Source of the DNA: Sulfitobacter donghicola DSW-25 = KCTC 12864 = JCM 14565
Lineage (GTDB): Bacteria > Pseudomonadota > Alphaproteobacteria > Rhodobacterales > Rhodobacteraceae
Assembly (NCBI RefSeq): GCF_000622405.1
Contig: NZ_JASF01000005.1
Span: forward strand, 3,100,001 to 3,164,000
DNA length: 64,000 nucleotides
Direction of reading: 5' to 3'
Shown here: piece after piece, positions 1 to 64,000 of the stretch
Layout of the letters: each line of letters begins with the position of its first letter
Position numbering within the stretch: the first letter of the stretch is position 1
The notes under the pieces: generated by a model
The model's database searches: none
The model's input: only the letters and a program-made list of their open reading frames with translations
What the model was told of the DNA's origin: nothing
Position numbers and translations under genes: made by a program

Positions 1-617
1 GCCGCCCCCAGCGCCAAAACATCCAAACGATAGCGCATCCGCCATGTGGCGATAAGCGCAAGCAAGGTAATGCCCGCCGCAATCCCTAACAAAACAAGCT
101 CCACACGGGCAAAGCGCGCATAGGAACTGACCTGCACAACAGCATATTCATTTGGGTCAATCATCCGCTGTAAAAACCCCGTCAATGAGCGGAACAAAAC
201 CGAAAAGATAATGCCCGTCAGCAGCATGCGGATCAGGTCTGAACCGTTGCGGCGCAGCAATGTTCCAAACAGCACCAGCGAAGCTACCATCATCAGGCTG
301 GTGTTCAGGGCAAATTGCCCAATCGCGGAAAGCCGTTGAAATTCGGGCGCCCCCAAAACAAAGATCAGCACCGTCAGGATCAGAACGTATAAGGCATCAA
401 ACCCCATTATTGCAGGGGTCAAAATCCGGTTTTGGGTGATGGTCTGGAACAGAACTGTTGCGGTTGAAACCGCCACAGAAACCAACAATAGCACTGCCAG
501 CTTGTTCCCGCGAAACGGCAGAACAAACGCCCAATTCCCCCGAGAACCCAGCGTCAGATAGGCGGTAACGCAGCACAGTAATACTGCCCCAAGGATGGTT
601 AGACGTCTAAACAGCAT
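1..617 (-). CDS. Iron-siderophore ABC transporter permease (FecCD family), partial
   Basis: This is an inner-membrane permease subunit of a siderophore importer. The gene reads leftwards and its 3' end lies outside the window, so only about 205 residues are visible. My translation from the ATG at 617 begins MLFRRLTILGAVLLC and shows successive hydrophobic segments, with the FecCD-like stretch FQTITQNRILTPAIMG early in the protein. The start overlaps the end of the upstream permease gene (607-1554) by 11 bp, as expected for translationally coupled partners that form a heterodimer. The resemblance is to the second permease of catechol-siderophore systems (CeuC/VctG/FatC type). That subtype is an inference. 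The ATPase gene is presumably beyond the left edge. Confidence 0.85.
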   Translation of the reverse strand, partial: MLFRRLTILGAVLLCCVTAYLTLGSRGNWAFVLPFRGNKLAVLLLVSVAVSTATVLFQTITQNRILTPAIMGFDALYVLILTVLIFVLGAPEFQRLSAIGQFALNTSLMMVASLVLFGTLLRRNGSDLIRMLLTGIIFSVLFRSLTGFLQRMIDPNEYAVVQVSSYARFARVELVLLGIAAGITLLALIATWRMRYRLDVLALGA

Positions 618-1554
618 GGCGTTTGGGCGCATATAAAAGCCAAAGGAATACGCCCGCGCCCAAAACGCCGAAAACGGACCCAACGGGAATTTCATAGGGA
701 TAACGCACAAGACGCCCGATAATGTCACAGCCCAAAACCAAAATCGCCCCCATAAGGGCCGTCATGGGAAGCGTTAAGCGCAAATTGTCCCCCGCAAGTC
801 GCGCGATGATATTGGGAACAACCAAGCCAACAAATGGGATCATACCAACGGTCACCACCGTCAACGCCGTGACAATCGAAATCGCCAACAAACCCGTTAC
901 CACGACCTGACGGTAGTTCAAACCAAGGTTGGTCGTAACGGCCTGCCCCATGCCGACGATTGCAAACTGATCAGCGGCGAAATAGCTCAAAAGCGCAACA
1001 AGGGCCGCAATCCACAAAAGCTCGTAGCGCCCTTGCAAAACCCCCGAAAACTCGCCGCTCATCCAAATGTCGATATATTGCAGCAGGTCGGCCTGATAGG
1101 CGACAAAAGTAACACCCGCCCCGATGATCCCGCCATAGATCAGCCCCACCAAAGGAACCATCAGCGGCTGGGTTGGCGGCAACCGGTTAACAATGGCCAG
1201 AAAACCAAGGCTCGTCGCCAAGGCCGTGAGCGAGGCGATCCCCATCTTGGCCAGCATAGGCGCAGTGGGCGTGACAAGAGTAACCAGCAAAATCCCCAAG
1301 GCAGCACCCTGCCCTGTGCCTGTTGTCATCGGCTCGACAAAGCGGTTGCGAACCAACATCTGCAAAATCGCACCACAGATGGCCAAAGAGCCACCCGTTA
1401 TCACAACGGCAATTGTGCGTGGCCCCCTGCTGATCCACAAAACTTCCCAAGCTGTTGGATCCTGCCAAAGCGCACCAATCGAAATATCGATCACCCCTAC
1501 GAAAAGGGAAGCAAACGCAAGGGCAACCAACCCGAGGGAAAGGGTGATCCGCAT
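607..1554 (-). CDS. Iron-siderophore ABC transporter permease (FecCD family)
   Basis: First permease of the siderophore importer, 315 residues from the ATG at 1554. I chose this start because it lies 2 bp after the binding-protein stop and begins MRITLSLGLVALAF directly with a membrane segment; a longer reading to 1674 would overlap the binding-protein gene. Family features are about nine or ten hydrophobic segments, ISRGPRTIAVVITGGSLAIC near the N-terminus, and the glycine/proline-rich VGMIPFVGLVVPNIIARL that contacts the ATPase in BtuCD-fold transporters. It resembles CeuB/FatD/VctD. With the neighbouring genes it would move a ferric siderophore from periplasm to cytoplasm. The TonB operon at 3168-6043 probably energises the matching outer-membrane step. 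Confidence 0.9.
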   Translation of the reverse strand: MRITLSLGLVALAFASLFVGVIDISIGALWQDPTAWEVLWISRGPRTIAVVITGGSLAICGAILQMLVRNRFVEPMTTGTGQGAALGILLVTLVTPTAPMLAKMGIASLTALATSLGFLAIVNRLPPTQPLMVPLVGLIYGGIIGAGVTFVAYQADLLQYIDIWMSGEFSGVLQGRYELLWIAALVALLSYFAADQFAIVGMGQAVTTNLGLNYRQVVVTGLLAISIVTALTVVTVGMIPFVGLVVPNIIARLAGDNLRLTLPMTALMGAILVLGCDIIGRLVRYPYEIPVGSVFGVLGAGVFLWLLYAPKRHAV

Positions 1555-1556
1555 TC

Positions 1557-2447
1557 TTACTTGTCTTTCAAACCAGCCAGTATCTCGTCCACGATCAAAT
1601 TCATGGATTGGATACCCCCCCCCGCAATATAAATCGGCCCCGAGCTCAGATAGATAACGCGGCCGGATTGCCATGCTGGGGTGTCATGGACCAACGGGTT
1701 ATCAAGGGTGGTTTGCGCAGATGCGCCCTCTTGTCCGATGGCTGCCAAACGGTCGATCACAATCAAAATCTGGGGTTGTGCATCGCGGATAAATTCAAAA
1801 CTGATCGCCTCGCCATGGGTTGTTTTCTCTAGGTTTGGCACGGCCTCTTTCAACCCAAGCCGATTGTGCAGCCAGCCAAACCGCCCGCCAGCGCCATAGG
1901 CGCTCACCTTGGGGCCATTTGTCATCAGGATCAGCGCGCCGCCCTGATCCGCTGCCAGTGTCTTTGCTTCATCCACCTTTGCGTTAAAGGCGGCTGTCAA
2001 CGCTTGGGCTTGTTCTTCACGGTCAAAAATCTGGCCATAGGCTGCAAGCCTCAGCAACCCTTCACCAACAGTGTCAGCCCAAACCGTCATATCAATGGCG
2101 GGTGCAATTTTGGCCAGTTCGGGAACTTGCTTTGACGAACGTCCCCCCGCAATGATCAGATCAGGCTGCATCGCAAAAACGGCCTCGAAATCGGGCTCAA
2201 AAAGCGAGCCAACAGGCGCTGTCCCTTTGGCCGCCTCTTGAAGATAGGGAAGCGGAACAGGCGCAACCAGCCCTTGTACCTCGACCCCTAATGCGGTGAG
2301 GCTGTCAAAGGCGGAAAAATCAAATACAGCAACATTTTCAGGATTTTCCGGGGCGTTCTTAATCCCCGAATATGTCTGAATTGACACCTCTTGCGCCCAT
2401 GTGGGTGTGGTCGCCAAAGCCAAAATAATTGATAACGTTCTGAGCAT
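1557..2447 (-). CDS. Periplasmic siderophore-binding protein of ABC importer
   Basis: Periplasmic binding protein, about 296 residues, that would deliver a ferric siderophore to the two permeases encoded just downstream. The start at 2447 gives MLRTLSIILALATTPTWAQE, a clear Sec signal peptide with likely cleavage after TWA, and has AAGGAA upstream; a start at 2471 adds eight charged residues before the signal and is less likely. The body has the class III binding-protein pattern: NVAVFDFSAFDSLTALG, MQPDLIIAGGRSSKQ, ALILMTNGPKVSAYG and a C-terminal half with GRVIYLSSGPIYIAGGG. This matches the FatB/CeuE/VctP/YclQ group that binds catecholate-type siderophores. The exact ligand cannot be read from sequence. 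No outer-membrane receptor is in the window. Confidence 0.88.
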   Translation of the reverse strand: MLRTLSIILALATTPTWAQEVSIQTYSGIKNAPENPENVAVFDFSAFDSLTALGVEVQGLVAPVPLPYLQEAAKGTAPVGSLFEPDFEAVFAMQPDLIIAGGRSSKQVPELAKIAPAIDMTVWADTVGEGLLRLAAYGQIFDREEQAQALTAAFNAKVDEAKTLAADQGGALILMTNGPKVSAYGAGGRFGWLHNRLGLKEAVPNLEKTTHGEAISFEFIRDAQPQILIVIDRLAAIGQEGASAQTTLDNPLVHDTPAWQSGRVIYLSSGPIYIAGGGIQSMNLIVDEILAGLKDK

Positions 2448-2572
2448 GCCAAGTTCCTTGTCTCGACGCATGGCTCACGAATGTTGGCTGTGCATGTGGT
2501 TGTTTTCTGACACCTACAAAGCCATATACGCCTTGTCCAGTGCCCTAGGCACCACAATTTAAAGGAGCAAAA

Positions 2573-2860
2573 ATGCCAACCACTACGGGATATCTGAAAA
2601 CAGAATACGGGTCGAAATACCTGCAACAGCTCTGCAAACACTTTGGCCATAAAATCGACGTTTCCTACGATGCCGAAAAAGGCTGGGCCGCATTTTCAAT
2701 GGGAACAGCCCAGATGAGCGCGGATGAAAACGGGCTGATGGTGACTTGTGAAGTTGCTGACGCAAAAGGTGTTGAGATGATTCACGGCGTCATTGATAGC
2801 CACCTTGAAAAATTCGCTTTTCGTGAAGAAATCAAAGTGATGACTTGGGAAACCACCTAA
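2573..2860 (+). CDS. DUF2218 family protein
   Basis: A 95-residue soluble protein with a good ribosome site (AAAGGAG) 6 bases before the ATG. The pattern YLKTEYGSKYLQQLCKHFGH then a glycine/serine stretch and VIDSHLEKFAFREEI fits DUF2218, a small family often found beside iron or siderophore transport genes. It is divergent from the siderophore importer and shares a 125-bp intergenic region with it that contains a short inverted repeat (GTGCC-CTA-GGCAC at 2540-2552). A role in siderophore or iron handling is inferred only from this pairing. No catalytic residues are evident. Confidence 0.75.
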   Translation: MPTTTGYLKTEYGSKYLQQLCKHFGHKIDVSYDAEKGWAAFSMGTAQMSADENGLMVTCEVADAKGVEMIHGVIDSHLEKFAFREEIKVMTWETT

Positions 2861-3167
2861 AAAAACCTGCTCTGATTTGTCATTCTGAGTAAAAATGGGG
2901 CTTCAGACCTCATTTCCTGATAAAAAAAGTCAGACTATTGAGGCGCCAAAGGTGATCATGTAACCATTTGTTTTATAAAAATTAAAAACAACAGCGATCG
3001 AAACGCCAAGGCCTTCAGGTCTACAAACACGACAAAATCACGACCCAAAAACCTTGAAACTGCTTTTGATAGCAGGCATCACCCGATCAACGACTCCCAG
3101 CCAGAACGCCAACAAAACTTGGGTTCAGCCAGGCAACGTCACCAATTTTCTTTGGACGGGAGCACTT
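2861..3167 (+). other. Intergenic region upstream of the TonB operon
   Basis: About 307 bases without a convincing gene. It contains a stem-loop at 2893-2915 (8-bp stem AAATGGGG/CCTCATTT with one G-U pair, 7-base loop) that may end the DUF2218 transcript, although no T-run follows it on the plus strand. An AT-rich stretch around 2968-2990 precedes the TonB operon and is the likely promoter zone. An open frame starting at 3054 runs into the secreted protein at 3168, but its N-terminal part has no protein-like character. Confidence 0.4.
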
Positions 3168-3599
3168 ATGAAACGGTTTGGATTTTCCTGCTTTGCCACA
3201 GTAATGGCTATGACAGCCTTCCCTCTTTTTGCGCAAGAAACCGATATTTCTGGCAAAATCTCAGTCGAATTAAACGCTGCGCAAACAACCGAAGGCGCAT
3301 GCACTTTGACCTTTATGATCACCAACGGGTTAAAGTCCGAAGTGGAACGCGCGGTCTATGAAACAGTGCTTTTTGACAAAAACGGCCAAGTTAACAGGCT
3401 GACCCTGTTCGATTTTGGGACGCTGCCAGCAGCGCGGCCCCGTGTGCGCCAGTTTTCGGTGCCACAAGTGACCTGCGATCAGCTGGGCCGCGTTTTGCTA
3501 AACGGTGCGCATGCCTGCACTGCCGAAGGGCTGGCCGATGATATTTGCAGCACCGCAGTGGTCCCCTCTAGCCGGATCGAGATTGAGGTGCTGGGATGA
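3168..3599 (+). CDS. Small secreted protein, first gene of the TonB operon
   Basis: A 143-residue protein starting MKRFGFSCFATVMAMTAF and followed by a likely cleavage site (LFAQE), so probably periplasmic. The ATG at 3168 has GGGAG upstream and is preferred over the in-frame start at 3054 because the signal peptide begins there. The mature part reads as a beta-rich domain (CTLTFMITNGLKSEVERAVY, then VNRLTLFDFGTL) with four cysteines (the CTLTF, VTCDQ, HACTA and DICST segments) that could form disulfides. Its stop overlaps the exbB start (ATGA at 3596-3599), so it is translated with exbB-exbD-exbD-tonB. I do not recognise the family; a role in the TonB complex is inferred from operon position alone. 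Confidence 0.75.
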   Translation: MKRFGFSCFATVMAMTAFPLFAQETDISGKISVELNAAQTTEGACTLTFMITNGLKSEVERAVYETVLFDKNGQVNRLTLFDFGTLPAARPRVRQFSVPQVTCDQLGRVLLNGAHACTAEGLADDICSTAVVPSSRIEIEVLG

Positions 3600-4255
3600 T
3601 TTTCCTGTCTCACCTATTAGAACCCCTTCGCCAAATAGCCGAGATCGGCGGACCCGTTGTTGTTATTCTGATGGGGGTCGGCGTGCTGACCCTTGCCGTA
3701 ACCCTATATAAAACATGGCAGTTCTGGCAGGCTGGCGTTGGGCGGCATGTTGCTTTGCGCAACGCGGTCACAGCATGGGACCAAGGTGACCGCGCAACGG
3801 CCCGTCACGCCATTGATCGCTCGACCAGTTATCTGGCGCCTGTTGTGGATATGGTGATGTCTACCTCAGAATCCGACGGCGCGCGCTTTCATGCGGATGC
3901 TGAAGTCAGATTTGCCAAGTTAGAGCGGGGTTTCCGCCTGCTCGACTCGGTTGCGCAGCTTGCGCCTTTGCTTGGCTTGTTCGGCACTGTTCTGGGAATG
4001 ATCGAAGCCTTCCAATCGCTGCAGGATGCAGGCGCTCAAGTTGATCCATCAATCCTTGCTGGCGGTATCTGGGTTGCCTTGCTGACCACTGCCGTTGGTC
4101 TGGTTGTGGCAATGCCAACGGCCTTGATCCTCAGCTGGTTTGAAAGCCGGATGGAGGCCGAGCGTGTCATCGCGGATCAGGCGATCATGACGATCCTACA
4201 GCCCAATGGCACCGCGACAGCAGCTGCGCCTGATATGGTTCCGGCCCATGCCTAA
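3596..4255 (+). CDS. exbB: ExbB/TolQ-family proton channel protein
   Basis: Inner-membrane motor subunit, 219 residues, which with ExbD would convert the proton gradient into force on TonB. An N-terminal membrane segment (IGGPVVVILMGVGVLTLAVT, about residues 17-36) is followed by a cytoplasmic loop and the conserved MotA/TolQ/ExbB block: LDSVAQLAPLLGLFGTVLGM then ILAGGIWVALLTTAVGLVVA. Start and stop both overlap neighbours (ATGA with the upstream gene, 8 bp with exbD), showing tight translational coupling. The tonB gene in the same operon makes ExbB more likely than TolQ. Likely targets are siderophore receptors, given the importer next door. Confidence 0.9.
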   Translation: MIFLSHLLEPLRQIAEIGGPVVVILMGVGVLTLAVTLYKTWQFWQAGVGRHVALRNAVTAWDQGDRATARHAIDRSTSYLAPVVDMVMSTSESDGARFHADAEVRFAKLERGFRLLDSVAQLAPLLGLFGTVLGMIEAFQSLQDAGAQVDPSILAGGIWVALLTTAVGLVVAMPTALILSWFESRMEAERVIADQAIMTILQPNGTATAAAPDMVPAHA

Positions 4256-4625
4256 ACTTCGCAAGAGGCGGCGCAAACTGTCGATGACTTCCTTGATCGA
4301 TGTCATCTTTCTGTTGCTGCTGTTTTTCATGCTCACCTCAACCTTTTCAAAATTTGCCGAAGTCGATTTATCGGTGGCCAGCTCTGGCAGCTCTGTTCCA
4401 TCAGACAGGCCGCCGTTGTTCTTGCAATTGAGGTCAGATGAAATCCGCCTGAACGGGGATATCGTCACATTGGAAACCGTTTCGGCCTCTTCTTTGGCCG
4501 AGGCCGAGGAAGGAACCGTGTTGCTGGTGAGCCTTGGCGCGCAGGTTGATGCGCAGCGGCTCACAGATCTTTTGGTTACTCTGCGCAGCTTTCCAAAGCT
4601 GCAGGTGAATGTGTTGGGAAGCTAA
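4248..4625 (+). CDS. exbD: ExbD/TolR-family protein 1 (with membrane Asp)
   Basis: A 125-residue single-pass protein. I place the start at 4248 (MPKLRKRRRKLSMTSLIDVI), overlapping the end of exbB; the in-frame start at 4206 would lie well inside exbB. The basic cytoplasmic tail is followed by the membrane helix SLIDVIFLLLLFFMLTSTF with an aspartate at residue 18, equivalent to the proton-carrying Asp25 of E. coli ExbD. The periplasmic domain (EVDLSVASSG through LRSFPKLQVNVLGS) has the ExbD/TolR fold pattern. This is the first of two consecutive exbD genes; only this one keeps the aspartate. Confidence 0.88.
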   Translation: MPKLRKRRRKLSMTSLIDVIFLLLLFFMLTSTFSKFAEVDLSVASSGSSVPSDRPPLFLQLRSDEIRLNGDIVTLETVSASSLAEAEEGTVLLVSLGAQVDAQRLTDLLVTLRSFPKLQVNVLGS

Positions 4626-4628
4626 CAG

Positions 4629-5018
4629 ATGCGCAAGCTGGAAAAGGGAAAACCCCAACGCGAACCAACAATTGCATTGATCAACATCGTCTTTCTGATG
4701 CTGGTTTTCTTCATGGTTGCAGGGACGTTGGCGCAGCCATTGGACCCTGCTTTGACCTTGGTGAAAACCAGTGACCTTGAAGGCCGCGCGCCACCGGATG
4801 CGTTGGTGGTACATGCGGATGGGCGGATCGCCTATCGTGGCGTTGATCAGCAAGATGCGGCAACATTTTTGGCAGATAAGTCACAAGATGAAAAGGCCGT
4901 TGTGCGGCTGGTGCCGGATCGGGCGCTGCCTGCAAAAGACCTGATCGCGCTGACCCGTGATCTTAGGGGTGCGGGCGCGCAAAAAGTTGTATTGGTTACC
5001 GAACGGGCGCTGAAATGA
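4629..5018 (+). CDS. ExbD/TolR-family protein 2 (Asn in place of membrane Asp)
   Basis: A 129-residue second ExbD-like protein, 3 bp downstream of the first. The membrane helix reads TIALINIVFLMLVFFMVAGT: asparagine 19 sits exactly where ExbD proteins carry the essential aspartate, so this copy should not shuttle protons itself. The periplasmic part (ALVVHADGRIAYRGVDQQD through AGAQKVVLVTERALK) keeps the normal ExbD/TolR pattern. It overlaps the tonB start by 4 bp (ATGA). The likely arrangement is an ExbD heterodimer with one active and one structural subunit. I believe paired ExbDs of this kind also occur in related Rhodobacterales, but the functional consequence is inferred. Confidence 0.85.
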   Translation: MRKLEKGKPQREPTIALINIVFLMLVFFMVAGTLAQPLDPALTLVKTSDLEGRAPPDALVVHADGRIAYRGVDQQDAATFLADKSQDEKAVVRLVPDRALPAKDLIALTRDLRGAGAQKVVLVTERALK

Positions 5019-6043
5019 TTGCATCTTCCCCAACAGCTAAAGTCATCTCTTTTGTTGTGGCCACCACCTTTCTTGTCGGCGCGGTCACCATGGCTGCGCC
5101 CGAAATGAAGGTCGAGATTGAAGGCGGTGGAGAACAAGCCGCTGCCAATTTTGGCACCCGTTTTGAGGATATGGCCATCGGAACGCTGTCTGCCCAGCCT
5201 GCTGACACCGAAACACCTGTGCCCCCACAGCCAATCACGCCGCCCCTTGACACAGCCGAGGTTGTGCAAGCTGAAACACCGACAGCGGCGCAATCCGAAG
5301 CCGTTCAAGACACCTTGCTGCCAGAGCCCGCACTGGCGGCCACATCAATCCCGATAACCGAGGCAACAGCGGCCCAGCCTATACAGGAAGCCCTAACTGT
5401 CACAGCCGCCTTAACCCCAACGATCCAGCCATCGGTACCAATCGCTACCGCTCCAACCCCTTCTCCGGAAACCGTCACCTCCCAAGCACCCGCATCAACC
5501 GCCCCGCCTTTATCTTCACGCCCCAAACGCCGTGATCCAGTAAAGGCCGCAAAAGTTGCGGCCGAGCGCCCCAAGCCCCAAGTTTCAAAGCCCAAACCCT
5601 CCAAGCAAGCCGCCGCGAAACCGCGGACCAAGACGACAAAACAAAACAAGACGACAAAACAAAAAACGCCGCGTGGAAATGCCAAACAGAATAACAAAAA
5701 GGGTTCTGCCACAGGCACAAACAAACGCGCCAGCACCAAGGCACAGGGGCGCAAGAAGAAGGCCAGCGCGTCAGCGGGAAATGCCGCCGCCAGTAACTAT
5801 CCCGGACAGGTTATGCGCCGGATCAGCCGCGTCAGAAAACCAAGGGTGAATTCGCGCGGCACGGCTGTGGTCAGCTTTTCCATATCCTCCAGCGGTGGAC
5901 TGTCGCGGGTGTCAATTGCCCGCAGCTCAGGCTCTGCGGCACTGGATAACGCGGCCAAAGGTGTTATCCGCAAAGCCGCCCCCTTCCCAAAGCCGCCCAG
6001 AGGCGCGAAAAGACAATTCAGCATCCGCATCAAAGGCCGCTAA
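5015..6043 (+). CDS. tonB: TonB-family energy transducer
   Basis: A 342-residue protein with the three-part TonB layout. A short N-terminal membrane anchor (KVISFVVATTFLVGAVTMA) is followed by a long periplasm-spanning linker that is Pro/Thr/Ala-rich to about residue 165 and then strongly Lys/Arg-rich to about 250. The C-terminal TonB domain begins near NYPGQVMRRISRVRKPRVNS and continues through GTAVVSFSISSSGGLSRVSI to GAKRQFSIRIKGR. It couples the ExbB/ExbD motor to outer-membrane receptors. The linker contains an 18-bp tandem duplication. The gene is last in the operon; no strong terminator is visible before the tRNA-Arg gene on the other strand. Confidence 0.9.
   Translation: MIASSPTAKVISFVVATTFLVGAVTMAAPEMKVEIEGGGEQAAANFGTRFEDMAIGTLSAQPADTETPVPPQPITPPLDTAEVVQAETPTAAQSEAVQDTLLPEPALAATSIPITEATAAQPIQEALTVTAALTPTIQPSVPIATAPTPSPETVTSQAPASTAPPLSSRPKRRDPVKAAKVAAERPKPQVSKPKPSKQAAAKPRTKTTKQNKTTKQKTPRGNAKQNNKKGSATGTNKRASTKAQGRKKKASASAGNAAASNYPGQVMRRISRVRKPRVNSRGTAVVSFSISSSGGLSRVSIARSSGSAALDNAAKGVIRKAAPFPKPPRGAKRQFSIRIKGR
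5629..5664 (+). repeat. 18-bp tandem duplication in the tonB linker
   Basis: Two consecutive copies of an 18-base unit (5629-5646 and 5647-5664) encode KTTKQN followed by KTTKQK in the basic linker of TonB. It is in frame and changes only linker length. Likely a slippage-prone spot. Confidence 0.8.
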
Positions 6044-6081
6044 ATCGCGGGCCATCGTTACAGGTGAAAGCGGAGGGAAAG

Positions 6082-6158
<77 letters not shown>

Positions 6159-6212
6159 ACTAAGGGCGGTATAGTCTGCCCACCCTGCCCCTGCAATTCA
6201 AAACCTACGCCT

Positions 6213-7433
6213 TCAGGCGAAAAGATCATGTGCCAGTTCAAGCGCGTCGATCCAGATGTCGACCTCTTCGGTAGTGTTGTACATCGCAAAGGAAGCACGG
6301 CAGGTGGCGTTCAGGCCAAGGTGCTCCATCAAGGGGCCTGTGCAATGCTGCCCTGCACGAACGGCGACGCCCTTTTTATCAAGGATCGTCGAGATATCAT
6401 GCGCATGTGCTGCACCGTCCATTGTAAAGCTGAATATCGCGCCTTTGTCGGGCGTCGTGCCTTGCACTTGGATCCAGTTTAGCCCAGCCAGCTTTTGAAC
6501 GGCGTAGTCACGCAAAGACGCTTCATGTGCTGCAATGTTGGATAGGCCAACACTGGTCATATAATCCAGCCCAACGCCCATGCCGATCATCTGAACAATC
6601 CCGGGGGTGCCTGCTTCGAATTTCATGGGGGCGTCATTATAGGTGACACCGGATTTGGTGACTTCGCGGATCATATCGCCGCCACCGATAAACGGGCGCA
6701 TCTCGGCCATGCGATCTGATTTTACATAGATCGCACCTGATCCCGACGGGCCATAAAGCTTGTGACCCGTTAGGCAATAAAAATCACACCCGATGTCCTG
6801 AACATCAACGGGCATATGAACGGCTGCTTGGGAACCATCAACCAAAACAGGCACACCCTTTTCATGGGCTGCTTTTGTGATGGTTTTCACATCGACCACA
6901 GTGCCCAAAACGTTGGACATATGGGTCACGGCGATCAGTTTGGTGCGCGGTGAGATCGCGTCGATCACGGCTTGGGGGTCCAAGGCGCCGGTTGCATCCA
7001 CATCGACCCATTTAATAACAACACCCTGCCGTTCGCGCAGAAAATGCCATGGGACGATATTGGCGTGATGCTCCATCACACTCAGGATAATCTCGTCTCC
7101 GGCCTCCATACGTGGCATCGCCCAGCCGTAAGCCACCATGTTGATGCCTTCGGTTGTGCCCGAGTTAAAGACGATCTCATCCTCGGAACCCGTATTGAGG
7201 AACCATGCAACCTTGCCCCTTACGGCCTCGTATTTATCGGTCGCGAGGTTGGATAAATAGTGCAAACCACGGTGAACATTAGCGTATTCATGGCTGTAGG
7301 CTGTGGTGATCGCATCAATAACAACCTGCGGCTTTTGGGCGGACGCGCCGTTATCCAGATAGACCAAAGGTTTGCCGTTCACCTCCCGCGAGAGGATCGG
7401 AAAATCGCGCCGAATTGCAGCAACATCATACAT
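6213..7433 (-). CDS. sufS: Cysteine desulfurase SufS
   Basis: PLP enzyme of the SufS/CsdB class (type II), 406 residues, that takes sulfur from cysteine for iron-sulfur cluster assembly. Visible motifs are VYLDNGASAQKP at the N-terminus, SVMEHHANIVPWHF, the PLP lysine in CLTGHKLYGPSG, and the active-site cysteine in RAGQHCTGPLMEHLG near the C-terminus. The start at 7433 (MYDVAAIRRDFPIL) overlaps the upstream Yip1-like stop by 8 bp; an in-frame start at 7463 would add ten residues. It is the last gene of the suf operon. No SufE or SufU partner is in the window. Confidence 0.93.
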   Translation of the reverse strand: MYDVAAIRRDFPILSREVNGKPLVYLDNGASAQKPQVVIDAITTAYSHEYANVHRGLHYLSNLATDKYEAVRGKVAWFLNTGSEDEIVFNSGTTEGINMVAYGWAMPRMEAGDEIILSVMEHHANIVPWHFLRERQGVVIKWVDVDATGALDPQAVIDAISPRTKLIAVTHMSNVLGTVVDVKTITKAAHEKGVPVLVDGSQAAVHMPVDVQDIGCDFYCLTGHKLYGPSGSGAIYVKSDRMAEMRPFIGGGDMIREVTKSGVTYNDAPMKFEAGTPGIVQMIGMGVGLDYMTSVGLSNIAAHEASLRDYAVQKLAGLNWIQVQGTTPDKGAIFSFTMDGAAHAHDISTILDKKGVAVRAGQHCTGPLMEHLGLNATCRASFAMYNTTEEVDIWIDALELAHDLFA

Positions 7434-8019
7434 TTGTGGGAACTCCCAATGTGCCAAGGCCAATCAGCCCCGCAAGTATTACTAGCCCGAAGGCAATGCC
7501 AACCATCGCCAGAACGATTGTGCCAATTGCGTAAAGCAAATTGGGAAAGCGATGTGCTTGGGCAATGAAATTCACAATGACCCACAAGGCAACAACGTTG
7601 ATCCCAAAGGAAAGGAACTGCGCAAAATTCGGGGACAGAAAGGCAAGAACGAAAAGAACCACTTGCGCCGCCGCTTGCAACGCATGCAACCAAACCATCA
7701 GCGCCAAGACATCACCCAGATCTGCCTGCCCGCCAAGGGCCCGCCCCGTCCAGTAAAACGCGTGAACACTCAGAACCAGCAGCCCTGCGGTAATCACAAA
7801 AAACAAAACGGGGTTGCTGACCATGCCTGGCAGGCTAGCGGTATCAACAAAGAACAGGAAAGCCCCATTGATAAGGCTGTTCACACAGGCAACCAACGCC
7901 AGCGCAGACCATAAAACATCACGGCTCAGGTATAGGCCAATGATCTTTTTGGCAGCACTGCGCGGGGTTGTGATTGTCTCTAGGGCCAATCCTTTGATCG
8001 CGTTTTGATCCAAAATCAT
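7426..8019 (-). CDS. Yip1-like membrane protein in the suf operon (1)
   Basis: A 197-residue integral membrane protein with about five hydrophobic segments (for example VLWSALALVACVNSLINGAF, VLFFVITAGLLVLSVHAFYW and IGTIVLAMVGIAFGLVILAG). The pattern fits Yip1-domain proteins. It overlaps sufS downstream by 8 bp and the second Yip1-like gene upstream by 4 bp, so it is firmly part of the suf operon. No enzymatic motif is visible. Its function in cluster assembly is unknown; homologous pairs in the suf operons of related bacteria suggest a real association. Confidence 0.7.
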   Translation of the reverse strand: MILDQNAIKGLALETITTPRSAAKKIIGLYLSRDVLWSALALVACVNSLINGAFLFFVDTASLPGMVSNPVLFFVITAGLLVLSVHAFYWTGRALGGQADLGDVLALMVWLHALQAAAQVVLFVLAFLSPNFAQFLSFGINVVALWVIVNFIAQAHRFPNLLYAIGTIVLAMVGIAFGLVILAGLIGLGTLGVPTNV

Positions 8020-8501
8020 CGCGAACCATCCGCCTGCAATAGCCCCGCAGCCCAGAACCAGCCAAAAACGGCGATCCAGATGAACCCGACAACCTCTAAC
8101 TGGATGCCAGGTCCGATGAAACCAGCCGTCAGCCCCATCAACAACATCACTGGCGTGGAGGCCAGCAAGGCCCAGATCAACGTAAAGCGAATTTCAAATC
8201 CAGACACTTTGCGCTGCGCGATGCGCGCAAGCAGCCAAATGATCATTGAAAACCCATAGATCAGGATCGGCATGATAAAGATGTATAAGAACGCGCTCCA
8301 ATACAACCTCGCGGTCAAAGGGATATCGGGGTCCAGCTCGGCTTCGCGTGCCTGAAAGGGGGCTGATGCGACAAACATCAACACCCCTGTGATCAGCAAA
8401 AACAATAGCGCGCGCACCTCGTTGCGCCCCTGCCCCAAGAACCGCGCCACAACGCGGCCCGGTCCTTTGTAGGTAGAAACGATGTCTTGTGTCAGCGCCA
8501 T
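8016..8501 (-). CDS. Yip1-like membrane protein in the suf operon (2)
   Basis: A 161-residue membrane protein with four hydrophobic segments (VRALLFLLITGVLMFVASA, WSAFLYIFIMPILIYGFSMI, LLASTPVMLLMGLTAGFIG and a C-terminal VVGFIWIAVFGWFWAAG). A soluble N-terminus (MALTQDIVSTYKGPGRVV) precedes them. It starts 1 bp after sufD and overlaps the next Yip1-like gene by 4 bp. The two proteins look distantly related to each other and may form one complex. Function unknown. Confidence 0.68.
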   Translation of the reverse strand: MALTQDIVSTYKGPGRVVARFLGQGRNEVRALLFLLITGVLMFVASAPFQAREAELDPDIPLTARLYWSAFLYIFIMPILIYGFSMIIWLLARIAQRKVSGFEIRFTLIWALLASTPVMLLMGLTAGFIGPGIQLEVVGFIWIAVFGWFWAAGLLQADGSR

Positions 8502-8502
8502 C

Positions 8503-9783
8503 TTAGCTGCGGTGCCGCAATAGCCATGCGCCCAGACGGGCAGTCATATCTTCGCGCAGCTCTTCGTGGTCGATTTCATCAACCGCTTCAGCCAAAAAGG
8601 CGAGCGTCAGCAGATCGGTTGCTTCGTTTTCCGGCACACCGCGAGAGCGCAGGTAGAACAAAGCATCCTCATCAATCGCGCCAGAGGTCGAACCATGGCT
8701 ACAGGCCACATCATCGGCATAGATTTCCAGCTCGGGCTTGGCCAAGAATTGGCTGTCGCCGTCCAACAGCAAGGATTGGCTGATCTGATAACCGTCCGTT
8801 TTCTGTGCGTCTTCTTTCACAAGGATCTTGCCTTGGAAAACGCCCGTTGCGCCGTTGCGCAGAACTTTTTTGAAAACCTGACGGCTTTGGCAGTTTACTG
8901 CGTCATGGGTGATGAACACCGTGTCATCATGATGAAAATCACCATCCCCGACACAGGCGCCTGCCACATGGGCAATCGCATCATCGCCTGTCAGCTCGAT
9001 CACACAGTCATTGCGCGTCAGCACGCCATTCACGGTCATGGTGAAGGAGCGGAAGGCAGATTCAGTTCCCAGACGGGTAAAGATATGCGTCGCCGCGCGG
9101 CGTTCGTGGTCACGCCCTTGGGCGCGGATATGGTGGAAGGATGCGTTATCAGCAACTTCCACTTCCATCACTTTGTTGAACCGTGCCGCCGCTGGCCCGT
9201 TTTCCAGCAATGTCATCTCGGCACCCGCATCCAGCTTGATGCAATGATGCAAGATCACATCGGAACTATCTGATTTGTATTGGTAAACCAGATTTACAGG
9301 CTTGCTCACTTTACCTGTCACATGGATCAGGATGCCATCAGTGGCAAAGGCTGTGTTCAGAGCAGCAAGAGGACGTTCGACTGGCGTTTGGCCATTTGTT
9401 TCGAGCACACCATAAAGGCCTTTGGCCCAGTGCAAGTCGCTGTCAGCGGCTGCAAGGCGCTCAATGGTCAGGCCCTCAAGGCTCAGATCATCCGAAGCGG
9501 CCGCGTCAAAAACGCCGTCAACAAAGACAATCCGCAAGCGGTCAACCGCATCGAACATCGGTTCTTCGTCAGTCTCCAGAACCGTTGCCTTTGGTGCCCC
9601 TACTTGGGTCAACGTATCAGGACGGGTGTATTTCCAATACTCGTCACGCCGTTGTGGCAGGCCCATCGCACGCAAACGACCCAGCGCGTCATGGCGCGCA
9701 TCAGCCGCCCACGTCGCTGCGGGCATGGTCAGCGAGGCAATCATATCCTCGGTCGGGTTAGATTTTACAGCTGCATCCGACAT
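8503..9783 (-). CDS. sufD: Fe-S cluster assembly protein SufD
   Basis: A 426-residue SufB/SufD-family scaffold subunit that pairs with SufB and the ATPase SufC. The N-terminal helical part contains the family signature GLPQRRDEYWKYTRPDTLTQ, the middle is a beta-helix, and the C-terminus has VACSHGSTSGAIDEDALFYL and SRGVPENEATDLLTLAFLAE. The histidine of the SHGSTSG segment corresponds to the conserved SufD histidine implicated in cluster building. The start overlaps the sufC stop by one base. Confidence 0.93.
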   Translation of the reverse strand: MSDAAVKSNPTEDMIASLTMPAATWAADARHDALGRLRAMGLPQRRDEYWKYTRPDTLTQVGAPKATVLETDEEPMFDAVDRLRIVFVDGVFDAAASDDLSLEGLTIERLAAADSDLHWAKGLYGVLETNGQTPVERPLAALNTAFATDGILIHVTGKVSKPVNLVYQYKSDSSDVILHHCIKLDAGAEMTLLENGPAAARFNKVMEVEVADNASFHHIRAQGRDHERRAATHIFTRLGTESAFRSFTMTVNGVLTRNDCVIELTGDDAIAHVAGACVGDGDFHHDDTVFITHDAVNCQSRQVFKKVLRNGATGVFQGKILVKEDAQKTDGYQISQSLLLDGDSQFLAKPELEIYADDVACSHGSTSGAIDEDALFYLRSRGVPENEATDLLTLAFLAEAVDEIDHEELREDMTARLGAWLLRHRS

Positions 9784-10538
9784 TACGCTACCTCGGCAAG
9801 GATATCTGCATAGCCGTTGTTTTCAACTTCCAACGCCAGCTCAGGCCCGCCAGTTTTAACAATACGGCCATTGGCCATGATGTGAACAACGTCTGGTTTG
9901 ATGTGGTCCAACAGGCGCTGATAGTGCGTGATAACCAAGAAACCGCGGCCCTCGGTGCGCAGCGCGTTAACGCCCTCAGCTACCAGTTTCATCGCATCAA
10001 CGTCCAGACCGGAGTCTGTTTCATCGAGGATGCACATCTTTGGCTCCAGCATCGCCATTTGCAGGATTTCGTTGCGCTTTTTCTCACCGCCAGAGAAGCC
10101 CATGTTTACAGGCCGCTTTAGCATATCCGCGTCGATTTTCAGCTCTTTGGCTTTGGCGCGCACGACCTTCAGGAACTCGGCCGCAGACATCTCTTCTTCG
10201 CCGCGTGCCTTGCGCTGCGCGTTTACGGCTGTGCGCAGGAAGGTCATGTTACCAACGCCTGGAATTTCAACAGGGTATTGGAACGCAAGGAACAGGCCAG
10301 CGGCGGCGCGCTCTTCTGGTTCCATATCCAGCAGATCAATGTCTTCCAACGTGGCGGATCCACCCGTCACTTCATAGCCGTCTTTACCAGACAGAACATA
10401 TGACAAGGTAGATTTACCCGAGCCGTTAGGCCCCATAATCGCGTGCACTTTGCCCGCTTCTACTTCCAGATCAACACCCTTGAGGATCTGTTTATCTTCG
10501 TCTTCCAACTTAACCTGTAGGTTCTTAATGCTCAGCAT
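9783..10538 (-). CDS. sufC: Fe-S cluster assembly ATPase SufC
   Basis: ABC-type ATPase of the SufBCD scaffold, 251 residues. Walker A is GPNGSGKST, followed by the Q-loop FQYPVEIPGVGNMTFLR, the SufC-type signature FSGGEKKRNEILQMAMLEP and the Walker B region MCILDETDSGLDVDAM, with the H-loop in FLVITHYQRLL. It lies 56 bp downstream of the pyruvyltransferase-like gene, the largest gap inside the operon, so it may have its own ribosome entry or a weak promoter. AGGAGCATTCAC precedes the ATG. Confidence 0.95.
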   Translation of the reverse strand: MLSIKNLQVKLEDEDKQILKGVDLEVEAGKVHAIMGPNGSGKSTLSYVLSGKDGYEVTGGSATLEDIDLLDMEPEERAAAGLFLAFQYPVEIPGVGNMTFLRTAVNAQRKARGEEEMSAAEFLKVVRAKAKELKIDADMLKRPVNMGFSGGEKKRNEILQMAMLEPKMCILDETDSGLDVDAMKLVAEGVNALRTEGRGFLVITHYQRLLDHIKPDVVHIMANGRIVKTGGPELALEVENNGYADILAEVA

Positions 10539-10594
10539 GTGAATGCTCCTTTATATTCTATTTCAGCGCTTGGCGCCTGTGATGTGTCTGGCCT

Positions 10595-11395
10595 TCAGGC
10601 CGTTGATTTCAGCCGCGCAGGAAAGCTCTCGTGCAGAGCTTGCTGGGCGGCGGTTATGTCGTCGCTGTAGGCGATCGCAGTGGGCTTTGTGGATTTAACC
10701 TCTGCCAAAGTAATCGGGGTCTTCATGTCGTTGCGCCCAACCGAGGCCGCATAATCGTGGTATTTCAGCCAACTCTGGCCTTTTGGCTCGATCCATGTGT
10801 TCGACACGCCATAAGCATCTGCGATGATCAAACCATGCAACGAAGACGCAAAAACATGCGCGCAAGACGCGATTTGAAGGCAAACCTCTTTTTCGTCATG
10901 GCGTGGATCAATCAGCAAGAAAGCAGGATCAGATGCGACCAAGGCAAGCAGATCAGGATCATCCATCAGCGAATAATGCGGAACGATGCCGATCCTGTCT
11001 TGGCGCGCACCCATAAACGGCAGAACTTCGTTAATCAGCAACCCCGGATCGCCATAGGTTTTCATTTCGCGCTTTAACAACGCTGCCGTAATAGGCCCGC
11101 GCACCAAAGCCAGTTCGACATTGTCGAGAAAATCATGGCCAAAGATCGGGTTCAGCAATCCTGTCCCCCAAACGCACAGTTTTTCACCCTTTTCGCGGGG
11201 CTCTTTCTGGGTCCGTTTCACGACCTGCAACATGGACCCGATCGCAAACAAATCCGCACGGCGCGGCCCGATATGCTCAACCGGACGCCCAGCCATATAG
11301 CCCACGATCAACGGGTTGATCGCATCACCAAAGTTTGGCTCGGCCTTCCACCAGTGCAATCGCAGGGGGGATTTATTTAGGGTTGTCTCACTCAT
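10595..11395 (-). CDS. Polysaccharide pyruvyl transferase-family protein
   Basis: A 266-residue protein of the pyruvyl-transferase (CsaB/WcaK-like) family, which adds ketal-pyruvate to surface sugars. Typical features are LRLHWWKAEPNFGDAINPLI at the N-terminus, FAIGSMLQVV, VWGTGLLNP, the central VRGPITAALLKR with YGDPGLLI, and the C-terminal ASSLHGLIIADAYGVSNTW. It sits between sufB and sufC and overlaps the upstream secreted-protein gene by 4 bp. Nothing links it to cluster assembly biochemically; it could be an exopolysaccharide gene captured by the operon. Confidence 0.85.
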   Translation of the reverse strand: MSETTLNKSPLRLHWWKAEPNFGDAINPLIVGYMAGRPVEHIGPRRADLFAIGSMLQVVKRTQKEPREKGEKLCVWGTGLLNPIFGHDFLDNVELALVRGPITAALLKREMKTYGDPGLLINEVLPFMGARQDRIGIVPHYSLMDDPDLLALVASDPAFLLIDPRHDEKEVCLQIASCAHVFASSLHGLIIADAYGVSNTWIEPKGQSWLKYHDYAASVGRNDMKTPITLAEVKSTKPTAIAYSDDITAAQQALHESFPARLKSTA

Positions 11396-11910
11396 CCCGT
11401 AAAAGGCCGCCCGTCTTTATAAAAAGGTTTCACTTCGCGTGCTGCGCGGTTTCGTGCCTTTTGAACCAATGGCGCAAGGTTTCTAAACATGCTGTCGAAC
11501 AGTAACTTACACCGCATGTTGATTGCGCCAGTGCATAGTTTTTTGTCCCTCTCAGCCTGAGGCAAAGCGTTGAATTCGGCCATCGCAGCCCTCAACCCGC
11601 CGCGACCAGCATAGGCGTTTTCGATGTGGGTCAATGTACCACGACGAATTGGCCCCAAACTTTTGGGCACGATTTGATTGAAGTGTTTGTTTACGGCCTT
11701 ACAGGCGGCTGGCGTCATGGCCGCACCGCAATTGAAACGCCCAAGGTTGCGGGCAACCTCAATCACAGCAGGTTTGAATTGTGCCGCATCGCTATAGCCA
11801 AAGGCTTTGCTGATCTGCTGCTTGGACACATTCTGCGCCCCGGCCACGGATGCTCCGGCCAAGGACACCGCCAAAGAAACAGCCCCAATATGAACCCAAC
11901 GAGAAATCAT
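11392..11910 (-). CDS. Secreted protein of unknown function in the suf operon
   Basis: A 172-residue protein with a signal peptide (MISRWVHIGAVSLAVSLAGA, cleavage likely after VAGA). The mature part is helical and basic, with four cysteines in CGAAMTPAACKAV and LCTGAINMRCKLL that may form two disulfides in the periplasm. It overlaps both neighbours by 4 bp. I do not recognise the family. Its translational coupling to sufB on one side and to the pyruvyltransferase gene on the other is the main clue, and the three genes may work together at the envelope. Confidence 0.65.
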   Translation of the reverse strand: MISRWVHIGAVSLAVSLAGASVAGAQNVSKQQISKAFGYSDAAQFKPAVIEVARNLGRFNCGAAMTPAACKAVNKHFNQIVPKSLGPIRRGTLTHIENAYAGRGGLRAAMAEFNALPQAERDKKLCTGAINMRCKLLFDSMFRNLAPLVQKARNRAAREVKPFYKDGRPFTG

Positions 11911-12092
11911 GAGCTACGCCCTTTGAACCAACGAATAACCAGCCCAATGAGAAAATACAAAACGCCAAACACGGCAGCAGACATCGCAGCCTCGGGCCAG
12001 CCCTGACCTTCGTCAATGCCAAACCCCAAGCCCCAACTGACCGAGAAATAGATCAGTATGGCGATGCCTGTTTCGCGAAGGAGCTTTTGCAT
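11907..12092 (-). CDS. Small membrane protein downstream of sufB
   Basis: A 61-residue protein with two hydrophobic segments (GIAILIYFSVSWGLGFGID and AAVFGVLYFLIGLVIRWF) ending in a basic tail KGRSS. Its start shares one base with the sufB stop and its end overlaps the next gene by 4 bp, which argues that it is translated. No family is recognised. Confidence 0.6.
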   Translation of the reverse strand: MQKLLRETGIAILIYFSVSWGLGFGIDEGQGWPEAAMSAAVFGVLYFLIGLVIRWFKGRSS

Positions 12093-13612
12093 CAGCCCAC
12101 AGACCCTTCCAGCGAGATCGCAACAAGCGCCTGTGCTTCCATAGCGAACTCCATCGGCAGCGCCTGAAGCACGTCTTTGCAGAAGCCGTTAACGACCAAG
12201 GCGACCGCCTCTTCTTCGTCCATCCCGCGCGAGCGGCAATAGAACAGCTGATCGTCGTCTACCTTGGATGTCGTCGCTTCATGCTCGACCCGTGACGAGT
12301 TATTCTTCACCTCGATATAAGGCACGGTGTGCGCCCCGCATTTATCGCCGATCAGCAGGCTGTCACACTGGGTGTAGTTGCGGCTGTCTTTGGCTTTTGG
12401 GTGCATGGACACAAGGCCACGGTAGGTGTTTTGCGCCTTACCTGCGCTGATGCCTTTGGACACGATCCGAGACTTGGTGTTTTTGCCAAGGTGAACCATT
12501 TTGGTCCCCGTATCCGCCTGCTGCATGTTGTTTGCAATCGCGATCGAGTAGAATTCACCCTGACTGTCGTTGCCACGCAGGATGCAGGACGGGTATTTCC
12601 ACGTCACGGCGGAACCTGTCTCGACCTGAGTCCACATGATCTTGGCGCGGTCACCACGGCAATCGGCGCGTTTGGTCACAAAGTTATAGATGCCGCCCTT
12701 GCCGTTCTCATCACCAGGGTACCAGTTTTGAACGGTCGAGTATTTTACTTCGGCGTCTTCTTCGATGATGATCTCGACCACGGCCGCGTGCAGCTGGCTT
12801 TCGTCGCGCTGAGGGGCTGTACAGCCCTCAAGGTAGCTCACGTAGGAGCCTTTGTCGGCGATGATCAACGTGCGTTCGAACTGGCCTGTGTTTTCCGCAT
12901 TGATACGGAAATAAGTGGACAGCTCCATCGGGCAGCGCACACCTGGTGGGACGTAAACAAACGAGCCATCCGAAAACACAGCCGAGTTCAGCGTGGCGTA
13001 AAAGTTATCCTGAACAGGCACAACAGTGCCGAGGTATTTCTTGACCAACTCAGGGTGATCCTTGATCGCCTCGGAGATCGAGCAGAAGATAACGCCCGCC
13101 TTTTTCAGCTCGTCCTGAAAGGTGGTGCCGACAGAAACACTGTCAAACACCGCATCAACCGCAACCTTGCGCGGCTCGTCCGACATGTTTTCAGCGCCTT
13201 CAACACCTGCAAGGATCGCCTGTTCTTTCAACGGGATGCCCAGCTTTTTGTAGGTTTCCAGCAGCTTTGGGTCTACCTCATCCAGCGACTTTGGCTTGAC
13301 GGCCATGCTTTTGGGGCGGGCATAGTAATATTGCTCCTGAAAGTTGATTTCAGGATAATCCACCATCGCCCAGTCAGGCTCGCGCATTTTGGTCCAGCGG
13401 TCATAGGCGCCCAAACGCCACTCGGTCATCCACTCTGGCTCGTCGTTTTTGGACGAGATCAGCTTGACGATGTCCTCGTCCAACCCCAGCGGCGCATAGT
13501 CCATTTCGATGTCTGTCGACCAGCCGTATTTATAGGCGCCGCCAACTTCACGAACGGCATCTACTGTTTCCTGATCAACGCCGTCTTTTACAATTGTATT
13601 ATCCACGCTCAT
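12092..13612 (-). CDS. sufB: Fe-S cluster assembly protein SufB
   Basis: Scaffold subunit of SufBCD, 506 residues from the ATG at 13612, which has AGAGGAAT just upstream; the open frame extends to 13759 but that part overlaps the upstream desulfurase gene. Motifs are [100 protein letters not shown] and the C-terminal [20 protein letters not shown]. The conserved cysteine of the SYLEGCTAP segment is present. In most suf operons sufC follows directly; here three unrelated genes intervene. Confidence 0.95.
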
Positions 13613-13631
13613 ATTCCTCTCACGTCTGGCA

Positions 13632-14729
13632 TTACGCCGCTCGCATCTGATGTTTCTCGAATTTTGCTGCCCAAGCCTCGGCAAAGCGCAACACATCGTT
13701 TTCTGTTGTCTCAAGGCCAATCGACACGCGAATTGCGCAGGCGGCCTCGGTTTCGTCATATCCCATGGCCTGCAATACCTTGCTGGCCTTTACTTTGCCG
13801 CTAGAACAAGCCGATCCAGCGGAAACCGCAAATCCAGCCAGATCCATTTGCATCACTTGCGTTTCGCCCTTCCATCCTGGCGTTACGAAACAGGATGTGT
13901 TCGGCAGGCGCTGAACACCTTTCCCGACAAAAATAGTCTGTTGAGCAGCAGCTTCAATAGCCTTTTCTAGAATGTTTCTAATTTCTGCAACATCATTCCA
14001 CTTCCCCGCAGTTACATCCGCGCCAGCGGCCGCCGCAGCGGCCCCGAAACCGGCAATTCCGATCAGGTTTTCAGTGCCTGAACGGCGGTTCATTTCTTGC
14101 CCGCCGCCACGCAACATGGGGATCGGGTCTTCGGCGGTGAAGTTGATCAAGGCCCCAACACCCTTTGGGCCACCGATCTTATGGGCGGATAGGATCGCAT
14201 AAGAGGGCGTGATGTCTTCGTATTGCACCGGTGCCTTCCCAGCCAACTGCGTTATGTCACAAATCGTCGAGTACCCTTCGCCGCTGCCAGCAACACAGGC
14301 ATTATCCCGTAAAACACCTGTTTCACTATTGGCCGCTGAAATCGCAACCAGCCCTGCCTGCACCAGCCCCGCTTCGCTGCTTTGAGGTTCGCCAGCGCGG
14401 TTATGAAGACACGGCAGCGCAAGCTCACTCCAATCCCCCAGACAATCATGTTCTGTGGGGAGCGCCGCAAAAACACCGCCATGGCGGGATTTCTGTGCAA
14501 CAGCCAGCGCTGCCGCCTCTGTGGCACTGGAGGTAAAGATCACCTGCTGCGGCTTGCAACCAACCAGCTCGGCCACCTGTGCGCGGCCCCGTTCAATAAT
14601 CATCTTGGCCGCCCGCCCTTCGGCATGGACCGAAGACGGGTTTCCGATGACATCCATTGCATCCATCATCGCGCGACGTGCCTCGGCGCGCAGCGGTGTG
14701 GTTGCATTATGATCCAAATAGGTTCGCAT
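13632..14729 (-). CDS. Cysteine desulfurase (class I, NifS/IscS-like)
   Basis: A second cysteine desulfurase, 365 residues, of the IscS/NifS type. N-terminal [18 protein letters not shown] and [11 protein letters not shown] are followed by the PLP-lysine region [16 protein letters not shown], the segment [15 protein letters not shown] and the active-site cysteine in [19 protein letters not shown]. It lies between iscR and sufB, 19 bp upstream of sufB. The same operon ends with a class II enzyme (sufS). No IscU scaffold is nearby, so it probably feeds SufB or transfers sulfur elsewhere. The middle region is shorter and more divergent than classic IscS, so I leave the symbol blank. Confidence 0.88.
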
Positions 14730-14760
14730 CAGGAGGCTTCTTTAATTCCGCAATCAGAGG

Positions 14761-15219
14761 TTATTCATCAACAACGTCAAAGAGGTGTGGCACAGCAGGA
14801 CAAGGTGACATTTGGTTTTCCACCACATCCGACAGACGCGTTTGATGTAGGAAAACATAGACATTCGCACTAAGCCCCTGCCAAAGGCGATTTGTCAGGG
14901 ATTGCGCGCGGCTACCCGATGCGCCGCCAGATGCACCTGCCCCTTTGTGCATCGCATCAACGGTTTCATCTACAGCGCCCAGAATATCAACAACCCGAAT
15001 ATCCGATGCAGGACGCGCAAGGCGATACCCGCCGCCCGGCCCCCGCACTGACGAGACCAGCTCGGCCCGGCGCAGTTTGACAAACAGCTGCTCTAGATAG
15101 GGCAGAGAAATCTGCTGCCGATCCGCGATATCCCCCAGAGAAACAAGCGCATCTGCAGGTTGCAGGGCGATATCAGCCAACGCGACCATCGCATAGCGGC
15201 CTTTTGTCGATAATTTCAT
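14761..15219 (-). CDS. iscR: Rrf2-family regulator IscR lacking the cluster cysteines
   Basis: A 152-residue Rrf2-family regulator that begins MKLSTKGRYAMVALADIALQ and has the winged-helix signature ISLPYLEQLFVKLRRAELV and SSVRGPGGGYRLARP. Position at the head of the suf operon identifies it as IscR. The [2Fe-2S]-binding loop that in E. coli IscR holds three cysteines is here about residues 90-105 (GAGASGGASGSRAQS) and contains none; the only cysteine is Cys140 in MSPCPAVPHLF. As I recall, Rhodobacter sphaeroides IscR also lacks the three cysteines and binds a cluster by unusual ligation. It likely represses its own operon. Confidence 0.88.
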   Translation of the reverse strand: MKLSTKGRYAMVALADIALQPADALVSLGDIADRQQISLPYLEQLFVKLRRAELVSSVRGPGGGYRLARPASDIRVVDILGAVDETVDAMHKGAGASGGASGSRAQSLTNRLWQGLSANVYVFLHQTRLSDVVENQMSPCPAVPHLFDVVDE

Positions 15220-15312
15220 CGCTATTCCTCCACCAGATCAGGCTTTTGTTTGACGCAGGCCTCCATAATGCCTACATCCCTGAGATGCACCCGATAAAAC
15301 GGGAAACCAATA

Positions 15313-15327
15313 TTAGAACCGTTCTAA
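15313..15327 (-). promoter_or_regulatory. Irr-type (ICE) operator upstream of iscR-suf
   Basis: A perfect inverted repeat TTAGAA-CCG-TTCTAA lies 94 bp upstream of iscR and 64 bp upstream of the divergent hydrolase gene. It matches the core of the alphaproteobacterial iron control element recognised by Irr (TTTAGAA-N3-TTCTAAA) except for the outermost pair. The site would let iron or haem status control the suf operon. Confidence 0.6.
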
Positions 15328-15390
15328 GGTAGCCGAGTGAATTCGTCAAGAATGTCATCCATCCCTTTGAACCCGTAAGAGAGTACTTGC

Positions 15391-16044
15391 ATGCCCGAGG
15401 TCATTTTTCCTGGACCCGATGGTCGCCTAGAGGGCCGTTACCACCCCCAAAAAGAACGCGACGCACCGATTGCTATCGTATTGCACCCACACCCGCAATT
15501 TGGCGGCACGATGAACCATAAGGTTGTCTATAACCTGCACTATGCGTTCTACAACATGGGCTTTACCGTTCTGCGGTTTAACTTTCGCGGTGTTGGTCGC
15601 AGCCAAGGCGAGTATGATCAAGGCGTTGGCGAATTGTCTGATGCAGCCTCGGCGCTGGATTACCTGCAATCCATGAACAACAACTCCAAACACTGCTGGG
15701 TTGCCGGCTTTTCGTTTGGGGCATGGATTGGCATGCAGCTGCTGATGCGCCGCCCCGAGATCACGGGCTTTATCTCGGTCGCGCCACCGGCAAACATGTA
15801 TGACTTTAGCTTCCTTGCGCCCTGCCCTGCATCTGGTCTGGTGATCAACGGGACAGGTGACCGCGTGGCGCCGCCTGCGGATACCGTGAATTTGGTCAAC
15901 AAATTGCACGAGCAAAAGGGTATCACCATCACCCACCAAGAAGTTGAAGGCGCTGGCCACTTCTTTGAAGAGCCCCATATGGACACGTTGATCGATTCAA
16001 CAACCCAATATGTGCGTCGTCGCCTGACGGAAAACACCCGCTAA
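15391..16044 (+). CDS. Alpha/beta hydrolase
   Basis: A 217-residue small alpha/beta-hydrolase. The oxyanion region is VLHPHPQFGGTMNHKVVYNL, the nucleophile serine is in VAGFSFGAW, the acid is probably in INGTGDRVAPP, and the histidine in VEGAGHFFEEP. It resembles a dienelactone-hydrolase-like group that is common in proteobacteria without an assigned substrate. It is divergent from iscR and shares the intergenic region holding the Irr-type box. Its stop overlaps the start of the next small gene by one base. Confidence 0.85.
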   Translation: MPEVIFPGPDGRLEGRYHPQKERDAPIAIVLHPHPQFGGTMNHKVVYNLHYAFYNMGFTVLRFNFRGVGRSQGEYDQGVGELSDAASALDYLQSMNNNSKHCWVAGFSFGAWIGMQLLMRRPEITGFISVAPPANMYDFSFLAPCPASGLVINGTGDRVAPPADTVNLVNKLHEQKGITITHQEVEGAGHFFEEPHMDTLIDSTTQYVRRRLTENTR

Positions 16045-16280
16045 TGGCTGACGAAGCCGTCACAAAAATGGCCAATAAACTGGCCGAAGAGTGCCTCGCC
16101 GTTCAAAAAGAGACCGGCGAGGACCGCTTGTTCATGGAAGTTGGGGAGGTACTGGGTGCATCTTCGCAAACGCTGGAAGAAGCTTTTCTTACCGCGATCC
16201 GAACACGTATGGCGGAGCAAAAAGGCCGCCAGTTTTTGGCGAGCAAGCTGAAAAAGCACCGCGCAGACCAAAGCAGCTAA
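16044..16280 (+). CDS. Small conserved-looking protein of unknown function
   Basis: A 78-residue, mostly helical acidic/basic protein (MADEAVTKMANKLAEECLAV through FLASKLKKHRADQSS) with no membrane segment. Its start codon shares a base with the upstream hydrolase stop (TAATG), which supports expression. Family not recognised. Confidence 0.6.
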   Translation: MADEAVTKMANKLAEECLAVQKETGEDRLFMEVGEVLGASSQTLEEAFLTAIRTRMAEQKGRQFLASKLKKHRADQSS

Positions 16281-16363
16281 ATATCCTGGATCGCTGACCA
16301 AACCTAGCGATCTGAGGTCTCCCATCCTGCCTCTTACAGAGCCACAATAGGATCCGAGAGAAC

Positions 16364-16954
16364 ATGACCAAACGGCTTGAACAACAGATCGCATTTCTAA
16401 ACGAAGCGGACCGATTGAAATCAGTCATGCGCGCGACTGAACTGTGCGACAACTCCCGTTATGAAAACTCGGCCGAGCACAGCTGGCACCTGACCCTTTA
16501 TGCCCTTGTGCTGGCAGATCAGGCTGGCCCAGACGTGGACCTGAACCGCGTCATCAAAATGCTGATCCTCCACGACCTTGTAGAGATCGACGCCGGAGAT
16601 AACCCAATTTTTGGCGATCACGACACAAAGGCCATGGAAGCCCAAGAGCAATTGGCAGCAGACCGGATCTTTGGGCTTTTGCCAGACGATCTAAACCACA
16701 GTTTGCGCGAAATCTGGGAGGAGTTTGAAGCCGCTCAAACCCCAACAGCCCAATTCGCCAAGTCCCTTGATCGTTTTCAACCTCCTATGCAAAATCTGCA
16801 ATCAGGGGGCGGTAGCTGGGTTGATTTTGATGTTACAGAGCAAATGATCGCGGATCGTGTTGGCAGCAAAATCTCGATTGGTGCCCCTGCCCTTTGGGAA
16901 TTTGCACGAAACAAGATATCTGCCTTCTTTGCAGAGCACATGAGCAAGAAATAA
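16364..16954 (+). CDS. HD-domain phosphohydrolase (YfbR/HDDC2-like)
   Basis: A 196-residue HD-superfamily metal-dependent phosphohydrolase. The metal ligands are visible as NSAEHSWHLTLYALVLAD (first His), ILHDLVEIDAGD (the HD pair) and a later Asp in FAKSLDRFQPPMQN. The length and motif spacing match the 5'-deoxynucleotidase YfbR/HDDC2 group that cleaves deoxynucleoside monophosphates. The substrate is inferred from the family. It stands alone between the hydrolase pair and icd. Confidence 0.82.
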   Translation: MTKRLEQQIAFLNEADRLKSVMRATELCDNSRYENSAEHSWHLTLYALVLADQAGPDVDLNRVIKMLILHDLVEIDAGDNPIFGDHDTKAMEAQEQLAADRIFGLLPDDLNHSLREIWEEFEAAQTPTAQFAKSLDRFQPPMQNLQSGGGSWVDFDVTEQMIADRVGSKISIGAPALWEFARNKISAFFAEHMSKK

Positions 16955-17038
16955 CTGTATACCATTGTATACTTTCTTTTCACTTAACTCTTTCTGGGTT
17001 AAAACCGCCCAAACACCTCTGATGTCAAAGGAACCCAT

Positions 17039-18253
17039 ATGACCAAGATCAAGGTAGAAAACCCGATTGTCGAACTTGATGGCGATGAAATGACCCGCAT
17101 CATTTGGGATTTCATCAAGAAAAAGCTGATCCTGCCCTATCTGGATGTCGATCTGAAGTATTACGACCTCGGGATCGAGGCGCGTGATGAAACCAACGAC
17201 CAGATCACCATTGATTCTGCCGAGGCGATCAAAAAATACGGTGTCGGCGTCAAATGTGCGACCATTACACCGGATGAGGCCCGTGTTGAGGAATTCGGCC
17301 TCAAGAAGATGTGGCGCTCGCCCAATGGGACCATCCGTAACATTCTGGGCGGCGTGATTTTCCGCCAGCCCATTATCTGCAAAAACGTGCCACGCCTTGT
17401 TCCGGGATGGACCAAGCCGATCGTCGTTGGCCGCCATGCCTTTGGTGACCAATACCGCGCGACCGATTTCAAATTCCCGGGCGCTGGTAAGCTGTCGATC
17501 AAATTTGTTGGTGAAGACGGCACCGAGATCGAAGAAGAAGTGTTTGATGCGCCAGATTCAGGTGTGGTTATGGCGATGTATAACCTCGACAAATCCATCA
17601 TCGATTTCGCGCGCGCCTCGCTGAACTATGGTTTGAACATGGGCTGGCCTGTATACCTCAGCACCAAAAACACCATTCTAAAACAATATGATGGCCGCTT
17701 TCTTGAGCTGTTCCAGCACATCTATGAGACCGAATTTGAAGACAAGTTCAAAGAGCTGGGCATCACCTATCAACACCGCCTGATCGACGATATGGTTGCT
17801 TGCGCCATGAAATGGAACGGCGGCTATGTTTGGGCTTGTAAAAACTATGATGGCGATGTTCAGTCCGACACTGTTGCCCAAGGGTTTGGCTCGCTCGGTC
17901 TGATGACGTCGATCCTGATGACGCCAGATGGTAAAACGGTAGAAGCCGAAGCCGCCCACGGCACGGTAACCCGTCACTACCGCCAGCACCAAAGAGGTGA
18001 AGAGACGTCGACCAACTCGATCGCGTCGATCTATGCATGGACAGGCGCCCTAAAGCACCGCGGCAAACTTGATGAAAACGCGGCCTTGACGAAATTCGCC
18101 GAAACCTTGGAAAAGGTCGTCATTGATACGGTTGAAAGTGGCCATATGACCAAAGACCTTGCGCTGTTGGTTGGGCCAGACCAAGGCTGGCTCACCACCA
18201 TGGGCTTTTTGGAGAAGGTTGACGAAAACCTGAACAAAGCCCTCAAAGGATAA
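17039..18253 (+). CDS. icd: NADP-dependent isocitrate dehydrogenase
   Basis: TCA-cycle enzyme converting isocitrate to 2-oxoglutarate with NADPH formation, 404 residues. It is the eukaryote-like homodimeric type typical of alphaproteobacteria: [20 protein letters not shown] at the N-terminus, [20 protein letters not shown] with the substrate-binding Ser/Asn/Arg, and [20 protein letters not shown] near the C-terminus. A strong ribosome site (AAAGGA) precedes the ATG. A hairpin terminator follows directly. Confidence 0.96.
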
Positions 18254-18265
18254 TCGAAATAAGAT

Positions 18266-18292
18266 AAAGGGCCGCTGATGATGCGGCCCTTT
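18266..18292. terminator. Bidirectional terminator between icd and the amidotransferase gene
   Basis: A 10-bp perfect stem AAAGGGCCGC/GCGGCCCTTT closes a 7-base loop; T-runs flank both sides, so it can end transcription of icd (plus) and of the convergent gene at 18297 (minus). Confidence 0.85.
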
Positions 18293-18296
18293 TCCG

Positions 18297-19103
18297 TTAG
18301 ACCACCTGTTGGAGTTTGGGATGATGACGATGGGGATCAAACGATGTGATCTCGCATGAACGCCCCTCAAACCGACAAAAACTGCCCTTTGGGACTTCGA
18401 TCCAATTCCCGTGATCCAAATCATAGGGCTCTGAGACAACAGCCCAGCCCTGCCATGCATCAGACCATTGGTAAAACAGCGATGGGGCAAGGTGATCGGA
18501 GGCGTAGCGAACGGCATATAGAACCTCACCATCCGAGAATGCCGCAGCACAGCGCATATGGGGGCCGTGGCCGTGAAGGTTTGACAGGCGTTCAAGCTGC
18601 GCAATCGCTTGTTCCAGCGCCTCTTTGGGGGCGACATCCAACCCCAACCCGCAAGCAATCAGAAACAAGGCTTCGCTGTCGGTGGCACCCTTTCGGCACA
18701 GGTAATGCGCGTCGGATATGAGGTGCTCCGCTTGGCGCCGGAAACCTTCAAACCCGCCAATTTGGCCATTGTGCATGAAGGACCAATTCCCTTGCACAAA
18801 CGGGTGGCAATTGTTTCGGCTGGTCGCTGTGCCGGTTGAGGCGCGCACATGGGCGAGAAACAAGGGTGATCGCACCTGCTCGGCAATACTGCGCAGATTG
18901 GGGTCGGACCACGCGGGATAGACATCGCGGTACAATCCTGGCTCGGGCCTCTGGTCATACCATGCCACGCCAAACCCGTCCGCGTTAATGGCTGTTTTAC
19001 ACTTTGCAGCCTCGCGGGATTGCTGGATCAAGGAATGTTCTGGCGCCGCCAGTATTTCAGATACAAAAAGCGGCGCCCCCTGCCACGCGGCCCAACGGCA
19101 CAT
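18297..19103 (-). CDS. Class II glutamine amidotransferase (YafJ/EgtC-like)
   Basis: A 268-residue Ntn-hydrolase-type amidotransferase. Cys2 of MCRWAAWQGAPLFVSE would be the catalytic nucleophile after Met removal. Further family motifs are NADGFGVAWYDQRPEPGLYR, LAHVRASTGTATSRNNCHPF with the glutamine-binding arginine, and SFMHNGQIGGF. It is related to YafJ and to the EgtC amidohydrolase, but no ergothioneine genes are nearby, so the substrate is unknown. It starts immediately after the stop of the DUF6356-like gene. Confidence 0.85.
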   Translation of the reverse strand: MCRWAAWQGAPLFVSEILAAPEHSLIQQSREAAKCKTAINADGFGVAWYDQRPEPGLYRDVYPAWSDPNLRSIAEQVRSPLFLAHVRASTGTATSRNNCHPFVQGNWSFMHNGQIGGFEGFRRQAEHLISDAHYLCRKGATDSEALFLIACGLGLDVAPKEALEQAIAQLERLSNLHGHGPHMRCAAAFSDGEVLYAVRYASDHLAPSLFYQWSDAWQGWAVVSEPYDLDHGNWIEVPKGSFCRFEGRSCEITSFDPHRHHPKLQQVV

Positions 19104-19310
19104 CTATTGGCCTCGGTTGTGGGTTTTAGCATAAAGATCGGCGATGATCCCGCTGGCGGTCTTTTCAAACAAGCACGGGATGAACGCGTGAACCAACGCG
19201 GCACCTCCTGCCAAAAACAGTTTGCCAGAGAATTTGCCAGCAAAAAACATATGCTCAAAGAAGGTCTCATCCACTTTTGCGGGATGGTCGAGGAAGATGC
19301 GATTGATCAT
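19104..19310 (-). CDS. Small DUF6356-like protein
   Basis: A 68-residue protein from the ATG at 19310 (MINRIFLDHPAKVDETFFEH), with GGAG upstream; the in-frame start at 19361 adds 17 unlikely residues. There is one hydrophobic segment (GKLFLAGGAALVHAFIPCLF) followed by FEKTASGIIADLYAKTHNR. The pattern resembles the short family DUF6356, which I recall from alphaproteobacteria. It is cotranscribed with the downstream amidotransferase with no gap. Function unknown. Confidence 0.65.
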   Translation of the reverse strand: MINRIFLDHPAKVDETFFEHMFFAGKFSGKLFLAGGAALVHAFIPCLFEKTASGIIADLYAKTHNRGQ

Positions 19311-19397
19311 ATGGGCTCCGGTAGGGTTTGATTTTCCCCACCCTAGGCACCTCATGAGCAACTATTATCCCAATTTGAACGAATAGCGGATTGATGT

Positions 19398-19412
19398 TGG
19401 GACAAATTCCCA
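19398..19412 (+). promoter_or_regulatory. Inverted repeat upstream of the Lrp-family gene
   Basis: TGGGA-CAAAT-TCCCA, a perfect 5-bp inverted repeat with a 5-base spacer, 14 bp before the regulator ATG. Position suits an autoregulatory operator; the assignment is inference. Confidence 0.35.
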
Positions 19413-19425
19413 CGATATTCATCAA

Positions 19426-19884
19426 ATGAGTGATATTGACACGATAGACCGTAAAATACTGAACGCTTTGCAACGCGACGCTGCATTGTCGCTTGATGCT
19501 TTGGGCGCGCAAATTGGTCTTTCACGGAACGCATGCTGGCGCCGTATCCGCGTGATGGAAGACGCAGGCATCATCACAAAACGCATTGCCCTTGTTGATC
19601 CGATCAAGGTCGGGCTTGGCCTGACGGTGTTCATGCAGATCAAAACCAACGCGCATGCACCTGACTGGCTGCGCAAGTTCTCAAGCGCCACAAAAGCCAT
19701 GCCCGAAATTCAAGGCGTCTACCGGATGAGCGGCGATCTGGATTATCTGATCCGTGCAAGGGTGGCTGACATGGCGGGATATGACAAACTTTATCAACGC
19801 CTTATTGCGCTTGTCCCCTTGTCAGATGTCTCTGCGAGCTTTGTAATGGAAGAGATCAAAGAATCCACCGAACTCCCCCTGTGA
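19426..19884 (+). CDS. Lrp/AsnC-family transcriptional regulator
   Basis: A 152-residue feast/famine regulator. The N-terminal helix-turn-helix is in IDRKILNALQRDAALSLDAL and LSRNACWRRIRVMEDAGIIT. The C-terminal RAM ligand domain runs from about residue 65 (VFMQIKTNAHAPDWLRKFSS) to the end, including RMSGDLDYLIRARVADMAGY. It is followed 11 bp later by an SMR-type exporter gene and may sense an amino acid or amine exported by it. Confidence 0.88.
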   Translation: MSDIDTIDRKILNALQRDAALSLDALGAQIGLSRNACWRRIRVMEDAGIITKRIALVDPIKVGLGLTVFMQIKTNAHAPDWLRKFSSATKAMPEIQGVYRMSGDLDYLIRARVADMAGYDKLYQRLIALVPLSDVSASFVMEEIKESTELPL

Positions 19885-19895
19885 AAGGTGCCTTC

Positions 19896-20228
19896 ATGCC
19901 GGTTTATCTAACACTCGCCCTTGCCGTGCTGGCCGAGACAATTGGCACAACGGCGCTACAGGCCAGCCAGCAATTCACGCGGGTTGGGCCATCGATCCTT
20001 GTTGTTGTGGCCTATGCGGTTTCCTTTTACCTTCTGTCGATCACACTGCGGGCCATGCCTGTCGGCATTGTCTATGCATTATGGAGCGGGTTGGGCATTA
20101 TCCTGATTGCTTGCATTGGGTGGGTTGTTTTTGGTCAAAAACTGGACTTGGCGGCCATTGTAGGTCTGGCGATGATCATTGGCGGGATTGCCGTAATCCA
20201 TCTATTTTCGGCATCCTCAACACATTAA
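19896..20228 (+). CDS. SMR-family multidrug/guanidinium exporter
   Basis: A 110-residue, four-helix small multidrug resistance protein. The ATG at 19896 has AAAGGTG upstream and gives the standard EmrE length; a GTG at 19881 would add five residues. Helix 1 holds the essential glutamate in LAVLAETIGTTALQASQQF, and helix 3 reads PVGIVYALWSGLGIILIACI, typical of EmrE/Gdx proteins. It exchanges protons for cationic compounds. Whether it prefers quaternary amines or guanidinium cannot be told here. Confidence 0.88.
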   Translation: MPVYLTLALAVLAETIGTTALQASQQFTRVGPSILVVVAYAVSFYLLSITLRAMPVGIVYALWSGLGIILIACIGWVVFGQKLDLAAIVGLAMIIGGIAVIHLFSASSTH

Positions 20229-20331
20229 TCGACCAGAAACCGCCAATAGCCAATTCTTAGGGGTTTTTCGCTGGCCTTTAGGGCCATTGCACGTTAGAGC
20301 GCGCTCAACTCCCTGAGACAAGGTATTCCAA

Positions 20332-22149
20332 ATGGATCTGCGCAACATCGCAATTATTGCACACGTTGACCACGGCAAGACGACGCTGGTTGACGAACTA
20401 CTGAAACAATCCGGCACTTATCGTGAAAACCAGGCGACAACAGAACGCGCCATGGATAGCAACGATCTAGAGCGCGAACGCGGCATCACCATCTTTGCCA
20501 AGCCAACTTCGGTTGAGTGGAAAGGCACACGGATCAACATCGTTGATACACCGGGCCACGCTGACTTTGGCGGCGAAGTTGAACGCATCCTGTCCATGGT
20601 TGACGGTGTTGTTCTGCTGGTGGACGCGGCCGAAGGCCCGATGCCACAGACAAAATTTGTGACCTCCAAGGCGCTAAAACTGGGCCTGCGTCCGATTGTT
20701 GTGATTAACAAGGTCGACAAGCCTGACGGCGAACCAGATCGCGCGCTGGATGAATGTTTTGACCTTTTCGCCAGCCTTGATGCAACGGACGAGCAGCTGG
20801 ACTTCCCGTCCATGTACGCCTCTGGCCGCGCGGGCTGGGCCGACATGACGTTGGACGGCGATCGCAAAAACCTAGACGCATTGTTTGAGCTGATCCTTGA
20901 CCACGTCCCTGCCCCAAAGCAGATCGAAGAAGCAGACAAGCCCTTCACCATGCTGGCAACAACATTGGGCGGTGACCCGTTCCTTGGCCGTCTTCTGACG
21001 GGCCGTGTTGAATCTGGTACGTTGAAAGCGGGCCAAACCATCAAAGCCATGTCGCGTGATGGCGAGCTGATCGAAAACTTCCGCTGCACCAAAATCCTCG
21101 CCTTCCGCGGGTTGGAGCAGACAGCCATCGACATGGCCGAAGCAGGTGACATTGTGTCGATCGCAGGCATGACCAAAGCAACGGTTGCCGATACGCTGGC
21201 GGATCAATCCGTTAACGAAGCGATCCCCGCACAGCCGATTGACCCGCCAACAATCACCGTGACCTTTGGCATCAACGACAGCCCACTGGCTGGCCGCGAT
21301 GGTAAAAAGGTTCAGTCCCGCGTGATCCGCGAACGTCTGCTGAAAGAAGCGGAATCAAACGTTGCGATCAAAATCACCGACACACCTGGTGGTGATGCGT
21401 TTGAAGTTGCCGGTCGCGGCGAACTTCAGATGGGTGTTCTGATCGAAAACATGCGCCGCGAAGGGTTCGAACTGTCGATCTCCCGCCCGCAGGTTCTGTT
21501 CCAAGAAATCGACGGCGTTCGCCATGAACCGATCGAAGAAGCCACCATTGACGTGGATGACGAATACTCGGGCGCCGTTATCGAAAAGCTAACCGGTGTT
21601 CGCAAAGGTGAACTGGTCGAGATGAAGCCAGCTGGTGCAGGCAAAACCCGCATCGTGGCACATGTGCCTTCTCGTGGCCTGATCGGCTATCACGGTGAAT
21701 TCCTGACCGACACACGCGGTACAGGCGTGATCAACCGCGTATTCCACGAATGGGCACCGCACAAAGGCAAGATCCCTGGCCGTCGCGCTGGTGTTCTGAT
21801 CTCGATGGAAAACGGGACATCCGTTGCCTTCGCCCTTTGGAACCTCGAAGAGCGCGGCAAAATGATGATCGGCGCACAGGCTGACGTTTACACAGGTATG
21901 ATTATTGGCGAACACAGCCGTGAAAACGATCTGGAAGTGAACCCGCTGAAAGGTAAGAAACTGACCAACGTTCGCGCCTCTGGTACGGATGAAGCGGTTC
22001 GTTTGACCACGCCAATGACGCTGAGCCTTGAAGAAGCGATTGCCTATATCGATGACGATGAGCTGGTTGAAGTTACGCCAAACGCGGTTCGTCTGCGCAA
22101 ACGCTACCTTGACCCGCATGAGCGCAAGCGCATGTCAAAGTCTGCATAA
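20332..22149 (+). CDS. typA: Translational GTPase TypA/BipA
   Basis: Ribosome-binding GTPase of 605 residues involved in ribosome assembly and stress or cold adaptation. The G-domain shows G1 [15 protein letters not shown], the switch region [17 protein letters not shown]3 [17 protein letters not shown] and G4 [15 protein letters not shown]. Then come domains II and III ([20 protein letters not shown]) and the TypA-specific C-terminal domain (VSIENG-like [20 protein letters not shown] through [19 protein letters not shown]). It is a single-gene unit closed by a strong terminator. Confidence 0.96.
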
Positions 22150-22154
22150 ATACG

Positions 22155-22187
22155 AAAAAAGGCGCTCCGGATCGGGGCGCCTTTTTT
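22155..22187 (+). terminator. Rho-independent terminator after typA
   Basis: Stem AAAAAAGGCGC/GCGCCTTTTTT around an 11-base loop, 6 bp after the typA stop. The symmetric A/T tails would also serve the convergent alaS-DUF1330 transcript. Confidence 0.88.
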
Positions 22188-22210
22188 AATTCTGAGATTG
22201 TTAGAGCGGT

Positions 22211-22498
22211 TTATTCGCTGGTTTCGACAATCATCAATTCACGGTCGGATGCGCCTCGGGCGTGTTCTAATGCTGCCTGATAGGTATCAGAGTGATAGCA
22301 GCGTTCAGCTGTTTCAACATCAGGGAAACGCGCCACAACATTACGCGGACGTTCTTTCCCCTCTAGCTGAACAAACCGCCCCCCGCGGGCGATAAACTCG
22401 CCCCCGTGTTCGGCAATCGCGACAGTCGCGCCAGCGGCGTATTTCTTATACGCCTCTTCATCCGTTACAGTTACATGTGCGATCCAAAGTGCTGGCAT
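22211..22498 (-). CDS. DUF1330 family protein
   Basis: A 95-residue ferredoxin-like alpha/beta-barrel protein starting MPALWIAHVTVTDEEAYKKY at 22498. The ribosome site GGAAGGA overlaps the alaS stop 4 bp upstream, which fixes this start rather than the far upstream in-frame ATG at 22669. Family features are GGEFIARGGRFVQLEGKERP and RNVVARFPDVETAERCYHSD. Function of DUF1330 is not established. It is cotranscribed with alaS. Confidence 0.85.
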   Translation of the reverse strand: MPALWIAHVTVTDEEAYKKYAAGATVAIAEHGGEFIARGGRFVQLEGKERPRNVVARFPDVETAERCYHSDTYQAALEHARGASDRELMIVETSE

Positions 22499-22502
22499 TG
22501 CT

Positions 22503-25157
22503 TTATCCTTCCAAAACAGTTTTGGCCGCCGCAATCGCTGCGTCAGCATTTTCAGCAGAGGCACCGCCCCCTTGCGCCATATCAGGGCGGCCACCGCCCC
22601 CCTTGCCGCCCAGCTCGGCCACGGCAGCGCGTAGAATATCAACGGCCGATAGATCTCCTTTGAGGTCATCGGTCACACCCGCCGCAACAGCCGCCTTGCC
22701 GCCCGTATCCGCGATCAGCAGAACGGCACCAGATCCAAGGCGGGTTTTATGCTCATCCACCAGTGCTGGCAGATCTTTACCCGTAACGCCGGACAAAACC
22801 TGCGCATGGAATGAAATGCCGTTGACCTCTTGGGCCTCTGGCGCGTTTGTACCGCCTGACATCGCCAATTCGCGGCGCAGCTGGGCAACCTCATTCGCAA
22901 GGCTGCGGCGTTCATCCATCAACGCGCGGACACGCTCAGGAACGGCAGCTGCTGGTGCTTTCAGCTCCAACGCGGTTTGGGCAAGCAGCTGATCTTGGGC
23001 GCGCAGGTGCGCCATTGCGGCCTCACCGGTCAAGGCTTCGATCCGGCGCACGCCCGCACTGCTGGCGCTATCGCCCAGCAGAACAAAGGCACCAATGTCG
23101 CCTGTGCGTTCAACATGTGTGCCGCCGCAAAGCTCCAGTGAATAGGTGTCCTTTTCGATCCCTTTGCCTGAACCGTCCTGTTGACCCATGGAGACAACAC
23201 GAACCTCGTCACCGTATTTCTCACCAAACAAGGCTTGCGCACCCAGTGCGCGTGCATCATCGGGAGTCATGATCCGTGTTTCCACTGGGCTGTTCTGGCG
23301 GATATATTGGTTCACCTCGGTTTCGACCTTGGCCATTTCCTCGGCGCTGACTGCTTCATTATGGCTAAAGTCAAAACGCAACCGATCCTGTGCGTTCAGC
23401 GATCCACGCTGGGCAACATGATCGCCCAAGGCATGGCGCAACGCCTCGTGCAGCAAATGGGTCGCCGAGTGGTTTGCCCGAATGGCCGTGCGGCGCGCAT
23501 GATCCACCTCAAGAACAGCGGCTTGAGCATTGGAAACGCTTCCTTTTTCCACTGTCGCTATGTGGATAAAGACGCCAGCCGCTTTTCTGGTGTCTGTCAC
23601 ACGGATCGTAGCGCTATCGGTTTTGATTACGCCCGTGTCCCCCAATTGGCCGCCGCTTTCTGCGTAAAACGGTGTCTGGTTGAGCGCGATCTGAACCTCT
23701 TGGCCTTCACCGACCTCGTCCACCGCTTTGCCACCTTGGACCAGCGCAACAATTTTGCCTTCAGCACTTTCGGTATCATAGCCAAGGAAATCTGTGACGC
23801 CGTTTTTATCAGCCACGTCAAACCAGATCGCGGCATCCGCCGCTTCACCCGATCCCGACCACGCCGCACGCGCCTTGGCTTTCTGCTCGGCCATGGCTGC
23901 ATCAAAACCGTCTGTGTCAACGGCACGGCCCTTTTCGCGCAGGGCGTCTTGGGTCAGATCCAGCGGGAAACCAAATGTATCATAAAGCTTGAACGCCGCA
24001 GCACCCGGCAGGTCAGCCCCCTCTGGTAGTTGGATCAGCTCATCATCAAGCAGCTTCAAACCGCGATCCAGCGTTTGGCGGAAACGGGTTTCTTCCTGAA
24101 GCAACGTCTGTTCAATCATCGATTGCGCCTGCCCCAATTCGGGATAGGCCTGCCCCATCTGGGTAACCAAGGCCGGCACCAAACGGTGCATCAACGGATC
24201 CTGAACACCCAACAGATGGGCATGGCGCATCGCGCGGCGCATGATGCGGCGCAAAACATAGCCGCGGCCATCGTTGCTGGGCATCACACCATCAGCCATC
24301 AGGAACGAGGTCGAGCGCAGGTGGTCTGCGATGACACGGTGGTGCGTTTTGCCCGGTCCGTCAGGATCGCTGCTGGTCGCATTGGCGGATGCCTCGATCA
24401 GGCTGCGCATCAAATCGGTGGAGTAGTTATCGTTTGTGCCCTGCAACAGCGCAGCAACACGTTCGATCCCCATGCCCGTATCGATCGACTTGTTGGGCAG
24501 GTCTTGGCGGGTGCCGTCTTCGAACTGCTCGTATTGCATAAATACGAGGTTCCAGATTTCTACAAAACGGTCGCCGTCTTCTTCAGGAGAGCCAGGAGGT
24601 CCGCCCCAGATGTGATCGCCGTGGTCATAGAAAATCTCGGTGCATGGGCCACAGGGCCCTGTTGGTCCGGCGGACCAAAAATTGTCATCCGTGGCGATGC
24701 GAATAATGCGGTCATCGCTAAGGCCTGCGTGTTTCTTCCAGATTTCAACGGCTTCGTCATCGGTATGATAAACCGTGACCAACAGGCGGGATTCATCGAT
24801 GCCCAACCCTTTGGTCAGCAGATCCCATGCCAAAGGAATGGCGTCTTCTTTGAAATAGTCGCCAAAGCTGAAGTTCCCCAGCATTTCGAAAAATGTATGG
24901 TGGCGCGCGGTATATCCGACGTTGTCCAGATCGTTATGCTTGCCTCCTGCGCGAACACATTTCTGGGCTGTCGTTGCACGGCTATAATCGCGTGTCTCAA
25001 CACCGGTAAACAGGTTCTTAAACTGAACCATGCCTGCTGCTGTAAACATCAAGGTCGGATCGTTTCGCGGCACCAGCGGGCTGGACGGAACGATTGCGTG
25101 GCCGTTGTCTCCAAAATAATTCAGGAAAGTTGAGCGGATTTCGTTAAGCGTTTGCAT
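22503..25157 (-). CDS. alaS: Alanyl-tRNA synthetase
   Basis: Class II synthetase charging tRNA-Ala, 884 residues with the full domain set. The aminoacylation domain starts [20 protein letters not shown] and holds the class II motifs ([52 protein letters not shown]). The editing domain has the zinc ligands [17 protein letters not shown] and [15 protein letters not shown]. The C-terminal domain ends with the glycine-rich [17 protein letters not shown] 10-bp gap-free palindromic element (CACGCC-AC-GGCGTG, 25201-25214) lies 44 bp upstream of the start. Confidence 0.96.
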
Positions 25158-25234
25158 GATGTCCGTCCTTTAGCACGCGAAAATGTCCACCTGAAATAAC
25201 CACGCCACGGCGTGCTGTCCACAGGGGGGATCGC

Positions 25235-25269
25235 AAAAAAGGGTGCATGCGAATTAGCATACACCCTTT
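25235..25269 (-). terminator. Rho-independent terminator after recA
   Basis: On the minus strand, a stem of 12 pairs with one mismatch (25257-25269 with 25238-25250) around a 6-base loop is followed by a run of six T. It lies 30 bp beyond the recA stop. Confidence 0.88.
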
Positions 25270-25298
25270 AGGATCATTTTCTTCAAATGAGAGGCGAA

Positions 25299-26369
25299 TT
25301 AACCGTCCAAAATATCCGGATCATCCATATCTTCAGAGCCATCAAAATCTAACCCATGCGCGGCACGGATCTTGTCCTCGATATCGATCGCCATGGCTTC
25401 GTGTTCGCGCAAATAATTCTTGGCGTTTTCACGTCCCTGACCAATCCGTTCATCCCCATAAGAGAACCAGCTACCGGATTTATCAACAATCCCCGCCTTT
25501 ACCCCCATGTCCAGCAGCTCACCCATCTTCGAGATGCCTTCACCGTACATGATGTCAAACTCAACCTGTTTGAACGGCGCCGCGACTTTGTTCTTTACGA
25601 TTTTGACGCGCGTCTGGTTGCCAACGACCTCATCGCGATCCTTGAGCGAGCCGATGCGGCGAATGTCCAACCGTACCGATGAATAGAACTTGAGCGCGTT
25701 GCCACCCGTTGTCGTTTCGGGCGAGCCGAACATGACGCCGATTTTCATGCGAATTTGGTTGATGAAAATCACCATACAATTCGAACGAGAGATCGAGCCC
25801 GTCAATTTGCGCATGGCTTTACTCATCAAACGCGCCTGAACGCCAACAGAACTATCGCCCATCTCACCTTCAAGTTCGGATTTTGGGGTCAGCGCGGCAA
25901 CCGAGTCGACGATGACCATGTTCACCGCGCCGGAGCGCACCAATGTATCCGTGATTTCCAAGGCTTGTTCGCCCGTATCAGGCTGGGAGATCAGCAATTC
26001 ATCAATATCCACACCCAACTTGCGCGCGTATTGCGGGTCCAGCGCATGTTCTGCATCGACAAATGCACAAACACCGCCTGCTTTTTGCTGTTCAGCAACA
26101 CAGTGCAAGGTCAGGGTTGTTTTACCCGAAGATTCTGGGCCGTAAATTTCAATGATCCGCCCCATCGGCAAACCACCAATACCCAAAGCGATGTCCAACC
26201 CCAAGGAACCGGTCGAAGATGCCTTGATGTCCTGAATAGCGTCGTCCGAGCCGAGCTTCATAATAGAGCCCTTGCCAAACTGCCGTTCAATCTGCGCCAA
26301 AGCACTATCTAGCGCTTTTTGTTTGTCTGCCGATTTCTTATCCATATTCAAAAGATCTGCCGTTGCCAT
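25299..26369 (-). CDS. recA: Recombinase RecA
   Basis: Homologous-recombination strand-exchange ATPase and SOS co-protease, 356 residues. Walker A is GPESSGKTT, Walker B is in [14 protein letters not shown], loop 1 is [20 protein letters not shown], loop 2 is [19 protein letters not shown], and the acidic tail is [13 protein letters not shown] LexA operator lies 67-81 bp upstream. Confidence 0.97.
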
Positions 26370-26435
26370 TTGCGTTCATCCTTTACTGTCACAGGGAGGC
26401 GGTGGCGGCAATCGCCCTCGTCTATATGTTTGCAT

Positions 26436-26450
26436 GTTCCGTTAATGTTC
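26436..26450 (-). promoter_or_regulatory. LexA (SOS) box upstream of recA
   Basis: GTTC-N7-GTTC (GTTC at 26436-26439 and 26447-26450), the direct-repeat LexA operator of alphaproteobacteria, in the recA promoter region. On the coding strand it reads GAAC-N7-GAAC. Confidence 0.88.
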
Positions 26451-26570
26451 TTATGGGTACAAAAGCGGAACATTTCAATCAATTTTTTCCTATCCTAACT
26501 TTGTTCGGGATTGGTTAAGATTTTACTTATGATATAGAGAACAGGACGATCAATTGGGAGATCAGACTAA

Positions 26571-27170
26571 ATGCTTGTTTTCTTTAAGGAACGCCTTGCG
26601 TTTCTATCGATGCCAAAAACAGGAACTACGGCGTATCAAACTGTCTTGGCCCCGCGCGCTGATTTAGTCATTACCAATCCGCCGTCCCTGAAACATGCTC
26701 CGGTTTATCGGTATAATAGATTCATTCGGCCCATGTTTTTTAACGTTTGCAACGCGGAAATGGAGCTTTTGGCCGTCATGCGGGAACCAATTAGCTGGCT
26801 AAGCAGCTGGTATCGGTATCGGCAGCGCCCTTCAATGAAGGGCAATCCCTCCAGTACATTTGATGTTACTTTTGATGAGTTTGTTTTGGCTTACATGAAA
26901 GGCAAACGTCCCCCCTTCGCCGAAGTCGGAAGTCAGTTAAAGTTTCTTGAACGGCAACCCAATGGGACAGGCATTACCCACCTGTTTGCATACGAAAATC
27001 AGGAACGGCTTCAGCGGTTTCTTGAGGAACGGTTGTCTGTCAAACTGGATTTACCTCAACAAAACGTTTCCCCGCAAATTCCGGTAAACCTCTCACCCGA
27101 CGTTGAACAACGGTTTCGCAAGAAGTTTGCCGAGGATTTTGCTCTCTATGATTCAATCCCCAAGGCTTAA
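26571..27170 (+). CDS. Sulfotransferase-fold protein
   Basis: A 199-residue protein that begins MLVFFKERLAFLSMPKTGTT. The PKTGTTAYQ segment resembles the 5'-phosphosulfate loop of PAPS-dependent sulfotransferases, and VMREPISWLSSWYRYRQRP resembles their 3'-phosphate-binding RxPxxxxxS region. The acceptor is unknown. It is transcribed divergently from recA and its stop overlaps that of convergent cckA by 3 bases (27167-27170), leaving no room for a terminator. Similar genes next to cckA in related genomes are, as I recall, often misannotated as kinases. Confidence 0.7.
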   Translation: MLVFFKERLAFLSMPKTGTTAYQTVLAPRADLVITNPPSLKHAPVYRYNRFIRPMFFNVCNAEMELLAVMREPISWLSSWYRYRQRPSMKGNPSSTFDVTFDEFVLAYMKGKRPPFAEVGSQLKFLERQPNGTGITHLFAYENQERLQRFLEERLSVKLDLPQQNVSPQIPVNLSPDVEQRFRKKFAEDFALYDSIPKA

Positions 27171-29476
27171 TGAAGTTGTCTGTTAACCGTATCTGTCAGG
27201 TCATTCAGTGAGAAAGGCTTGGGTAAGAAGACCGAATTTGGAATTTTCTTTTGTGCTTCCCCCAAACTGTCCTCAGCATACCCAGACACAAATACCACAC
27301 GAACGTCTGGACGTTTCTCCAATGCCTCACGCACCCAACTAGGCCCGTCCTTTCCTGGCATAACAACATCCGTAACAAACACATCAATCTTCAGGCTTGT
27401 ATCTTCTAGCGTTTCCAAAGCCACCTCAGCATTTTCAGCCTCAAGCACAGTAAACCCTCTTAGTCGCAATGCTCGGCTGGCAAAGGCGCGCACTGGCGCC
27501 TCGTCTTCGACGAGCAAGATGACACCACCCTCAGAGATTTTACGCGCTTCTTTCGGGAGTTGAACATCAACATCATTCGACAGTTGTTTGGGCTGCTCTA
27601 AAACAGGGAAAAAGAGCATAAAGCAGGTCCCTTCTCCTTCTTTACTATCAACAAAGATATAGCCGCCCGTTTGTTTAATGATCCCGTAAGCGGTGGAGAG
27701 GCCAAGGCCTGTGCCTTCACCAGTGCGTTTTGTTGTGAAAAAGGGTTCAAAAACTTTTTGAAGCTTATCAGATGGAATTCCTATACCTTCATCGCACACT
27801 TTGATCGTTACATATTCTCCTGCTGGAACGGTAACCTGATCACGGTGCATCGGTTTGGAAAGCGTGATGCATTCGGTTAGAACCTGTATTTCACCGCCAG
27901 CGGGCATTGCGTCTCTTGCGTTGACGACGAGATTCATAAGAACCTGTTCTAGCTGCCTTTTATCCGCTCTGATCGGTTTCAGGACCGGGTCATGGCATAG
28001 AGAAAGCGTGACCTTTTCTCCAACCAAGCGGTTCAGGAGGTGTGTCAAATCGGACAGGGTATCGCGCATATCCAGCGTTTCCGGCTGGAGGGTCTGTTTG
28101 CGCGAAAACGCGAGCAATTGACCAACAAGAGCAGCCGCTCGATTTGCGTTTTGGTTGATCTGCACAAGATCGCCGTAATCACTATCTCCTTGGTCATGCC
28201 GAAGCAGGAGAAGATCGCAATGCCCTGAAATAGCCGTTAACAGGTTGTTAAAATCATGCGCAACCCCGCCAGCCAACTGGCCAATCGCCTGCATTTTTTG
28301 GCTTTGGACAAATTGAGCTTCAAGGGATTTCAGTTCGGTTGCGTCATGAAGTACTGCGATCAACGCAGCCTCCCCGTCCTCTTCGATCCGGTTGAGCGTC
28401 ACCTGAACAAAAGCCTCTTTATCTGCTCGGGTCAGGCGCAAAAACTCGGATTTCTGAACCAGCCGGCCCGCCAACGTATCTTCTAGCCAACCAGAAATTG
28501 AACGTCCCAACCCTTCCATCAAAGCCGAAAGGTGAGCGCCCTCGGCCAAGACGACACCAATCAATGATGATGCCCGTTTGTTAAACGCCAGAACGGTTCC
28601 ATCCGGTGCAATTTTAACCATCGGGATGGGCATGTCCTGAAACACCTGCCAATCAGGGCGTTGCGCGGGTGTTCCTACATCTGGTGGGGGGAGCATATAG
28701 AGCGCAGTTCGCCCTGCCCCAGCTTCGGTTTGGGCAATTAACGCGGGCTGGTTCCCTGACGTTGTTGACACCTGCATGACCGTTCCCGGAACCACGATCT
28801 GTTCGGCAAAAACATTATCCAACGATTTACAGCGCACACCAATAAATTGCCGCGCAGCATGGTTCATAGATAGAATTGCCCCACCCCGACCGATCATCAT
28901 CATCGGCAAAATCCGATTATCTGATGGATGGCTGCCAGCCGCTTGGGAATTAAGAGTGTCAATCCGCCATGCAAACCCGTAGGGGCCAATCGCATGTACA
29001 GCCAATGTTAATTGACCACTGCTGGTGACGATTTCCTCTCTGGCCGAACCTGCTGTTTCGGCACGGGATTGAAGGCGGAACAAAATGGCCCCGGGGTTCA
29101 CAATACGCTCTGAAAGGGCTGCGGCCATGGTGTTTCCAACCATTCTCGGACCGTATTCTTTTTCGGCAGCCTCATTCAAAAATGAAATCTCACCATCAAC
29201 CGCGGTAATAAAGCTGGGCGCGCTATCGTTCGAGATAAAATGAGCGATGGATTTTTGATTTTGATCCCGGGAAATTCGATAGCCAGAGCGCATCACAACA
29301 AGCACCAGAACAACAATCATCATGCTGGCAGAGGCGATGATCGCAACCTCCCTAAACACGCCTGCCAAAGTAAACCACGACGCCGATCCTATAAGTACAG
29401 CCAAACCAGCCAATGCAAACAGCCGCCCTAGCGCAACATTCATCAAGCGTTGAGACAGCGAGACGCCGATACTCAT
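27167..29476 (-). CDS. cckA: Hybrid histidine kinase CckA
   Basis: Membrane hybrid kinase/phosphatase, 769 residues, at the top of the CckA-ChpT-CtrA phosphorelay. Two N-terminal membrane segments ([20 protein letters not shown] and [19 protein letters not shown]) precede PAS-like regions (about 85-180, 185-260 and 275-380). The HisKA helix has phospho-acceptor His407 in [13 protein letters not shown], the ATPase domain has [14 protein letters not shown] and [19 protein letters not shown], and the C-terminal receiver has Asp703 in [13 protein letters not shown]. In Rhodobacterales this pathway controls motility and gene transfer agent release. A CtrA-type site lies upstream. Confidence 0.92.
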
Positions 29477-29502
29477 TTATTCTTTATCCCTTCCAACAGC
29501 GA

Positions 29503-29519
29503 TCGAACTAAGCGTTCGA
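29503..29519. promoter_or_regulatory. Inverted repeat upstream of cckA
   Basis: TCGAAC-TAAGC-GTTCGA, a perfect 6-bp inverted repeat with 5-base spacer, 27 bp before the cckA start. It does not have the LexA spacing. Unknown regulator. Confidence 0.35.
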
Positions 29520-29547
29520 ATCCTGCCGCCAATTTCGCGTGTAAGGG

Positions 29548-29562
29548 TTAATCTGTGATTAA
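29548..29562 (-). promoter_or_regulatory. CtrA-type site upstream of cckA
   Basis: TTAA-TCTGTGA-TTAA matches the CtrA consensus TTAA-N7-TTAA and sits inside a longer perfect palindrome, GGGTTAAT-CTGTG-ATTAACCC (29545-29565). It lies 72-86 bp upstream of the cckA start in the 134-bp gap after rsmB. Feedback control of cckA by CtrA is inferred. Confidence 0.6.
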
Positions 29563-29610
29563 CCCAAACGGAAAGCTCAGCAACCTTCCCGCTTAGGTTG
29601 ATCTTGAAGG

Positions 29611-30774
29611 TTATTTTTGTCTGGTCAAGTGCGCAGTGTAAAAACCGTCTCCATTCTCGCTCACCGAAAATGTTTTTTCCCAAACACAACCCCAGCCCTC
29701 ATGGCGCGCCAAAAAGGCATCCACACGGGCTTTGTTTTCTTCGGGTAGGATCGAACAGGTCGCATAGGCCAATGTTCCCCCCTCCGACACAAGGCGGCAG
29801 GCCTCATCCAGAATGCTATCTTGAACGGCCATCGTTTGCGCCAGCTGTTCTGAGGTCAAACGCCATTTCGCCTCTGGCGCGCGGCGCCAAGAACCACTGC
29901 CTGTACAAGGGGCGTCGACCAAAACCAAATCATATGGTCCTTGATCCGCCAAATCACCTGTCCCGAGCTGGGTGATCTCAACGCCTGCGCGCGCCTCCCT
30001 AAGAGGAAGGTCCCGCATGCGCGAAGGATCGATATCATGGGCAAAGACCCGAATATCTCCGCGCGCCGCCAGAGCAAGGGATTTACCGCCCCCGCCTGCG
30101 CAGTAATCCAAAGCGCGTTTTGCCTCTGGCAAAGCGTCAACCACAGCCTGACTGCTGGCATCCTGCAGCTCGACATAGCCTTCCAAATAGGCGGGTGCGT
30201 TTCGAATTTTACGAGGGCCTTCCAGTACTGTAAGTGCGTTTGGACTCAGGGGGTTCTGCTCAACCACAACGCCAGCTTGCGCCAACATCTCAATCGCGTC
30301 GCCAAGGGTTGCCTTTGCGGTATTCACCCGCAAAATGACCGGCGCACGGCTTTGCAACCGCTTTGCTGTTTCAGCCGCCTCATCCCCCAAGCCCTCTTGA
30401 AAGAGCGCCACCAACCAATCCGGCAGGTTCCACGCCTCGCTTTCGGGCATGTCCCCTGAAGGCGCCTCAAGCTCATAGTCCATCAAAGGAGCAGGTGCGT
30501 GACCTTCGCCCGTGAACAAGCCCGCAGGGTCAACACCTTCATGGCGCAGCAGACCAATCATCAGGCCGCGCCCCGTAGAGGCGCGCCCTAGCCATGCTGC
30601 CGTGCGCTGGATCCGCAAGACGTCAAAAACGTAATCGCGGATGGCGGCGCGGTCTTTGGAGCCCGCAAAACGGTTGTTGCGCCCCCAACGGGTCAACACT
30701 TGTTCAGCGGGCAAACCGTCCCCCACCATATCGAGAATCTCGATGGCCGCAGCCACCCGTGCGGCTGGTGTCAT
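29611..30774 (-). CDS. rsmB: 16S rRNA (cytosine-5) methyltransferase RsmB-like
   Basis: A 387-residue RNA m5C methyltransferase. The N-terminal NusB-like part is MTPAARVAAAIEILDMVGDG, the SAM-binding loop is ALDYCAGGGGKSLALAARGD, the TC motif with catalytic cysteine is LAYATCSILPEENKARV, and the PC motif is LVLVDAPCTGSGSWRRAPEA. It starts 3 bp after the guaB stop, so it is cotranscribed with guaB. The substrate assignment (16S C967) is by family only. Confidence 0.85.
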   Translation of the reverse strand: MTPAARVAAAIEILDMVGDGLPAEQVLTRWGRNNRFAGSKDRAAIRDYVFDVLRIQRTAAWLGRASTGRGLMIGLLRHEGVDPAGLFTGEGHAPAPLMDYELEAPSGDMPESEAWNLPDWLVALFQEGLGDEAAETAKRLQSRAPVILRVNTAKATLGDAIEMLAQAGVVVEQNPLSPNALTVLEGPRKIRNAPAYLEGYVELQDASSQAVVDALPEAKRALDYCAGGGGKSLALAARGDIRVFAHDIDPSRMRDLPLREARAGVEITQLGTGDLADQGPYDLVLVDAPCTGSGSWRRAPEAKWRLTSEQLAQTMAVQDSILDEACRLVSEGGTLAYATCSILPEENKARVDAFLARHEGWGCVWEKTFSVSENGDGFYTAHLTRQK

Positions 30775-30777
30775 GGT

Positions 30778-33321
<2,544 letters not shown>

Positions 33322-33430
33322 AACCATCCAACAGAAATGACGCCCTTGCACGCTTTTATGACGCAGGGTGGCCTTTCGCTTGGCGTCAGCTTGGCTATGT
33401 TGCCTGAAACGATACAGCAGGAACCCGATC

Positions 33431-35473
33431 ATGAGCGATGACCCACTTGTAATCTTCACCCCCTCTGGCAAGCGGGGGCGGTTTCCTGTTGGCACACCTG
33501 TCCTAACGGCTGCACGGCAATTGGGCGTTGATCTGGACTCGGTCTGTGGGGGGCGCGGCATCTGCTCGAAATGTCAGATCACACCCAGCTATGGCGAGTT
33601 TTCCAAACACGGCGTCACCGTTGACTCCGATGCCCTGTCCGACTGGAACAAGGTTGAGGCGCGCTATGACGAAAAACGTGGGCTAAAGGAAGGCCGCCGT
33701 TTGGGCTGTCAGGCCACTGTGCTAAAAGACGTGGTCATCGACGTCCCTGCCGAAAGCCAAGTCCACAAACAGGTTGTGCGCAAACGCGCCGAGGTCCGCG
33801 ACATCACGCTGAACCCCTCAACCAAACTGTTCTACGTTGAGGTGGCCGAGCCGGACATGCACGACCCCTCAGGCGATCTGGAACGTCTACAACAAGCCCT
33901 GCTAGAGCAGTGGGAACTGGAAGAAGTCACCGCCGATCTGCACATCCTACAGGTCATGCAGCCGATCCTGCGCAAAGGGGGCTGGAAAATCACTGTCGCT
34001 GTGCACCTTGGCGATGACGAAAACAAACCGCGCATCATGCACATCTGGCCTGGCTTTTATGATGGCACGATCTACGGCGTCGCTGTTGACCTTGGTTCAA
34101 CCACGATCGCGGCGCATCTTTGTGACTTGCAAACTGGCGAAGTCGTCGCCTCCTCAGGCGTGATGAACCCGCAAATCCGTTTTGGCGAAGACCTGATGAG
34201 CCGTGTCAGCTATTCCATGATGAACGCCAAAGGCGCCGAAGAAATGACGCTGGCCGTACGTGAAGGCATGTGCGGGCTGTTCACGCAGCTGGCCTCCGAG
34301 GCGGAAATCGACAAACAGCTAATCGTTGACGCTGTGTTTGTGTGCAACCCTGTGATGCACCACTTGTTCCTTGGCATTGATCCTTTTGAGCTGGGTCAGG
34401 CGCCTTTTGCGCTCGCGACCTCCAATGCCATGCGCTTGCGTGGCCGTGACATGGACCTGAACATCCACGAATCCGCCCGTGTTTACATGCTGCCCTGTAT
34501 CGCGGGCCACGTCGGCGCCGATGCCGCTGCGGTGGCTTTGTCAGAAAGCCCGCAAACTTCGGATGATCTGGTTTTGGTTGTTGATGTGGGCACAAATGCC
34601 GAGATCCTGCTGGGGAATAAGGAAAAAGTCCTCGCCTGCTCCTCTCCCACTGGTCCAGCGTTTGAAGGCGCGCAAATCAGTTCTGGCCAACGCGCCGCCC
34701 CCGGCGCGATTGAACGGGTCGAGATTGACCCAGCAACAAAGGTCGCTCGTTTCAAGGTTATTGGGTCTGACCTGTGGTCTGATGAGGACGGATTTGATGC
34801 GGCAATCGCACAGACTGGCGTCACGGGCATCTGCGGATCAGGGATCATCGAAATGGTGGCCGAGATGCGTATCCACGGCATCGTTGACGCCCCTGGTTTG
34901 ATTGGAACCGCAGAGCAAACAGGCTCGCCCTCTGTCTTTGCCGATGGTCGGACCAATAGCTATCTGGTCTATGATGGCTCTGAAAATGGCGGGCCGAAAA
35001 TCACCGTAACCAACCGCGATATCCGTGAAATCCAGATGGCCAAGGCCGCGCTATACTCGGGCGCGCGTCTGCTTATGGATAAATTCGGCGTTGATAGCGT
35101 GGACCGCGTTGTGCTGGCGGGTGCCTTTGGGGCGCATATCTCGACGAAACACGCGATGGTTTTGGGGATGATCCCCGATGCGCCACTGGACAAGGTGACC
35201 TCGGCTGGTAACGCTGCGGGCACAGGTGCACGGATTGCTTTGCTGAACCGCGAGGCGCGCTCGGAAATCGAAGAAACCGTGCGCCAGATCCACAAGATCG
35301 AAACCGCGATCGAGCCGCGCTTTCAAGAGCATTTCGTGAACGCCTCGGCCATGCCCAATGCGGTAGAGCCCTTCCCGATCCTGAATTCCATTGTCACCCT
35401 ACCCACCCAAACCTTTAACACGGGCGGCGGCGATGGTGAGGGGCGCGGTGGTCGCCGTCGACGCCGCGGATAA
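33431..35473 (+). CDS. [2Fe-2S] ferredoxin/ASKHA protein, corrinoid-activator-like (DUF4445)
   Basis: A 680-residue protein from the ATG at 33431 (MSDDPLVIFTPSGKRGRFPV). The N-terminal ferredoxin domain has cysteines in SVCGGRGICSKCQ and RLGCQA. A linker precedes an actin-like ATPase domain with YGVAVDLGSTTIAAHLCDL, LVLVVDVGTNAEILLGNKE, TGICGSGIIEMVAEMRIHG and VVLAGAFGAHISTKHAMVLG. This is the RACo/RamA-like layout: ATP-driven reductive reactivation of cobalt in corrinoid methyl carriers. The C-terminus is Gly/Arg-rich (GRGGRRRRRG). No corrinoid protein or methyltransferase is adjacent, so the partner is unknown. A strong terminator follows. Confidence 0.85.
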   Translation: MSDDPLVIFTPSGKRGRFPVGTPVLTAARQLGVDLDSVCGGRGICSKCQITPSYGEFSKHGVTVDSDALSDWNKVEARYDEKRGLKEGRRLGCQATVLKDVVIDVPAESQVHKQVVRKRAEVRDITLNPSTKLFYVEVAEPDMHDPSGDLERLQQALLEQWELEEVTADLHILQVMQPILRKGGWKITVAVHLGDDENKPRIMHIWPGFYDGTIYGVAVDLGSTTIAAHLCDLQTGEVVASSGVMNPQIRFGEDLMSRVSYSMMNAKGAEEMTLAVREGMCGLFTQLASEAEIDKQLIVDAVFVCNPVMHHLFLGIDPFELGQAPFALATSNAMRLRGRDMDLNIHESARVYMLPCIAGHVGADAAAVALSESPQTSDDLVLVVDVGTNAEILLGNKEKVLACSSPTGPAFEGAQISSGQRAAPGAIERVEIDPATKVARFKVIGSDLWSDEDGFDAAIAQTGVTGICGSGIIEMVAEMRIHGIVDAPGLIGTAEQTGSPSVFADGRTNSYLVYDGSENGGPKITVTNRDIREIQMAKAALYSGARLLMDKFGVDSVDRVVLAGAFGAHISTKHAMVLGMIPDAPLDKVTSAGNAAGTGARIALLNREARSEIEETVRQIHKIETAIEPRFQEHFVNASAMPNAVEPFPILNSIVTLPTQTFNTGGGDGEGRGGRRRRRG

Positions 35474-35481
35474 ATCAAACT

Positions 35482-35516
35482 GAAAGGCCGCGCGCATACC
35501 TTCTGCGCGGCCTTTC
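35482..35516 (+). terminator. Rho-independent terminator after the corrinoid-activator-like gene
   Basis: A 12-bp perfect stem (35482-35493 with 35505-35516) with an 11-base loop is followed by CTTTAACTTT, 8 bp after the stop. Confidence 0.8.
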
Positions 35517-35592
35517 CTTTAACTTTGCCCGCCTTCTGCGCAAACCCTCTTGACCCTTGGGCCTACGCAGATTACCTCATCCGCACTGGCGC

Positions 35593-35666
35593 GCGGGTAT
35601 GGTGAAAAGGTATCACGGCAGCTTCCCAAGCTTTAGTTACGAGTTCGATTCTCGTTACCCGCTCCA
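35593..35666 (+). tRNA. tRNA-Gly (anticodon CCC), satellite integration site
   Basis: A 74-base tRNA with acceptor arms GCGGGTA/TACCCGC, discriminator T and encoded CCA. The anticodon loop is TTCCCAA and the T-arm is ACGAG-TTCGATT-CTCGT. The anticodon stem includes one mismatch and one G-T pair. The 3' half from 35628 is identical to a copy at 46581, so this gene was the integration target and was rebuilt by the element. Confidence 0.93.
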
Positions 35667-35677
35667 GAGCCCCCTTT
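35628..35677 (+). repeat. attL: left 50-bp attachment repeat
   Basis: Fifty bases from the tRNA-Gly anticodon loop through the CCA end and 11 bases beyond are identical to 46581-46630. The bases flanking each copy differ, so the repeat ends exactly there. Confidence 0.93.
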
Positions 35678-35689
35678 AAGGTACTGTTA

Positions 35690-35704
35690 TTAAGTTGTTT
35701 TTAA
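35690..35704 (+). promoter_or_regulatory. CtrA-like site just inside attL
   Basis: TTAA-GTTGTTT-TTAA matches TTAA-N7-TTAA, 13 bp inside the element and about 130 bp upstream of the TPR-like gene. Chance occurrence is quite possible (roughly 0.4-1 expected per window of this size). Confidence 0.3.
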
Positions 35705-35835
35705 CACCCTCCACATTCAACCCCTCAAACTACCCCGCATAGATTCTGTTACATGATGTGCTGCACTGTGACTGAAAATTATGGTGTCAATTCGCTTCAC
35801 ACCACCATATTCTGTTCCGCTAAGGGGGCCTCACC

Positions 35836-36483
35836 ATGTTTTCATTCTTCAAAAAAAAGACCGAACCAAGTGGTGGCATTTTAGGGACATTTGACCTTTG
35901 GGAGTGGTGGCAAACCGCCTTCACTGAAAACGAAAGAGCGCGTATCTTAGAAAAGTACAGACCTTTTGGCGTGGATGCTCCTTCCCCGCTGACAGAGCTA
36001 ACTACAAATGCACGCTCCCCACGAAGCCCGCTGTCTTCAATGGCTATGTGGTTTAACAATAGTGAGGACTTCAAACTTGCGTTAAAAATTATGGAGAAAG
36101 CCGAGACATATCCAACGGCCAACCTAAACATCGAAGATATTCATTTTGGATGCCAAGAACGCATAAAGTTTTACTATCGATGGCGAGACGAGCATGATGG
36201 TGCGCTATCGAAAGCAATCGAAGCTTGCAAAGAGCAAGTAGCCCTTGCCCCTCAAACCGCTAGGATGTTTGCAACAGCGGAAAGATGGGGAGCAACAGAA
36301 GACCGTGAGGCTTGGATTCCAAGGCACTATGGTTACGATCAACTTGCTATAATTTATGAAAAGCAGGGCAAGTTTAAAGAGGCGATAGAACTGTGTGAAA
36401 CAGGCCGCTCGCAAGGTTGGGCCAATGAGTTCGACAAGAGACTGGTTAGATTGCGCAAGAAGTTAAAAAAACAACAAGGCTAA
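35836..36483 (+). CDS. TPR-like accessory protein of the satellite
   Basis: A 215-residue soluble protein on the plus strand, opposite to the head genes and next to attL, the usual place for accessory cargo. The N-terminus MFSFFKKKTEPSGGILGTFD is followed by a helical part and a tetratricopeptide-like repeat near the end (HYGYDQLAIIYEKQGKFKEA, IELCETGRSQGW). It ends KKLKKQQG, 4 bp overlapping the convergent portal gene. No enzyme motif is visible. Roles such as anti-phage defence or helper interference are possible only by position. A hairpin-forming sequence (TGGTGT/ACACCA, 35782-35804) lies in its upstream region. Confidence 0.7.
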   Translation: MFSFFKKKTEPSGGILGTFDLWEWWQTAFTENERARILEKYRPFGVDAPSPLTELTTNARSPRSPLSSMAMWFNNSEDFKLALKIMEKAETYPTANLNIEDIHFGCQERIKFYYRWRDEHDGALSKAIEACKEQVALAPQTARMFATAERWGATEDREAWIPRHYGYDQLAIIYEKQGKFKEAIELCETGRSQGWANEFDKRLVRLRKKLKKQQG

Positions 36484-37541
36484 CCTTCCCAATCCACAAG
36501 CTGCATTGCCTTGTCAGCGTCCACGCCAGCTTCTTTGGCCAACGCCAGTGCTTGAATGATCCCTGTCAGCGCCCTCGCCCTGCCGCCAGCATCAAACGCT
36601 TGTAGGGGCCGCATAACGTCGATCTTAACGGGGCTGCCCAGCTTGGTTGCGGCTTCCTCTGCCAACAAGGCACAGATTGGCTGCAAGGTCCATTGTGCAA
36701 GGTGGCGTTGCGCCTCTCTAACCATTGGCCCAGTTGTTGCGGCATTGGTTAGACCGGGCAGAACCCCAAAGGCGTGATTGATCGCATCCCTAGCGCTTTC
36801 CAGCGTTTGCAGTGACATGGTTTTTTGCATGTCGGGCGATACGTCAGACGCTTTCCAATCCTGTGACGGTGCTGGCCCACCAGCCGCAGTGACTTGAACA
36901 GATTCACGCAATAGAACCCGCCCCCGTTTGCCACGGAACCCACGCGCCAGCGTATCCATGTCAGTGTCAGCAGCTTCGGGAAATGGCACAATTTGCGACC
37001 CAAGCGGCATAGCGTCATAGGCTTGACCCAACGCCGTTTCCAGCGTTGCCAGCATGTCACCCGTTAGGCTTGCTCGGCGTAATGGTGCAGAGCCAAAGTA
37101 AGGCTGGCCCAGATCGGCCCCCGTCACGATATGCAACACCTCACCTGCAAGAGCAGTTACCGCCTGCCCGCCCCCTGTATCTGGCAAGGTCAATTGATAA
37201 GCGCGGGGTTTGCCGTTGCGTGTCGAGATTACCCAATCAGATGCAGGCACCAGCCCGCCTTCGGTTATCAGCGCAACAAACTCACCACGCAAGGCCAGAG
37301 AACGCCCAAGCAATGCCATTGTGCGGCGGTCTAGCATGTCGGCACCATCAACGTCAGCAAGCGCCATAGCGCCTTCCCAAAGGCTAATCGCGCCTTGCAC
37401 TGTAGCAGTTAATTCGGCAATGCCCGTTTGCCCTGTGATCCAGCTAGATCGCGCTGCCATAATATCGGCGGTATAGCCCGCGCCTGTTAAGCTGCGTTGC
37501 TCTTCTTTGTCGGCTCGTTTGAACCAATCAAGAATTTTCAT
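36480..37541 (-). CDS. Phage portal protein (HK97 family)
   Basis: A 353-residue portal that would form the dodecameric DNA-entry ring at one capsid vertex. It starts MKILDWFKRADKEEQRSLTG, a common opening in HK97-type portals. The core shows VLHIVTGADLGQPYFGSAPL, DMLATLETALGQAYDAMPLG, the wing/stem region RGFRGKRGRVLLRESVQV and INHAFGVLPGLTNAATTG. At 353 residues it is on the short side for the family. It is last in the head operon and overlaps the connector gene by 14 bp. Confidence 0.85.
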   Translation of the reverse strand: MKILDWFKRADKEEQRSLTGAGYTADIMAARSSWITGQTGIAELTATVQGAISLWEGAMALADVDGADMLDRRTMALLGRSLALRGEFVALITEGGLVPASDWVISTRNGKPRAYQLTLPDTGGGQAVTALAGEVLHIVTGADLGQPYFGSAPLRRASLTGDMLATLETALGQAYDAMPLGSQIVPFPEAADTDMDTLARGFRGKRGRVLLRESVQVTAAGGPAPSQDWKASDVSPDMQKTMSLQTLESARDAINHAFGVLPGLTNAATTGPMVREAQRHLAQWTLQPICALLAEEAATKLGSPVKIDVMRPLQAFDAGGRARALTGIIQALALAKEAGVDADKAMQLVDWEG

Positions 37542-38109
37542 CGTTCACCCCCAAGCGGCGATATGGGCGCAGCAGATCAGCCGCGCCGGAATTGTGAATG
37601 GCTCTTGCCATGTGGTTAGGATCAAGCCGGATGTTTTCAGAAATTTGCCCAACGTCGATTGAGTAGGAACGCGCACCAGCAGGCGCAGCCGAGGTTGCTG
37701 CCATGTATTCAGCCAAACGGCGATAAGCCTCTAGAACCGCAGCGGGTGGCGCGTCAGTGCTGCCCACAGTTGCCGTGATCCTGTATTGGCATTTATGGGC
37801 AAGCAGCATTCCTGTAGGCGTTTTACGGTATGGCGATGCCACCCAATCTTCGGCTTCATAGTCCCATACCTCCCGCGCCATGCTCGATACAGGGCAAAGT
37901 GTTGGCGTCCAAACGGCACCAGCCCCGTTGCGATAGCCGCTACCATTCACCAGCCAAACCACTTGCCGTTCGGCCCAGCGATAGCGAATGAATGCCTCTA
38001 TACGCTGCCACACCAAAGCAGGTTCAAGAGCCGCAGCAGCGGTTGATAGATCATCAGGCGGTGCCGGATATGCAGCAGGTTCGGCTTCATCAATATGCAA
38101 AAGCGACAT
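37528..38109 (-). CDS. Probable head-tail connector (gp6-like adaptor)
   Basis: A 193-residue protein between protease and portal genes. The pattern WQRIEAFIRYRWAERQVVWL, then TPTLCPVSSMAREVWDYEAE and CQYRITATVGSTDAPPAAVL, followed by AVLEAYRRLAEYMAAT and a C-terminal SGAADLLRPYRRLGV, resembles gp6-like head-tail connector proteins of Rhodobacterales phages. Such proteins bind under the portal and create the tail docking site. A satellite using helper tails would need this interface. Assignment is moderate. Confidence 0.55.
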   Translation of the reverse strand: MSLLHIDEAEPAAYPAPPDDLSTAAAALEPALVWQRIEAFIRYRWAERQVVWLVNGSGYRNGAGAVWTPTLCPVSSMAREVWDYEAEDWVASPYRKTPTGMLLAHKCQYRITATVGSTDAPPAAVLEAYRRLAEYMAATSAAPAGARSYSIDVGQISENIRLDPNHMARAIHNSGAADLLRPYRRLGVNDENS

Positions 38110-38724
38110 TTACAGCCTCCACTTATTCAAGGGCTGTATAGGAACCGCCAACCCACTATCGGTCAGGTTCCAATTGCGTTCTTCAATTTCGGTTTCATGG
38201 TAGGCAGGTCGCGTGACAAAAGAGAGTTCGTAAAGCAGCGCTGCCCAGATGTTGCGAATGATCGCAGTGCCTTCGGTGGGGTCTTCATCCTCTACCGTTT
38301 CAGCATTTTTAACTGCGCGGGGCGGTGGAATGCGAAAGCCGGGGCTAATCCCTTGAACAAGGCCAGCGGCATAGGCGTTAAAGAAGTCTTGCGCCCAAGA
38401 TGTTTGCTGCACCTCTTGCGTTATGATTGCTTCAAAAGTCAGCGCGTCTTCACTGTCTGTCAGGATCAGCGTTTTAGCTTTGCGGCTTGCAAGCGGCTTG
38501 TCATAAGAATGACCTAGCAGAATGTGAATGTCTTCGTCTGGGCGGTCTACGCGATAGGCGAACGCCTTTGGCCTGATTACTTCTTTGCGCGGACGCCCAC
38601 CGTTGCGGCCCCCATCACTTAGGACGGCACGTCTGCCATAGGGGAACCGCCCGCTAAGACGGCGGGAACCATCGCCCGCCGCTCGCAGTTCAAGCCCAGC
38701 ATCATCTGAAAAGCTGGTAAACAT
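38110..38724 (-). CDS. HK97-family prohead protease
   Basis: A 204-residue U35-type serine protease that matures the capsid shell by removing the delta domain of the capsid protein. The catalytic His is in HILLGHSYDKPLASRKAKTL and the Ser is in LLYELSFVTRPAYHETEIE. FEAIITQEVQQTSWAQDFFN lies between them. The capsid gene 3 bp upstream encodes a matching N-terminal coiled-coil delta domain. Confidence 0.85.
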   Translation of the reverse strand: MFTSFSDDAGLELRAAGDGSRRLSGRFPYGRRAVLSDGGRNGGRPRKEVIRPKAFAYRVDRPDEDIHILLGHSYDKPLASRKAKTLILTDSEDALTFEAIITQEVQQTSWAQDFFNAYAAGLVQGISPGFRIPPPRAVKNAETVEDEDPTEGTAIIRNIWAALLYELSFVTRPAYHETEIEERNWNLTDSGLAVPIQPLNKWRL

Positions 38725-38727
38725 GAC

Positions 38728-39963
38728 TTATCCGATGTTCGACATAATGCGCGTTTGCAGACCACGCGCCACAGTAACGTCAGCAGTGATAAGGCCCGTT
38801 AGGCGCAGCCCTCCTGATTGTGCATCGCTATACACGTCACGGATAAGGTCCAGACCGCCCCAGAGGCCGACGAATGCGGGGGCCACACCATTGACGGTTG
38901 TGGTCAGCAGCGCCGTGCCAGCGGTAAGTTGGTTCCCCAAAACGATGTTACCCGCGCCGATATGCTTGGCCAATCGGTCCCATTCTGTAATGCCGCTGCC
39001 AGCGTCCCAAATTGCATCGTCCAGATCGCCCCAGATCGCTGGGGAGATACCCAGTTTAACTTGGGAAGGGTCTGTGATTGCATTGGCCTGCATGAAGGCA
39101 ATCACTTCGGCCTTGAATGCGGTCCAAGTCGGAGCAGCGGCAGTCATATCGGTATCAACAATGCCATAGGTCGCAGCACCAGAGATAACGCCTAGCGGTT
39201 CACCAGCCGACCCCGAACCAAGTAGAATTGCGCGGTCCAGTTCGGTGCCAATGGCCGCCGACATATCCCGACGAATTGCAGCCTCAAGGCCAGCACCGGA
39301 TTGCTTCAAAGCCTTACGGCTAATCCGCATGTGAGCGCCAAGCGTTTGATCAGGAGACAGGGTAGTCTCACCCGTTTGAAAAGCGGTATCATTCGGCACG
39401 TTGCCGCCTTCTGTAGCAGCCCAGCCCGCAGTTGCGCCAGCAGTGGCTACGGGGAACGCTTCGGAACCCTGAGCGATGCTGACAGACGAAACGCCAAGAC
39501 GTGCCGCAACAGATGCAGGAAACAGGCGGTCAATAATGGGCCGCGTATTGATTGGGCTAGGTGTATCGGTCGAAACTGTCGAACGCTGTTCTAGCACTTC
39601 AAAAGGAACCGGAACGCCCCGGAACCCACCAGCACCACGCATTTCTTGAACCACCTCGGCAGTCGCACCATCAAGTGCGCGGCCTTCATCCAGAGCCAAT
39701 GCAACTTGGCGCAGTTCAAAACGGCCAATCAGATCGGCATATTCACGATCAGAACGGGTTTCTAGTTCGCCCTTGGCTTCGCTTCGCTGCTCATCTTCTG
39801 CAATTAAAGCAGCACGGTAGCGCGTTTCGTTCGTGCGATACTCCCCATCAAGATCACCAAGGCTTCGGGTTTCATCTTCGGTCGGTTTTTCTTTGCCAAC
39901 AAGCGCTGCCAACTCTTGGCGAATTTCAGACTGTCGGCGGCTAATTTTGGTACTATCAAGCAT
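38728..39963 (-). CDS. HK97-fold major capsid protein
   Basis: A 411-residue shell protein. Residues 1 to about 100 form a charged coiled-coil delta domain (ISRRQSEIRQELAALVGKEK onward) that the protease would remove near GGFRGVPVPFEVL. The mature HK97 fold follows: RPIIDRLFPASVAARLGVSS, GWAATEGGNVPNDTAFQTGE, MRISRKALKQSGAGLEAAIR, ELDRAILLGSGSAGEPLGVI and WGGLDLIRDVYSDAQSGGLR. Having its own capsid and protease is what separates this element from classic capsid-hijacking satellites. Confidence 0.9.
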   Translation of the reverse strand: MLDSTKISRRQSEIRQELAALVGKEKPTEDETRSLGDLDGEYRTNETRYRAALIAEDEQRSEAKGELETRSDREYADLIGRFELRQVALALDEGRALDGATAEVVQEMRGAGGFRGVPVPFEVLEQRSTVSTDTPSPINTRPIIDRLFPASVAARLGVSSVSIAQGSEAFPVATAGATAGWAATEGGNVPNDTAFQTGETTLSPDQTLGAHMRISRKALKQSGAGLEAAIRRDMSAAIGTELDRAILLGSGSAGEPLGVISGAATYGIVDTDMTAAAPTWTAFKAEVIAFMQANAITDPSQVKLGISPAIWGDLDDAIWDAGSGITEWDRLAKHIGAGNIVLGNQLTAGTALLTTTVNGVAPAFVGLWGGLDLIRDVYSDAQSGGLRLTGLITADVTVARGLQTRIMSNIG

Positions 39964-40015
39964 GTATTTTTCACCTAGCTAGGTTTAAGTTATGATGCTT
40001 AACTCTATCAAATTT

Positions 40016-40333
40016 CTAGGTTTTATTAAAATGACCGTCCTTTAGCAAAGTCTTCCATCTTTCCCGTTCGGGGTCTGGTTTCCCAAGCCCAATTTCAATG
40101 CGTGTTTTACGGCTATGACATGGGGTGCAAAGTGTCTGCAAATTTGAAAGTTCATACGATAAATCAGGTGCTTGCCTAACAGGTTTAATGTGATCTACTT
40201 CTAAGCGTACACCTCGCGTCCCACATTCTACGCACTTCCAGCCGTCACGGTCTTTTGCTTGTTTGCGCACCACCTGCCAACGCTTGGAGCCTGTGACCTT
40301 TGCGCTATGTCGGTCATAGCGCCTCACACCCAT
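40016..40333 (-). CDS. HNH endonuclease of the packaging module
   Basis: A 105-residue HNH nuclease. The zinc ligands are WKCVECGTRG and LCTPCHSRKT, and the HNH core is VRLEVDHIKPVRQAPDLSY followed by the LSNLQ asparagine. Small HNH proteins beside the terminase stimulate site-specific cos cleavage in HK97-type packaging, so a cos mechanism is plausible here. The start overlaps the terminase end by 10 bp. Confidence 0.87.
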   Translation of the reverse strand: MGVRRYDRHSAKVTGSKRWQVVRKQAKDRDGWKCVECGTRGVRLEVDHIKPVRQAPDLSYELSNLQTLCTPCHSRKTRIEIGLGKPDPERERWKTLLKDGHFNKT

Positions 40334-41853
40334 TGCGCCACACGGCTTTTGCGGCTTGGTCGGTTCACCATTCGCGCCCCTTCGGCAACGGCGATGACAG
40401 ATGCGGCAGCCGCATCAATCCTGCCCAGTGATCGGGCTTTGGCTAGTTTATGATTGCCAGCAGGATCAACCAACGTGATTGCATCGCCAAAAGCAGATCG
40501 CAGCAATAAGCTAGGTTGCGTTTTCACCATGCCTTCAAACAATGCTCTACGGAACCGCTCTATGTCTTCGGCACCATCACGCCAGCCAAAGCCCCGCCAG
40601 ATAAACGGCACCCGTTCCAATCCAGCCGCCCGCATTGCTTCGGTAAATTCTGCATGTCGGAACCTATCGCCAACAATGCAGGCAATGCCCTGCCCGTCAG
40701 TCATTGCCACCACGTCAGCCAACCAACGCCCCACTGGAACCGTTGTATCGCCCATTGTGGTCAGTTCGCCCCGCTCTTGCATTTCTGAGTAACGCCCTGA
40801 CACCCCATCAGCCGCGCCACGATCAGCAAGTCCAGGCTTGCAAGGGAAAGTGCCAATCGCTTCAAGTCGCCCTGTCTGGGGCCAATATAGGGCCGCTGCT
40901 GACATGCTACGCGACCCGCCAAGATCAACGCCCAGAACGCACGGCCCATCGCGGGGCGGCAGACCATCTGGCGCGACTTCGGCGGCAAGGTATTCATCAA
41001 TCGTGACCAGCATAGAACGGTCTTCGGTGCTGACACGTTCGTTGCGGTTTAGGTTCTTAAAGCTGGAAAGCGCAGAGCCGCCACGTGCAATGGCACGGGA
41101 CGCTTGCGCCACCAGCCATTCCGCAGTTGATCCAATGCCCTCTTTTGATCCGGGGTTTGCTATAAGCAAGCTTTCAAGATCATCCGCAGGCAATCCAAAA
41201 GCTGGCCTATGTTCCTGCACATATGTTCCGGGGGGCGGTTCATCTAACCAGCGGGAAAAGGTGTTTGCATCATCAGGCGCACTGGTCGAGATAATCAGCG
41301 CTCGCCCGTCACGTTTACCAAGCCCCGACAAAATGGCGTTTTCCAAGTTGTCGCCCTTGTCACGATCCCATGCGGCCCGTTCGTCCAGTATCGCCAATGT
41401 AGGCGCACCGCCTAGAATAGACTTACCATCGGCAGCAATACATCGCGCAAGGCCCCCACCATTGCCGTTGTATTCAATTTCCAGCTTGGAGCCACGCCGA
41501 ATTGTGAACAGTTCCTGTTCTGCATCAGGCAAGCCCTCGACAAAGCCGACAATAAATTGGAATGCAATTTTTGCTTGGTCACGGTTTCGAGCCGCGAGAA
41601 TAACTTCCCGCTTTGGCTGGTCTGTCAGTTCCCCCATTACGTCAGCAAGAGCAAGCCCAGCCGACAATGCTGTTTTTCCGTTCCCCCTACCTATGCTAAG
41701 ACAGCCAATCATTACGCTAGGGGCAAGCGCACCGCAGATAAATTGCCGCTGATACGAGGCCAGTTTAACGGGTTTTCCCGCCATTTTACCTTCGGGAATA
41801 ATTAGTTTTTCTAGAAATGATATTGCTGCTAGAGAACGAACAGAGGCTGACAT
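40324..41853 (-). CDS. Terminase large subunit
   Basis: A 509-residue packaging motor. The N-terminal ATPase has SYQRQFICGALAPS, Walker A LSIGRGNGKTALSAGLALAD, Walker B LAILDERAAWDRDKGDN and coupling motif IISTSAPDDANTF. The C-terminal RNase H-like nuclease starts with CVLGVDLGGSRSMSAAALYW and includes ACIVGDRFRHAEFTEAMRAA and a final Asp in LGRIDAAAASVIAVAEG. No small subunit gene is recognised next to it, which is unusual and may mean a very diverged partner or use of the helper's. Confidence 0.88.
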   Translation of the reverse strand: MSASVRSLAAISFLEKLIIPEGKMAGKPVKLASYQRQFICGALAPSVMIGCLSIGRGNGKTALSAGLALADVMGELTDQPKREVILAARNRDQAKIAFQFIVGFVEGLPDAEQELFTIRRGSKLEIEYNGNGGGLARCIAADGKSILGGAPTLAILDERAAWDRDKGDNLENAILSGLGKRDGRALIISTSAPDDANTFSRWLDEPPPGTYVQEHRPAFGLPADDLESLLIANPGSKEGIGSTAEWLVAQASRAIARGGSALSSFKNLNRNERVSTEDRSMLVTIDEYLAAEVAPDGLPPRDGPCVLGVDLGGSRSMSAAALYWPQTGRLEAIGTFPCKPGLADRGAADGVSGRYSEMQERGELTTMGDTTVPVGRWLADVVAMTDGQGIACIVGDRFRHAEFTEAMRAAGLERVPFIWRGFGWRDGAEDIERFRRALFEGMVKTQPSLLLRSAFGDAITLVDPAGNHKLAKARSLGRIDAAAASVIAVAEGARMVNRPSRKSRVAQWV

Positions 41854-41879
41854 TTTAAACCCATTAAGTGAGAATGATT

Positions 41880-42164
41880 ATGCGAAAAATATTTGTTGCG
41901 GCGGTTTGCATTGCCCAATTCGCCCCGATAGCTGCAAGTGCAGAGCGCGCAAGTTCCGCAGAACTTTGCAAGAAATTTGGGCAGACCGTAGTCCCAATGA
42001 CGGAGCTCATCAAAGACGCTGGCATGTTTGCTACGGTTATTCGGCTCTTTTCAAAAGATGAATCACACAGACAAGGAGCCGAGGATTTAGCAGCCGAGCT
42101 TACGGCTGGTATGAAGGAATTTAATTCAAGTTTCAGTGAAATAGCAGAGATGTGCCGTGGTTGA
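41880..42164 (+). CDS. Small exported protein encoded against the head operon
   Basis: A 94-residue protein with a convincing signal peptide (MRKIFVAAVCIAQFAPIAAS, cleavage near ASA). I chose the ATG at 41880; GTG 41868 and ATG 41874 are in frame just upstream. The short mature domain is helical with two cysteines (AELCKKFGQTVVP and EIAEMCRG). It is on the plus strand between large terminase and head closure genes, which are on the minus strand. Such isolated exported proteins in prophages are often lysogeny-expressed morons, for example superinfection exclusion; that role is inference. Confidence 0.6.
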   Translation: MRKIFVAAVCIAQFAPIAASAERASSAELCKKFGQTVVPMTELIKDAGMFATVIRLFSKDESHRQGAEDLAAELTAGMKEFNSSFSEIAEMCRG

Positions 42165-42237
42165 TTTTTTGGGAGAGAGAAAGGAACAGTAAGACCCCCG
42201 AAAGGCCCCCTATTTAGAAGCAATGGCATTGGAACCA

Positions 42238-42321
42238 TCATACTAAGGCCATTAGGCCGATTGCTATGTCGCACCAAACCCAGATTGTAGTAGCTGCCAA
42301 CGCCCATTCAATCACCAGCAT
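42238..42321 (-). CDS. Putative 27-residue membrane micropeptide
   Basis: Directly after the head-closure gene a reading frame begins in a TGATG stop-start overlap (ATG at 42321) and encodes 27 residues: MLVIEWALAATTIWVW followed by CDIAIGLMALV. It is a single hydrophobic helix. The coupling supports translation, but the length makes the call uncertain. A holin-like or regulatory peptide is conceivable. Confidence 0.35.
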   Translation of the reverse strand: MLVIEWALAATTIWVWCDIAIGLMALV

Positions 42322-42683
42322 CAGCCCCTACTCACGATAAGGATATAGCCTACAGGGTCACCAGCGGCTGGCACTGGATCAACCTGCCTAACAGATAGGA
42401 ATGGCCCACCATCTATGCGCACCTTGTTGCCAAGATCAGGCGCGATGCTTGGCACCCCACATTGCACGGTCAGGTCGCTTGATCGGACGCTAGAACCATC
42501 TGCATATTCTAGACCAACCCCCTGCACTACCGCCGTCACTGTCTCAAAGACTGTGCTAGTTGTTGGTGGGTCAAATTCAGTCGCACCGGGCATTGTCGTG
42601 GTGCGTCCTATCTCCACATTGCCCTGCCCGTATTGGGCCAGCAAGCGGCGGTGCGATGCTTCTATGCGGTCATAATAATTCAT
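42321..42683 (-). CDS. Probable head closure/neck protein
   Basis: A 120-residue protein, MNYYDRIEASHRRLLAQYGQ, then VEIGRTTTMPGATEFDPPTT, VVQGVGLEYADGSSV, LTVQCGVPSIAPDLGNKVRI and RQVDPVPAAGDPVGYILIV. This is the pattern of small neck/head-closure proteins (Hc1-like) in siphophages. It would seal the filled capsid and present the docking surface for a tail. In this element it is the first gene after the replication block, separated from the other connector. Confidence 0.6.
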   Translation of the reverse strand: MNYYDRIEASHRRLLAQYGQGNVEIGRTTTMPGATEFDPPTTSTVFETVTAVVQGVGLEYADGSSVRSSDLTVQCGVPSIAPDLGNKVRIDGGPFLSVRQVDPVPAAGDPVGYILIVSRG

Positions 42684-42778
42684 GTTGTAAGTCTAGCATT
42701 TATGCATAAGCACCGCGAATTAGCGGAAACAACGCCCCCACCTCGCTTGTTTACTAATTTTGGCCGCTCTCATCACCA

Positions 42779-42889
42779 CCACCACCATCTACCCCCTAAA
42801 GGGGGGGGTAGTGGTGGGGTCGGTAAGAGTAAGTGAGGTTTTCCCCACTACCCACCTTCCCCCACCTTGGTTTTAGCGTGGTGGGGGTG
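42779..42889. repeat. Nested G/C-rich inverted repeats, candidate replication origin
   Basis: Between the RepA-like and head-closure genes. Arm pairs: CTACCCCC (42789-42796) with GGGGGTAG (42804-42811), extended outward through ACCACC/GGTGGT-type pairing after one bulged base; CCACTACCC (42845-42853) with GGGTAGTGG (42806-42814); and CCCCCACC (42859-42866) with GGTGGGGG (42880-42887). No T-run follows any of them, so a simple terminator is unlikely. G-runs could also fold into a quadruplex. Confidence 0.5.
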
Positions 42890-44152
42890 CTAGGTTTCAT
42901 TCACCCATTCACCAACAATTAGGCACGGATATTCTCTACCCTTACCGCTATCTTTGCGCTTTTCGATTATAAGTGCACCGCTAGCCTGCCAAGCACTAAG
43001 CATCTGCTGGATACGGCGTTTGTCATTATCCGTATCCAGATTAAGAACATCGGCAACGGATTTACCTACCCAATTGTTCGCCTGTGCACTCTGCCGTGGA
43101 TCTTCTAGCATATCTATGGCCCTTTGAACTGCTAAGGTATCCGCAACAGATATGCCGTCAAAAGCATCAGGTGGCGTGTAGCGTTCAACAGTTGCAACCC
43201 AATCACCATTCCCAAGTTCAATGCCAACAGTCCGGTGCCATTCCGCCCCGCTACCAGTGGAGTAGTTCGGTTTATCTTGCGTCACTGTGAAGTAGGTTGC
43301 GCGGTCAGACACCACATCAACACCAATTTCCTTCTTTTTCTTGCTGCTAGCCTTATTCAGAACGCGCCCATCCCTAACAGCGTTTAGCAGAGAGCTACCG
43401 CCACGCCCATCTTCGGATGAAAGTTCTTGCCCATTACCTTTCCGCGTATGATGGACAAGCTCTATTGAGATGTTGCATTCGTCAGCAATCCTCGCCCATT
43501 CAGTCGCGACAGCATCAATCGCGCTGTTGTCGTTTTCTGTTACGCGGTGAGATTTAACAAATGGATCAATTGTTAAATGGTCGATCCCATGCTCCTTGAT
43601 ATGCTTAATCAATCCATCCCGCATTGGCGTATTGATCGCAATTTCCCCACGCACCTGTTTTGCCATGCAGAGTTCACAATCGCGACCGTCAAGAAAGAAC
43701 CGCCCCTTAATCTCACTGGGGTTGATCTCATGATGAAGCATTGCTGCTGCCATTCGACGGTTCAATTCGTCCATTGGCTCTTCAAGGTTAATCAACCAGA
43801 CCTTTAGTGGTGCTGGCACCGTTACGTCTAGCAAAGCGCGTCCGGTAGCCATTGCCAAAGCCTCGACCACCACCAAAGAAGATTTACCCACTGCACCGGG
43901 CGCAACTGTTGCGGATGCCGTCTTGCGCTGAAGGTGATTGCCATATGTCCATGGTCGCGTTGGTTGTGTCGCTGGGTCAAGCCAGACAAATGGCGTAGGT
44001 TCTCGCATGGCAGGCTGAGGGGCAAGCGTTGCCGCCCGCCCCCCGTTAATTACTCGCATTCCGGAATTAGCAGCCGCAACAGGATTGCTTTTGGGAAGCC
44101 TTTCCAAAGCAGAGTCATCGCCGCCGAAAAATGCCGCTACAGCATCATCCAT
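42890..44152 (-). CDS. RepA-like RecA-fold ATPase (replication helicase)
   Basis: A 420-residue protein with a RecA-like ATPase core: Walker A TVAPGAVGKSSLVVVEALAM, Walker B-like HGIDHLTIDPFVKSHRVTEN and the following region ISIELVHHTRKGNGQELSSE. The C-terminal part looks like a winged helix (NNWVGKSVADVLNLDTDNDK, IQQMLSAWQASGALIIEK). This layout fits hexameric RepA-type helicases of plasmids and satellites. It would drive autonomous replication of the excised element, probably from the repeat block just downstream. Confidence 0.72.
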   Translation of the reverse strand: MDDAVAAFFGGDDSALERLPKSNPVAAANSGMRVINGGRAATLAPQPAMREPTPFVWLDPATQPTRPWTYGNHLQRKTASATVAPGAVGKSSLVVVEALAMATGRALLDVTVPAPLKVWLINLEEPMDELNRRMAAAMLHHEINPSEIKGRFFLDGRDCELCMAKQVRGEIAINTPMRDGLIKHIKEHGIDHLTIDPFVKSHRVTENDNSAIDAVATEWARIADECNISIELVHHTRKGNGQELSSEDGRGGSSLLNAVRDGRVLNKASSKKKKEIGVDVVSDRATYFTVTQDKPNYSTGSGAEWHRTVGIELGNGDWVATVERYTPPDAFDGISVADTLAVQRAIDMLEDPRQSAQANNWVGKSVADVLNLDTDNDKRRIQQMLSAWQASGALIIEKRKDSGKGREYPCLIVGEWVNET

Positions 44153-44718
44153 TAAACAGCCTCCCGAATGCCAACTACAAGTGGCAATTCAAGCGGCCAA
44201 TCATCTGACCACAGGATCAATTTCAGCTTTTGGGCCATGTCGATTTGCATTGACGCCAATCCCGCCGCAGACAAGTCTCCGGCTTGAACCGCCACCAGTG
44301 CGGCCCGCTGCATGGTGTCGATCATGCCATCTAGACCGCTCTTCCCTTTCCCCGCATACCGTAAGTTGCCGTCAGCGCCCCTTGTGATCTTGTGCAGGGT
44401 TTCCGTAGCCCATGTGTCGATTTCATCATCTTCCGCAACGACAAACACATCCGACAAAATGACAGAAATTTCCTCAAATGCCGGGTGATAGCGATAAAAT
44501 TCCGGCTGCAATTCGGCTTCTGGGCCAACTTTTTCGCGCCATTTTGTAATCCGTTCGAGCCAGCTTGTCACCTTGGCACGGGTTGCATCCACACGCAGCG
44601 CAAGTTCGGTGTTTACCTCATTTGCTTCGGTTTGTTCGTTTGTGGTAGTGTCATGATGTCCATAGCTACCATTATTGCCCTCCGGTTCGCGCTGGGGGGC
44701 TTTTTTGCTATCGTCCAT
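44152..44718 (-). CDS. Unknown protein between the AlpA-like and RepA-like genes
   Basis: A 188-residue soluble protein with a polar, disordered-looking N-terminus (MDDSKKAPQREPEGNNGSYG) and a helical body (TSWLERITKWREKVGPEAEL, YHPAFEEISVILSDVFVVAE, MIDTMQRAALVAVQAGDLSA). It shares single bases with both neighbours, so all three early genes are coupled. Not recognised. Position suggests a replication accessory protein or regulator. Confidence 0.65.
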   Translation of the reverse strand: MDDSKKAPQREPEGNNGSYGHHDTTTNEQTEANEVNTELALRVDATRAKVTSWLERITKWREKVGPEAELQPEFYRYHPAFEEISVILSDVFVVAEDDEIDTWATETLHKITRGADGNLRYAGKGKSGLDGMIDTMQRAALVAVQAGDLSAAGLASMQIDMAQKLKLILWSDDWPLELPLVVGIREAV

Positions 44719-44912
44719 TAAGCAGCCTCCCCTTTACTTTCGATCCAGCTTGATAGGTCAGAAGATCGCCAATAATTTCTTGTTTTTATTTTGATCGGCT
44801 TTGGGAAGTCTAGTTTTTGGTCTTGAAGCCAGCGCCAGATTGTCATGCTAGTAACGCCACCCATTGCGGATCGGACTTCGGCTTGAGTAAGTAGTTTATT
44901 TTCAGACTGCAT
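44718..44912 (-). CDS. AlpA-family regulator/excisionase
   Basis: A 64-residue MerR-like helix-turn-helix protein: LLTQAEVRSAMGGVTSMTIW, RWLQDQKLDFPKPIKIKTRN and YWRSSDLSSWIESKGEAA. AlpA proteins activate integrase or excision in P4-like elements and are the typical regulator of Gram-negative PICIs. It is the first gene of the replication operon. Upstream are CTAGG-containing repeats (45032-45055). Confidence 0.82.
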   Translation of the reverse strand: MQSENKLLTQAEVRSAMGGVTSMTIWRWLQDQKLDFPKPIKIKTRNYWRSSDLSSWIESKGEAA

Positions 44913-45031
44913 AATTGCGCCCTCATACTAAAGTTTGCTAGGAAAGAAGGCAGGACGATGCTTGATCTATGCTACCGCCCCTAGGTCCACGGCAATGGAT
45001 TTAGGGGCAGCCACGCTCCCAGATTAACGCG

Positions 45032-45055
45032 ACTAGGAACAATTTATCACCTAGT
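45032..45055. promoter_or_regulatory. Inverted repeat between integrase and AlpA-like genes
   Basis: ACTAGG-N12-CCTAGT is a perfect 6-bp inverted repeat. The half-site CTAGGAA recurs at 44939-44945 upstream of the AlpA-like gene. It is a candidate binding site for AlpA or the integrase; no test of this is possible here. Confidence 0.35.
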
Positions 45056-45190
45056 ATAACAGCGGCCAAATGAGCGACTTCAGTAGCATTATAAGAGTTC
45101 GATCTTTGATCCCGTGTTTTGATTTGGCTGGAAATGTACCATAAAATTATAGGTAAAGAATCTCTTATCATGAATTTTTGTGGGGTATTG

Positions 45191-46453
45191 CTACTTAACA
45201 ATAAATGAATGCCATTCTTCCATCATGTCCCGCCGCTTTTCTACCATTTGAGTTCTTGAGTAAGCTTTATGAACGTGGTTTCCGATATTGTGCCAAAGCG
45301 CCATTTCAGAAAGATTGTCTTCATAGTCGCTCACTTCATTCGCCCATGTTTTGAACGTAGTGCGTAACCCATGAGGGACAGCGGGTTTCTTATTTTGTGG
45401 GTCGAGATAGCCCACTCCATCCTTTTTTAACTTAGCCTCATGAATGCGTTTCATTACAGCAGAAAGGGAAGCGTCACTAAGGCACCCTCCCCTCGGTGCT
45501 GGAAACACTAGGTTATTGTTGCCATGTGAATCCGACCTTTTGACAAGTTCGATCATAGCATCTGTTAAGGGAACAGTTCGGGGGTTATCCCCCGCTTTGA
45601 TTTTGGAAAACTTGCGGTCCGGTTGGATCGTCCAGACCTTTCCTTCAAAATCAAACTCGTCCCAAGTAGCGCAGCGTACTGCACCTGTTCTGGTGGCTGT
45701 TAGGGTTTGGAATTGCAAAGCTAACGATCCATTGCCGTCACGACCACATAGATCGGCCCACCATTGAGATATTTCTGAAAGCCTAATTGAACCGTAATGG
45801 CTAGTTTTTGGTATGGTTTTTAGTATGTGTCCAAGATTGCTGTCACGTGAAACTGGGTTTGCTTTTTCACGGTAGCCTTGAGCTGCTGAATAATCAAAAA
45901 TGTCTTTGAGTTGTTGCTTCAACTTCTCAGCCGTAGAGTTTTTTGAATGCCATATGGGCAGCAAGGTGTTGCCAACTTCAGCAGTTGATATGTCGTTAAC
46001 TGTCTTTGACCCAAGCAAGGGAAAGACATATTGTTTAAGCCCCTCTCCCCAGCTTTTTCGGTACTTCTCAGATTGAAGCCTTTGGCGTTTTATCGGTAAA
46101 AATTCTTCATAAACCTCGATGAGGGTTTTTCCAAAGAAATTGGCGTGCTGTAATGCCAGCCACGCGTCTTTGCGTTTTTGTACTGGGTCTATCCCTTCGC
46201 GAATATCCTTACGTATCGCTCTAGCTTCTTCTCTTGCGGCTTTAAGCGAAACTTCTGGGTAAGCACCAAGACCAATTTCACGCCTTTTGCCACCATAGCT
46301 TACGATCATCAGCCATGATCGCGCATTGCTTGGGGTGATTTGTATGTGCAATCCCGCCACCCCTCCTACAGCAAAGTGACTTGGGTTTCTCTCATGTGTT
46401 GCTTGCAGTCGATTAATCTCAAGTTGTGTTAACTCTTTTGCTACCTTTGGCAT
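45191..46453 (-). CDS. int: P4-type tyrosine integrase
   Basis: A 420-residue site-specific recombinase that would integrate and excise the element at tRNA-Gly. The N-terminal arm-binding domain (VGGVAGLHIQITPSNARSWL, REIGLGAYPEVSLKAAREEA) is typical of P4/DUF4102 integrases. Catalytic residues are Arg in TATRTGAVRCATWDEFDFEG, the His-x-x-Arg of PHGLRTTFKTWANE, a second His in LWHNIGNHVHKAYSR, and the tyrosine of that last motif. It reads inward from the right end; the intact tRNA is at the far left end. The coding sequence looks more A/T-rich than the host genes. Confidence 0.92.
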   Translation of the reverse strand: MPKVAKELTQLEINRLQATHERNPSHFAVGGVAGLHIQITPSNARSWLMIVSYGGKRREIGLGAYPEVSLKAAREEARAIRKDIREGIDPVQKRKDAWLALQHANFFGKTLIEVYEEFLPIKRQRLQSEKYRKSWGEGLKQYVFPLLGSKTVNDISTAEVGNTLLPIWHSKNSTAEKLKQQLKDIFDYSAAQGYREKANPVSRDSNLGHILKTIPKTSHYGSIRLSEISQWWADLCGRDGNGSLALQFQTLTATRTGAVRCATWDEFDFEGKVWTIQPDRKFSKIKAGDNPRTVPLTDAMIELVKRSDSHGNNNLVFPAPRGGCLSDASLSAVMKRIHEAKLKKDGVGYLDPQNKKPAVPHGLRTTFKTWANEVSDYEDNLSEMALWHNIGNHVHKAYSRTQMVEKRRDMMEEWHSFIVK

Positions 46454-46580
46454 AAACCCTCATCCTACCCCACATAAAATATGTTAAAAATAGTATGATA
46501 GTGTTATGTAACTATGCAAGCCATTTTGAGAGAAATCTAATTTAGTAATTTAAATCAATCAATTGAGCGTAAAATTCAGG

Positions 46581-46630
46581 AAGCTTTAGTTACGAGTTCG
46601 ATTCTCGTTACCCGCTCCAGAGCCCCCTTT
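46581..46630 (+). repeat. attR: right 50-bp attachment repeat
   Basis: Exact copy of 35628-35677, the displaced 3' half of tRNA-Gly with 11 bases beyond the CCA. No 5' half precedes it, so it is not a gene. It marks the right end of the element. Confidence 0.93.
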
Positions 46631-46706
46631 CTTCTGCTCCTTGTCACCCCGTTGCGAAATGTATCTTTGCATGCGACCTATGGTGTAGCCAAACTGGAGC
46701 CGCCCC

Positions 46707-47963
46707 ATGACGTTTTTACAGATCACTTCCCTTTTGATTGTACTTGCTGGGGGATTTGGCGCGATAAACTATCTGTTCCTGAAATTGCCATCCGCCATCG
46801 GCATCCTGATCGTTTCGCTGCTCGCCTCTTTTGTTTTACTGGGTCTCGACCTGCTTTTACCCGCATTGGGGATCGCTGACACGGTGCGTGGCATCGTTAC
46901 GGGGATCGATTTTTCCGAGGCGTTGCTGGAAGGCATGCTGGGGCTTTTGCTGTTTGCGGGTGCTTTGCATGTAAAGCTCAGCGATCTGCGGGCCCAGTGG
47001 CGGGTTGTGTTTTTGATGGCAACGCTGGGTATTGCGCTATCAACTGCGATCGTCGGAATTGGTTTTTCTTGGCTGACGGGCATGCCTTTGCTGGTGGCCT
47101 TGGTGTTTGGCGCCTTGATTTCGCCAACAGATCCGGTGGCTGTGTTGGGCGTGTTACGCGAAGCGGATTTGCCAAAGGCACTAGAGACCAAGATTGCTGG
47201 AGAAAGCCTGTTTAACGACGGTGTTGGTTACGTTGTCTTTCTGGTGCTGGTCGGTCTTGCCTTCCCACATGGCGATGCCCATGGGCACGGTGGCGACCCT
47301 GTCACCGGTGCGGTGATCCTGTTTTTCCAAGAAGCCATTGGCGGCGCGGTTTTGGGGATTGTGCTGGGCTGGCTCACCTTTCGCGTGATGCGTCGGATTG
47401 ACGACTACCCGCTCGAGGTGCTTCTTACCCTTGGCCTTGCCTTTGGGGGGTATGAGCTGGCGGTTTGGCTGCACGTTTCCGCGCCGATCATGGCGGTTTG
47501 TGCGGGCTTGTTGATTGGGGATGTGGGCACGGCAAAAGGGATGTCTGAACAAACCCGCGCTTATGTTGACGGTTTTTGGGAGCTGATTGACGAAATCCTG
47601 AACGCAGTTTTATTCCTGCTGATCGGCTTCGAAGTCTTTGCCATCGCCTTTGACGATGATGTTTTACTAACCGCTATTGCCGCGATTGCGCTGGCTTTGC
47701 TTGCCCGATTTGTCGCGGTTTACGTTCCGATCACCCTGCTGCGGCCCTTCCGCAGCTTTAACGCGGGTGTGGTGCCGATCATGACGTGGGGCGGCCTCAA
47801 GGGGGGTATCTCGGTCGCGCTCGCGCTATCCCTGCCTGATGGCGAATGGAAGCCGCTAATCCTGACCTGCACCTACGTTGTGGTGATTTTCTCGATCATT
47901 GTACAGGGTCTGACAGTGGCCCGTCTGGCCAACCGTGTGGGCCGCGCCCCTGATATGATGTAG
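46707..47963 (+). CDS. NhaP-type Na+/H+ antiporter (CPA1)
   Basis: A 418-residue inner-membrane sodium(or potassium)/proton antiporter with about 12 membrane segments. The CPA1 signature lies in ALVFGALISPTDPVAVLGVL, giving the conserved Asp, and ETKIAGESLFNDGVGYVVFL gives the E-FND pair. A histidine-rich loop (PHGDAHGHGGDP) may sense pH or metals. The C-terminal soluble domain seen in many NhaP proteins is absent. It is the first host gene right of the satellite. Confidence 0.9.
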   Translation: MTFLQITSLLIVLAGGFGAINYLFLKLPSAIGILIVSLLASFVLLGLDLLLPALGIADTVRGIVTGIDFSEALLEGMLGLLLFAGALHVKLSDLRAQWRVVFLMATLGIALSTAIVGIGFSWLTGMPLLVALVFGALISPTDPVAVLGVLREADLPKALETKIAGESLFNDGVGYVVFLVLVGLAFPHGDAHGHGGDPVTGAVILFFQEAIGGAVLGIVLGWLTFRVMRRIDDYPLEVLLTLGLAFGGYELAVWLHVSAPIMAVCAGLLIGDVGTAKGMSEQTRAYVDGFWELIDEILNAVLFLLIGFEVFAIAFDDDVLLTAIAAIALALLARFVAVYVPITLLRPFRSFNAGVVPIMTWGGLKGGISVALALSLPDGEWKPLILTCTYVVVIFSIIVQGLTVARLANRVGRAPDMM

Positions 47964-47994
47964 GGGAATGCGGCCCGCCGATGTTTGGCGCTGA

Positions 47995-49584
47995 TCAGTC
48001 GCGGTGGCGGTGAATGAAATCCACCAATGCCGCGGTTGATCCGTCTTCTTGGGAGGGATCCTTTGCCCCCTCGACAACAGGCTGCAGTGACGTGGCCAGT
48101 TCCTTGCCCAGCTCAACACCCCATTGATCAAACGAGATAATATCCAAGATCACCCCTTCAACGAAGACGCGGTGTTCATAAAGGGCGATGATCTGCCCCA
48201 AGGTGAAGGGATCAAGCTGCGGGTAAAGCAATGTCGTCGACGGGCGGTTCCCAGGAAACACGCGGTGGCGCGCCTGCCGCTCTAGATCGTCCCCTTCAAA
48301 CCCTTTGTCCGCTGCGATCTTGCGCGCAACCTCTAATGAACGTCCCTGCATCAAGGCTTTGGATTGGGCAAGGCAATTGGCCACCAGCAACTGGTGGTGA
48401 TGGGCCAGATCGGACTCATGCCCTTGAGCTGCCAAGAGAAATTCGCAAGGAATAACACGGGTACCTTGGTGGATCAGCTGATAAAACGCATGTTGCCCGT
48501 TGGTGCCAGCCGCGCCCCAGACGACAGGCCCTGTATCACGGGGCGTATCCGTCCCATCCCGCAAGACACCTTTGCCGTTTGATTCCATCTCTAGCTGTTG
48601 AAGATAGTTTGGCAGCAGCCCCAACCGTTCATCATAGGGCAATACGGCACGGGTGGCATTGCCACCGATCTGATTGTGCCAGATGCCGACCAAGGCCAAC
48701 AGAACTGGCAGGTTTTCATTTAGGTCGGCGGCGCAGAAATGCACATCCATCGCCTGTGCACCGCGCAAAAACGCATCGAATGCTTTGGGGCCAATTGCGA
48801 TCATCAAGGACAGGCCAATTGGCCCCCAGACCGAATATCGCCCCCCGACCCAATCTTCGAAACCAAAGACGCGCGCAGGGTCAATTCCGAACGCGGCGGT
48901 TTTATCTTCGGCGGTGCTGAGGGCTGCAAATTGGGATTTTGGGTCGCCACCGTGATCCAGCATCCATGCCCGCGCCGTTCTGGCGTTTGTCATTGTCTCG
49001 ATGGTCGTAAAGGTTTTGGAGGCAACGATAATCAGCGTTGTTTTTGCATCCAAACCGTGCAGAGTGTCCGCGATATCCGCGCCATCAACGTTGGAAACAA
49101 AATGGCAGCGCGGCCCATCGTGGTAAGGTGCCAAGGCCCGTACCGCCATTGCTGGCCCCAGATCAGAGCCACCAATGCCGATGTTCACAACATCTGTGTA
49201 TTTGCCCGCACGAACCTCATCCGCGAAACGGCGCATTGCGGCAAGCGTTTCCAGAACCGCAGGCATCACATCCTCGCCGTCTACAACGACGGGACCACCA
49301 TCAAGATTGCGCAAAGCCGTATGCAAAACGGCACGGTCTTCGGTTTCATTGATGCGCGCGCCTGCAAACATGGCATCCCGTTTGGCCTCTAGCCCCATTT
49401 CTTTGGCAAGGGCCAACAGGCTTTCACGGGTTTCTGCATCAATGTTGGTTTTGGAATAGTCGAAATACATATCCCCCGCTTGCGCCGAGAATTCCTCAGC
49501 GCGGCCAGCATCGTCAAACAGGCTATCGATCCTGCGATCCGCAACCTTTTCATGTTGCGCGCTTAGGGTTTTCCAAATCGTCAT
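47995..49584 (-). CDS. pgi: Glucose-6-phosphate isomerase
   Basis: A 529-residue enzyme interconverting glucose-6-phosphate and fructose-6-phosphate. The ATG at 49584 overlaps the pgl stop (ATGA); the upstream in-frame ATG at 49596 would lie inside pgl. Motifs are [60 protein letters not shown], the catalytic Glu region in [12 protein letters not shown], and [19 protein letters not shown]. It is last in the zwf-pgl-pgi operon. Confidence 0.95.
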
Positions 49585-50273
49585 GCTGCGCTCCAATGTA
49601 CGGTGGCATCTGGCAAAACGATCTGAATGGGCGCTTCTGCCTCGGATAGATCTTTCGCTTGGTTGAGGGCCTCGCGTTTTTCGTCACCCGTAATCAAGAT
49701 ATGTTTCGCCCCCGCAGCCCGCAAAGCAGGCGCTGAAAGTGAAAACCGCTGGACCTCTTGACCAGCGATAGAAATGGGCACCAAAAGCTGCGCATCCTCA
49801 GCCATTGCGGCCTCTAGCCCAGCAGCTTTTGGAAACAGCGAAGCCGTATGCATATCCGCGCCCATCCCCAGCAGCAAAACATCAATTGCGCCCAAGGCAG
49901 ACAGCGATTGTGAAAGTTTATCAGCAGCTGTGTTGATGTCATCAGAGGCCGAATAATAAGGGGTAAACGCCGCTTTGCTGGCATAACCTTGCAAAAGCCG
50001 CGATCGGATCAGCGCGGCATTGGATTGCGCGTGATCCTCTGGAACCCAGCGTTCGTCAGACAACAAAACATGTACCCGCGACCAGTCCAGATCAATCTGG
50101 CACAGGGCATCAAATACCGGGCCTGGCGTGGTGCCGCCGGGCACTGCAAATGTAACGGTGTCACGGTTGGCCAAAGCGGATTGCAGATCAGCAGCCAATT
50201 TGGATGCAACAGCTTGCATCAACGCATCACGGGTTGGGTAGTCTTGGAAAATCACTCTTTTACCTTCCGCCAT
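49581..50273 (-). CDS. pgl: 6-phosphogluconolactonase
   Basis: A 230-residue DevB-type lactonase hydrolysing 6-phosphogluconolactone made by Zwf. Signature stretches are [39 protein letters not shown] and [20 protein letters not shown]. It overlaps zwf by 22 bp and pgi by 4 bp, so the three steps are tightly coupled. Confidence 0.93.
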
Positions 50274-51721
50274 TCGCGGCCTTCACGGCGCAGTAGTTCA
50301 GTTGCATCCGTTGGTCCTTCGCTTCCGTGGTCATAGGGTTTTGGCACGTCGTTGCGCGCCTCCCACCCCTCAATAATCGGATCGGTCCACGCCCATGCCG
50401 CCTCGACCTCGTCACCGCGCATAAACAGGGTTTGGTTCCCGCGGATAACATCCATAATCAGCCGTTCATAGGCATCCACATGATCCACATGATCCGGATC
50501 CAGCGTTTCCGCAAAGCTCATATCAAGGGGGACGTCGATCAGGCGCATACCGCCTGGTCCCGGTTCTTTGATGGTCACCCCAAGGGTAATGCCCTCGTTC
50601 GGCTGCAACCGGATGGACAGGACATTGCGATGGCGCCCTGCTTCATCGCCAAAAATACTGTGCGGCGTGTCTTTGAAGACAACTGTGATTTCAGAGGATC
50701 GCGCGGCCATTCGTTTGCCCGTCCTCAGGTAAAACGGCGTCCCCGCCCAACGCCAGTTACTGATTTCTGTCCGCAGCGCGATAAAGCTTTCTGTTCGCGA
50801 GCGCGGGTTTTCGACCGCCGTACGATACCCGGGGTTTTCGGATTCGTTGCAGGGTTCGGCCTGATACTGCCCTCGAACGATATGGTAGGGCGCAACAGCT
50901 TCCAGCGCGCGAATGACTTTCAGCTTTTCATCGCGAACCGCGTCTGGCGCAAATTGCGCAGGTGGTTCCATCGCAATGAGGCAGAGCAGCTGCATCAAAT
51001 GGTTTTGCACCATATCGCGCATGGCGCCGGATTTGTCGTAATATTCACCGCGCCCGCCAACACCGACCGTTTCGGCGACTGTAATCTGAATGTGATCAAC
51101 ATATTGGCTGTTCCACAAAGGTTCGAACAGCATGTTACCAAAGCGCACAGCCATAAGGTTCTGTACGGTTTCTTTACCAAGGTAATGATCGATCCGGTAA
51201 ATCTGATCTTCGTTGAAATAGGTCGCTAGCGTCTTGTTCAGGCTGCGCGCAGTAGCCAGATCGCGGCCAAAGGGTTTTTCAACAACGATGCGCGCTTCGT
51301 CATCCGCCATACCCCATTTTTGCAGACGTTCTGCAATGTCGCCAAACAAGGAAGGCGCAACAGAAAAGTAGTAGGCCTCAACCCGATCTGTTCCGACCAC
51401 CAGCTGCTGTAACTCTTTCCAGCCCTGATCGCCGCGCGCATCAATGGTGACGTATTCCAATTGCCCCAGAAATTTTTCCAGATGCTCGTCACCGCAGGCT
51501 TGTTCGCCTCCGAACTCGGCAATCGCCTCACGGACCATTTCGCGGTAGCCCTTTGTGTCCAACTCGCTGCGCGCGGCGCCAATGATCCGCGCCTCGGCTG
51601 GCATTTGCCCCGCACAGAAGCGACGAAAAAGCCCTGGTAAAATCTTGCGTCGGGCCAGATCGCCCGTGCCGCCGAAAATCACCAGATCAAACAGATCAAC
51701 AGGAATAACGCGTGAAACCAT
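50252..51721 (-). CDS. zwf: Glucose-6-phosphate 1-dehydrogenase
   Basis: A 489-residue NADP enzyme that opens the oxidative pentose phosphate and Entner-Doudoroff routes. The nucleotide loop is LVIFGGTGDLARRKILPGLF, the substrate motif with catalytic His is RIDHYLGKETVQNLMAVRF, and FEPLWNSQYVDHIQITVAET follows. It is first of zwf-pgl-pgi. edd and eda are not in the window. A 240-bp intergenic region separates it from the divergent radical SAM gene. Confidence 0.96.
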   Translation of the reverse strand: MVSRVIPVDLFDLVIFGGTGDLARRKILPGLFRRFCAGQMPAEARIIGAARSELDTKGYREMVREAIAEFGGEQACGDEHLEKFLGQLEYVTIDARGDQGWKELQQLVVGTDRVEAYYFSVAPSLFGDIAERLQKWGMADDEARIVVEKPFGRDLATARSLNKTLATYFNEDQIYRIDHYLGKETVQNLMAVRFGNMLFEPLWNSQYVDHIQITVAETVGVGGRGEYYDKSGAMRDMVQNHLMQLLCLIAMEPPAQFAPDAVRDEKLKVIRALEAVAPYHIVRGQYQAEPCNESENPGYRTAVENPRSRTESFIALRTEISNWRWAGTPFYLRTGKRMAARSSEITVVFKDTPHSIFGDEAGRHRNVLSIRLQPNEGITLGVTIKEPGPGGMRLIDVPLDMSFAETLDPDHVDHVDAYERLIMDVIRGNQTLFMRGDEVEAAWAWTDPIIEGWEARNDVPKPYDHGSEGPTDATELLRREGREWRKVKE

Positions 51722-51961
51722 TGTAATGCCTTTTGTCTTTCACCCATCAAAGATGGAGCTTTTGCCGTAGTTTATCGCCATAGCCGGAATTTTCCAGCAG
51801 TTAGCGGCCCCTTTAGCACATGCAATTCAAATTTGTTAGCGCAAACATGAATGCATAACGCAACTTCACAACTCTGTGCATATTTGCTGTCGCTCTTTTC
51901 TTGCCTTTGCGCTTACCCTACCCCATCTAGGTAACAGGATTAAGTACAGGAGTGCGCAAGC

Positions 51962-52909
51962 GTGAAAGATATCGCAACCGCAAATGACGGCAAATTCACA
52001 GACATCGCCACCACCGCCAAAGGTGAGCCGCGTGCGACTGTTGCGCTGACAAACCCTGAAACGCTTTGGTTCAACACGGGTACCCTGTGCAATATCGAAT
52101 GCACCAATTGCTATATCCTCTCCAGCCCCAAAAACGATGCGTTGGTTTACATCACCGCAGACGAAGTGCGCGAATATCTGGATCAATTGGAAGAGCGAAA
52201 CTGGAACGTCAATGAAATCGCCTTTACTGGCGGTGAACCCTTTATGAACCCCCAAATGATCGACATGACCGAAGCCGCGCTGGAGCGGGGCTATGAAGTG
52301 TTGATCCTGACCAATGCCATGATGCCCATGATGCGCAAGAAATCCCGCGAAGGTCTGCTGCGCCTACAGGCTGCTTATCCTGACAAGATCACCCTGAGGA
52401 TTTCGGTGGATCACTACAGCAAAGAACTGCACGACGAAGAGCGTGGCAAAGGGGCGTTTGACAAGACCGTAACAGGTATGAAGTGGCTGTCTGAAAACGG
52501 GTTTACCATGGCCGTTGCTGGGCGCTCCGTATTTGGGGACAGCGATGCAGATAGCCGCGCAGGATATGCCACGTTCTTTGCCGAAAATGACTTTAGGATC
52601 GACGCCTACAACCCTGCAATGACAGTTCTTTTCCCTGAAATGGACGAAACCGTCGAGGTGCCTGAAATCACCACTGCCTGTTGGGGTATTTTGGACAAAT
52701 CACCTGACGCGGTGATGTGTTCGTCTTCGCGTATGGTTGTCAAACGGCGCGGCGCGGAAAAGCCGGCTGTTCTGGCCTGCACCCTTTTGGCTTACTCCCC
52801 TGATTTCGAATTGGGTGAAACCCTGGAAGAGGCCGAGCGCGATGTCGCGCTCAACCACCCCCACTGCGCTAAATTCTGCGTCCTTGGCGGCGCGAGCTGC
52901 TCGGGTTAA
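51962..52909 (+). CDS. Radical SAM protein with C-terminal cysteine cluster
   Basis: A 315-residue radical SAM enzyme using a GTG start at 51962, preceded by AGGAGTG. The cluster motif is TLCNIECTNCYILSS with cysteines 43, 47 and 50. NEIAFTGGEPFMNPQMIDMT is the GGEP SAM-binding motif. The C-terminal quarter holds further cysteines (TACWGIL, VMCSSSRM, LACTLL, HCAKFCVLGGASCSG), suggesting a second, auxiliary cluster as in SPASM-type enzymes. No peptide substrate gene is seen nearby. It converges on the DUF2855 gene with overlapping stops. Substrate unknown. Confidence 0.82.
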   Translation: MKDIATANDGKFTDIATTAKGEPRATVALTNPETLWFNTGTLCNIECTNCYILSSPKNDALVYITADEVREYLDQLEERNWNVNEIAFTGGEPFMNPQMIDMTEAALERGYEVLILTNAMMPMMRKKSREGLLRLQAAYPDKITLRISVDHYSKELHDEERGKGAFDKTVTGMKWLSENGFTMAVAGRSVFGDSDADSRAGYATFFAENDFRIDAYNPAMTVLFPEMDETVEVPEITTACWGILDKSPDAVMCSSSRMVVKRRGAEKPAVLACTLLAYSPDFELGETLEEAERDVALNHPHCAKFCVLGGASCSG

Positions 52910-53979
52910 TCGCGCTTTAACCGGAAGACATGACCGTCCCGCGGGTTGGCCGTGCCTTTGGCCAGCGCGTCATAAACCTTGGCGGCTTCTGCGATTCCGT
53001 CATGCAGCTGCACATCCAGCCAATCCGATGCATCGGTGGCAAGGCGCTTCCACGCTTGCGTGATCTGTTTTTCAATCACCCCCGGCCCCCATTCTTCGCG
53101 CCGTTTGGCGATCTGGGCTGGCGCAAAAAAGAACTGCGGCTTTACGCCCTCGACCACGGTTTGGGGCTGGAACTGGTCCCAATGGCTAATCCCAACAGCT
53201 GATGAGTGTTTGAGGTGCTCCCCCAGCACGGAATGCACCTGCGCCTTTACCAGCGCATTACCAGACATATCAACATAGACCGAGGGCTGCGGATCAAGCT
53301 GTGCAATCTTTTCATAGGTTAAAACCTGATCACACGCACCAAGGCCCAGCACGAAGTCTTTGTTGCGTGCCGAGGTCAGGCCAACGATGCGGTATTCGCG
53401 GCTTTCCTGCTCGGCCAGATATTTGCACAGGCCAAGCCCCGTCTTGGACGAGGCGCTACCGATGATGATTTGGGTCGCCCCGAAACAATCATTATCCATC
53501 AACCAATCATATAACAGATATGATGTCGCCAGCAGTGGTTGAAGCAAGGCGCGCATGTGATCCTCAGATGCCTCGCCTGATCGAATTGGCGCGTATCGGT
53601 TATACACGGCAGGCAATTCAGCACGGTGTGGCGCGGCATCAACAATTCCGCCATGGCCATCAGCCTCTGGCGTCATCACCAACTCATCCGCGAAGGGATA
53701 AAACCCATAAAGCCGCGTACCAATAGCCAAGGCATCGCTGTTGCTTTCAACCACTTCTGCCGTCCCCCAGACAGGGACCAGCCCCTGCCCGTCGATCCCT
53801 GTGGGAAAGAAATGCCAATACCCAATGGCAAATCCCGAAGCCGCATAGGTGACGTTATTTGAGGTTAAGGCAAAGCTATCCAGCTTCAAGCGCGCCTGCC
53901 CCGCCTCCAAAACCTGCGCGGGGATGTCCTCGATCTGAGTTGACGTGATGTTTTTATGGTCGGTTAACAGCCGTTGCAT
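52906..53979 (-). CDS. DUF2855 family protein
   Basis: A 357-residue protein from the ATG at 53979, preceded by GGAGGAGG; the in-frame start at 54036 is not needed. The pattern resembles zinc-free alcohol-dehydrogenase-like (MDR) proteins: LKLDSFALTSNNVTYAASGF, VPVWGTAEVVESNSDALAIG, then a nucleotide-binding-like TQIIIGSASSKTGLGLCKYL. That matches DUF2855, an uncharacterised medium-chain-dehydrogenase-like family. Its stop overlaps that of the radical SAM gene. Confidence 0.8.
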   Translation of the reverse strand: MQRLLTDHKNITSTQIEDIPAQVLEAGQARLKLDSFALTSNNVTYAASGFAIGYWHFFPTGIDGQGLVPVWGTAEVVESNSDALAIGTRLYGFYPFADELVMTPEADGHGGIVDAAPHRAELPAVYNRYAPIRSGEASEDHMRALLQPLLATSYLLYDWLMDNDCFGATQIIIGSASSKTGLGLCKYLAEQESREYRIVGLTSARNKDFVLGLGACDQVLTYEKIAQLDPQPSVYVDMSGNALVKAQVHSVLGEHLKHSSAVGISHWDQFQPQTVVEGVKPQFFFAPAQIAKRREEWGPGVIEKQITQAWKRLATDASDWLDVQLHDGIAEAAKVYDALAKGTANPRDGHVFRLKRD

Positions 53980-54138
53980 TCTTATTCCTCCTCCGTTTTC
54001 AGCAAGCTTACCCATCTGACCCGCCCTGAGCAGCAAAACGTGGCGTCAGTTTTCCGCTCTCAGCCAAAGCCGCACCAGCCAGCGGCTAAGGTCTTTGTAA
54101 AATTCACCCCGACAAGGGCCGCATTTTACGCAATAGGA

Positions 54139-54168
54139 TTGCACCTTATCTGGGCTTCGCGCTATACT
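54139..54168 (+). promoter_or_regulatory. Sigma70-type promoter of gyrA
   Basis: TTGCAC (54139-54144), an 18-base spacer and TATACT (54163-54168) lie 43 bp before the gyrA start. It is a close match to the consensus. Transcription would begin near 54175. Confidence 0.55.
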
Positions 54169-54211
54169 GACCCCCAAGATATAGAAGATATCAGCAAAGC
54201 TGGGACAGACA

Positions 54212-56971
54212 TTGAGCGACACGCCGGAAACACCTGAAAACGAAGACGAAAACCGCCCCGAACGCCCTGTGTACGACGGGCCATCGGTCACCATCGAACA
54301 CGAGATGCGCACCAGCTATCTCGACTATGCGATGTCGGTTATCGTCAGCCGCGCCATTCCTGATCTGCGGGACGGGTTGAAACCCGTTCACCGCCGCATT
54401 TTGTTTGCGATGCATGAAACGGGGAATACCTCGGATAAGGCCTATCGCAAATCAGCGCGTCCTGTTGGGGATGTGATGGGTCAGTACCACCCGCATGGCG
54501 ATAGCGCGATCTATGATGCGCTGGTGCGCATGGCGCAGGACTTTTCCATGTCGCTGCCTTTGCTGGATGGTCAGGGCAACTTTGGCTCGATGGACGGCGA
54601 TAACCCCGCCGCGATGCGTTATACCGAAGTACGCATGGATAAACCTGCTGCCTTCCTGCTGTCCGATATCGACAAAGATACCGTTGATTACCAAGACAAC
54701 TATGACGGCAAACAGAAAGAACCTACCGTTCTGCCTGCCCGTTTCCCGAACATGCTGGTCAACGGTGCTGGTGGTATTGCTGTCGGCATGGCGACCAACA
54801 TTCCGCCCCATAACCTTGGCGAAGTGATCGACGCCTGTCTCGCCCTGATCGAAGAGCCTGACCTGACCTCCGAGCAGTTGATCGATTACGTCCCCGGCCC
54901 TGACTTCCCCACTGGTGGCATCATGCTGGGCCGTTCTGGCGCGCGCAAAGCCTACCTAGAAGGGCGTGGCAGCGTTATTGTGCGCTCGAAAACCCGTATC
55001 GAGGAAATCCGCAAAGACCGCTGGGCGATTGTCATCGACGAAATCCCCTATCAGGTGAACAAAGCCTCCATGATCGAAAAGATCGCCGAGGCCGCGCGCG
55101 ATAAAAAGATCGAAGGCATCGCCCATGTTCAGGATGAATCCGACCGCAATGGTGTGCGTGTTGTTGTCGAACTGAAACGGGACGCCACAGCCGAAGTGGT
55201 GATGAACCAGCTCTTCCGCTTTACGCCGATGCAGACCTATTTCGGCTGTAACATGCTGGCGCTGAACGGTGGCCGTCCAGAAACGCTGACGCTGCGCCGC
55301 TTCCTCACCAGCTTTATCGATTTCCGCGAAGACGTTGTGGCCCGCCGCACCGCCTATCTGCTGCGCAAAGCGCGCGAGCGCAGCCATATCCTGTGCGGTT
55401 TGGCTGTTGCGGTTACCAACATCGACGAAGTTGTTGCAACCATCCGCTCATCCGCGGATGCCGCCGAGGCGCGTAGCAAATTGATGACACGCCGCTGGCC
55501 CGCCGAAGGCATCCTGCCCTATATCGCGCTGATCGACGATCCGACACATACGGCCAACGACGATGGCACCTATAACCTGTCCGAAACACAGGCCCGCGCC
55601 ATCCTCGAATTGCGCCTGCAGCGTCTGACACAGATCGGTGTCAAAGAAGTTACAGACGAGCTGGAAGAACTGGCCGCCAAGATCAAAGAATACCTCGAAA
55701 TCCTTGGCTCGCGTGATCGCATCATGTCGATCATCCGTGACGAGCTGCAAGAGGTCAAAGACCTGTTCGCCGTCCCACGCCGCACCGAGATCGTTGATTG
55801 GTCTGGTGATATGGACGACGAAGACCTGATCGAACGCGAAGACATGGTCGTGACTGTGACCTCGGGCGGCTATATCAAGCGCACCCCGCTGGTTGATTTC
55901 CGCGCCCAGCGTCGTGGCGGCAAAGGTGTGTCTGGTATGGCCACCAAAGAAGAGGATGTTGTGACGACCCTCTTTGTGGCCAATACACACACGCAGCTGC
56001 TGTTCTTTACGACGGACGGGATGGTTTACAAGCTCAAGACGTGGCGCCTACCCCAAGGTAGCCGGACCTCCAAAGGCAAGGCTATTGTGAACATTCTGCC
56101 GATCCCGACAGGCGTTTCTATTGCCGCGATCATGCCAGTAGACCGTGATGAAAAAGAATGGGACGATCTGCAGGTGGTCTTTGCCACCTCCGCAGGGACC
56201 GTGCGCCGCAACAAACTGTCTGATTTCACCAACGTCATGCGTAACGGCAAGATCGCGATGAAATTCGAGGACGAGCATGAGGGCACCACCCTGATCAACG
56301 CACGTATCGCCAGCAATGATGACGATGTGATGCTGGTGACCAATTCGGGCCGTGCGATCCGTTTCCGTGCCACTGATGTGCGCGTGTTTAACAGCCGTAA
56401 TTCGGTTGGTGTGCGCGGAATCAAATTGAACGGTGATGACAAAGTTGTCTCCATGTCGATCATCCGCCACTTTGACGCAGGCAGCGACGAACGCGCTGCT
56501 TATCTGAAGATGCGCCGCGCCATGGCGGGTATCGCGGATGATGCAGACACCGTTGACGAGGAAGAAGGCAACGCCGATATGCCCCTGTCGCAGGAGCGTT
56601 ATGCAGAAATGTCTGCCGCTGAAAACCTGATCCTGACCATCACCGAAGGCGGCGCAGGCAAGCTGAGCTCAAGCCTTGATTACCCGCTGCGCGGTCGTGG
56701 TGGCATGGGTGTCACTGCGATGGACAAAGCCATGCGCGGCGGCCAGATCGTGGCTTCCTTCCCTGTTGAGATGGAAGACCAGATCATGCTGGCCACCTCC
56801 AAGGGCCAGTCGATCCGCGTGCCTGTTGAGGGGATCTCCTTCCGCTCGCGCAGCGCTGGCGGTGTAAAGGTCTTTGACACTGGCAAGAACGAAGTTGTCG
56901 TATCAGTTGCGTGGATTGCAGACCAAGGCGACGAAGATGTTGTTGAAGGTGAAGGCGATACCGCCGAGTAA
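54212..56971 (+). CDS. gyrA: DNA gyrase subunit A
   Basis: A 919-residue topoisomerase II subunit. The likely start is TTG at 54212 (reading [19 protein letters not shown]), with no ATG nearby and only a weak ribosome site. The quinolone region is [20 protein letters not shown], with a Ser at the position equivalent to E. coli Ser83, hence a susceptible-type sequence. The catalytic Tyr is in [11 protein letters not shown]. The GyrA box [12 protein letters not shown] begins the wrapping domain. An acidic insert ([20 protein letters not shown]) in the C-terminal domain is typical of alphaproteobacteria. Confidence 0.96.
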
Positions 56972-56992
56972 ACCTTTCGACCATTCAAACCC

Positions 56993-57026
56993 AAAAGAGC
57001 CGCTTCAAATTGAGGCGGCTCTTTTT
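56993..57026 (+). terminator. Rho-independent terminator after gyrA
   Basis: Stem AAAAGAGCCGC/GCGGCTCTTTT (56993-57003 with 57015-57025), extended inward by the self-complementary TCA-AAT-TGA and ending in a T-run. Confidence 0.9.
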
Positions 57027-57250
57027 AGTTGGAGAGCCCTCAGAAATGAGCCGCATAACTGGTAGCTGGATAAACTGCCTCCAAGCTCGTTCAATCGAAC
57101 CAACGGCCCCTTCTAACCCATCGGCAAGGTGTCATACCCGCCAATAAACCAAGCGCGTCGAAAACTGCTGCGAAATAAGGGGGCCACCTTTAACCGATAG
57201 GTAACCTAACTGCTACATCTTGCGATGCAACAACCACGTAAGGAGCTTGG

Positions 57251-57601
57251 ATGAACCTTTATCATTGTATGATCGACCTCAAAGAAGATTCCAAAGCGCT
57301 TGGGTTTTCGATGGCTCTCGAAAAGTGGATGAACCATCTAAAAGATGCAGGCAAAATCCAAAGCTGGCGTTTGATGCGCCGCAAGCTGAACCTCGCCTCG
57401 GATCAGCACGCGGATTTCATTCTGGAAATTGAAGTCGAAGATATGGCGCAGCTAGATCAGGCCTTCCGCCTAAGCGGCTCTCATGAAGAAGAGGTTGAAC
57501 GCATGCACCGCGCTGTTCACGACCTTATCAAGCACAGCAGTTTTGGCCTTTACCGCCCCTTCCCAGACCCTGAGCGGTCTGAACGGATGGCGTTGATCTA
57601 G
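57251..57601 (+). CDS. DUF6614-like small protein
   Basis: A 116-residue soluble protein with AAGGAG before the ATG. Text: MNLYHCMIDLKEDSKALGFS, LEKWMNHLKDAGKIQSWRLM, ADFILEIEVEDMAQLDQAFR and YRPFPDPERSERMALI. It has a ferredoxin-like alternation of strands and helices and resembles the small family DUF6614, which I recall from Rhodobacterales. Function unknown. It stands alone between gyrA and the M32 peptidase. Confidence 0.7.
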   Translation: MNLYHCMIDLKEDSKALGFSMALEKWMNHLKDAGKIQSWRLMRRKLNLASDQHADFILEIEVEDMAQLDQAFRLSGSHEEEVERMHRAVHDLIKHSSFGLYRPFPDPERSERMALI

Positions 57602-57656
57602 GGGCGCGCAGCGCCAAAGGTGCAGGCGTTGCGCGTTTTCAACCATCAGTTTCTCT

Positions 57657-59132
57657 TCAGAGGTTATAAATACCGCTGAACTTTTCCTTGAGATATCCCA
57701 GCAATGGGGCTTCGGATGGGGCTTGCCCCGATGCCTGTTCGATCACCGCGCGTGGCTCATACAGGCCACCGTGGGTTTGAACATTTGCGCCTAACCAATT
57801 GGTCGCTGAGGATGTGTCGCCTTTGGCCAGTTCTGCGTCCAGATTTGGCAGCGCCTTGCGCATCGCCTCGTTCAGGCAACCCGCGTAAACATTGCCCAAA
57901 CTATAGGTCGGGAAATAGCCGAACAGGCCAACAGACCAATGAACGTCTTGCAACACGCCATTTGATGCTTTGTCGACCGCATAGCCGAAATCGGCCTCGA
58001 AACGGTCATTCCATGCGGTCTCTAGTTCGCTCACCTGAAGGTCACCCGACATCAGCGCGCGCTCTAGGTCAAAGCGCAAAAGGACGTGTAGGTTATACTG
58101 CAATTCATCCGCTTCGGTACGGATATAGCCATCGCCAACGCGGTTCACCACGCCATAGAAATCATCCTCGTTCTTTACGCCGAAATCACCAAAGGCATCT
58201 TTCATCTGGCCAAACAACCAGCCTGTAAAGGCGCGGCTGCGGCCGATCTGGTTTTCGTAAATCCGGCTTTGGCTTTCATGCACGCCCATGCTCACCCCAT
58301 TGCCGAGCGGCGTTAGCAAGTAATCCGAGCTGATGTTCTGCTCATAGGCTGCATGGCCGACTTCGTGGATGGTTGAATACAGGCAGTTGAACGGATCAGC
58401 GGGGTTGGTGCGTGTGGTGATCCGCACGTCCATACCGGAACCGGAAGAGAACGGGTGAACGGCCTTATCCACCCGCCCGCGCGTCATGTCATAGCCGAAT
58501 GCTTTGGCCAGTTGACGGGTCAGCTTCATCTGCGCCCCTTCATCGAAATCACCCGATATCGCCTCTGGCCCTTTCGCCTCTCGCACAGCTGCGCGGAGTT
58601 CAGACAAGACAGGGCGCATCGCGCCGAACATCGCCTCTAGGTCGGCGCCCGATGTACCGGGTTCATAGTCGTCCAGCATGGCGTCATAAACATCGCCACC
58701 TGCGGCCAATGCCTGCCCTTCTTCGCGTTTCAGCATGATGACTTCGGCCAATGTCGGGGCAAAGGCGCTGACGTCATCCGCTTCGCGTGCTTCGGCCCAG
58801 ATGCCTTGTGACGCCGAAGTCAGCTTGGCCAACCGTGTCGCCAATGCTGCGGGGATCTTGCTGGTGCGATCAAAGCTGCGGCGGATGTGGCGCAGGTTGG
58901 CTTGGCCAACTTCATCCAGCGTCTTGGGGTCGATCGCTTCCAGCCATTCGCCCACACGTGGATCAATGCGGCGCGCATGCAGGATGCTTTCCATCGCGGC
59001 CATTTCTTCGGCACGTTGGGGCGCGGCACCGCGCGGCATCATGGTTTCCTGATCCCATCCCAGCCTTCCAGCCACCTGCCCAAGGGCCTGTGTATCACGG
59101 GTGAAAGCCATCAGATCATCATATGCGGTCAT
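57657..59132 (-). CDS. M32 family carboxypeptidase
   Basis: A 491-residue zinc metallocarboxypeptidase (Taq/Pfu type) that removes C-terminal residues. The start at 59132 (MTAYDDLMAFTRDTQALGQV) overlaps ctaA by 4 bp; the open frame reaches 59207 but that part lies inside ctaA. The zinc site is YSTIHEVGHAAYEQNISSDY (HExxH) with the downstream Glu in GVSMGVHESQSRIYENQIGR, and YIRTEADELQYNLHVLLRFD is also family-typical. It is cotranscribed with ctaA. Confidence 0.92.
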   Translation of the reverse strand: MTAYDDLMAFTRDTQALGQVAGRLGWDQETMMPRGAAPQRAEEMAAMESILHARRIDPRVGEWLEAIDPKTLDEVGQANLRHIRRSFDRTSKIPAALATRLAKLTSASQGIWAEAREADDVSAFAPTLAEVIMLKREEGQALAAGGDVYDAMLDDYEPGTSGADLEAMFGAMRPVLSELRAAVREAKGPEAISGDFDEGAQMKLTRQLAKAFGYDMTRGRVDKAVHPFSSGSGMDVRITTRTNPADPFNCLYSTIHEVGHAAYEQNISSDYLLTPLGNGVSMGVHESQSRIYENQIGRSRAFTGWLFGQMKDAFGDFGVKNEDDFYGVVNRVGDGYIRTEADELQYNLHVLLRFDLERALMSGDLQVSELETAWNDRFEADFGYAVDKASNGVLQDVHWSVGLFGYFPTYSLGNVYAGCLNEAMRKALPNLDAELAKGDTSSATNWLGANVQTHGGLYEPRAVIEQASGQAPSEAPLLGYLKEKFSGIYNL

Positions 59133-60280
59133 TTTGTTGCTCCTCTGAGCGAAGTGGCGATGGGGTAAAGGGATAGATGGCGCGCACGCAGGATCAAGAC
59201 CCAGCATAATACGGCCAAGCCTTGGTGCATCAGCGCGATGGTCAACGGCGCCTCATACAGGACTGTGGTGATGCCCAGAACAACTTGCAGCGCAATCGCC
59301 GCAAAGGTGGCGTTAAAGGCAAACCGTGTGTTTGGGTGGGTTGAGGCACGTCCGCGCAGCCAGACAACAACAGCAAAGGCAAACAGCAGATACCCCGTCA
59401 CGCGGTGAATAAACTGCACCAGCCCGGGGTTCTCGATAAAGTTCTTCCAGAACGGCTCTAGCGCAAAGGCCTGCGGTGGAAAGATCTGCCCAGCCATCAG
59501 CGGCCAATCCGTATAGGTGCGTCCCGCGTCGATCCCAGCCACCAGCGCACCAATCAGGATTTGCAAGAATGCGAAATGCAACAGACCGGTGGAGAGGCCA
59601 AACAGCTTACCCTCTTTGGCGCGGCGTGCCTGCATCAGATCACGCTCAGTGCGGCCAAGGCTAAGGGCATACCACGTGATAAACCCCATAATGACAAAGG
59701 CCAGCCCAAGGTGAACGGCCAAACGGCCGCTATGCACATCCGTCGTGTCCGTTCCCGAAGTAACGCCCGAGGATACCATCCACCAGCCAATCGCGCCCTG
59801 CAGGCCACCAAGCCCCCCCAGCAACAACAGCTTTGGCGTCCAGCCTGTCGGGATTTGTTTGCGCAGCAAAAACCACAGAAACCCAATGGCCCAGACAAGG
59901 CCAATCACTCGGCCCAACTGCCGATGGCCCCATTCCCACCAATAGATCAGTTTGAAATCAGCCAGCGTCATCCAGCTGTTTTGGAGGCGGAATTCATCGA
60001 TCTCTTGGTATTTGGCGAATTCGGCCTGCCAATCGGCGGTGTTCATCGGCGGCATCGCCCCTGTGAACGGGCGCCATTCGGTGATGCTGAGGCCGCTGTC
60101 GGTCAAACGCGTTGCGCCGCCGATCAGGATCATCACAAAGACCAGCGCAAACAGCACCATCAGCCAGATCCGGATCGCGCCACGCGCGCCACCGCGCCCT
60201 GCGTCAATCACCCCTTTTGTCGCCACCGGCTTTGCCGCTTGGGCACCGACGTCTTCAAATAGCTTTCGATTGCTGGCCAT
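59129..60280 (-). CDS. ctaA: Heme A synthase (CtaA type)
   Basis: A 383-residue inner-membrane oxygenase that converts heme O to heme A for cytochrome aa3 oxidase. I use the ATG at 60280 (MASNRKLFEDVGAQ). Eight membrane segments are visible, and the heme-ligand histidines are in WEWGHRQLGRVIGLV, TDVHSGRLAVHLGLAF, QFIHRVTGYLLFAF and ALMHQGLAVLCWVL. The conserved start of the first loop GGATRLTDSGLSITEWRPFT is the type II (alphaproteobacterial/mitochondrial) CtaA form. Confidence 0.94.
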   Translation of the reverse strand: MASNRKLFEDVGAQAAKPVATKGVIDAGRGGARGAIRIWLMVLFALVFVMILIGGATRLTDSGLSITEWRPFTGAMPPMNTADWQAEFAKYQEIDEFRLQNSWMTLADFKLIYWWEWGHRQLGRVIGLVWAIGFLWFLLRKQIPTGWTPKLLLLGGLGGLQGAIGWWMVSSGVTSGTDTTDVHSGRLAVHLGLAFVIMGFITWYALSLGRTERDLMQARRAKEGKLFGLSTGLLHFAFLQILIGALVAGIDAGRTYTDWPLMAGQIFPPQAFALEPFWKNFIENPGLVQFIHRVTGYLLFAFAVVVWLRGRASTHPNTRFAFNATFAAIALQVVLGITTVLYEAPLTIALMHQGLAVLCWVLILRARHLSLYPIATSLRGATK

Positions 60281-60337
60281 GTCGCCCTCTCTTCGTAATC
60301 TTCTTATGTCTTTGGTAGTTGCACGCGCCAACGGGGT

Positions 60338-61084
60338 CTAGTCGCGTTCCTTCCAACGGACCATCTGCCGCAAGGTTCCGTGCAGCATCTGCACATCCGC
60401 GCGGGTCAGCGGCAGCCTGCTCCACATGTTTCGCAAGTTCGTCTTCATCGAGGAAGCCTTGTGTTCGGGGAAAAAGAAGCCCGCGTCTTCCATCCGTTCC
60501 TCATAATGTTTCGCCAGATGCTCAATCTCGGAATGGTCCGCCCAATCGGTGCCCGCCATTTCCTGTACCACAGGCGTATGGTTGCCCTGCTGGCGCATCC
60601 ATTCATAGCCCATCAGCAAAACGCACTGCGCAAGATTCAGCGAGGCGAACTCGGGGTTCACAGGCACAGAAACAATCGCATTCGCGCGCGAGATGTCGTC
60701 GTTTTCGAGGCCCGCACGTTCGGGGCCAAATAGAACGGCCACCCGTTCACCCGCAGCGATCTTTTCCGCCGCCAGCGCCATTGCGGCCTCTGGCGTGTAG
60801 ACGGGTTTGGTCAGGTCACGATCCCGCGCTGTGGTGGCAAAGACAAAATTACAATCCCCCAGCGCATCCGGCAGGTCTGGCGAAACTTGGGCCGCATCCA
60901 AAACACGGCCAGCGCCAGAGGCCATCGCAACAGCCGATTGATTGGGCCAGCCATCACGCGGGTTGACGATACGCATATGATCCAAGCCGAAATTCAGCAT
61001 GGCACGGGCAGCCGCGCCGATGTTTTCGCCCATCTGGGGGCGCACAAGGACAAAGCTCGGGGTGGGTGGTGTTTCTACTCTCAT
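60338..61084 (-). CDS. trmJ: tRNA (cytidine/uridine-2'-O)-methyltransferase TrmJ-like
   Basis: A 248-residue SPOUT methyltransferase modifying the 2'-OH at tRNA position 32. It starts at 61084 (MRVETPPTPSFVLVRPQMGE). Knot motifs are VLVRPQMGENIGAAARAMLN, VAVLFGPERAGLENDDISRA and VNPEFASLNLAQCVLLMGYE. The C-terminal helical extension ends RQMVRWKERD. It is a single gene between ctaA and the divergent ThiE-like gene. Confidence 0.87.
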   Translation of the reverse strand: MRVETPPTPSFVLVRPQMGENIGAAARAMLNFGLDHMRIVNPRDGWPNQSAVAMASGAGRVLDAAQVSPDLPDALGDCNFVFATTARDRDLTKPVYTPEAAMALAAEKIAAGERVAVLFGPERAGLENDDISRANAIVSVPVNPEFASLNLAQCVLLMGYEWMRQQGNHTPVVQEMAGTDWADHSEIEHLAKHYEERMEDAGFFFPEHKASSMKTNLRNMWSRLPLTRADVQMLHGTLRQMVRWKERD

Positions 61085-61203
61085 AGACAGTCTCTTACCC
61101 CGCGCCCCTGCCCTTGCCAATATGAAGCAAGCAGCGGATTAACGTTTCCATCCTGATCCAGATTACGCTAATCAGCCCTAAGCCACCCAAAGGACATTTC
61201 GAC

Positions 61204-61827
61204 ATGCAAGACGCACCAGAACAGCCGCAGCTATACCTCATCACACCTCCCGCGCTTGAGCTGGAGAGCTTTCCCGATGTGTTGGCAAGTATTCTGGACA
61301 CCCATGAAACGGCTTGCGTGCGCCTTGCGTTATCCACCACAGACGAAAGCGAGCTGTCGCGCGCCGCTGATACGCTGCGCGTGATCACCGATGCCCGTGA
61401 CGTGGCGCTGGTCATCGCCGAGCATGTTTTACTGGCAGAGCGCCTTGGTCTGGACGGTGTGCACCTGACTGATGCAGCACGTTCGGTTCGCCATGCGCGC
61501 ACAACTTTGGGCGCAGACGCTATTGTTGGCAGTTTCTGCGCAGGATCGCGTCATGACGGGATGAGTGCAGGCGAAGCTGGCGCGGATTACATTTCCTTTG
61601 GCCCCGTTAAAGAAACCGCCTTGGGTGACGGTGAAGTGGCCGAAGAAGACCTGTTTCAGTGGTGGTCCGAAGTGATCGAAGTTCCCTGCGTGGCCGAAGG
61701 CCATCTCGATGTTGAGATGATCGCGAAACTTGCGCCGAAAACGGATTTCTTTGGCATTGGCAATGAAATCTGGGGTCAGGACGATCCTTTGGCCGCCCTG
61801 ACCACGCTTTGGTCTGCAATCGGCTAA
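61204..61827 (+). CDS. ThiE-like (thiamine phosphate synthase family) protein
   Basis: A 207-residue TIM-barrel protein related to thiamine phosphate synthase: PQLYLITPPALELESFPDVL, VALVIAEHVLLAERLGLDGV, HLTDAARSVRHARTTLGADA and EAGADYISFGPVKETALGD. The canonical ThiE segment after GVH (normally with Gln-x-Asp) reads LTDAARS, and the C-terminal GGI-type phosphate loop is not clear (DFFGIGNEIW), so the true activity may differ. No other thiamine genes or a TPP riboswitch are seen nearby. Confidence 0.7.
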   Translation: MQDAPEQPQLYLITPPALELESFPDVLASILDTHETACVRLALSTTDESELSRAADTLRVITDARDVALVIAEHVLLAERLGLDGVHLTDAARSVRHARTTLGADAIVGSFCAGSRHDGMSAGEAGADYISFGPVKETALGDGEVAEEDLFQWWSEVIEVPCVAEGHLDVEMIAKLAPKTDFFGIGNEIWGQDDPLAALTTLWSAIG

Positions 61828-61833
61828 GCAGCG

Positions 61834-62952
61834 TTACAGCAACGTCCGCTCGACCACCCAATAGGCGCCGATCGCTGCGATTACGCAGGATGCAGGGATC
61901 GCGATGGCGCGGCGATACCAGCTTTTGCGGATCGCCCAGCCTACCGCGATAAAGGCAATGGCAATCACCGTCAGCTGGCCCAGTTCAACCCCGATGTTGA
62001 ACCCGATAAGCGCGGGCACAAACTGCCCTGACGGCAGGCCAAAATCACCCAGCACCGAAGCAAAGCCGAGGCCGTGCAACAGGCCAAAACCAAAGATCAC
62101 CACGGCCCTCCACGGGTTTAGCCCAGAGGCAAAGATGTTTTCGACCGCGACATAGACAATCGAGGCCGCGATCAGCGGCTCAACGATGCTGCCCGGTACA
62201 TTCACAAGCCCCAGCGCCCCCAGCGCCAAGGTAACCGTATGGGCCAAGGTAAACGCGCTGACCTGCCAGATCAGCGGACGCAACCGCGTCGAGAGAAAGA
62301 ACAGCCCCAAGACAAACAGGATGTGATCCAACCCTTTAGGCAAGATGTGATCAAACCCGACTGGGATGTATGACACAAACGTTTGCCACCCGCTCAGCGC
62401 ATCCCCCCCGCTCAGTGAAATCTCGGCAAGGCCACCACCGTTGATCAACCCTGTAAACGGCTCGTCCACCCCCTGCTGGCGCAGAACCATATCGCCGCTG
62501 CCATAGGGCCAAGCGACGGTTAGCTTTCCTGGCTCAACCCCTTGAGCCTGCAAAACCCATGAGGTGACGCGTGCCAGCTCAAAATCCGAAACGGTGGGAA
62601 CGGAAACATCAATACTGTTTAAAGTCAGCGCCTTGCCGCCCATACTTAACACAGGCAGCGCATTCCATTTCGGCAGCAACTGCCCCGCTTGTTCGGCCAA
62701 AGCATCCGCAGGCATCGCCCTAAGCGTATCATAGCCCTGAGCCTGCGGCGCGTCGTTTATGTTTTCAAATTCATTGAGGTTAACCTCTGCCAAGAAGGCT
62801 TCGAGGTTGATTTGCAAAGTGAGTTCCGCCTTGCCATCCTCTACGGTCAGATCGGCAATCGTGGGCACAACTTCGTGTGCATGGGCCAGTGTGCTTGACA
62901 TCATCAGCGCGGCTGTCAGCTTTGTCATCAACCACAAGGACCATCGCTTCAT
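61834..62952 (-). CDS. HupE/UreJ-family membrane protein
   Basis: A 372-residue protein from the ATG at 62952 (MKRWSLWLMTKLTAALMMSS, cleavage near AHAHE). A periplasmic domain of about 180 residues precedes a membrane domain with FDHILPKGLDHILFVLGLFF, FTLAHTVTLALGALGLVNVP and IFGFGLLHGLGFASVLGDFG. The histidine-containing helices match HupE/UreJ proteins, proposed nickel or cobalt transporters. The long N-terminal domain is a recognised variant. Its ATG overlaps the ATG of the divergent DUF4198 gene in a shared CATG. Confidence 0.8.
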   Translation of the reverse strand: MKRWSLWLMTKLTAALMMSSTLAHAHEVVPTIADLTVEDGKAELTLQINLEAFLAEVNLNEFENINDAPQAQGYDTLRAMPADALAEQAGQLLPKWNALPVLSMGGKALTLNSIDVSVPTVSDFELARVTSWVLQAQGVEPGKLTVAWPYGSGDMVLRQQGVDEPFTGLINGGGLAEISLSGGDALSGWQTFVSYIPVGFDHILPKGLDHILFVLGLFFLSTRLRPLIWQVSAFTLAHTVTLALGALGLVNVPGSIVEPLIAASIVYVAVENIFASGLNPWRAVVIFGFGLLHGLGFASVLGDFGLPSGQFVPALIGFNIGVELGQLTVIAIAFIAVGWAIRKSWYRRAIAIPASCVIAAIGAYWVVERTLL

Positions 62953-63772
62953 GTTTCTCACCCGTCTTTTTTCTTTTGTAAGTGCCACGGCGCTTTTGTC
63001 ATCCGCGGCTTTGGCCCATGAGTTTTGGATCGAACCGCCAAAGTTTCAAGTCCAAAAAGAAAGCCCTTTTGTCGCGGAGCTGAAGAACGGTCAAAAATTT
63101 GAAGGCGTCAGCCAGCCCTATTTTGAAAACCGCACCACGCGGCTGGATGTTTCGCTGGGAAAGGACACAACCGAGATCATCGGCAGGATGGGCGACCGCC
63201 CCGCAATCCAGCTTCCTGCCCCTGCGAAAGACGGGTTGATGATCATCACCCACGAAGCGGCCCCCTCTATCGTGACCTACCGCGAATGGGAGAAGTTCGT
63301 GAATTTCATCCAGCATAAGGATTTTCAACAGGCCCAAGCGACCCATGAGAACCGCGGTTGGGCCAAAGAGAATTTTCGCGAATCCTACACCCGTCATTCA
63401 AAATCCCTGATAGCGGTTGGCCATGGCGAAGGAGATGACCGCGCAATGGGGCTTGAGACGGAATTCATCGCGCTGGACAACCCATATCGCGACGGGTTTG
63501 ATGGCGTATTTGATGTTTCGTTACAGTACCTTGGAACCCCGCGCAGGGATGCCCAGATCGAGATATACGCAAAAGATGCCGCAGGTCTGGTGAGCGTGTC
63601 GATCCAGCGCACCGATGCCAAAGGCATTGCCGCCATACCTGTCAAAACCGGCCACAGCTATTTGTTAGACGCCGTTGTTCTACGAAAAGCCGCAAATGCG
63701 ACCACAGCCGAGGCTGGCCCGATCTGGGAAACGCTATGGGCCTCAATGACTTTTGCAGTTCCCGATAAATAG
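62951..63772 (+). CDS. DUF4198 (NikM-like) exported protein
   Basis: A 273-residue periplasmic protein with signal peptide MFLTRLFSFVSATALLSSAA and mature start HEFWIEPPKFQVQ. DUF4198 proteins are periplasmic, beta-rich and associated with nickel/cobalt uptake (NikM-like). The mature N-terminal His (AHEFW) is typical. The open frame extends upstream to 62759 but that part lies antisense to the HupE-like gene and has no signal at its start. Together with the divergent HupE-like gene it suggests a metal uptake pair. Confidence 0.8.
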   Translation: MFLTRLFSFVSATALLSSAALAHEFWIEPPKFQVQKESPFVAELKNGQKFEGVSQPYFENRTTRLDVSLGKDTTEIIGRMGDRPAIQLPAPAKDGLMIITHEAAPSIVTYREWEKFVNFIQHKDFQQAQATHENRGWAKENFRESYTRHSKSLIAVGHGEGDDRAMGLETEFIALDNPYRDGFDGVFDVSLQYLGTPRRDAQIEIYAKDAAGLVSVSIQRTDAKGIAAIPVKTGHSYLLDAVVLRKAANATTAEAGPIWETLWASMTFAVPDK

Positions 63773-63820
63773 CAGGTAAAGCGCTTGCGCGTCTTACCAC
63801 TTGGCGTCAAAACCGCAGAT

Positions 63821-64000
63821 ATGACAGATACTCCTCAAATCCTATGTATTGGTTCCGTTCTTTGGGATGTAATCGGGCGATCTGACGCCGCGATGCGCCA
63901 AGGTTCTGACATGCCGGGCCGCATCACCCGCCTGCCCGGCGGTGTGGCGCTGAACATCGCCATGGCGCTTAGGCGTTTTGGCCTTTCCCCCAGCCTGCTC
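63821..64000 (+). CDS. PfkB-family carbohydrate/nucleoside kinase, partial
   Basis: The first 60 codons are visible, beginning MTDTPQILCIGSVLWDVIGR, and the gene runs off the right edge. The opening CIGSVLWDVIG, followed by RITRLPGGVALNIAMALRR, is the N-terminal PfkB/ribokinase pattern with the substrate-binding GG-x-x-x-N motif. The exact substrate (for example pseudouridine or a sugar) cannot be told from this fragment. Confidence 0.85.
   Translation, partial: MTDTPQILCIGSVLWDVIGRSDAAMRQGSDMPGRITRLPGGVALNIAMALRRFGLSPSLL

What the first reader, a model, noticed from the sequence alone, without database searches (positions are those of the whole stretch)
35628..46630. An 11-kb capsid-forming phage satellite in tRNA-Gly
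The sequence shows an integrase, an AlpA-like regulator, a RepA-like ATPase and a complete head module (capsid, protease, portal, terminase, HNH, connector, head closure) within exact att repeats, but no tail, lysis or repressor genes. Established cf-PICIs use this strategy of own capsid plus stolen tails. Inference: this is a Rhodobacterales member, possibly of an undescribed family because its gene order differs from the usual phage head order.
Basis: partly seen in the sequence, partly recalled or inferred. Interest (0 to 1): 0.9.

Follow-up and report, generated by a model that had tools for sequence, protein, structure and literature searches.

The report
Satellite that builds its own head
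This 11-kb DNA element in a bacterium of the Rhodobacter family carries the genes to build and fill a small virus head but none recognised for a tail, so it most likely borrows the tail of another virus to spread; it belongs to a large family of such elements set apart from known phages.

Summary
Window 35628-46630 is an integrated element between exact 50-bp repeats at tRNA-Gly. It carries integrase, AlpA-like regulator, RepA-like ATPase, Hc1, TerL, HNH, HK97-type capsid, protease, adaptor and portal; no tail, lysis or TerS gene was recognised. It is not a worn prophage: 52 bounded elements (51 distinct) measure 9.6-11.7 kb, 47 of the 51 relatives at tRNA genes, all with terL, HNH, capsid, protease and portal. 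Among 50,697 phage records tblastn found no match for portal or adaptor and none covering 80% of the capsid; the head genes are under purifying selection. Every element has exactly one adaptor, of two families at two positions (27 and 25 of 52). Adaptor type follows the portal tree perfectly (1 change) but crosses the capsid tree 8 times, so the neck behaves like an exchangeable docking set. Best reading: a capsid-forming satellite that takes only tails. It works like a cf-PICI, but smaller size, missing TerS and gene order mark a separate alphaproteobacterial lineage. Helper and particles are not shown.

The parts
35593..35666 (+). tRNA-Gly(CCC), integration site
   Evidence: ARAGORN
35628..35677 (.). 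att repeat, tRNA side (50 bp, exact)
35836..36483 (+). TPR protein, 215 aa, probable cargo
   Evidence: PF13428 4e-5, phrog_22434 1.5e-13
36480..37541 (-). portal protein
   Evidence: PF04860 4.7e-9 (below curated cut-off); portal family in 52 of 52 elements
37528..38109 (-). head-tail adaptor, 'conn' family
   Evidence: phrog_442 0.0047; model pLDDT 87.7, best PDB matches 6tba and 6toa, gene transfer agent neck
38110..38724 (-). prohead protease
   Evidence: PF04586 1.5e-14
38728..39963 (-). HK97-type major capsid protein
   Evidence: PF05065 9.8e-14, TIGR01554 2.6e-11
40016..40333 (-). HNH endonuclease
   Evidence: PF01844 7.6e-12, phrog_144 2e-25
40324..41853 (-). terminase large subunit
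   Evidence: phrog_9 7e-55; solved terminase 6z6d 1e-38
41868..42164 (+). 98-aa ORF, N-terminus reads like a secretion signal, on the opposite strand; function unknown
   Evidence: no significant family match; tblastn match only in the identical copy L023 among 80 viral loci
42321..42683 (-). head closure protein Hc1
   Evidence: phrog_161 1e-10; fastest evolving of the head genes compared
42735..42889 (.). G/C-rich inverted and direct repeats beside repA, candidate origin or packaging site (inference)
42890..44152 (-). RepA-like AAA ATPase, presumed replication helicase
   Evidence: PF13481 8.5e-37, phrog_906 7e-32
44152..44718 (-). 188-aa protein of unknown function
   Evidence: no Pfam, PHROG or NCBIfam match
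44718..44912 (-). AlpA-like regulator or excisionase
   Evidence: phrog_66 6.6e-7; PF05930 0.007 (below cut-off)
45191..46453 (-). tyrosine integrase
   Evidence: PF13356, PF22022, PF00589
46581..46630 (.). att repeat, integrase side

Best explanation
An integrated phage satellite that makes its own small head and takes only the tail (and presumably lysis) from a helper. Shown by sequence: it is integrated at tRNA-Gly and has a tyrosine integrase; it encodes a replication-type ATPase, an AlpA-like regulator, a packaging motor (TerL plus HNH), capsid, protease, portal, adaptor and head-closure protein. Inferred: after helper infection or induction it excises, replicates from an origin near repA, packages one unit of about 10.9 kb into a small capsid, closes it with portal, adaptor and Hc1, and docks to helper siphophage-type tails. 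It belongs to a large family centred on Rhodobacterales in which portal, adaptor and head-closure type stay together while the capsid is exchanged.
For: Gene content and exact att. 52 bounded elements, mean 10,465 bp, SD 482, all with terL, HNH, capsid, protease and portal; order the same in 51 of 52 by frame start, and in the 52nd (L128) too by tblastn position. No reading frame of 480 aa or more lies outside the head cassette, integrase and replication genes of the 52, so none is of tape-measure size. All 80 fetched IMG/VR TerL relatives keep terL-HNH-capsid, and the 72 in which all five genes were found keep all five in order. No tblastn match to portal or adaptor and none covering 80% of the capsid in 50,697 phage records. 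dN/dS 0.03-0.19 for head genes and 0.22-0.23 for hc1 against three relatives (HNH not computable for two, several dS above 1). Two relatives assemble as apparent circles of 10,118 and 9,970 bp (L129, L199). Adaptor fold matches necks of phages and a gene transfer agent.
Against: No helper, induction, particle or transfer is shown. No TerS was recognised, yet own packaging usually needs one. In the host genome the TerL, portal and tape-measure families tried gave, besides the element, only one other cluster and no PF10145 tape measure, so no resident helper was found. Of 114 PHROG families hit by 121 accessory proteins only the commonest 25 were displayed, none of them tail or lysis, so a rare tail-like gene in some relative is not excluded. 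Two of 52 elements carry a tail-completion/Neck1 type protein. Remote phage relatives of the neck proteins exist, since PHROG families match; the absence is at tblastn sensitivity.
Confidence: 0.85

Rival explanations
1. A deletion derivative (decayed remnant) of a full-length siphoprophage that kept int and the head module.
For: HK97-type head genes and a prophage-like integrase at a tRNA.
Against: The same cassette recurs at about 10.5 kb in 51 other bounded elements, 47 at tRNA genes of twelve amino acids; the three more distant relatives fetched are also 10.4-10.8 kb; purifying selection; no phage record with this head module at tblastn sensitivity.
Confidence: 0.04
2. A capsid-forming satellite whose tails come from the host's gene transfer agent rather than from a phage.
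For: The only other portal and TerL of the host genome by the families tried lie in one cluster at C5 150-152 kb, read here as a gene transfer agent; the adaptor fold is nearest a solved gene transfer agent adaptor; the alternative adaptor family matches an adaptor-like ORF of this cluster at 4e-17, and portal and protease profiles match weakly (1e-4, 6e-7).
Against: Naming the cluster rests on recall; the profiles of the window's adaptor type, of Hc1 and of the capsid do not hit the cluster; a member occurs in Pusillimonas, a betaproteobacterium, where such agents are not known to me; the characterised EcCIEDL933 uses phages HK106 and HK446 (PMC11389934 passages).
Confidence: 0.06
3. An autonomous tailless or minimal phage that needs no helper.
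For: Head and packaging set; apparent circular forms in assemblies.
Against: Portal, adaptor and stopper are tail-docking parts; no lysis gene recognised.
Confidence: 0.03
4. A domesticated particle of the host (gene-transfer-agent- or bacteriocin-like), not a mobile satellite.
For: Under purifying selection.
Against: Integrase, exact att repeats, many integration sites, patchy presence (39 of 394 genomes of the family with a strong capsid match), apparent circular contigs.
Confidence: 0.02

Closest known systems
Capsid-forming PICIs (cf-PICI), type EcCIEDL933
   Same: Own capsid, protease, portal, connectors, HNH and TerL, tails from the helper (definition as given in PMC10690885 passages); integrase, AlpA and replication gene as in PICIs (partly recalled).
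   Different: Smaller (9.6-11.7 kb against a stated average of 14 kb, PMC10803314 passages); no TerS recognised; Alphaproteobacteria are not among the main cf-PICI host groups listed there; no reference sequence was compared.
Lacticaseibacillus paracasei pCF11 (13.8-kb circular record; my reading: a Firmicutes cf-PICI)
   Same: Primase, head closure, HNH, TerL, portal, capsid, connector, integrase, no annotated tail.
   Different: Order Hc-HNH-TerS-TerL-portal-capsid-connector; has a P27-family TerS.
cf-PISP TG54 of Vibrio crassostreae
   Same: Head genes without tail; capsid clade apart from phages (PMC13230959 section 10).
   Different: 15.8 kb, plasmid maintenance genes, no integrase but another tyrosine recombinase, Vibrio only.
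Mulch and Flayer satellites of Streptomyces
   Same: Own capsid and packaging genes without homology to PICIs (PMC10690885 passages).
   Different: Virulent helpers, terminal repeats, Actinomycetota.
HK97-like siphophages and gene transfer agents
   Same: Capsid, TerL and neck families or folds.
   Different: Best-scoring phage TerL matches are 29% identical, all 159 under 60%; phages and gene transfer agents have tails.

Membership tests
cf-PICI | own capsid, protease, portal and head-tail connectors | tested here: met
cf-PICI | TerL and HNH endonuclease | tested here: met
cf-PICI | own TerS | tested here: not met
   no TerS family on the window ORFs scanned except a match of the HNH protein to phrog_4581, and none on the candidate proteins of relatives; a divergent TerS remains possible
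cf-PICI | no tail and no lysis genes | tested here: met
   no frame of 480 aa or more outside cassette, integrase and replication genes in 52 elements
cf-PICI | integrase, AlpA-type regulator, replication gene | tested here: met
   for the window (AlpA by PHROG, below Pfam cut-off); in the family this AlpA type in 10 of 52 and integrase in 50 of 52
cf-PICI | capsid inside one of the three published cf-PICI capsid clades | not testable with these tools
   founding papers not held, no reference sequences; three clades stated in PMC11389934
cf-PICI | induction by a temperate helper and use of its tails | not testable with these tools
   needs experiment
Temperate phage (complete prophage) | tail module and lysis genes | tested here: not met
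Classical PICI | redirects helper capsids rather than making its own | tested here: not met
   own head module

The most novel reading that the evidence does not exclude
An independent lineage of capsid-forming satellites, not derived from PICIs, centred on Rhodobacterales and overlooked because its members look like broken 10-kb prophages. It packages without a TerS of its own into heads small enough for T=3, and its neck (portal, adaptor, stopper) is inherited as one tail-matching set that is exchanged independently of the capsid.
Probability: 0.45. Interest if true: 0.82.

Novelty: new variant of a known kind. Interest (0 to 1): 0.68.

Why it matters
A strong capsid match occurs in 39 of 394 genomes (393 genera) of this bacterial family, so own-head, stolen-tail satellites would be common in a group abundant in coastal waters (recalled), where the passages I read do not place them. 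The linkage of portal, adaptor and stopper against a freely exchanged capsid gives a concrete, testable rule for how such satellites match the tails they borrow. It also warns that prophage callers may label a functional element class as incomplete phages.

Tried and rejected
Deletion-derivative reading: rejected by the size and architecture of relatives. Resident helper prophage: TerL families PF03354 and PF03237, portal PF04860 and tape measure PF10145 in the own genome gave only the element itself and one other cluster; other portal and tail families were not tried. E. coli comparison by DNA: no match. PDB search for a satellite capsid: 8gta at about 1e-6 and one poor match. Capsid structure model: mean pLDDT 52.9, so not used for a fold search. 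First ORF calling by length gave false antisense genes and was redone with a codon score; that score still missed several real genes of the window, so presence counts come from six-frame profile searches. TerS hunt at E up to 1: none. Defence cargo: 3 PADLOC families, one protein each, of 121 scanned; not pursued. The 121 were one representative per cluster with a representative of 85 aa or more; shorter ones and the window's own were left out. Virome papers on Sinorhizobium and Paracoccus were seen as passages only; none of those passages describes this element.

Cautions on counts. Repeats were first sought only 7-17 kb apart and elements under 9 kb were dropped; this removed one locus, L151 (8,062 bp, 14-bp repeat at tRNA-Ser). 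A repeat of the search with 2.5-30 kb allowed gave the same 51 relatives plus L151. With tRNA positions moved at random in the same loci, 6 of 315 trials gave a qualifying repeat, so about one boundary in the 63 tRNA-bearing loci may be chance. Twelve of the 51 repeats are under 18 bp; the other 39 give the same range, mean 10,480, SD 495. The 52 include one genome fetched twice (L103 and L157), and L162, L163 and L175 share stretches of 90-95% identity. Tree rows: 51 capsid, 52 terL, 51 portal, 33 protease; rows not called by the ORF step were dropped. The phrog_25-type hit of L123 lies at an unexpected place and may be chance.
Full report
What is there. The window holds a unit between two identical 50-bp repeats, 35628-35677 and 46581-46630, 10,953 bp from start to start; the first overlaps the 3' end of tRNA-Gly. 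A TPR gene (35836-36483) and a 98-aa ORF (41868-42164) are on the plus strand; the other genes run on the minus strand: integrase, AlpA-like, 188-aa unknown, RepA-like ATPase, Hc1 head closure, TerL, HNH, capsid, protease, adaptor, portal. TerL matches a solved terminase (6z6d) at 1e-38. The weakly matched connector gave a confident model (pLDDT 87.7) whose best PDB matches are neck chains of a gene transfer agent (6tba, 6toa), then of phage 7-7-1 and of T5. TM-scores are modest (0.42-0.48), so this is fold-level support.

It is mobile and intact. Flanks joined in a script leave the tRNA-Gly whole and followed by the exchanger gene; one listed genome of the 58 same-genus genomes searched (G055) has the two about 170 bp apart. 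Against L024 (TerL 96% identical) dN/dS is 0.03-0.06 for six head genes and 0.22 for hc1. Against L026 and L027 it is 0.06-0.19 for five head genes (HNH could not be computed) and 0.23 for hc1; several dS values exceed 1, so the ratios are rough. The head-closure protein, expected to face the tail, evolves fastest of those compared.

The host. The host is therefore of the Rhodobacter family.

It has a large family. The capsid finds 2,801 proteins at E <= 1e-3 among the 7,995 candidates scored, and many of the 120 listed are on contigs near 10 kb. TerL finds 141 IMG/VR relatives, 80 kept; 76 of those 80 lie on contigs under 15 kb, the others being 16.5, 21.1, 26.8 and 53.0 kb; what surrounds the element on the longer ones was not examined beyond the cassette. 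All 80 keep terL-HNH-capsid in order, and in 72 of 72 with all five genes found terL-HNH-capsid-protease-portal is in order. The weakest three match at 34% over part of the capsid, one on a 65.7-kb contig. In genome contigs 203 relatives were confirmed and 80 kept: mostly Rhodobacterales, with Rhizobiales, sphingomonads, Hyphomonas/Ponticaulis, one Pusillimonas and one short contig filed as an Oceanospirillaceae MAG. A member also lies in a 1.58-Mb Pseudorhodobacter plasmid record.

Prevalence by capsid profile: 39 of 394 genomes of the bacterial family (393 genera) have a strong match (E <= 4.6e-96), out of 56 with any match at 1e-3. In a phylum-wide sample it is 5 of 398 (the own genome, three others of its family, one of its class), out of 13 with any match. 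By TerL at 60% identity or more, 11 of 145 relatives' genomes including the own one, out of 18 with any match.

The family is satellite-sized. Of the 91 loci L103-L193, 51 could be bounded by a direct repeat that overlaps a tRNA or is at least 25 bp long; with the window that makes 52. The other 40 were cut by contig ends, had no clear repeat, or in one case (L151) fell under a 9-kb floor. Length is 9,588-11,731 bp, mean 10,465, SD 482. The loci are at most about 21 kb, so longer elements could not have been bounded; widening the allowed distance to 2.5-30 kb changed nothing but L151. Of the 51 relatives, 47 sit at tRNA genes (Phe, Arg, Glu, Cys, Ser, Asn, Lys, Ala, Thr, Leu, Met, Asp) and 4 have no tRNA detected. 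Twelve repeats are under 18 bp; the other 39 give the same range, and with tRNA positions moved at random 6 of 315 trials gave a qualifying repeat. Three more distant capsid relatives (E about 1e-45 to 1e-48), the ones of that class that I fetched, also lie between 46-47 bp repeats 10.4-10.8 kb apart with the same order. Two of 236 loci have exact terminal overlaps implying circles of 10,118 and 9,970 bp, the size of an excised form.

No full phage carries this head, at tblastn sensitivity. In 50,697 phage records 11 match the capsid, over about half its length at 24-30% identity. TerL matches 159 records, all under 60%, the best-scoring HK97-like phages at 29%. Portal, window adaptor and the alternative adaptor have no match. 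Hc1 has five records, at 31-32%. Remote phage relatives exist, since PHROG families match these proteins.

How the neck is organised. Six-frame profile searches (E <= 1e-4) found terL, HNH, capsid, protease and portal in 52 of 52 elements, integrase in 50, this AlpA type in 10 and this RepA type in 18. Every element has exactly one adaptor. In 27 it is the window's type, between protease and portal. In 25 it is a TIGR02215/phrog_442 type upstream of terL, about 4.6 kb from the portal. None has both. Head closure follows suit: phrog_161-type Hc1 is found only with the first adaptor (17 of 27), phrog_25-type only with the second (8 of 25, one at an odd place); the rest are unassigned or of other types. 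On maximum-likelihood trees adaptor type needs 8 changes on the capsid tree (at least 7 forced by well-supported branches), 5 on TerL, 2 on protease (33 rows) and 1 on portal with 100/100 support. Adjacency alone cannot explain this for the distant adaptor. The simplest reading is that portal and adaptor must fit each other, so they survive exchange only as a set while capsids are swapped.

How it most likely works. Inferred from families: helper infection triggers AlpA-controlled excision; RepA replicates the circle; TerL and HNH package it into its own prohead; protease matures it; portal, adaptor and Hc1 close it; a helper tail docks; helper lysis releases it. If head volume scales as T to the power 1.5 from HK97 (39.7 kb, record length; T=7 recalled), T=3 would hold about 11 kb and T=4 about 17 kb; P4 puts 11.6 kb in T=4 (recalled), so either is possible. 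No TerS was recognised even at E up to 1, so packaging is the main gap in this account. No reading frame of 480 aa or more in the 52 elements lies outside head cassette, integrase and replication genes: 38 such frames without a profile match all overlap them, 33 on the opposite strand and 5 being long protease frames.

Helper. In the own genome the families tried show no second satellite TerL, no PF10145 tape measure, and one other portal and TerL in a cluster at C5 150-152 kb, which I read as a gene transfer agent from recall. The helper is then probably an outside phage; EcCIEDL933 too was mobilised by phages not native to its strain (PMC11389934 passages).

Comparison. [quoted passage not shown] The founding paper was not held. 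A 13.8-kb Lacticaseibacillus circle that I read as such an element has TerS and a different order. Because TerS was tested and not found, I do not file this as a cf-PICI member, though it works like one. Paper searches whose listings showed no such element in this bacterial group: in an open-licence library only, judged from listings and the passages read.

Noticed in passing
window 41868-42164: 98-aa ORF opposite to the head genes, with an N-terminus that reads like a secretion signal; could be an exported cargo such as a superinfection-exclusion protein (guess). No significant family match.
   Followed up: partly
window 42735-42889: G/C-rich inverted and direct repeats between repA and hc1, candidate replication origin or packaging site.
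   Followed up: partly
L271 (G000 C5:141000-160500): Second portal, TerL and a protease-like ORF of the host genome in one cluster, probably a gene transfer agent; its adaptor-like ORF matches the alternative satellite adaptor family at 4e-17.
   Followed up: partly
L274 (CP099479.1, 1-16883): Roseomonas mucosa plasmid pTT14-8: 16.9-kb circle annotated with portal, protease, capsid, HNH and TerL but no tail or integrase, and an IS21 transposase among them; possibly a head-only satellite-plasmid in an alphaproteobacterium.
   Followed up: no
L273 (NZ_CP094949.1): Lacticaseibacillus paracasei 'plasmid' pCF11 has the gene set of a capsid-forming satellite with integrase; possibly an excised satellite deposited as a plasmid.
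   Followed up: no
L129 and L199: Two relatives with exact terminal overlaps, implying circles of about 10.1 and 10.0 kb; suggests excision or packaging.
   Followed up: partly
L131, L139: Two elements carry a tail-completion/Neck1 type protein (phrog_169) upstream of terL, one step further toward a tail.
   Followed up: no
L108 and L110 (G046): One genome holds two members at different tRNA genes (Asn and Phe), so there is no strict exclusion between members.
   Followed up: no
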